IMG/VR virus record: IMGVR_UViG_3300033894_000009
Location: 1-26,139 of that record
DNA from: a virus
Direction: 5' to 3' (one strand)
Length of the DNA stretch: 26,139 nucleotides
In this document: positions 1 through 26,139 of the stretch, in pieces
Layout of the letters: each line of letters begins with the position of its first letter
Numbering within the stretch: position 1 is the stretch's first letter
Notes under the pieces: generated by a model
The model's input: the letters and a program-made list of their open reading frames with translations, nothing else
Told to the model about the DNA's origin: nothing
Database searches by the model: none
Program-made: the position numbers and the translations under genes

Positions 1-1341
1 GTTTATTACGACCAAGAAAGCTTCGGCTTGTATGATATATTAAACAATGTATTGAATTTAGATATAAAGATAGACAAAAAGAAAATGCAAAAGCAAGGCT
101 TTGGCGGGCTATTCTTTACTCAAGAACAGTTAGAGTATGCTTCAACGGATGTATTGTATTTACCAAAACTTTATAAAGCAATCCTTAATCTTGAACCTAA
201 ATTCTTTACACACAATAGAGTATATAGAATGGATTTATTCGTGGCTAAGATGATGCTTGATATTCACAGAGTAGGATTAAAAGTGAATAAAAGAAAGTTA
301 AATGAAAGAAAGGCTGAGCTTGAGAAAAGATTAAAAGAGTTTAGATTTGATTTTAATCCTTTATCCCCGCAACAAGTAGCTACGCATTTAAATACACCAA
401 AAGCAGATAAAGAGATATTACAAGACCTTGCTTACAAAGGCAATGAAACAGCTAAAGCAATCTTAGAGTATAGAAAGATTTCTAAGCTTTTAAACTTCAT
501 TGAAAAATTTAACCAAGATAGAGTGTATGGTAAGTTTAATGTTGCTGGAGCTAAGAGCGGTAGAATGACTTGCAGCAATGAGAACATTCAGCAAATACCA
601 AGAGAGTTAAGGAGTGTGTTTGGTTTTACTGAAGATGAAGATAAAGTGTATGTAATAGCAGACTTCCCACAAATAGAACTCAGGCTTGGAAGTCTAATTT
701 GGCAAGAGGATAATATGATTAAAGCTTTCGAAGAAGGTATAGATTTACATAAATACACTGCTTCAGTTATCTATAACAAAGATATGGAAGCAGTGAATAA
801 AACAGAAAGACAGATAAGTAAATCGGCTAACTTCGGCTTGCTTTACGGAATGAGTGGGCGGGCTTTTTCCAAGTATGTTTATACAAACACAGGCATTGCT
901 TTAACAGAAGAAGAAGGAGAGTTTATTAAACATAAATGGTTGGAGACATATCCAATGATAGCAAGAAAACATTTACAAATTAAAGAGAAGTTATACTCTT
1001 CAAACTATTACGAAGGCTCTACTATACTTGGTAGAAAGTATAGAACACAATCTTTCAACGAAGCTTTAAACTTGCAAATACAAGGAAGTGGAGCTGAGTT
1101 ATTAAAACAAACTCTAATCAATCTCAAACAAAAATATCCTTCATTAGACATAGCAAATGTTATACACGATGAGATAATTATTGAATGTCATAAAGATGAA
1201 GCTACCGATATAGCAAATGCTTTAAGACAAGAAATGGAGCAGGCTTGGGATTTTATATGCAGTAAATCTAAACTACCTATAAAATATTTTAAGCTTGAAG
1301 TAGAACAGCCAGATGTGATAAAATCAATAGCAAAATCTTAG
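1..1341 (+). CDS. polA: Family-A DNA polymerase with 3'-5' exonuclease domain (5' end outside window)
   Basis: Replicative phage DNA polymerase. The frame is open from base 1, so the TTG at 28 is not the start and the N-terminus lies outside the window; 446 residues are visible. Numbering from the first visible codon, residues 1-60 are the end of a DnaQ/RNase D-like exonuclease domain, with the Exo III signature Y46-A-S-T-D50. The polymerase domain follows: motif A DFPQIELR (from D221, bases 661-684), the O-helix R270-x3-K274-x3-F278-x3-Y282, and motif C HDE (389-391, catalytic D390). Motif A reads DFPQIELR instead of the usual DYSQIELR. This and the domain set recall the hot-spring viral 3173 polymerase and Aquificales relatives (recognised from memory). 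F278 is at the Taq F667 position. The next gene starts 10 bp downstream with its own Shine-Dalgarno. Confidence 0.95.
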   Translation, partial: VYYDQESFGLYDILNNVLNLDIKIDKKKMQKQGFGGLFFTQEQLEYASTDVLYLPKLYKAILNLEPKFFTHNRVYRMDLFVAKMMLDIHRVGLKVNKRKLNERKAELEKRLKEFRFDFNPLSPQQVATHLNTPKADKEILQDLAYKGNETAKAILEYRKISKLLNFIEKFNQDRVYGKFNVAGAKSGRMTCSNENIQQIPRELRSVFGFTEDEDKVYVIADFPQIELRLGSLIWQEDNMIKAFEEGIDLHKYTASVIYNKDMEAVNKTERQISKSANFGLLYGMSGRAFSKYVYTNTGIALTEEEGEFIKHKWLETYPMIARKHLQIKEKLYSSNYYEGSTILGRKYRTQSFNEALNLQIQGSGAELLKQTLINLKQKYPSLDIANVIHDEIIIECHKDEATDIANALRQEMEQAWDFICSKSKLPIKYFKLEVEQPDVIKSIAKS

Positions 1342-1351
1342 GAGGTGTTAA

Positions 1352-2392
1352 ATGGATTTAAAGCAAAAGTATAAAGAAATCCAAGAAGTTTATTTATCTC
1401 AGAATAAGCCGTTTGTTGTCGGTTTTAGTGGCGGTAAAGACAGCACAGCTTCTTTACAATTAGTTTGGGAGGCTTTATCACAAATTAAAGACAAGCTTAC
1501 TAATCCTGTTTATATCATATCTTCAGACACGTTTGTAGAAATTCCTAAAGTAGTCAATTACTTAGATAAAACATTAGAAAAGATAAAAGAGACAGCAGAA
1601 AGAGAAGGCTTGCCTTTCTATGTAGAGAAAGTAGTGCCTGAGTTAAAAGAGAGTTTTTGGACTTGTGTAATCGGTAAAGGCTATACAGCTCCGACAAGAA
1701 AGTTTAGATGGTGCACGGATAGGTTAAAGATTAGACCTACTAATAATTTTGTAAAAGATAAAATCTCAAAGCATGGTGAGGTTATCATAGTGTTAGGAGT
1801 AAGGTCATCGGAGAGTAAAAACAGAAGCAGAACTATAAAAGAGAAATCTATAGACAATAGCTTATTCCTTAAACATAACTCTTTAAAAGGTGCTTTGATT
1901 TATCCTGTTATTAGAGATTGGAGTGTAGAAGATGTTTGGGATTACTTACTTAGAAATCCTTCACCTTTTGGTGTAGATAATAGAGAACTATTTGCTTTAT
2001 ACAAACAAGCGAATGCGGGAGACTGCCCTGTTATAGTAGAGCTTAAAGAAGGCTCAGAAAGTAGCTCCTGTGGTAATAGTAGGTTTGGTTGTTGGACTTG
2101 CACGGTTGTTGAAAAAGAAAAATCCTTAAGCTCTTTAATTGAAAACGGCGAAGATTGGTTAAAACCTTTGGCAGAGTATAGAAAGCTTTTATTAGAAAGC
2201 TCTAAAAAGCCTGAGTTAAGGAGAGATAAAATCAGAAAAGGTAAAGTAGTAAAAGGCGGTTTTACATTAGAGTTTAGGAAGGTTTTATTAGACAAGTTAT
2301 TAGAAGCAGAAAAACAAACAGGGCTTAAGCTTATATCCAATGAAGAGATAAACTTAATAAAAGAAATTTGGCAAAAGGAGGAAGCTCAATGA
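1352..2392 (+). CDS. dndC: DndC-family ATP-pyrophosphatase / PAPS-reductase-like DNA sulfur-modification protein
   Basis: 346 residues, about half to two thirds the length I remember for bacterial DndC. In the Dnd pathway DndC activates the DNA backbone with ATP, acting with a cysteine desulfurase (DndA/IscS) and DndD/DndE to replace a non-bridging oxygen by sulfur. Visible motifs: PP-loop SGGKDS (26-31), SSDTFVEIP (57-65), RWCTDRLKIRP (119-129), LGVRSSES (148-155), and C225 with C240-x6-C247-W-T-C250 followed by VVEKEKS. The last block is the DndC hallmark and a likely Fe-S ligand set. These motifs separate it from ordinary CysH. AGGAGG ends 6 nt before the ATG. It lies 10 bp after polA, and its TGA overlaps the next ATG (ATGA). 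No dndA, dndB, dndD or dndE is in the window. The exact reaction is inferred; an orphan thiolase of another nucleic-acid substrate remains possible. Confidence 0.87.
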   Translation: MDLKQKYKEIQEVYLSQNKPFVVGFSGGKDSTASLQLVWEALSQIKDKLTNPVYIISSDTFVEIPKVVNYLDKTLEKIKETAEREGLPFYVEKVVPELKESFWTCVIGKGYTAPTRKFRWCTDRLKIRPTNNFVKDKISKHGEVIIVLGVRSSESKNRSRTIKEKSIDNSLFLKHNSLKGALIYPVIRDWSVEDVWDYLLRNPSPFGVDNRELFALYKQANAGDCPVIVELKEGSESSSCGNSRFGCWTCTVVEKEKSLSSLIENGEDWLKPLAEYRKLLLESSKKPELRRDKIRKGKVVKGGFTLEFRKVLLDKLLEAEKQTGLKLISNEEINLIKEIWQKEEAQ

Positions 2393-2589
2393 TAATGTAT
2401 GTCTGTGATTTATGTAAAGCTTCTACTTTAATGGATGAGATAGTTTTTGTTGATGTTATGAAAGGTAGAGATAGATATCAGTTTGAGTTATGCGAAAGGT
2501 GTTATAGGAGATTGTTTAAAGATGTGAAAAAGAGAAAAGCCGATTTAGAAGCTTTGATGGAGGTTGAGGAAGATGAAGAAGATACTTGA
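2389..2589 (+). CDS. Small Cys4 zinc-ribbon protein
   Basis: A 66-residue protein with two CxxC knuckles, C6-x2-C9 and C35-x2-C38, consistent with one structural zinc, then a basic stretch (RRLFKDVKKRKADLE) and a strongly acidic tail. ATG 2389 is chosen because AAGGAGG ends 6 nt before it and it overlaps the dndC stop as ATGA; the in-frame TTG at 2368 lacks a ribosome site. Its role is unknown. It could be a DNA-binding regulator or an accessory to the flanking sulfur-modification and nuclease genes, with which it is surely co-translated. The 3' end overlaps the nuclease gene by 17 bp. Confidence 0.8.
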   Translation: MIMYVCDLCKASTLMDEIVFVDVMKGRDRYQFELCERCYRRLFKDVKKRKADLEALMEVEEDEEDT

Positions 2590-2902
2590 AATTCCTACGA
2601 ACAAAATCTTTCAGAAAGAAAAAGAGACTTATAAGTTTTTAAAAGATTATGTATTTGATGAAGCAGTAAAATTATATACACCAATCATTAGAGGCTTTCC
2701 TGACTTTATATCAGTAAGCTATAAAAAGCCTTATAGTGAAGTGTTAAAGCCTGCTTTTATTGAAGTGAAGCTTAACAACGGCAAGCTCTCACTTCACCAA
2801 GCGAAGTTTTTAGGTTGGTTAAGCAGAGGTTTTACAGTCTATATTTTCAATTTTAAAACAATTGATAATGGCAGTATTATACAAGTAAGAGAGTGGGATT
2901 AA
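2573..2902 (+). CDS. VRR-NUC-like PD-(D/E)xK nuclease
   Basis: A 109-residue single-domain protein. The visible core is G41-F-P-D44, then E64-V-K66 (the PD...ExK catalytic pair), then Q76 in LSLHQAKFL, and a final strand VYIFNF. This order, G-x-P-D / E-x-K / HQ, is typical of VRR-NUC and small Holliday-junction-resolvase-like phage nucleases that cut branched or flap DNA. ATG 2573 is preferred over TTG 2564 because GGAGG (2559-2563) sits 9 nt upstream of the ATG and directly abuts the TTG. It is the last gene of the rightward block, and its stop lies in the loop of a hairpin with a T-rich tail. Substrate specificity cannot be read from sequence. A role in recombination or replication is the default; a link to sulfur-modified DNA is only positional. 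Confidence 0.75.
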   Translation: MKKILEIPTNKIFQKEKETYKFLKDYVFDEAVKLYTPIIRGFPDFISVSYKKPYSEVLKPAFIEVKLNNGKLSLHQAKFLGWLSRGFTVYIFNFKTIDNGSIIQVREWD

Positions 2903-2921
2903 CCACTCTTCTTTTTCTTCT
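2890..2921 (+). terminator. Probable intrinsic terminator of the rightward block
   Basis: The inverted repeat AGAGTGG (2890-2896) / CCACTCT (2903-2909) has a 6-nt loop GATTAA and is followed on the + strand by TCTTTTTCTTCTT. The stop codons of both convergent genes lie in the loop and edge of the hairpin. The stem is short (7 bp) and the T-tract is interrupted by C, so it may be weak. On the - strand no T-run follows, so it is proposed only for + transcripts. Confidence 0.45.
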
Positions 2922-3084
2922 TATCCCGCTCTTTATTTTTCTCAACTGCATCAGCTATAACCTGAGCTACTCCTTCTCCAATCTCGGGTAGCTCAGTTGT
3001 TATATCGTCAATCTCCACTTCAACTAAAAGCTTGTAAAAGCCCTTATCAATCTCAACAACTTTTTTAGCTTTTTTAGATTGCAT
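2899..3084 (-). CDS. Small charged protein of unknown function, end of late operon
   Basis: A 61-residue protein that I do not recognise. It begins with a basic segment, has a central acidic/hydrophobic part (EVEIDDITTELPEIGEGV), and ends in a highly charged tail KNKERDKKKKKSG. AAGGAG lies 7 nt before the ATG. It overlaps the preceding gene by 11 bp, and its stop overlaps the stop of the convergent nuclease gene by 4 bp. It is the last gene of the leftward late transcript. No signal peptide or membrane segment is visible. The spacing, start site and lysine/glutamate richness in common with its neighbours support a real gene. Confidence 0.65.
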   Translation of the reverse strand: MQSKKAKKVVEIDKGFYKLLVEVEIDDITTELPEIGEGVAQVIADAVEKNKERDKKKKKSG

Positions 3085-3265
3085 CGTCCAACTCCTTTAT
3101 CTTTTGTTTAATTTCTTCTAAATCTTTTAATATCAATTCTATCATAATTCTTTCCTTCTCCATCTGGACTTTAGTGTCTAAAATAAATTTTATCACAGGT
3201 ATGAGTATGAGAGTAGCCAAAATCTGCACTGCACTTAAAAATGTGAGTAAGTTATGTAGATCCAA
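3074..3265 (-). CDS. Small membrane-anchored coiled-coil protein (TTG start)
   Basis: A 63-residue protein with one N-terminal membrane segment (about residues 6-29, LLTFLSAVQILATLILIPVI within it) and a charged amphipathic helix rich in E, K, I and L (about 35-62). It has no ATG. TTG 3265 is the only plausible start, with GGAG about 10 nt upstream inside the end of the giant gene, a 14-bp overlap. This topology is common for small phage membrane proteins, including holin-like or spanin-like accessories, but a full lysis cassette is present elsewhere (21974-23358), so I would not call it a holin. Function unknown. Confidence 0.6.
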   Translation of the reverse strand: MDLHNLLTFLSAVQILATLILIPVIKFILDTKVQMEKERIMIELILKDLEEIKQKIKELDDAI

Positions 3266-6200
3266 CTTTTCCGCTCTCCAGTTTTCTTTTTACTTTTACT
3301 ATATCTTTATAATCTACATCAATTCCTTTATCTTTCAATACTTTGTAAAGAGATTTATGTGCGTCTCTAATTTTGTCTAAAGTTAAGTTATCATCAACTT
3401 TATCCCAGCCTAAGTAGTCAGCAACAATTATATAGTTTTGTAAAGCTTCGTATCTATGTTTAATCTCTGTTAATTCTTTATCTGTGTAATTACCTTCTTT
3501 TACAAGTTTTACAATATTATTTAAATTTTTAACTATCAAATCATCAGCTCTTGTTTTAACTTTTGGTAAATCATTTTCAGGAATATATCTCAATGTAGCA
3601 ATTATATCTTCAGGTTTATTTCTAAACACATTGTAGTCTTTGAAGTTAAGGAGTTTATAATAGTCTGTGCCTGGCGGATTTTTAACAGGTGAGAACATTT
3701 CTTTTTTCTTTTCATCAGTAGCTAACTCATACCTAAACAATTCTGTTGCTTTTTGTATTTCATTTCCATTAAAGATTGCATCAGCGTGTGATAACATAAA
3801 GCCTACTAAGTGAGCTAAACCTATTACACCTTGCCCTTCTTTAGACAATATCTCCTGCGGTAGTGATGGTTGCCATATCTCTTCTTTACCACTCTCGCCT
3901 ACACCTTTTACTAAAGACCTGCCTGCAATCTCTTTATAAAGGTTGTTTGTAATCGGAAAGCTTTGTAATATAGCAAGTATAGTTTGGTTTGTTTTTACTT
4001 GGTCGTCGCTTCCAAACATACTCTTCTTAACTATGTTTTGTATTATTGAAAAAGCTGGAGCGGGAATATCAGCAACATAAGAGCCAGCAGTTGGAGATAT
4101 AACACCGCTTGCTCCTATCTTAGAGATAAAATCTAAACCAACTTTAAAAGAGTGTATAAACGGATTTGTATCCCAGCCTTGAGCTTCTGCTCCAGCTATT
4201 GCTTGGAGTAAAGCAGAGCCAAAGCTTGTGTAGAAGTTAACTCTTTCGTTAGGGTCAAGTAAGCCTGTCTTTAATACACGGTAGTCTAATTCTTTTAATA
4301 CCAACTCCGCAAAGTTTCTATCAGTAAATACTTCATCTTCTCCAAATATTGGTGCAAGCGTGTTGACAAATGTTTTAGCTAAAGAGTAAGCAGTTTCTGT
4401 TGGAGCCATAATAGGCACAGCTTGAGAGCCTAAAGCAATTGCTGAAAAAGTAGAGAATGCTAAAGCTTTTCCTATTGTTTTACCTATACCATGTCTTGCT
4501 ATATACTCTGGAGCTTCTTTCCAGTTTCTAATTGTTTGAATAGCGATAGCAAAAGGAGTAAAGATAAATCTATACCACGGCATTATACTTTCACCATACT
4601 TGCCAAACTTAAGAGCAAAAGCTTGTAAAGCTCCTGCATCTAAACCTGATATATGATTTATTATATCTTCTGCTAACTCTTCTCTTCTGTCTTTATAATA
4701 AGCTTTAATGCTTTCTATAATTTTCTCATCGTTTATTCCCATAGATTTAGCATAGTCTAATATCACATTATTAAAAGTTTCTTCATGCTTAACATTAGCT
4801 AATACATGAGATTTAAGTATTGCTTCAATTCCTGTATAAAACGGGTTAAGGATATTGTATTTATACAAGCCGTCTGCATATAGCATCTTCTTAAACTCTT
4901 TATTCCAAACATTCTTTATCTCACCTATCTTCATAAGATTTAAGCTTGGGAATAAAGAGTGTAAAGCCTGCAAGCTTGCAACAAAGTTTCCAAGTGCAAT
5001 GGAAGGATTAAGGAGAGTTATTATATTTCCAAGCAATCTTTGTGCTTTAGCAAAATCTCCTAAATCTTTGTGTAGGTAAAGCTTTAAAAAATCTTTTACA
5101 AGGCTTTGTGTAGGTTTTAAACCGTGCGGGTTATATTTTTCTATATTTTCTAACTCTTCTAATAAACTGTTTAAAAATTGTGTTGATTTTAAATGTTTAA
5201 AAGTAGGAGCTAAATACTTCAATGAAGCGTAGGCTTGGAAGCTTTCGTAGTTATCAAATGTAGTAGCAAACCCTGCTCCTTCTCTCTTCATTTCTGCGTA
5301 AGGTGTTGTAGCTATTTTCTTAATAGTGTCAGCTATTGTATCAATTTTTAAAGCCGATTTATCTATCGTGTCTGTAATCTTAATATTGTCTTTTAAACTT
5401 ACTCTTTCAGTAGAAGCTAAAGTCTTAGCCAACTCACTTAATTCTTTAATTTTACTCTCTACATCACCCATTTGTGAAGCATACTCTTTATAACTTTCTT
5501 TAGCGTAGTTAAAGTATTCCTTAGTTGCTTCGTATAAATCCTTTGATTTTAATCTTTGAGTAATCTCGTTTAAGTTTTCTAAATCATTTTTTACATTTTT
5601 AAGCAACTCTTTTCCGCCAGTTTTAGTATGCTCTTGGATATGTTTAGTTAAGTTGGTAAGAGATTTATTTATTTTTGTATGTATTTCTTTTATCTCTTTA
5701 TCTGTTTTCTCTATATCCGACAACATCTCTTTACCAAGATTGTTATAACCTTTAACACCTAACTTTAAATCTTTCGCTTCAGCAAGTTTAAAAACTTTGG
5801 AGCCAAGTGATTTAGATAATTCTTCAAGTTGTTTTAATTCGTGATTAATCATTTTTGACAGTTCGCTACCATCTTCCTTCACATAGCTTTTAACACTACC
5901 TTTTATTTTAGTGATGGAGCTTCTCATTTGTTTAAGATTACCGCCAACATCTTTAACATAGTCTTTAATTGTTTTTGTAAACTCTTCATTTGCTTTAGTA
6001 AAGTCTTTAACTTTAGAGTAAGTTTCTTTACCGATTTGATTAACGCCTTTAAAGATTGTGTTATACTCTTCTAACTCATTCTTAACAAGGTTAAGTAAAG
6101 CACCACCTTCGTCGTATATAACTTCTTTTAAACCGCCTGAAGCTTCTTTACTCTTTGAGATAATATCTTTAGTATGATTTATAATACTGTCTTTTAAAGC

Positions 6201-8231
6201 TTTAAATACAACATCAGGCTTCGCTTCTAAGTAATAATCTAAAGGATAAATAAACCCAACCTCTTCACCATTTACTTCTTTCTTAACAATGTGCGGTAGA
6301 TAACCGCTTTCGAAAGCTTCTTCTACAAGTTTTCTAAAGCCTTCAACTTCTTTTACTTTTACTTTCTGATTATTCTTTAATAGTGTGTTTTCTACTTTAA
6401 GCAATCTATCGGCTAATCTAACAAGTTTGTGCGGGAATATATCAGTAGATGGTTTAATATACTCTACTGCATCTTTGTCAAACTTAATATCATCATAACC
6501 TTTTGCTTTAGCTATATCTTTTAAAGCAGCTTCTAATTCATGTGTTCTTGTCATCGGTATAGTAAAAGCATCTTCAATCTCTCTCCACTCACCGTCTTGT
6601 AAAACTTGAAACTTACCTTTCAAAACTCTAAACTGGTCGTTTGAAGGAGAGTAAAAAGCTTTAGTTGTTCTTGATATAACATCACCTGATTTAGTTTTGT
6701 ATGTAATTGATACTGTAGCATTTTCTTTAAACTCTTTTTCTAAATCATCAAGTATAGATTTAAGCGGTTGTGTTAAATCTATAACTTTGTCTTCTACTGC
6801 TGGGATTTCTTCTGCTGCATCTCCTTCTAATTCAGTCGGTGTTTTAATAGCAGAAGGTCTGATAATACTTACAGCAACTTCTTTATTACCATGTTCTATA
6901 GCATTGGTTAATTCACTAAGCAATCTGCTTTGTCTGTTAAACTTCATAAAGTTAGCAATTACAGGGTCTTTCTTAGACATTTGATAAAGATCTTCTTCTA
7001 ACTGATTAACATCATCTATAGTAATTTTCCCATTCTTAGAATAAACTTTGTTTATATACTCTTTTAAAGGTTTGTGGTTTAAGAAAGCTTTAATGATTTG
7101 ATTGTGGTATTTTACTAATTCATCTTCAAAACTTTTTCTTGAGATTGCTCTTCTAAAAATAGCGGAATACTTTTCATCTACATTTTTTGCGATTACTTGA
7201 TAAATGTTATCAAAATCGCTAAACTCACTTTTTTGTGTAGATAATACAGCAGTTTTAAATTCTTGTAATTCACTGTTTGTTAAATCATGTTTTTTAGATA
7301 GATAAGTTATCAAGTGTTCTGTTGGGTTAAAGTTCGGGTCTTGGAGTTGTTTATAAACTTCGTGTGTTAAAACTTCTTCTTTTGTTTTTAATATCTCTTT
7401 ACCACTTCTAACAATATCTCCTGCTACATAAACATCAAACGGTGAAAGAGATTGGAATAAGCTTTCATGATTTACTGAAGCTTTATATACTCCCGTAGCA
7501 ATTGGTGTTGCTGCACTTGTTCCTGCTACAACATGGGATACTGCTTTTAATAAAGGAGTTTTGAAAACTCTTGCTCCAATTTTACCTGCTCCGAAAGTAG
7601 CAACTGAAAGAAGGTTAATTATATCAAGTGTTTTATTTACTGTGTTGTATTTGTCTAAAGTTTCCTTTAAACCTAAAACTTCAGGATTTTTATTAAGCCA
7701 TTCTTTGTTATTCAACTTTTCTACTATGTTAACTACATTAGGTATTTGCTTTTTAATCTCAGGATTTTTAGCTAATTCAGATAAAAGATTTAACTCTCTT
7801 GCTGCTACAACCTTATCTTTTTCTGATGCTTTATTTTGATATACAGCAACAGCCCTGTTATAAAAATCTTCATCGGCTTGTCTTAAAACAGCTTTAGCTA
7901 CTTCTGGATTTTCTAAAGATTTCTGTAAAGTGATATCTAAAAGTTCTTTATTATTTTCATTAACTGCGTTTGTAAAATATTTTTTGGCTGTTTTAGGATT
8001 TTGTAATTCACGAGTTGTAGGTATGTTGTGAAAGACTTTTCTATTAATCAGTCTGTCTGTAAGGTCATTAACCATCACTTTACTATGTAAAGGCTTTCCT
8101 AAAGCATGCCCTGTAGCTTTGTAGTAAATAGTGTTAGCAATGCCGTAAGTAATATCGGCAGCTTCCGTAGGAATACTTGCCACAAACTCAAAGCCTTCTC
8201 TAACGGTGTCTTTTACTTTTCCGATATCCAT
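3252..8231 (-). CDS. Giant internal virion / DNA-ejection protein (1659 aa)
   Basis: The largest gene in the window, taking about 5 kb. It lies at the end of a series of capsid and ejection-type genes, where T7 carries gp16. I see a hydrophobic Ala/Gly-rich segment near residues 200-250, a beta-rich section near 500-560, a very long charged helical and coiled-coil stretch (about 650-1000) and a more globular hydrophobic part (about 1080-1330) with MPWYRFIFTPFAIAIQ near 1215 and a membrane-like helix near 1255. A mix of long helices with amphipathic or membrane-like segments suits a protein ejected into the cell envelope to form a DNA conduit. I could not find a clear transglycosylase or protease motif. 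GAGGAG lies 7 nt before the ATG; the gap to the preceding gene is 4 bp. Role inferred from size, position and composition. Confidence 0.65.
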   Translation of the reverse strand: MDIGKVKDTVREGFEFVASIPTEAADITYGIANTIYYKATGHALGKPLHSKVMVNDLTDRLINRKVFHNIPTTRELQNPKTAKKYFTNAVNENNKELLDITLQKSLENPEVAKAVLRQADEDFYNRAVAVYQNKASEKDKVVAARELNLLSELAKNPEIKKQIPNVVNIVEKLNNKEWLNKNPEVLGLKETLDKYNTVNKTLDIINLLSVATFGAGKIGARVFKTPLLKAVSHVVAGTSAATPIATGVYKASVNHESLFQSLSPFDVYVAGDIVRSGKEILKTKEEVLTHEVYKQLQDPNFNPTEHLITYLSKKHDLTNSELQEFKTAVLSTQKSEFSDFDNIYQVIAKNVDEKYSAIFRRAISRKSFEDELVKYHNQIIKAFLNHKPLKEYINKVYSKNGKITIDDVNQLEEDLYQMSKKDPVIANFMKFNRQSRLLSELTNAIEHGNKEVAVSIIRPSAIKTPTELEGDAAEEIPAVEDKVIDLTQPLKSILDDLEKEFKENATVSITYKTKSGDVISRTTKAFYSPSNDQFRVLKGKFQVLQDGEWREIEDAFTIPMTRTHELEAALKDIAKAKGYDDIKFDKDAVEYIKPSTDIFPHKLVRLADRLLKVENTLLKNNQKVKVKEVEGFRKLVEEAFESGYLPHIVKKEVNGEEVGFIYPLDYYLEAKPDVVFKALKDSIINHTKDIISKSKEASGGLKEVIYDEGGALLNLVKNELEEYNTIFKGVNQIGKETYSKVKDFTKANEEFTKTIKDYVKDVGGNLKQMRSSITKIKGSVKSYVKEDGSELSKMINHELKQLEELSKSLGSKVFKLAEAKDLKLGVKGYNNLGKEMLSDIEKTDKEIKEIHTKINKSLTNLTKHIQEHTKTGGKELLKNVKNDLENLNEITQRLKSKDLYEATKEYFNYAKESYKEYASQMGDVESKIKELSELAKTLASTERVSLKDNIKITDTIDKSALKIDTIADTIKKIATTPYAEMKREGAGFATTFDNYESFQAYASLKYLAPTFKHLKSTQFLNSLLEELENIEKYNPHGLKPTQSLVKDFLKLYLHKDLGDFAKAQRLLGNIITLLNPSIALGNFVASLQALHSLFPSLNLMKIGEIKNVWNKEFKKMLYADGLYKYNILNPFYTGIEAILKSHVLANVKHEETFNNVILDYAKSMGINDEKIIESIKAYYKDRREELAEDIINHISGLDAGALQAFALKFGKYGESIMPWYRFIFTPFAIAIQTIRNWKEAPEYIARHGIGKTIGKALAFSTFSAIALGSQAVPIMAPTETAYSLAKTFVNTLAPIFGEDEVFTDRNFAELVLKELDYRVLKTGLLDPNERVNFYTSFGSALLQAIAGAEAQGWDTNPFIHSFKVGLDFISKIGASGVISPTAGSYVADIPAPAFSIIQNIVKKSMFGSDDQVKTNQTILAILQSFPITNNLYKEIAGRSLVKGVGESGKEEIWQPSLPQEILSKEGQGVIGLAHLVGFMLSHADAIFNGNEIQKATELFRYELATDEKKKEMFSPVKNPPGTDYYKLLNFKDYNVFRNKPEDIIATLRYIPENDLPKVKTRADDLIVKNLNNIVKLVKEGNYTDKELTEIKHRYEALQNYIIVADYLGWDKVDDNLTLDKIRDAHKSLYKVLKDKGIDVDYKDIVKVKRKLESGKVGST

Positions 8232-8235
8232 CTAT

Positions 8236-9363
8236 TTACTCCTCTGGTTTCATTTTACTAAAAGGTGCGTTAGATTTTTCTTGTTTTGCTTCTAAACTTT
8301 TTTCTCTTAAAGCAGTTTGTTTGTTGTGGTATTCTTTTCTTTCATTTAAATTTGCATAGTCGTATGCAAGCTTTTGTGAAAACTTCTGCATATCAGTGTT
8401 TAGTTTTGTGTTAAATTTGTATAAATCGTAATCTTGTTTCATCTCAAACTTGATTGCATCAATTATACTCTTATATAGTTTACCTTTTTCTTCTAATTCT
8501 TTCAACACATTTTGATATTGGTCTTTCAATGCTCCAACTTTATCCATATTGCTTTTGATTTTGTATTTTAAAATCTCTCCTGTCTGTTCTAAAAACTGCA
8601 CTATATTTTCATTAACTGACCTTGCTAAAACTGGATTTTCGGCTATCATAGTCAAATCTGTGGTGGATAAAGATTTAGGGTCAACTCCATTTGTCTTTGC
8701 TAAATAATAACCTTTTACTACATTATTAACTTTTTCTACAGCTTCAGTGTAAGGCATAGATGTAAGTAAGTTGGTTAAATGCTCGTTTAAATCTTCTGTA
8801 GTGATATTGTTTAAAGGAGTTTTAGCAAGTAGGAAAGGTATAGTCTGCATTGTTTGTAATAGCTGTTTTTCGTAGATGTCGTTAGCTTGTAAGTATTGTT
8901 GTGATAAATTATCATAAACTTGTCTGTGTTTATCTAACTCTCCAAATAAAGTGTATATCTGAGATGCAATTTTAGAAAGTGTGCTACCGCCTTCTTGACC
9001 GTCTGCTTCAGATGTAGGAGAAGGAAGGTCTCCGCTAACATTAGAGCCTGTGCCTAAAATCTCATTTAAAGGAGGTAGTTTAGATGTGTTGGCTGTAGTA
9101 GTTTTTCCGTTGCCTGATTTTTTAGCTGTTTGTTTTTGCCCTTGTTTAGGAGATTGCTTCTGCTCTTGATTAGTAGCTTGTTCTTGTGTTTGAGTAGTTG
9201 CTTGTTCTTGCGAGTTATCCTTACCTGATAAAGCTAATACTCCTGCTCCGACAGTTGGCACGCCTAAAATTGTAGACATTGTTTTATGATTTTTAGCGAA
9301 GTTTATTGCACCTTTTCCTAAATCTACTAATAAAGGTAATCCTCTTAATATTGCTCCCCACAT
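8236..9363 (-). CDS. Putative ejection/internal virion protein with Gln-rich linker
   Basis: A 375-residue protein. The N-terminus (1-48) is hydrophobic and Gly/Ala-rich, with a membrane-like segment around 32-47. A low-complexity linker rich in Q, T, K, N and E follows (about 50-95), then a Pro/Ser/Gly patch, then a long helical region with probable coiled coil (about 260-350) and a charged tail. It lies between two other ejection-type genes and the giant virion protein, so a gp14/gp15-like role in DNA ejection is the best guess. AAGGAG sits 5 nt before ATG 9363. No enzyme motif is seen. The Gln-rich linker is unusual for a virus suspected to be thermophilic. Confidence 0.6.
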   Translation of the reverse strand: MWGAILRGLPLLVDLGKGAINFAKNHKTMSTILGVPTVGAGVLALSGKDNSQEQATTQTQEQATNQEQKQSPKQGQKQTAKKSGNGKTTTANTSKLPPLNEILGTGSNVSGDLPSPTSEADGQEGGSTLSKIASQIYTLFGELDKHRQVYDNLSQQYLQANDIYEKQLLQTMQTIPFLLAKTPLNNITTEDLNEHLTNLLTSMPYTEAVEKVNNVVKGYYLAKTNGVDPKSLSTTDLTMIAENPVLARSVNENIVQFLEQTGEILKYKIKSNMDKVGALKDQYQNVLKELEEKGKLYKSIIDAIKFEMKQDYDLYKFNTKLNTDMQKFSQKLAYDYANLNERKEYHNKQTALREKSLEAKQEKSNAPFSKMKPEE

Positions 9364-9372
9364 AGCATCTCC

Positions 9373-10293
9373 TTACCATGAAGTAGTTATTTTTGGTGGT
9401 ATATATCCATAAGGAAAAATAGGTAAATTTGTTGCTGGGAATGGGAATGTAATTCCTGAAGTTTGTTGCTGTTGCTGTGGTTGTTGCTCTTGCTGTTGCT
9501 CTTCTTGTTTATTCTGTTTCTTACTTTTCTTAGTTTCTATTATTTGTTTTAACTTTTTTATAGCTTGCTTTTTTCTTTCTGTAGTATCTGTTGTAGCAGA
9601 AGTTGAAGGAGTAGCAGTAGGAATGAGAGATTGTAAAACATCATTAGCTTTAGCATTAAAGATAGATTGAATGCTTTGCATAGCAGGTGTGTTAAAAGTA
9701 TTGTCGGCTTGTTCGGCTCCTTGTGTTTGTTGCTGAGTGGGAGCTTGTGTGTTTGTGAATATGTTAGAAAATAAAGCAAGGAGTGTTGGGTTAGATAAAA
9801 ACGCTTCTTTGTTGGCTGATAAAACAGCTCTCCAGTAGTCAGGTATATTAGGGTTCTTTAAAAATTCGTCAAATTGTTGAGATTTCTTTAACACTTCTGC
9901 TGTTTTCTTTAAACCACCGCCAGAGATTATATCTCTTAAAGCATCATTTTTAATAGCCGCCAACTTACCTCCAAGTGGTGCTTTAGAAAAAGTTTCTCTG
10001 TGCTCTTTTATTGTTAAAATATGCTCTGCTAAAGGATTACCTGCTGATGCTAATTCTTGTATTTTATTGAAGTCAATACTCCCATCTTTACCTACAGCTT
10101 CAGGTAAATATGTTTTAATCTTATCTTTCAAATCTGTTAAATTAGGGTCTGAGTATTTTTCAATATACGGCTTATAAGTTTTGGCTTCAGCAATAGTATT
10201 CACCACATCTTGCAAATCAACTAAAGCATCTAAGAAAGGGTTGCCTGAATATTTACTTAACTGTGCGAAACCTTCTTGGTTTAAAATATGCAT
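9373..10293 (-). CDS. Putative internal virion protein with poly-Gln C-terminal segment
   Basis: A 306-residue, mostly helical protein. The C-terminal third is low complexity: a T/A/S-rich stretch, a basic segment (KKLKQIIETKKSKKQNK), then a nearly pure Gln/Glu tract (EEQQQEQQPQQQQQ), closing with an aromatic/proline tail (about the last 30 residues). AAGGAG lies 6 nt before ATG 10293, and the gap to the next gene is 9 bp. I do not recognise the family. Its place among ejection-type genes and its length suggest a minor virion protein. The tail might be a peptide that docks into the portal or giant protein, which is speculative. Confidence 0.6.
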   Translation of the reverse strand: MHILNQEGFAQLSKYSGNPFLDALVDLQDVVNTIAEAKTYKPYIEKYSDPNLTDLKDKIKTYLPEAVGKDGSIDFNKIQELASAGNPLAEHILTIKEHRETFSKAPLGGKLAAIKNDALRDIISGGGLKKTAEVLKKSQQFDEFLKNPNIPDYWRAVLSANKEAFLSNPTLLALFSNIFTNTQAPTQQQTQGAEQADNTFNTPAMQSIQSIFNAKANDVLQSLIPTATPSTSATTDTTERKKQAIKKLKQIIETKKSKKQNKQEEQQQEQQPQQQQQTSGITFPFPATNLPIFPYGYIPPKITTSW

Positions 10294-10303
10294 GGCTAAC
10301 TCC

Positions 10304-11146
10304 TTAACTAAAAATTCCTTTTATTTTACTAAATATACTACTCATTGTCTGACCGAAGTCAGGTAAATCTTGTTGACTATTCTTAATATAGTTGTTAAGA
10401 GAAGACGATATCTGTTGTAAAGGAGTTGATTTTGGATAGATAGTCACATTAGAAGATAAACCGTTTAATAAACCTGCAAGCTTTTGTTGTAAATCAAATT
10501 TGTTAATTTCTGGATTTATGCTTGTGAAAATATCTGAAAAAGAAGTTAACACTTGCGGAGCTTTATCATAGTAGTTTAAGAAAGCATTCAGCTTGTCTTT
10601 ATCAAGCCCTACTAAATCCTTAGTTTGTGCTTCGGCTACTTTTCCGTAGAGTTGATTAACTATATCAGATTGTGTTAACTGAGTTGCAGGTGAGTTATAC
10701 ATACCTAAAGCAGATAAACCGAGTGCAGATTTACTCCATTGATTATTCATTTGTTGAAAAACATTGCTAAATAAACTGTTATATTTGTCGGATATATTTC
10801 TTTCAGCTTCTTTAAATAAAGTATCGTATGTAAAAGGTGTGGTTTTAAATATATTATAAGCTTCGTTTACAAACGGAGCTTGAATGCTGTATTGAAGGTT
10901 GGCTATATTTCCTACCTGACCTTCCAAGTTTTTAACTATGTTGTAAGCTTCTTGAATCGTTGGGGGGATATAAGTGCCGATGCGGTCGCTTTCTTTACCT
11001 GAAAACAAACCACCAACACCGCCTAACAATGCTCCCCAAGGGCTTCCGCCTGTGCCTAAAAATCCGCTGATAGCTCCAGTTGCTATCCCGCCTAAACCTT
11101 TTCCTATATTACCTAAAAGTTTTCCGAAATCTCCTAAAAACGCCAT
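10304..11146 (-). CDS. Putative DNA-ejection protein with Gly-rich N-terminus
   Basis: A 280-residue protein. Residues 1-50 form a Gly/Phe/Leu-rich amphipathic segment with repeated GxxxG-like spacing (GLGGIATGAISGFLG, GALLGGVGGLF). The rest is helical and polar. Gly-rich N-termini of this kind are typical of podovirus ejection proteins (T7 gp14-like, P22 gp7-like) that insert into the host envelope. It follows the head-tail adaptor directly; the ATG at 11146 precedes by 2 bp the end of the adaptor gene, so the two should be translationally coupled, with GAGGT as ribosome site. Assignment rests on composition and position, not on a diagnostic motif. Confidence 0.62.
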   Translation of the reverse strand: MAFLGDFGKLLGNIGKGLGGIATGAISGFLGTGGSPWGALLGGVGGLFSGKESDRIGTYIPPTIQEAYNIVKNLEGQVGNIANLQYSIQAPFVNEAYNIFKTTPFTYDTLFKEAERNISDKYNSLFSNVFQQMNNQWSKSALGLSALGMYNSPATQLTQSDIVNQLYGKVAEAQTKDLVGLDKDKLNAFLNYYDKAPQVLTSFSDIFTSINPEINKFDLQQKLAGLLNGLSSNVTIYPKSTPLQQISSSLNNYIKNSQQDLPDFGQTMSSIFSKIKGIFS

Positions 11147-11148
11147 AT

Positions 11149-11778
11149 CTAATACCTCGGGTTGTCTATTCTTATTAATGTTTTAGAGTATTCCCTTCTC
11201 TCTTGTCTTGCTCTCTCATTGGCTTCCATATACTCTTTAAGCTTAGCTTCAATGTTAAAATCAGCAGAATAAAATCTTTCTATTAACAATCCCATAGTTA
11301 GATTAAGCAACTCAAAATTTTCAGTTAATAAAGGATGCGAAGCTGTCGGAGATGTTAATGTATCATCATTGTAAGTATATACATAGTAGTCAACTATGTA
11401 GTCATTATTGTCAATAAGAGAACAAGAAAAGTAAAGCTTTTTATCTACAGCATCGTAGTAGTATCTATTAGGATATCCTTTAGCTGTAGCATCAAACATT
11501 AAGAAAAATGCTTTAGTGTCTTTATCACCGTATAACTCTTGCTTTTGTGTTTTATCGTAAACAGTTTTAATATACTTTACATTGTCAGGAATAGTGATAA
11601 AGTAGTTATCTTTAAGAACAGAGAACAAGGTTGTTTTGTGATTGTAAGCAAAATCAATCCTTGTCTCTAAATCTTGAATAGCGATTTTAAAGTAATTCCA
11701 TATCTGTGTAAGTAAAGTATCGTCATACGGGACTTTTTTATCCCGTATGACAAAGTCTATAAACTCTTGATTAGTCAT
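11149..11778 (-). CDS. Head-tail adaptor / gp11-gp4-like tail accessory protein
   Basis: A 209-residue protein lying directly after the major capsid gene, where podoviruses encode the adaptor that seals the portal (T7 gp11, P22 gp4). The N-terminal part is helical, the middle is Tyr/Asp-rich beta (YYYDAVDKKLYFSC, DYIVDYYVYTYNDD), and the C-terminus is a long helix with HPLLTENFELLNLTMGLL then EANERARQERREYSK. This helix-beta-helix pattern, with a late 'P-L-L...' helix, fits the connector family as I know it. GGAG lies 8 nt before ATG 11778, and the gap after the capsid gene is 3 bp. Confidence 0.65.
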   Translation of the reverse strand: MTNQEFIDFVIRDKKVPYDDTLLTQIWNYFKIAIQDLETRIDFAYNHKTTLFSVLKDNYFITIPDNVKYIKTVYDKTQKQELYGDKDTKAFFLMFDATAKGYPNRYYYDAVDKKLYFSCSLIDNNDYIVDYYVYTYNDDTLTSPTASHPLLTENFELLNLTMGLLIERFYSADFNIEAKLKEYMEANERARQERREYSKTLIRIDNPRY

Positions 11779-11781
11779 AGA

Positions 11782-12882
11782 TTAAGCTCCGATTAAAATT
11801 GCTCCTGCTGGTTGACCTTCAACGCTAAACCAAGTAGGTGTTTCTCCTCTTACAGTATGCACTGCTACAGACATAAATCTGCCGTGATCTACTGTTTGTG
11901 TTGGTAATACTTGCTCTGGTAAAACAATTGCTTCTCTGATTGCGTCTTTAGACAAGAATATAGCTATTGCTTTTCCTTGTAAGTTAGGGTTTCCATACAA
12001 GCCTAAATCAGGGTTGTATTGTGTTAAGAAGTAATCTATCCATTTTCCTTTATCAAGGATAATATCCTGACCGTAAAATCTACCTACATAACCATCATAA
12101 ATTCTGCTACTATCTCCCAATCTTGATACAATCGTGCTAAAATCAGGGTCAGACATTAATCTCATTTCTGCTTGATGGTTGATAATAACAAGGTAATTAC
12201 CAAAGCCTTTACCGTCAAGTGAAGGAACATTTAAATCTGTTAAGATGTGTGCGAAGTTAAGAATGTCTTTTAGAGTTAACCCAGAAAAGCTTACATTTGA
12301 TAAATCCGCTTGCTCTACTGTGATTGGAGTAGTGTTTTGTGAAAATGTCTTTGTTGGTAAAATAGATTTACCTTGCATAACAGATATGCCAGAACTTGTT
12401 TTTAAACCTAATACATCTAAATATCCGAAAGCGTTAGTTAATAAATCTCTTTCAAGTGAGCCAATCACGGCATTGGATAGTTGCTCTCTAACTTCTGCAA
12501 CAATGTCAAACTGAGTAAAAATTCTTGCATGAAGAGTAATCGGCATTTGGAGACCTCTTTCATCAACTGCTATGTCAGAAGTTTTGTAAGCCATAGATTG
12601 TGTAGGTAATGGGTCAAATTCGCCGATGTTATTTTTCCATAGCGTATCAAAGCCACGAGTTAACTTTTTCGGAATGATTAGATATTTACCTTGTCTTTGT
12701 CCGAACTCTGTAAACTTAGATACATACTTTCTGAATGTTGCTTCTGGCATTACCTTTTTCATCAGCTCCTTAGACATCTCAGCTCTTGTAATAGGTGCTG
12801 TGTCGCCAGTGTCAATAAACACCTCTGAACTAAACGCTGCTTGATTTGGTGTTGCTACTGTCTGCCAAAAAACTTGTGCCAT
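11782..12882 (-). CDS. Major capsid protein, N4-gp56 family (HK97 fold)
   Basis: The shell-forming protein, 366 residues. The N-terminal section (MEKV-type helix region with KKVMPEATFRKYVSKF, then QGKYLIIPKKLTRGFDTLW) and the following block ERGLQMPITLHARIFTQFD are typical of the N4 gp56-like branch of HK97-fold capsid proteins. The C-terminal half carries the expected phrases for reading and re-binding chain segments (DFSTIVSRLGD, GYVGRFYGQDIILD). AAGGAGGT before ATG 12882 is among the strongest ribosome sites in the window, fitting high expression. The scaffold gene ends 18 bp upstream, and a candidate promoter lies just before that gene. Confidence 0.85.
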   Translation of the reverse strand: MAQVFWQTVATPNQAAFSSEVFIDTGDTAPITRAEMSKELMKKVMPEATFRKYVSKFTEFGQRQGKYLIIPKKLTRGFDTLWKNNIGEFDPLPTQSMAYKTSDIAVDERGLQMPITLHARIFTQFDIVAEVREQLSNAVIGSLERDLLTNAFGYLDVLGLKTSSGISVMQGKSILPTKTFSQNTTPITVEQADLSNVSFSGLTLKDILNFAHILTDLNVPSLDGKGFGNYLVIINHQAEMRLMSDPDFSTIVSRLGDSSRIYDGYVGRFYGQDIILDKGKWIDYFLTQYNPDLGLYGNPNLQGKAIAIFLSKDAIREAIVLPEQVLPTQTVDHGRFMSVAVHTVRGETPTWFSVEGQPAGAILIGA

Positions 12883-12899
12883 TGTGTAATAACCTCCTT

Positions 12900-13496
12900 T
12901 TAATTAGTTTCGTCTAAAGATACATTTTCACGGATAGAAGCTTTCGGTATTCCAATTCTTCTCATCTTACCGCCGTCTTCTATACCGTCTAAAAACTCTA
13001 CTATCGCTGCTTCTTTAGCTGTAATCTTTTCAAGATATTTTTTATACTCATTAGCATAATCATTCATTTTAAAATTAAGTGTAGGTGGTTGTTGTGATGT
13101 AGGCATCTGCTGTTTAGCAAACTGATATTGTGAAGAGAGAATGTCTTTGGAGAAAGAAGCTATCTCTTTTAACACTTCATTATAAGCTTCTTCTAAATAA
13201 TCAAAGTATTCATCTCTAACTCTTCCTGACTGAATGTCAGTTAAAACCTTTTGGTCTGCTTTTGGAATAACTAAATTAAGGATTTTTGAAAAGTTTTTTA
13301 AATGCCCGAACTGTGATCCAAACCTAATCAATCCAAGCTCTTTCCATGCTCTAAACTGCTCTTCTACTCCAGATGTGTTAGCTTGTGGGGAAGAGTTGGG
13401 CTGTGTGTTGATAGACTGCTGCGGTGGTGCGTTAGCCTCAGGCTCTTTAACGAGCTCCTCTAACTCTTTTAAAAGCTGTTGCATTTCGTTATCCAT
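12900..13496 (-). CDS. Capsid scaffolding protein
   Basis: A 198-residue acidic, helix-rich protein immediately before the major capsid gene, the usual place of phage scaffold genes. The N-terminus is an acidic helix (QQLLKELEELVKEPE), followed by a Pro/Gln/Asn/Ser-rich linker (about 20-45), a helical body and a charged C-terminus. There are no cysteines or enzyme motifs. AAAGGAGG precedes ATG 13496. Acidic N-terminus plus flexible linker plus helix is what scaffolds look like, but sequence conservation is poor in this class, so the call depends mainly on position. Confidence 0.7.
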   Translation of the reverse strand: MDNEMQQLLKELEELVKEPEANAPPQQSINTQPNSSPQANTSGVEEQFRAWKELGLIRFGSQFGHLKNFSKILNLVIPKADQKVLTDIQSGRVRDEYFDYLEEAYNEVLKEIASFSKDILSSQYQFAKQQMPTSQQPPTLNFKMNDYANEYKKYLEKITAKEAAIVEFLDGIEDGGKMRRIGIPKASIRENVSLDETN

Positions 13497-13515
13497 AATA
13501 TATCCTCCTTTAGTA

Positions 13516-13543
13516 AATTTATTCCGTTTTTAAATTTTGTCAA
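13516..13543 (-). promoter_or_regulatory. Candidate sigma70-type promoter before scaffold and capsid genes
   Basis: On the - strand a perfect -35 TTGACA (13543-13538) overlaps the stop codon of the terminase gene. After a 16-nt spacer comes TAAATT (13521-13516), which matches the -10 consensus at 4 of 6 positions. The predicted start near 13509 gives a leader of about a dozen bases that begins almost at the AGGAGG site of the scaffold gene. This is weaker than the other two promoters, but the same layout is seen. The spacer is very A/T-rich. Confidence 0.5.
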
Positions 13544-14991
13544 TACTCAGGCACAACTACTTTAAAAGTGTCAAACTTTTTCTGTCTTGCAACTCCCCAT
13601 ATCACATATCTTAAAGCATCGTGTATATGGTCGTAGTAGCCATCTTTTATAGGTTTGCCAAAATCGTCCATCTTAAATTCTCCGAGAAAGCCTGCCATAG
13701 AGATTGGAACATCAGGTGAAACTTGTAAAGCTTTTTGATTGCGGATGTCTTTATCAAGCAATTCTCTAATCAAACCTACACTATCAAGTATAGGCACTTT
13801 GTTTGTAATTACATCGATATTATACTCTTGCCTTATTCTACTAATGATAGACATTCCGTCTGTTTGGCTTGCTTGTCTTCCTGCTATATCACCATACCAT
13901 TCTACTTGTAAAGCATCAAGCTTCCACTTCTCCCTTAACCTTCTTCTAACTAAGTCTATAAATTGAAGAGTAGAAACATTTTCTCCAAGCAATTCATCAA
14001 TCACTATCAACCTGCCCCATTCATCTTCAGCAAGCAGGACAAACGCAGGTCTTCTAAAGCCAAAGTCTAAGCCTGCATATACTTTATAATAAAACTGTAA
14101 ATCTTTAGGAGTTATAACACCTTTAAAAACATTTGCTTCAGTAAAGGTGGATGTGTATAAACCATTATCAACATAAGCACTGCCCCATTCACCGTGAAGC
14201 ATTACTCTTTTAAAAGCATAATTTCTATGCTCCATCTCAACATAAAAAGAGTGTGAAAGATTAAACTGTTTAGCGAAAATGTAATCCCCGTCTCTACCTA
14301 TTACTTCATACCGTGTATTACCGATTGTGTAATACTCTTTATCTTCATAAACATACGGCATAGCTTTTGCTGTAAATACAGAAACGGGGATTTTAACTTT
14401 GATGTAGTTGTCGTATGAAGAAGATTTAATAATCTTTGTCTGTGGATAATTTTCTTTTACAAACTTCCTATAAACCCAGTGAGTTTCAGGCACAGGGTTA
14501 AGATTAAGCAAGCCTCTATTAAACTCTCGTCTTAATCTCATTCTTTGTGAAACTTCGTCGAAAGCTTCTTCACTAATTCTGTCAAGCTCGTCTATTATAA
14601 CAACGTTAAATTCGTAAGATAACACGGAGCGATATTGTTGGTTTTTGTCTGATAAAGAGAGATAGAATATTCTTGTGCCTGTGATTAGATTTTCTATATA
14701 CTGTAAATCGTCTTTGATAATAAACACTTCATCTTGCTTAGCTCCAATCTCAACACATCTCTTTTTAAACTCAGAAACAAGTGTGTTTTTCAAATCTCTT
14801 AAACTTTCCCTTGCAATAAGTATTTGTGAATTTTTATACTTTTCGTCAAAGAATAAAGTAAGCAGGGTTATAACTGCGGCAGTAGTCTTTGCTGAACCTT
14901 TACCGCCAACAGATAGTATCCACCTTAAATCTGGCTCATAAAAGAAAGAGTTATAAATCTCTGCCTGTTTATCTGTTAGAACAAAACTCAC
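13540..14991 (-). CDS. terL: Terminase large subunit (GTG start)
   Basis: DNA-packaging motor, 483 residues. N-terminal ATPase: Walker A GGKGSAKTT (29-37), a second conserved block AREssLRDLKNT-like (60-70), and Walker B VVIIDE (130-135). C-terminal RNase H-like nuclease: YAGLDFGFRRPAF near residue 307, then the acidic strand IVIDE, and a final DHIHDALRY near 455-463. This is the standard TerL arrangement of ATPase plus nuclease. The start is GTG 14991, with GAGGT 5 nt upstream. No ATG serves, and Walker A begins at residue 29, as expected for a full-length protein. The gene lies between a small virion-like gene and scaffold, away from portal, an uncommon placement. Confidence 0.93.
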   Translation of the reverse strand: MSFVLTDKQAEIYNSFFYEPDLRWILSVGGKGSAKTTAAVITLLTLFFDEKYKNSQILIARESLRDLKNTLVSEFKKRCVEIGAKQDEVFIIKDDLQYIENLITGTRIFYLSLSDKNQQYRSVLSYEFNVVIIDELDRISEEAFDEVSQRMRLRREFNRGLLNLNPVPETHWVYRKFVKENYPQTKIIKSSSYDNYIKVKIPVSVFTAKAMPYVYEDKEYYTIGNTRYEVIGRDGDYIFAKQFNLSHSFYVEMEHRNYAFKRVMLHGEWGSAYVDNGLYTSTFTEANVFKGVITPKDLQFYYKVYAGLDFGFRRPAFVLLAEDEWGRLIVIDELLGENVSTLQFIDLVRRRLREKWKLDALQVEWYGDIAGRQASQTDGMSIISRIRQEYNIDVITNKVPILDSVGLIRELLDKDIRNQKALQVSPDVPISMAGFLGEFKMDDFGKPIKDGYYDHIHDALRYVIWGVARQKKFDTFKVVVPEY

Positions 14992-15000
14992 AAGCTACCT

Positions 15001-15372
15001 CTATGTATTTGATTTAGGAAATCTTATAACCAAACTACCGGCAGGTATGATAATTTGGTCTTGTGTTAAGTAAGCTTTAGATTGCGATAAATCAATAGTC
15101 ACTACAGGTGAAGCGTTGTCATAAAGTGTTAGTTGAGTTATCGGGTTTGTGGTTGGAGCTACATCTTCAGAAGCTACAGGAAATCTTATATCGCTTGCAT
15201 TCGTAATGTAAACATATGTAGCGTCTTCAGATGTAGAACAAGTAGATACCTGCTGTCTTTGATAACCACCGCCTTGACATTCTGTCCCGTCTTGTCTTAT
15301 GAGAGCAACAAGGAGCGAACTCACTTTCGGTGCTACTAAGTCTGCAAAGCTTTTTGTTAATGTTGTTGCCAT
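15001..15372 (-). CDS. Small beta-rich virion protein (tail-fibre/decoration-like)
   Basis: A 123-residue, beta-rich, Thr/Ser-rich protein. The pattern is an N-terminal helix, then GGGYQRQQVSTC, VYITNASDIRFPVASED, ITQLTLYDN, VVTIDLSQS and finally QDQIIIPAGSLVIRF. The end, with a strand followed by IPAGSLVI, matches a common family of about 120-residue phage proteins often labelled tail fibre, which I recognise from pattern only. It has its own perfect promoter and a strong GGAGG site, suggesting high copy number. A capsid or tail decoration protein is equally plausible. It overlaps the preceding small gene by 16 bp and ends 9 bp before terL. Confidence 0.55.
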   Translation of the reverse strand: MATTLTKSFADLVAPKVSSLLVALIRQDGTECQGGGYQRQQVSTCSTSEDATYVYITNASDIRFPVASEDVAPTTNPITQLTLYDNASPVVTIDLSQSKAYLTQDQIIIPAGSLVIRFPKSNT

Positions 15373-15545
15373 GTTTTATCAACCTCCGTTAATAATATTA
15401 TAGCAGAATAATTTGTCGTGTCAATAACTTTTTCATTTAAAATTAACTCTGCTTCCATTGATTTGTCAGGTTTTACATACACTACTACTCCGTGCTTTAC
15501 CTTTACCGATTTACCGCTTTTACCTTGTATTATCTCTATACCCAT
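15357..15545 (-). CDS. Small beta-strand protein of unknown function
   Basis: A 62-residue protein, probably all beta (IEIIQGKSGKSVKVKHGVVVYV, then ELILNEKVID). GAGGAG is 8 nt before ATG 15545, which lies inside the end of the preceding gene, and its own end overlaps the following ATG by 16 bp. The bases coding its C-terminal third also form the promoter of the next gene. I do not recognise it. It may be a cement or tail accessory protein. The ribosome site and overlap on both sides support it as real. Confidence 0.6.
   Translation of the reverse strand: MGIEIIQGKSGKSVKVKHGVVVYVKPDKSMEAELILNEKVIDTTNYSAIILLTEVDKTWQQH
15397..15424 (-). promoter_or_regulatory. Perfect sigma70 promoter with extended -10, before the 123-aa virion gene
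   Basis: On the - strand TTGACA (15424-15419), a 16-nt spacer, then TATAAT (15402-15397). TGC directly precedes the -10, giving the extended TGn motif as well. Both hexamers match consensus exactly. The predicted start near 15390 leaves a leader of about 18 nt containing GGAGG (15387-15383). The site lies wholly inside the 62-aa gene. It should drive the 123-aa gene and terL, and possibly the genes beyond. Confidence 0.8.
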
Positions 15546-16705
15546 AAAGAAAACTCCTCTATTCTTAAAGCATTGTTTGAGTGAATAGTTATCACAAAAT
15601 CAGTGCCTCTTGCTAACAACCTATAATTGCTTTTGTTATACATTATACCATAACTCCATATATTATATCCATTATCATATCTTGCTTCAATAATAAGTGA
15701 AGCTACTCTGCCACTGTCTTGTTGAACTTCAGGAATAAAAACTCTTGCTGACTTTAAAACTATATACGGTGTGGATAATCTGAAGTTAATCTCGTGGTAG
15801 TTGTTTATTGGATTGTAGTCTGTCTGTAAAATGTCTGTAGTAATAAAGAAACTATCTTCGTTTATCTTAAAACAAACATTAGGAGTTAAAAATACAGTTT
15901 CTCTTCCAAAGTAAAAGTTTTTAAAGTCTTTAGTTATGTAAATATAAGAGTTGTATAGCGTGTTATAAAACACATAAAATGATTGTGTCTCTCTAATGAA
16001 CTTTATTCCTACGTTTTCAAAATTTTGGAACGGAGTATATCTGTAGTCAAAGGTTGCTTGTGTTTGTAAGTAGATAATGTCTTTAATATTCATATTTAAA
16101 ATAACTGTGTAATCATCTCCGATAAGATAAAGTTTATCTTGGAAGTAGATTAAATCTACATTAACTGTCGGGTTAGAGAAAGTAGCGTATGAAAAAGATG
16201 TTAAATTTACTTCACTCCCGTCATCAGAAGAAGCTAAAACACCTGCACTATCAAGCCCGAAAAGATGTATTGTTGTTGGATTAGCTGTTATGATAGCAAA
16301 TAGTTGCGGAGTTATTTGTTTAACTTTTAATATACTCATTCTTGCATCATCTATTAACAAGCTTACAACTTTAACTGTGTCATATACAGTGTTTATAATC
16401 AAGCATTTATCTTGATAAAAAATAAAGTAGGTATCACCGAAAACACAAAAGCCTTTAAAGTTAGGTGTTTCAAAAACTTTTTCAGAGTTGTATAAAACAT
16501 AGTCGTAATACTTGTCGTATATATAAACAATCTTATCGTTTAAGTAAAAGCCATCGTAAACATTAAAAGCATGAAGCGGTTGTTTTGATGCAATTTTCTT
16601 AAGTGTTCGAGGAAATATAATATTCTTGTTTTCATTCAGCTTGACAAAATCGCCTGTAATCTTGGCTAAATCTAAGCTAAGTAAGTCAATTGATTTTAGC
16701 TCCAT
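15536..16705 (-). CDS. Putative tail tube/nozzle-like virion protein with propeller-like repeats
   Basis: A 389-residue protein rich in Tyr, Phe, Ile and Asn. Blades of similar shape recur: GFCVFGDTYFIFYQDKCLI, LIYFQDKLYLIGDDYTVIL, SFYVFYNTLYNSYIYITKD and SFFITTDILQ. This suggests a beta-propeller, as found in podovirus tail nozzle/tube proteins (T7 gp12, P22 gp10 class). That comparison is structural inference, not sequence recognition. ATG 16705 overlaps the end of the repeat-rich gene before it by 10 bp. Its ribosome site (GGGGGGAT) is poor, so it is probably expressed by translational coupling. Confidence 0.55.
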   Translation of the reverse strand: MELKSIDLLSLDLAKITGDFVKLNENKNIIFPRTLKKIASKQPLHAFNVYDGFYLNDKIVYIYDKYYDYVLYNSEKVFETPNFKGFCVFGDTYFIFYQDKCLIINTVYDTVKVVSLLIDDARMSILKVKQITPQLFAIITANPTTIHLFGLDSAGVLASSDDGSEVNLTSFSYATFSNPTVNVDLIYFQDKLYLIGDDYTVILNMNIKDIIYLQTQATFDYRYTPFQNFENVGIKFIRETQSFYVFYNTLYNSYIYITKDFKNFYFGRETVFLTPNVCFKINEDSFFITTDILQTDYNPINNYHEINFRLSTPYIVLKSARVFIPEVQQDSGRVASLIIEARYDNGYNIWSYGIMYNKSNYRLLARGTDFVITIHSNNALRIEEFSLWV

Positions 16706-17802
16706 GTGTCAATATCCCCCCAAGTATCTATATTACCCCAGCAATCGCAACTTTCTACAATTGATGCATCACCTAAGACAGATATAGTAGATGAAGCATT
16801 TAGTGTTTTGTAATCATTAAGAGTTGCTTCACTTAATACATTGATAGTAGATGTAGTGTTAACTATTCCGTAATTACCTAAAACTACTGCACCTGATACA
16901 GGTATAGTAGATGTTGCGTTAACTATTCCGTAATTACCTAAAACTACTGCACCTGATACAGGTATAGTAGATGTTGCGTTAACTTCTCCTATGTTAATAA
17001 CAAATGCTGAACCTGTTAATGATATGGTAGCTTGGGCGGTTATGTTAGACTTACAACTATATGGGCTGATATCGTCCCAAGTGTCTATATCGTCCCAAGT
17101 GTCAATATTATCCCAACAGCAACAAGTATATTTTAAAGTAGCGTCAGATAAAGTATATATTTTACCGATAGCTTCTATGTTTTCAAGTCTGATTAAATCT
17201 GCATAAGCTTCGGTGTTAATATAACCTATAGATGCTATATATACACTTCTTGCAGTTGCGATATCACAGGTTATGGATAAAGGAATAGTAGCTGACGCAG
17301 TTGCGTAAACAAAATGGCTTCTGATTGCTTTTATATCTTTAATATATGCATTTACAGAAACGTTAGCATTTATAGGTAAATAAACAACTCTGTATTTGCT
17401 TAGTATATACTCTTTCGGTATTTTGGTGTCAGAATTTAAGTAAAATGTTAGCTCCCTGTTAACTACATCTTCTTTCACTACAAACTCAGTGCCTACTATA
17501 AACTCCCTTATATCAGAAACAGGTCTGGTTATATTGTTAAATTTAAAGGAAGTGAAAAGATGTGGCTCATAAGTTTTAACAGGAAACGGAAATTTTAAAA
17601 CACTTCCTTTAGGGATAAGCGGTGAATTTATTATATACACCTGAGCGACATAACCAGCTAAGAAATAATAACGCTTAGCGTCATTCCAAATACTGCAATC
17701 CGACCACGTATTATTCTTAAATTTATACTTCCAAGAAGTCCTACCACATTCTTTAAAGCTTTCTTCTACGTTTATAATCGTTTTAGTAGTATTTATATTC
17801 AT
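16696..17802 (-). CDS. Repeat-built virion protein (five 20-aa units, Trp/Asp-rich modules)
   Basis: A 368-residue protein that I do not recognise by family. The N-terminal part includes NTWSDCSIWND (about 30-42) and a beta-rich body. Near residue 229 lies a Cys/Trp module CCCWDNIDTWDDIDTWDDI. Next come five consecutive 20-residue units of the form x-TSTIPVSGAVVLGNYGIVN, two of them identical, and the protein closes with CDCWGNIDTWGDIDTWS. The repeats should stack as a beta-solenoid or strand ladder, bracketed by the two Cys/Trp modules as caps. The position between possible small terminase and the propeller-like protein suggests a tail or fibre part. AGGT lies 6 nt before ATG 17802, which overlaps the previous stop by 4 bp. 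Confidence 0.6.
   Translation of the reverse strand: MNINTTKTIINVEESFKECGRTSWKYKFKNNTWSDCSIWNDAKRYYFLAGYVAQVYIINSPLIPKGSVLKFPFPVKTYEPHLFTSFKFNNITRPVSDIREFIVGTEFVVKEDVVNRELTFYLNSDTKIPKEYILSKYRVVYLPINANVSVNAYIKDIKAIRSHFVYATASATIPLSITCDIATARSVYIASIGYINTEAYADLIRLENIEAIGKIYTLSDATLKYTCCCWDNIDTWDDIDTWDDISPYSCKSNITAQATISLTGSAFVINIGEVNATSTIPVSGAVVLGNYGIVNATSTIPVSGAVVLGNYGIVNTTSTINVLSEATLNDYKTLNASSTISVLGDASIVESCDCWGNIDTWGDIDTWS
16741..17040 (-). repeat. Five in-frame 60-bp tandem units within the virion gene
   Basis: Units span 17040-16981, 16980-16921, 16920-16861, 16860-16801 and 16800-16741 with no register slip. The second and third are identical over all 60 bp; the outer units share the TI(S/P/N)V-type core but have diverged. 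Each unit codes 20 residues. Confidence 0.9.
16861..16984 (-). repeat. Perfect 60-bp tandem duplication
   Basis: Bases 16861-16920 and 16921-16980 are identical; identity continues for four more bases (AACT at 16981-16984) and then stops. Perfect identity, when neighbouring units differ at many sites, points to a recent duplication or ongoing homogenisation. Confidence 0.97.
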
Positions 17803-18212
17803 TCTTCAACCTGCACTTCTATAAAGTCTTCAATAGATTTTTGAGTTGTTATGTTTATATTTATTAAAGGAGTAGATGCTTGGTCTTGTTTTGGTTTTAG
17901 TTTGTCAGTAGCATTAGATAAAGAAGATAACTTGTCGGCAATCATAATTTTAGTTTGTATAAGCTCATTCATTGTCCTTGCTGGGTTTTTAGATTTTTTA
18001 AGTATATCAGCATCGTTAAATAAAAGCTCAACTTCAATATAAGCCTGTCGTAAAATTTTTCTTGCAGTCTCTAAATCTTCTACCTGTCTATAGGTAGAGT
18101 AATTTACTACATCATCTTGAGAAAACTTTACAGAAGCTTTCTCTTTAACTACTTTCTCTAACTCATCTTCTTTTTTAACAGGTAAGTTATTTTCCAAGTT
18201 TTGAGAACTCAT
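17799..18212 (-). CDS. Possible terminase small subunit (uncertain)
   Basis: A 137-residue helical protein. Residues about 47-108 (DLETARKILRQAYIEVELLF, then KSKNPARTMNELIQTKIMIADKLSSLS) resemble the helical hairpin of T4-type small terminases, where a motif of the type S-x-H-P-R-A-Y-E-V-x-x-x-L-I-K-T occupies the same place. The N-terminus is acidic/basic mixed and disordered, and the end is beta (LININITTQ). GGAGGA precedes ATG 18212. The gene overlaps the ATP-grasp gene by 26 bp and the next gene by 4 bp. It is not next to terL, which weakens the call; a generic tail or head completion protein is the alternative. Confidence 0.4.
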   Translation of the reverse strand: MSSQNLENNLPVKKEDELEKVVKEKASVKFSQDDVVNYSTYRQVEDLETARKILRQAYIEVELLFNDADILKKSKNPARTMNELIQTKIMIADKLSSLSNATDKLKPKQDQASTPLININITTQKSIEDFIEVQVEE

Positions 18213-19395
18213 TATAACAGTCCTCCAACTGCTCTAACTCATCTGTTAAAGAGTAAGCTTCAATCTTGCTAAGCAAATCAGACATAGTTTGTTTGATATT
18301 AATAAAGTCTAATTTATCAAATACTTCGCAAACTATACCTCCTGAAGGTTGCTCTGCTTTAGGTATGTAATACTCATTTTTAACTTTCATCAAAGCTTCA
18401 AAGTTATATCTTTTGTCTTTATCAGGATATTTTATATTAACAAACATGTTTCTTGTTTCGGTTATATTGAAAGGCACTGCTACATAATACTTGCCTTTAT
18501 ACTTTGGATTAGCACCGCCAAATACCACATCTTTAAAATTTTCTATTGCATGTCTATAGCCAAGAGACAGAGGATATGCTCCTCTTGTTGTGATATCTAA
18601 AAAGTAATGCTTACCTGTTTTAAGATTGATAAACTCTTCAGTAGAAAGCATTCCTTTATATCCAGTTTTAATTAACAACTGAGATAGCTTTAAAACTGTT
18701 TCTTGCATTGGTTTAGGTAATTCACCAAGATTGTTTATAACTCTGCCTATATAAACACCTTTGCGATATTCAACTCCAAGCAATAAAGGAAAGATAAAAC
18801 CGCCTTTATCAGCATCAAAGAAAGCATCTATACCTGCCTCTACATAGTTTTTATCTAAATCCATTAACTCTTCAACTACAAACTCCATATCGTTTAAGAA
18901 AGCTCCAAACTCTATCTCAAGCTTTGTCTTAATATTTTTCTTCTGTGTTTCATTCTTGAGTATGAAAGTCTCCATAGAGCCTCTGAATATAGATAGCTTA
19001 ACAACTGATGGCACAGGTATATTATCATATCCTTTAACAATCTTGTAATTAGGTGATGGTAAATTGATTACATTTAAAGCAGATTTCAAAGCTTTTCTAT
19101 TCAACTCTAACTCTGTAGCTACTCCACCGCCAAATGTTTTGTAGCCTTTCTTTTTCAAAAACTCAAATAAATCTCCATTAAGAACATCAAAGTTAGCTAT
19201 CAAATCTACCTTGTCTATGTATGAAAAAGGATTATGCACTTTCTTTATATTAGTAAATCCGTAGCCTGATGCAAAATCATCAAATGAAGGAAAGGTTGAA
19301 ATGAAGTCCGTGTAATAGTAAGTCTCAACTCCTGCTTCCGCTAAAGCTAAAACATGCGAAAATTCTATGCCTGTGCCAATTACTAACGCTTTCAT
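18187..19395 (-). CDS. ATP-grasp enzyme (carboxylate-amine ligase-like)
   Basis: 402 residues. The N-terminus is a pre-ATP-grasp Rossmann-like domain (KALVIGTGIEFSHVLALAEAG), like that of PurD. Residues about 87-130 (GGGVATELELNRKALKSAL, then LPSPNYKIV and VVKLS-x2-RGSMET) match the ATP-binding lid and adenine-strand pattern. EFVVEELM and later GMLSTEEF plus HYFLDITTRGAYP supply acidic metal ligands; the last replaces the usual E-x-N-x-R. Such enzymes couple ATP hydrolysis to amide or peptide bond formation through an acyl-phosphate. Purine synthesis is unlikely for a lone gene in a morphogenesis operon; modification of a virion protein or a cell-wall peptide is more likely, but the substrate cannot be told. 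It overlaps the 146-aa gene by 4 bp (coupled) and the following gene by 26 bp. Confidence 0.8.
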   Translation of the reverse strand: MKALVIGTGIEFSHVLALAEAGVETYYYTDFISTFPSFDDFASGYGFTNIKKVHNPFSYIDKVDLIANFDVLNGDLFEFLKKKGYKTFGGGVATELELNRKALKSALNVINLPSPNYKIVKGYDNIPVPSVVKLSIFRGSMETFILKNETQKKNIKTKLEIEFGAFLNDMEFVVEELMDLDKNYVEAGIDAFFDADKGGFIFPLLLGVEYRKGVYIGRVINNLGELPKPMQETVLKLSQLLIKTGYKGMLSTEEFINLKTGKHYFLDITTRGAYPLSLGYRHAIENFKDVVFGGANPKYKGKYYVAVPFNITETRNMFVNIKYPDKDKRYNFEALMKVKNEYYIPKAEQPSGGIVCEVFDKLDFINIKQTMSDLLSKIEAYSLTDELEQLEDCYNEFSKLGK

Positions 19396-19832
19396 TTTAA
19401 ATACTGCTCCTCCACATCTTGATAGATTTTGTTAACCTCTTTTTCTGTCTTCTTGCCTTCTACTATTTGTAGCATATTATGTGCTACGGATAAGTCTTTA
19501 AAGTCTGAAGTGTAAAGCTTTGGGAATAAAAGATAATGAGTATGACCGGTATAAGTCATAACATCTTGAGAAAAGAATACTCTATGCCCGTTTATTAAAA
19601 CGAAAGCTTGTCTGTTTGGATTATAGTAATCAGTAATAACTTTCGCTTTATACTTTTTCAATAATTCTTTAATGTAGAGAGTTATTGTATCATTAGCTCT
19701 GTATTCAAAAAACACTTCATCTTTAAACTTTCTACCTACAATCAAATCTCCAAACTTTATAAAAGTAGGTTGCTTAACAACCATATTAAAAGCCCGCTCT
19801 ATTGATAAGAAATCAGGTTGAGTTAGAGACAT
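19392..19832 (-). CDS. Unknown protein coupled to the ATP-grasp enzyme
   Basis: A 146-residue protein that I do not recognise. It appears alpha/beta, with strands (DLIVGRKF, EVFFEYRAND, QAFVLINGHRVFFS) and C-terminal helices (KEVNKIYQDVEEQYLK). A conserved-looking stretch, YTGHTHYLLFPKLY, carries two histidines. Its stop overlaps the ATP-grasp ATG by 4 bp and its ATG overlaps the preceding gene by 20 bp; AAGGAG is 6 or 7 nt upstream. Tight coupling makes it a candidate partner, substrate or carrier for the ATP-grasp enzyme. That link is positional only. Confidence 0.65.
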   Translation of the reverse strand: MSLTQPDFLSIERAFNMVVKQPTFIKFGDLIVGRKFKDEVFFEYRANDTITLYIKELLKKYKAKVITDYYNPNRQAFVLINGHRVFFSQDVMTYTGHTHYLLFPKLYTSDFKDLSVAHNMLQIVEGKKTEKEVNKIYQDVEEQYLK

Positions 19833-20100
19833 TTAATTGCTCCTTGATCTTTTCTAAATCTTCTACTTTAAAAGGGATAACTTTCGGCTTCTCTTTATTA
19901 GTTTTTAACTTATCTAAACTTGCTTTTGTTAAGATTTTAACTGCTTCCGAAAGCTCGTTTAATCTTACCTCAAAGCTTTCTACTAATGATAATTTCTCGT
20001 TAAATTCACGTTTTATTTTCACAAGTTCATAAAACAAGAAAATAACTAAACTTATATTAAACAGAATGACAAGTATGTTAGCTATTATCAGTGTTTGCAT
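19813..20100 (-). CDS. Small membrane protein with coiled coil
   Basis: A 95-residue protein. ATG 20100 is chosen because AAGGAG is 6 nt upstream; the longer frame to 20157 begins inside portal with an Asn/His-rich stretch and lacks a ribosome site. Residues about 4-25 are one membrane segment (LIIANILVILFNISLVIFLF), then a charged coiled coil (KIKREFNEKLSLVESFEVRLNEL) and a basic tail. N-in/C-out or C-in topology is undecided. Holin-like or envelope-anchoring roles are possible, but the position between portal and the ATP-grasp pair gives no firm clue. It overlaps portal by 23 bp. Confidence 0.65.
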   Translation of the reverse strand: MQTLIIANILVILFNISLVIFLFYELVKIKREFNEKLSLVESFEVRLNELSEAVKILTKASLDKLKTNKEKPKVIPFKVEDLEKIKEQLNVSNST

Positions 20101-21940
20101 TACCAACTCCTTGTGATGGTTGTTGTGATTGTTGTTGTGCTTGAGATACTTTAGCATTAGCTATTAACTGTATATAAGACATTAATGATTGCGGGTCTTG
20201 TGCTAATTTAGACAATATCTCTTTATCTTGTAAAAATTGCTCTGATACTGAAGCCGATAACTCATCAGATATTTTCTGTTTTTCAGCTTGGGCTTTAGCC
20301 ATTGCTTGTAATTCTTCTGGTGTTGGTATTCTAACAAGCTCTGCATCAAGTTGAAGGATTTGGAATATTTTCTTAAAGATTTCAACCATATTTAAGTATG
20401 GTATTAATCCTAAATTAGAAGACATCTCTACTACATTAAGGATATTCTCAAGCTCTTCTTTTTGCTTGATAACGCCTGACATACCTTGCACCTTGACAAC
20501 TGTGCCTTTATACAATTCTTTAATTAAGTAGTAGTAAGGTTCCCTATCTTCCATTATTGCTTTATTCATTAACTCGTTTATTTCTCTTAACTCTGACTGC
20601 TCTAACATTCCTGAGTTGATTATATCATTTAAGTGATACTGAAACATTAAAGAGATAAGCTTTCTTGTTATTCTTGCTATAAACTCATCTTCTATTCTGT
20701 TGATAATAGTTGATATAACATTCTGGTTCATTTGAGTTTTAAGGGCAACTTCTTTAGCTGTTGGTCTTCCTTTTGATGTAGGTTGTCCCATTAAAAACTC
20801 AGTCAATGCTGAAACATTCTGTGCTTCTTGTAAGATAAGTTGTCTTACTGGTAAAACATTCGGGTCAAAGCTTGCCATAGAAAATGGTCTAATCGCTGGA
20901 GTGTCTGAAACCGTCTTTATAACAGTAAACGGCTTTACTGTAAATACTTCATCTTTAGAAGCTAAAGAAGCCGTATTTATCTCAAAGCCCATAGTAGTTG
21001 AAAGAATAGCTCTATCTATTATAGCTCTTATAATTCTGCTATCTTCTTTGTAATAATCCCAGATTAAATCAGCATACGACAACTGCATCTCATCAGAGTA
21101 AAAAGATATTGATACTACTGGAAACTGTTTATCAGCGTGTAAAATGTTTTCTACATCAACAAGATACATATCATTCAAAATAGTAAACTTAAGCGGTAAA
21201 GAAACTTCTCCTTCTGAGTTTACATACCTGCCAAATAAGTAAGTTATTTTAGCGAATGTAGATCTATCTTTCATTGAAGTGATTAAGTATTCTGTTCTGT
21301 CTTTATCTGTAGTAAGGTTATACACTTCTAATTTATCAGGTTTATATTTCCAGAGTTTAGATAAGCCTTTAACTTTCTCCAACGGTAAAAACATATCATA
21401 TGCATAAAATTGATTATCTGCTGATTTGTAGTATTCAACAGGATTTAAAGCTTTAGCTAAAATTGTAAATTCTATATCTTCCCACTCATCAACCGTGTAA
21501 TCTGCGTCAAGTAATACAGCAAGCTCTCCTGATAAAATACCATACCATAATGCTTTATCTATAACTTCAAACAACGATGTTTTATAAACACCAAGATTGA
21601 ATACTTTTTTATAAGCAGATGGTAAATAAGTGTATTTCTTGCTTTCAAAAGATAAAAGAGATTTGGTAGATTTGTGAAGCAAAGCCCTTAGATATAGGTA
21701 AGCAAATAAAGCTTTTTGAAAGAATATAGAAGATTTTATATTTGTTCTCCAATTACCCGTAGCATCGTCAGGGTCTGGAATGGCAGAGTTCCCATTCAAT
21801 TCTGATAAATAGCTTACAACTCTATTTCTTTTTGGTTGTGAAACAGACTGCAATTCTCTATAAACAGATAGTGCGAAACTCTCAAGCTCCTCTTTCGGTA
21901 GTGAAAGCTCACCGTTGATAGCTGTTATATTAAAATACAT
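20078..21940 (-). CDS. Portal protein
   Basis: The dodecameric DNA-entry ring, 620 residues. The first 110 residues include PDPDDATGNWRTNIKSSIFFQKALFAYLYLRALL, a stretch found in podovirus-type portals, followed by a mixed alpha/beta body. Helical parts follow, including QPTSKGRPTAKEVALKTQMNQN, which is the typical crown/stem region of P22-like and T7-like portals. The C-terminus is a long helix ending in a Gln-rich tail. Length is right for this group. ATG 21940 has AAGGAG 5 nt upstream and a perfect promoter before it. It is the first gene of the head block. Confidence 0.82.
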   Translation of the reverse strand: MYFNITAINGELSLPKEELESFALSVYRELQSVSQPKRNRVVSYLSELNGNSAIPDPDDATGNWRTNIKSSIFFQKALFAYLYLRALLHKSTKSLLSFESKKYTYLPSAYKKVFNLGVYKTSLFEVIDKALWYGILSGELAVLLDADYTVDEWEDIEFTILAKALNPVEYYKSADNQFYAYDMFLPLEKVKGLSKLWKYKPDKLEVYNLTTDKDRTEYLITSMKDRSTFAKITYLFGRYVNSEGEVSLPLKFTILNDMYLVDVENILHADKQFPVVSISFYSDEMQLSYADLIWDYYKEDSRIIRAIIDRAILSTTMGFEINTASLASKDEVFTVKPFTVIKTVSDTPAIRPFSMASFDPNVLPVRQLILQEAQNVSALTEFLMGQPTSKGRPTAKEVALKTQMNQNVISTIINRIEDEFIARITRKLISLMFQYHLNDIINSGMLEQSELREINELMNKAIMEDREPYYYLIKELYKGTVVKVQGMSGVIKQKEELENILNVVEMSSNLGLIPYLNMVEIFKKIFQILQLDAELVRIPTPEELQAMAKAQAEKQKISDELSASVSEQFLQDKEILSKLAQDPQSLMSYIQLIANAKVSQAQQQSQQPSQGVGNANTDNS

Positions 21941-21967
21941 GATATCTCCTTAAATAAGTATAATATA

Positions 21968-21996
21968 ATTATACTACCAATATGTAAATATGTCAA
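21968..21996 (-). promoter_or_regulatory. Perfect consensus sigma70 promoter before portal
   Basis: On the - strand TTGACA (21996-21991), a 17-nt spacer, and TATAAT (21973-21968), both exact. The -35 and spacer are the last codons of the endolysin (Leu-Asp-Ile-Phe-Thr-Tyr-Trp-stop) and the -10 starts directly after its TAG. The predicted start near 21961 gives a leader of about 20 nt with AAGGAG (21951-21946) before portal ATG 21940. Confidence 0.85.
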
Positions 21997-22567
21997 GCCC
22001 TTTCTTATACTTCTGCCCGTATTCGTAAATCAATAAAGAGTATGTGTAGTTGATATCACACGCACTCATATATTGCATGCATTCTCCGTTAATTTTCCAC
22101 ACACAAACCATACCACGCCTGCAAGCTTTCCTGCATTTATCCCAGTCATATGCTCCAGCTCTTTTACATTCCTTCAACACCCAATCTCCACCGTTATATC
22201 TTTGGTAGGTGATAAAGAGTTTACCTGACGGATTAGAGTTGTTAAGAGATTTGATGTAATAAGCGAATGCGTAAAAATGGTCTTTAGAGTAAGGTTTAGT
22301 GTAGTCAGGATATAACGGCTTTAAAATCAGGTCTAAAAATTTAGGTGTCAATTGAAAGTATCCCACCGAGCCGTGTCCGTCTAAAGAAGTTAGCCAACGA
22401 CAATTCGTCTCTTTTTTCGCAAGAGCCAGATTATACCAGTATGGATATTTATCGGATAAAATCTTCTGCGTAGCTTCTTTTGTTGGTGCTTCAATGTTTA
22501 AACACTTATCCAAAGCTAATGACAATTGCCATATACATAAGCAAAGCAAGAGAATATATTTTGTCAT
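21974..22567 (-). CDS. Secreted lytic transglycosylase endolysin
   Basis: Peptidoglycan-cleaving lysis enzyme, 197 residues from ATG 22567; GGAG lies 8 nt upstream, and the GTG at 22576 is poorly placed. Residues 1-18 are a signal peptide (YILLLCLCIWQLSLA). Mature protein: catalytic Glu E53 in AKKETNCRW, then G66-H... GSVGYFQLTP (66-75) and YNGG (124-127), the three SLT/goose-lysozyme-like landmarks. Eight cysteines (C22, 56, 134, 145, 149, 155, 163, 170) are in the mature region, enough for four disulfides, which suits an exported and heat-resistant enzyme. It overlaps the holin gene. Export may be through Sec, with holin and spanins completing lysis. Confidence 0.82.
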   Translation of the reverse strand: MTKYILLLCLCIWQLSLALDKCLNIEAPTKEATQKILSDKYPYWYNLALAKKETNCRWLTSLDGHGSVGYFQLTPKFLDLILKPLYPDYTKPYSKDHFYAFAYYIKSLNNSNPSGKLFITYQRYNGGDWVLKECKRAGAYDWDKCRKACRRGMVCVWKINGECMQYMSACDINYTYSLLIYEYGQKYKKGLDIFTYW

Positions 22568-22775
22568 ACGGTTCACTCCATTCTATATGTCCGAGTTTAA
22601 TAAATCTTGTGATGTAGTAATAAACTAAACCAATGCTTGCTAAAGCAATCTTACGAGCCATTGCAGAAAGTAAAGCGGAGTTGTCATATACAAACATAAA
22701 AGCAATAACTGTAAAGACAACAGCAAGTATAAGGTCAATGTTGTAATAAAGCATAAGTCTTTTTAACAAATTCAT
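22506..22775 (-). CDS. Holin-like three-helix membrane protein
   Basis: An 89-residue protein with three membrane segments (about 13-30, 42-58 and 72-88), a basic N-terminus and short charged loops, matching the size and topology of class I holins. The middle helix MARKIALASIGLVYYYITRF resembles a common phage holin family. AGGAGGT precedes ATG 22775. It overlaps the endolysin gene by 62 bp and the o-spanin gene by 4 bp, consistent with a lysis cassette. With a secreted endolysin it would depolarise the membrane and set the timing of lysis. Confidence 0.75.
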   Translation of the reverse strand: MNLLKRLMLYYNIDLILAVVFTVIAFMFVYDNSALLSAMARKIALASIGLVYYYITRFIKLGHIEWSEPYDKIYSLALLMYMAIVISFG

Positions 22776-23005
22776 TTACAAACCTCCTGTGCTTTTCTTA
22801 ATAAATCATTTTCTTTTTCTAAATCAAACATATAATTTAACAAAGCTTGCAACCTTTCTGGATAAGACATCTCATCTTTTAAAGTAGGTTTTTGTGTTTT
22901 CGGAACTTCTGGTATTTGACATTTTAGATATATCGGCTTTTCTATATACTTGGCTGAAGAGCAAGACAGAATAAAGAGAGCAGGTATTAGTAGAAGCTTT
23001 TTCAT
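22772..23005 (-). CDS. o-spanin (Rz1-like outer-membrane lipoprotein)
   Basis: A 77-residue lipoprotein. The N-terminus MKKLLLIPALFILSC ends in a lipobox (I-L-S-C15), so C15 is the likely lipidated residue. The mature part begins with S and carries IEKPIYLKCQIPEVPK, Pro-rich as in Rz1 proteins, then a helix. AGGAG precedes ATG 23005, and it overlaps its neighbours by 4 bp on both sides. It should pair with the i-spanin encoded before it to fuse inner and outer membranes at lysis, which implies a host with a Gram-negative envelope. Confidence 0.78.
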   Translation of the reverse strand: MKKLLLIPALFILSCSSAKYIEKPIYLKCQIPEVPKTQKPTLKDEMSYPERLQALLNYMFDLEKENDLLRKAQEVCK

Positions 23006-23358
23006 TTTAATTGCTCCTGTGTTTGGTTAATTAAATCTACCATTCGTTGGCAGTCTTCATTTGTAATATAAACAGGTTCTTTTATTGTTTGCTTTATATA
23101 AACTCTTTTAGCAGGCTTGTTGTAAGCTTCTTGTAATTGTTTTTGTGCTTTCACATACTCTGATTGTTGTATTCTAATTTGATTTACAAGGTCTTTGTTT
23201 AAATTTTTACAACTTTGTAATTGCTCTTGGAGTTGTTTATTTTCTGCTCTAAGCTCTGCTATTTTATTCATAGCTCCGATAAAAACAGTTATTGCACCTA
23301 TGAGAAAACCGCCGATAAGTAATGAAGCAATGATTTTGTTTTTTATGATATCAATCAT
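23002..23358 (-). CDS. i-spanin (Rz-like inner-membrane subunit)
   Basis: A 118-residue protein. Residues about 8-30 form one N-terminal membrane anchor (KIIASLLIGGFLIGAITVFIG), followed by a long Gln/Glu coiled coil (IAELRAENKQLQEQLQ through QIRIQQSEYVKAQKQLQ) and a C-terminal part with ITNEDCQRMVDLINQTQ, as in Rz-type i-spanins. Two cysteines may form inter-chain bridges. GAGGT is 5 nt before ATG 23358. It overlaps the o-spanin gene by 4 bp. As a separate gene ahead of the o-spanin gene it is a standard two-component spanin. Confidence 0.8.
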   Translation of the reverse strand: MIDIIKNKIIASLLIGGFLIGAITVFIGAMNKIAELRAENKQLQEQLQSCKNLNKDLVNQIRIQQSEYVKAQKQLQEAYNKPAKRVYIKQTIKEPVYITNEDCQRMVDLINQTQEQLK

Positions 23359-23367
23359 ATTACACCT

Positions 23368-24345
23368 CTATGCTTGTCTTGTGATAGCAAGATATGGTAT
23401 ATTATATCTATTACCACCATCATAAAAAGTGCCTAAAAAATAGCCTACATTCGGAGATAGGTTTACTCTTGATGTGTATATAGTTTCAAAAGCTGTATTG
23501 CTTGTGTAAGTATTTATCGCAACTCCGCCGTTATATGCATATAAAGAAAACTCTCCTGCTCCGCCATAAGTAAATGGCACAGTAGCATTAGTGTAATCAG
23601 AAGAAACTCTTTTAAAAGAAAAACCTTTTAACACATCATTATTTAAATGTGCGGAATAAAAATCAAATTTTAAACAATCTCCAGTAGCTAAACAAGTTTG
23701 ATTGCTTGGTTTAAACATAAGCCAATCTTCTTTTCCGTAAGTGATATAACCACGCCAATAACTTTCTGGGATAATAGCCACTCTTACTACTGATTTATTT
23801 CTCATTAAAAATGTTTGACCTGGCATAAGATAGATTATTTTATAGTCTTCGTTTGGGTCATAATCATTTGCGTAAACTTCTACTACTTTACCAAGTGAAG
23901 GAAAGATTTTAAACCAGCCTGAATAACCTAATAACTCTAAGCTTCCGTCATTGTCGTTTATTCTTAATCTTCCTGCTTTATACCACGGGTCTTTAAAAAT
24001 CCAATCTTTCCAATTCACATCCACCCAATACGAGCCGTTGTAATACTTTAAACTATTATCAGCAGGATTATACCACGATGTATAAACATTTGGTATATTA
24101 TGTGTGTAGTCATGATTATTTTCATTTGACGGCTCAAATGTTTGTATAAACATCTCAGTGTAAGGAATAGCTGTAGGAGTAGTGATGTAAGGATTTATTA
24201 CAATGTCATTTCCAAACCCATGCTCTCGGAAGTAGTCTACGATAACTCCTAAAATTTTAAAGTTGTCGTTAGCTTTAAGCAATTCTGTAGGTATTTGGTT
24301 GTCGTATGGTGCATAAGGATTAAACGGATCTGGTGTGTATATCAT
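23368..24345 (-). CDS. Tail-fibre / receptor-binding protein, paralogue A
   Basis: A 325-residue protein. The N-terminus is DPFNPYAPYDNQIPTELLKANDNF (motif NPFNP...TEL...AN(D/N)NF), followed by SWYNPADNSLKYYNG and WVDVNW, KAGRLRIND, a W-rich block, SLGKVVEV, MPGQTFLMRNKS and YWRG; it ends with NVGYFLGTFYDGG. The neighbouring gene shows the same string of motifs, so the pair is a tandem duplication. The middle to late part (about 205-290) is divergent and most likely holds receptor binding. Its position next to lysis genes and fibre-assembly gene supports a fibre role. GAGGTGATATAG precedes ATG 24345. Confidence 0.62.
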   Translation of the reverse strand: MIYTPDPFNPYAPYDNQIPTELLKANDNFKILGVIVDYFREHGFGNDIVINPYITTPTAIPYTEMFIQTFEPSNENNHDYTHNIPNVYTSWYNPADNSLKYYNGSYWVDVNWKDWIFKDPWYKAGRLRINDNDGSLELLGYSGWFKIFPSLGKVVEVYANDYDPNEDYKIIYLMPGQTFLMRNKSVVRVAIIPESYWRGYITYGKEDWLMFKPSNQTCLATGDCLKFDFYSAHLNNDVLKGFSFKRVSSDYTNATVPFTYGGAGEFSLYAYNGGVAINTYTSNTAFETIYTSRVNLSPNVGYFLGTFYDGGNRYNIPYLAITRQA

Positions 24346-24355
24346 CTATATCACC

Positions 24356-25339
24356 TCACATAGACCTTGTAAATAAAGCATAATCTATATTTGTTGTAGC
24401 ATTATTGTAGTAGAAGCTTCCTATAAAATATCCGTTTGTAGGGAATGTTATCCGTGAAAAAGCTATTTCAGCATCTGGTGTAGTAGAAGCGTTAGCACTA
24501 CCAAAACCTTGTGCTACCATATCGTAATAAATGGTGTTGGAAGATTTTAATAACATAACCGAAAAACTTTTAAATACGCCTGAATAAATATTCTTTGCTA
24601 TTGTTAAGTAAGATAAAGATGATGATGTATTTGCACTCGGTGAAGATGAGCCGAGTGCGTAAATAGTTTTAATAACTCCATCAGAACCTGATATATTACT
24701 TGGTAATATGCCTGAAGTATATGCCCCTGGTTGGTAATAAAATAACTCACCTCGCCAAAATGAAGGATAAGTTATAGCGGCACGGAAAAGTTTTTTATTT
24801 CTTACCAATAAAGACTGACCTGGAGATAAATACGCTATTTTAAAGTTATCGCCTGCGTTTGTATCATCTGCTATAACTTCTACTACTCTACCGATAGTGG
24901 GGAATATTTGATACCAGTTATTATTGTCATTTGATATTTGCAGTTGCCCGTTGTTTATTCTTATATTACCTGCTTTATACCATATATCTTCACTCACCCA
25001 TTTAGTCCAATCTACTTGTTGCCAATTACTGCCGTCATAATAATTCAAAGTGTTATCGTTTAGATTATACCAAGTGTCGTAAATAGACGGTGTAGAAGGT
25101 TGTGTGCTTGATATATAAAACTGTGTGTAGGGAATAGATAAAGGAGATATACCAGCTGAGCTTGAAGCATTAGCTACGCTGTCTGCTATTGCTGCATGGC
25201 TTACTATTCCTGTTGTTGGATCGCCGTTTTTAAAAGCTTGTGCTAATATCTGAAAATTATTGTTAGCTAAATTTAACTCCGTTTTAACCTGCCCTTGATA
25301 GCGGGTGTTTGGATTAAACGGATTATTTGTGTAGCTCAT
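24356..25339 (-). CDS. Tail-fibre / receptor-binding protein, paralogue B
   Basis: A 327-residue protein, clearly homologous to the next gene. Shared landmarks in order: NPFNP, TELNLANNNFQIL, IPYTQFYIS, TWYNLNDNTLNYYDG, YKAGNIRINNG, QIFPTIGRVVEV, YLSPGQSLLVRNKKLFRAAI, FWRG, and NGYFIGSFY near the end. The stretch after FWRG is Ser/Ala/Thr-rich and unrelated by eye to that of its partner. AAGGTGATG precedes ATG 25339; it overlaps the previous gene by one base and leaves 10 bp before the next. The two may form one fibre or serve different receptors. Confidence 0.62.
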   Translation of the reverse strand: MSYTNNPFNPNTRYQGQVKTELNLANNNFQILAQAFKNGDPTTGIVSHAAIADSVANASSSAGISPLSIPYTQFYISSTQPSTPSIYDTWYNLNDNTLNYYDGSNWQQVDWTKWVSEDIWYKAGNIRINNGQLQISNDNNNWYQIFPTIGRVVEVIADDTNAGDNFKIAYLSPGQSLLVRNKKLFRAAITYPSFWRGELFYYQPGAYTSGILPSNISGSDGVIKTIYALGSSSPSANTSSSLSYLTIAKNIYSGVFKSFSVMLLKSSNTIYYDMVAQGFGSANASTTPDAEIAFSRITFPTNGYFIGSFYYNNATTNIDYALFTRSM

Positions 25340-25776
25340 TATACATCACCTTCAAACTTAATTTCAATACTGTTTAACTCTTCAATAGTAGTGGCATTGT
25401 TTATTGCTTGTTTCAACTGCTCGCCCCAAACTCTGATATTTTCTCTTTGCTGTAGTTGTGAAGAGTATTTTTGTTTTAATGCTTCTACTTGGTCTGTATC
25501 ATTAAGTAATTGAGCTTCTGATATTTTTGTAATAATGTAATCAGTGCTGGATAATAAAGAAGCAGTGTAAGTTTTAAGTTGAGATAGTTTAGATTGCTTA
25601 GCTTCATTTAATTTTTCAGCGTAAGTTTTAACTCTGATTGTGCCGTTGTCAAGGATGACATCTTCTGGTGAATTAACATCAAACTCTTGAGCGTTAACTC
25701 CTTTAGGAATAGCTTCAGGAAATAAAGCACAGCAGAGTGTGTTAATCTGTGGATGTATGTAAGCAAATACTTTCAT
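25339..25776 (-). CDS. Tail-fibre assembly-like protein
   Basis: A 145-residue protein. A beta N-terminus (KVFAYIHPQINTLCCALFP, then DVILDNGTIRVKTYAEKL) leads into a long helical hairpin (EAKQSKLSQLKTYTASLL to EALKQKYSSQLQQRENIRVWGEQL) and a last strand IEELNSIEIKF. This organisation matches the C-terminal part of phage tail-fibre assembly/chaperone proteins and DUF4376-type domains. It sits between a fibre/adhesin gene and two fibre genes, where chaperones are usual. AGGAGG precedes ATG 25776. It could also be a virion component rather than a chaperone. Confidence 0.5.
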   Translation of the reverse strand: MKVFAYIHPQINTLCCALFPEAIPKGVNAQEFDVNSPEDVILDNGTIRVKTYAEKLNEAKQSKLSQLKTYTASLLSSTDYIITKISEAQLLNDTDQVEALKQKYSSQLQQRENIRVWGEQLKQAINNATTIEELNSIEIKFEGDV

Positions 25777-26139
25777 TATGCTAACCTCCTAACTAATATG
25801 TAGCCTGAAGATGATTGTAAAAAAGTTATTGTCCCGAGCGAAGTCCAACTAACTGGAGAAGACCAATGAGAAGCGTAATGCCTTACACTATAAGGATTGT
25901 CGCTAAAAGATGAGGCATGCTGTGTAATAACTTTAGCTCCACTTGTATCTATGTAAGATATAATTGTGCCTGTCCCAGAAGGGTTTCCGAGATAAAAATA
26001 ATTAGTGTTAATCCCGCTTGAATTAGTAGAAGTTGCCGAGCCGTTGTAAGACATTCCCCAGTTTGTGGAGTAAAATTTACTTGAATATGATGTATTATTT
26101 GGCAACAATCCGCAACCTGACTGTGTATATAACCAATAC
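25776..26139 (-). CDS. C-terminal part of a fibre or adhesin protein, cut by the window edge
   Basis: The frame is open to the right edge, so the TTG at 26108 is not a real start. Visible are about 120 residues, beginning YWLYTQSGCGLLPNNTSYSS and ending ILVRRLA. The composition is very rich in Ser, Thr, Tyr, Asn, Gly and Trp with little charge, as in surface-exposed beta structures at the tip of phage fibres. Its stop overlaps the start of the fibre-assembly-like gene by one base. The family cannot be set from this fragment. Confidence 0.6.
   Translation of the reverse strand, partial: YWLYTQSGCGLLPNNTSYSSKFYSTNWGMSYNGSATSTNSSGINTNYFYLGNPSGTGTIISYIDTSGAKVITQHASSFSDNPYSVRHYASHWSSPVSWTSLGTITFLQSSSGYILVRRLA

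Follow-up and report, generated by a model that had tools for sequence, protein, structure and literature searches.

A DndC lacking the C-terminal DndD-docking domain in pyrovirus-like phages

The window, i.e. the whole stretch of 26,139 bases analysed here, is a virus record of a hot-spring bacterial virus, and one of its genes encodes a protein which, judged by its sequence, is a genuine DndC core deprived of the C-terminal DndD-docking domain. Tentatively, and with a likelihood somewhat below even, this protein is considered to be a natural, functional and reduced DndC, accessory in pyrovirus-like phages, which would sulfurate phage DNA by means of a host desulfurase and without DndD or DndE.

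Assignment of the gene product to DndC

The dndC reading frame starts with an ATG placed 10 nt 3' of the polA stop (Table 1). The first-pass annotation had taken its product for DndC rather than for a generic CysH fold, and this assignment is borne out by profile scores, motifs and phylogeny. The NCBIfam model of DndC (TIGR03183) is matched with 379.2 bits, the cut-off being 290.4, over model positions 3-365 of 447, while the PADLOC profiles give 436 bits for DndC, 71 for BrxP and 55 for SspD, so that SspD is not its best profile match.

Table 1. Features described in the text (window positions, unless another locus is named)
Feature	Position	Strand	Basis
Family A DNA polymerase (polA), 5' part lost at contig end	28..1341	+	Pfam DNA_pol_A 5e-56
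GGAGGTG, Shine-Dalgarno-like, for dndC	1341..1347	+	reading of the sequence
dndC, 346 aa, without C-terminal DndD-docking domain	1352..2392	+	TIGR03183 score, tree, negative C-terminal HMM
PP-loop SGGKDST, residues 26-32	1427..1447	+	invariant in alignment
DNA specificity loop GYTAPTRKFRW, residues 110-120, variable triple T-R-K	1679..1711	+	alignment to E. coli-type GYPAPTRSFRW (PMC12193691)
Cys121, counterpart of [4Fe-4S] ligand Cys146 of E. coli B7A DndC	1712..1714	+	alignment; PMC12193691
Cys225, counterpart of further conserved DndC cysteine Cys262	2024..2026	+	alignment; PMC12193691
Cys240, counterpart of predicted fourth cluster ligand Cys273	2069..2071	+	alignment; PMC12193691
CWTC: Cys247 and Cys250, counterparts of cluster ligands Cys280 and Cys283	2090..2101	+	alignment; PMC12193691
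66-aa cysteine-pair (zinc-ribbon-like) protein; ATG overlaps dndC stop	2389..2589	+	
VRR-NUC-like nuclease	2573..2902	+	Pfam VRR_NUC E 0.001, under curated cut-off
402-aa protein	18187..19395	-	
dndC of G002 (L003 copy), early stop	L014:9988-10854		
ThyX matches at one end of G001	L011:19461-19913; L012:461-1366		
Split C-terminal proteins	L112:4537-4752; L117:4534-4779; L023:5810-6067; L026:7535-7735		tail HMM
Split C-terminal proteins	L028:11114-11314; L040:10544-10804; L118:4388-4606		tail HMM

The motifs read in the protein are SGGKDST, SSDTFVEIP, GYTAPTRKFRWCTDRLKIRP, GDCPV and SSCGNSRFGCWTC, and in an alignment of 69 proteins it keeps SGGKDST, the DT motif, the loop GYTAPTRKFRWC, DCP, SCG and GCWTC. 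Thus, the protein retains its PP-loop and specificity loop, as well as all four cysteines predicted to bind the cluster and the additional one of DndC. In the DndC of E. coli B7A, Cys146, 273, 280 and 283 are the predicted [4Fe-4S] ligands, Cys262 is an additional conserved cysteine, and the central triple of the GYPAPTRSFRW loop tracks the DNA motif (PMC12193691). This triple is T-R-K in the window and S-R-K in L002, an independent contig with a DndC 85% identical to that of the window; no DNA motif can be predicted for the window protein, because its triple matches none of the published classes exactly.

In the tree, the window protein is nested within the canonical DndC of dnd operons (branches 97 and 95), apart from the type found in Thermus phage Tsatsa and from CysH-like phage proteins. 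The first-pass annotation had named a placement with phage CysH-like proteins, away from DndC, as the result that would refute it, and the tree does not show this. An approximately unbiased (AU) test rejected the grouping of the window protein with Tsatsa (p = 0.0007). Placing it with two further short phage DndCs, a group picked after inspection of the tree, was disfavoured (p 0.011). Two phage rows of the alignment are compositionally atypical, which makes the exact placement less sure. Profile scores, motif table and tree together rule out an origin among phage CysH-like proteins. Four of 398 genomes sampled from one bacterial phylum had a DndC above the cut-off, and these served for the tree only. 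Moreover, the AlphaFold2 model (pLDDT 87) displays a PP-loop/CysH fold, in which residues 222-243, containing two of the cysteines, are badly modelled; by fold search, DndC is not separable from other PP-loop enzymes, and no DndC was found by sequence search among solved structures.

The absent docking domain and the other dnd genes

The protein had also been described as shorter than bacterial DndC, which holds true: cellular DndCs run 82-145 residues past its final residue in the alignment, and the match to TIGR03183 ends at model position 365-367 of 447. For E. coli B7A, the predicted contacts of DndD on DndC are residues 433-482 and the last helix, and three combined point mutations in the first of these interfaces abolished DndD binding (PMC12193691). 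Both predicted DndD-binding surfaces map, by the alignment, to the absent C-terminal part, and the earlier suggestion that DndD and DndE may be borrowed from the host is therefore disfavoured. An assembly error as the cause of the short length is ruled out by L002, which has the identical 346-aa end.

The existence of the docking domain as a separate protein was examined with an HMM of the DndC C-terminal tail, searched against all ORFs of at least 25 aa. As positive controls, a separate protein of 66-86 aa was recovered beside short DndCs in seven loci (Table 1). Among the ORFs of the window, of G001 (the contig of L002) and of G002, a related contig, no match was obtained, either fused or split. 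Since the search recovers the domain in seven split systems, the negative result in the phages reflects a real lack of both forms, and a split docking domain hidden nearby is discarded as well. Further, the 'DNA modification system-associated small protein' found near short cellular DndCs matches the docking domain of full-length DndC, i.e. it is a split DndC.

The first-pass annotation had seen no other dnd genes in view, and this observation stands: neither DndD nor DndE was matched in the window (a fragment), G001 or G002, and phmmer gave no match for DndA, DndB or DndD, the absence of divergent DndA and DndB resting on single-query searches. Solitary dndC genes are frequent in the wider collection. 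No DndD match was found in 36 of the 41 records with DndC-like genes, nor in 15 of the 20 with DndC above the cut-off, two of these 15 having a DndC that stops at the contig end. The docking domain is present in the solo DndCs of L020, L022, L024, L025 and L027, and as a split protein in L040; it is absent from those of the window, L002, L031, L033, L034, L035 and L036. The plasmids L113 (Hymenobacter) and L114 (Streptomyces) also carry a solo DndC with the dock, with no DndD in the stretch examined. These two plasmids and the six viral records bearing the dock are candidates for the borrowing of host DndD and DndE. In the bacterial genome G192 (loci L103 and L107), a DndC adjoining DndD coexists with a second, solo DndC, identical to the DndC of the 58-kb virus record L020. 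Three records were set aside as cellular or mobile dnd clusters and not phage solos: the gut 'phage' records MT838064 and MT838014, where dndC adjoins dndD, and MT836308, where dndB-dndC lies by a large HerA-like gene and an incomplete dndD.

With regard to the neighbourhood, dndC does lie directly after polA, as had been pointed out, but a conserved coupling of both genes is not upheld, since relatives with the same polA are devoid of dndC. In L095 and L096, polA and the VRR-NUC-like gene are present and dndC is missing between them; the VRR-NUC-like gene is also conserved in relatives without dndC, and homologues of the 66-aa cysteine-pair protein were found in its absence. A dedicated partner among the neighbours (66-aa protein, VRR-NUC-like protein or helicase) is ruled out, as each of them is also found without dndC. 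Elsewhere in the window, a 402-aa protein kept in G001 and G002 had no match in Pfam, PHROGs, NCBIfam or PADLOC.

Phage lineage, selection and restriction sites

G001 comprises 41,880 bases with identical ends of 71 bases, and from these exact repeats it looks like a complete genome. It carries the same 346-aa dndC, together with genes for a beta-clamp-like protein, a SNF2/ResIII helicase, a Cas4-like nuclease, DUF927, PolA, a VRR-NUC-like protein and ThyX. ThyX is matched twice at one end of G001; as the loci overlap there and the first ORF runs into the boundary of its locus, both matches may stem from one gene. 'Pyrovirus' is an uncultivated group of putative Aquificota phages (PMC7689252), with which the window lineage has in common a related PolA and the order of helicase, Cas4-like nuclease, primase/PolA and structural genes. 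The PolA of L002 is 86% identical to that of the window and 41% identical, over the shared part, to that of a pyrovirus. Primase and PolA are separate genes in the window lineage, which is on this ground placed as a sister lineage of the Pyrovirus group, and from this affiliation its host is probably a member of the Aquificota. The text of PMC7689252 holds no mention of PAPS, phosphoadenosine, Dnd or phosphorothio, and a scan of genome contigs yielded one remote match only.

The dN/dS values, 0.070-0.084 between the dndC genes of the window and L002 and 0.073-0.080 between the window and the first 285 codons of L003, indicate that the gene is under strong purifying selection. In the G002 copy, the loss of one base within a poly-A run leads to an early stop near residue 288, and the sequence 3' of the frameshift is still conserved; given the poly-A run and the conservation beyond it, the shift is read as either recent or a sequencing error. 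The idea that the gene is a functionless, decaying remnant taken from a host dnd operon, to which this early stop lends some support, is thus very improbable in view of the dN/dS of 0.07-0.08 between copies, the identical 346-aa end in two divergent genomes, and the nature of the G002 shift itself.

As close relatives lack the gene at the same site, dndC is considered accessory. A more divergent dndC exists in L036, a polyprotein pyrovirus, at another location, where its relative L098 has none. Tree and gene location suggest that the window and L036 genes are likely to be separate acquisitions; a single clade of both was not rejected by the AU test (p 0.109).

In the window, G001, G002 and L095-L101, the palindromes GATC, GTAC, CTAG and GGCC, and often GCGC, TCGA and CCGG, are almost fully avoided, under both a Markov null and a codon-shuffle null. 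This avoidance fits heavy restriction pressure in the hosts and is silent on phosphorothioate. Under the Markov null, no non-palindrome is more depleted in the window and G002 than GAAC/GTTC, the phosphorothioation site of the E. coli type. In a comparison that covered the window, G002, L096, L129 and L125, observed/expected values with the codon shuffle were 0.44-0.63 in the window lineage, the site being also depleted in L096, which has no dndC, and more weakly in G001, which has it; no depletion was found in L095 or in the polyprotein pyroviruses. The depletion does not go along with the presence of dndC.

Possible function and comparison with known systems

In the tentatively preferred reading, an IscS-type cysteine desulfurase of the host would supply persulfide sulfur to the phage DndC, which would activate the DNA phosphate with ATP and introduce phosphorothioates into the phage genome at a short motif. 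The DndD/DndE machine might be dispensed with, perhaps since phage replication already opens or nicks the DNA, and the probable benefit would be a shielding from host restriction. IscS has been shown to substitute for DndA in vitro (PMC10853773), and the conserved specificity loop favours DNA as the substrate (PMC12193691). On the other hand, DndD and DndE are considered essential in the Dnd systems studied (PMC8569181), which counts against a reaction free of both, and the GAAC/GTTC statistics, which do not track dndC, are a point against a sulfurating DndC. The gene is, moreover, accessory, and its polA and VRR-NUC neighbours are also found without it, so that no coupling to replication is apparent. 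The stricter form of the proposal, a one-gene phage phosphorothioation enzyme with DndC freed from DndD/DndE and gaining access to DNA through phage replication instead of an ABC-ATPase machine, is possible but rather doubtful.

Alternatively, the phage DndC could join host DndD and DndE, via other surfaces or with a split C-terminal protein of the host, in a mixed complex modifying phage DNA. Short DndCs do function beside DndD in cellular split systems with a small C-terminal protein, several phages have a solo DndC bearing the dock, and G192 has, besides a dnd operon, a DndC that recurs unchanged in a virus record. However, the window lineage possesses no docking domain, fused or split, its DndC belongs to the canonical clade and not to the split one, and DndD binding did not survive the triple mutation of the first interface (PMC12193691), so that such borrowing, plausible for the phages with a dock-bearing DndC, is less so for the window, for which it is judged unlikely.

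It is also quite unlikely that the sulfur goes to tRNA, to a nucleotide or base, or into CysH-like sulfur metabolism. The fold is common to PAPS/APS reductases and to [4Fe-4S] tRNA thiolases such as NcsA and TtuA, and many PAPS-reductase-like proteins occur among viral records; but the window protein retains the DndC-specific loop and the extra cysteine region, missing from CysH-like and Tsatsa-type phage proteins, and its position in the tree points the same way. Finally, the protein could be a decoy which, by sitting on phosphorothioation sites or tying up the host cysteine desulfurase, disturbs a host Dnd system without any modification being made. The retention of the DNA loop and the loss of the docking part would be possible in a dominant-negative protein, and other phage attacks on Dnd systems are known, such as JSS1_004 (PMC12345140). 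This has a low probability, as the PP-loop and all cluster cysteines, needless for a pure decoy, are kept under strong purifying selection.

DndC, DndD and DndE are regarded as an inseparable modification machine. The existence of a natural dock-less DndC maintained by selection raises the question of whether DndD/E are required for the sulfur-swap chemistry or access to DNA suffices, and the 346-aa, probably thermostable protein is a candidate for structure determination and assays. The solo DndCs of phages fall into two classes, those with the dock, which could borrow host DndDE, and those without it; moreover, some phage 'PAPS reductase' annotations may conceal phosphorothioation enzymes.

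Compared with known systems, the window protein shares PP-loop, specificity loop, cysteines and clade with the canonical DndC of Rhizobium, Pontibrevibacter, Halorubrum and E. coli, its core being 47-49% identical to the Rhizobium and Pontibrevibacter proteins. Unlike canonical DndABCDE, it is found without the docking domain and without detected genes for DndA, B, D and E. The split systems of Aureimonas and of Rhizobium phaseoli plasmids, formed by a short DndC, a small protein and DndD, have a DndC of 379 aa with an end point near that of the window, but they keep the dock as a protein of 71-81 aa, include DndD and belong to another clade. SspD (Ssp) and BrxP (BREX type 4) are phosphorothioation PP-loop enzymes working without DndD, to whose profiles the window protein scores low. 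The PAPS reductase-like proteins of the Thermus phages Tsatsa and P23-77 (PMC11437467) are also short PP-loop proteins of thermophile phages, 37% identical in the alignment, though the Tsatsa type is without the two extra-cysteine segments.

In the literature collection searched, no paper on phosphorothioation in Aquificota or on solo or orphan DndC was found. In phage AP-20-A (p002, PMC13299392) and prophage phiT073-031 (PMC12429752), compared here by their published annotation only, DndC has been proposed or listed as defence-related, their hosts being rhizobial and those of the window lineage hot-spring bacteria. Phage-encoded DndC has already been annotated in both of these reports, and the novelty is the dock-less form, kept by selection, in relatives of the pyroviruses.
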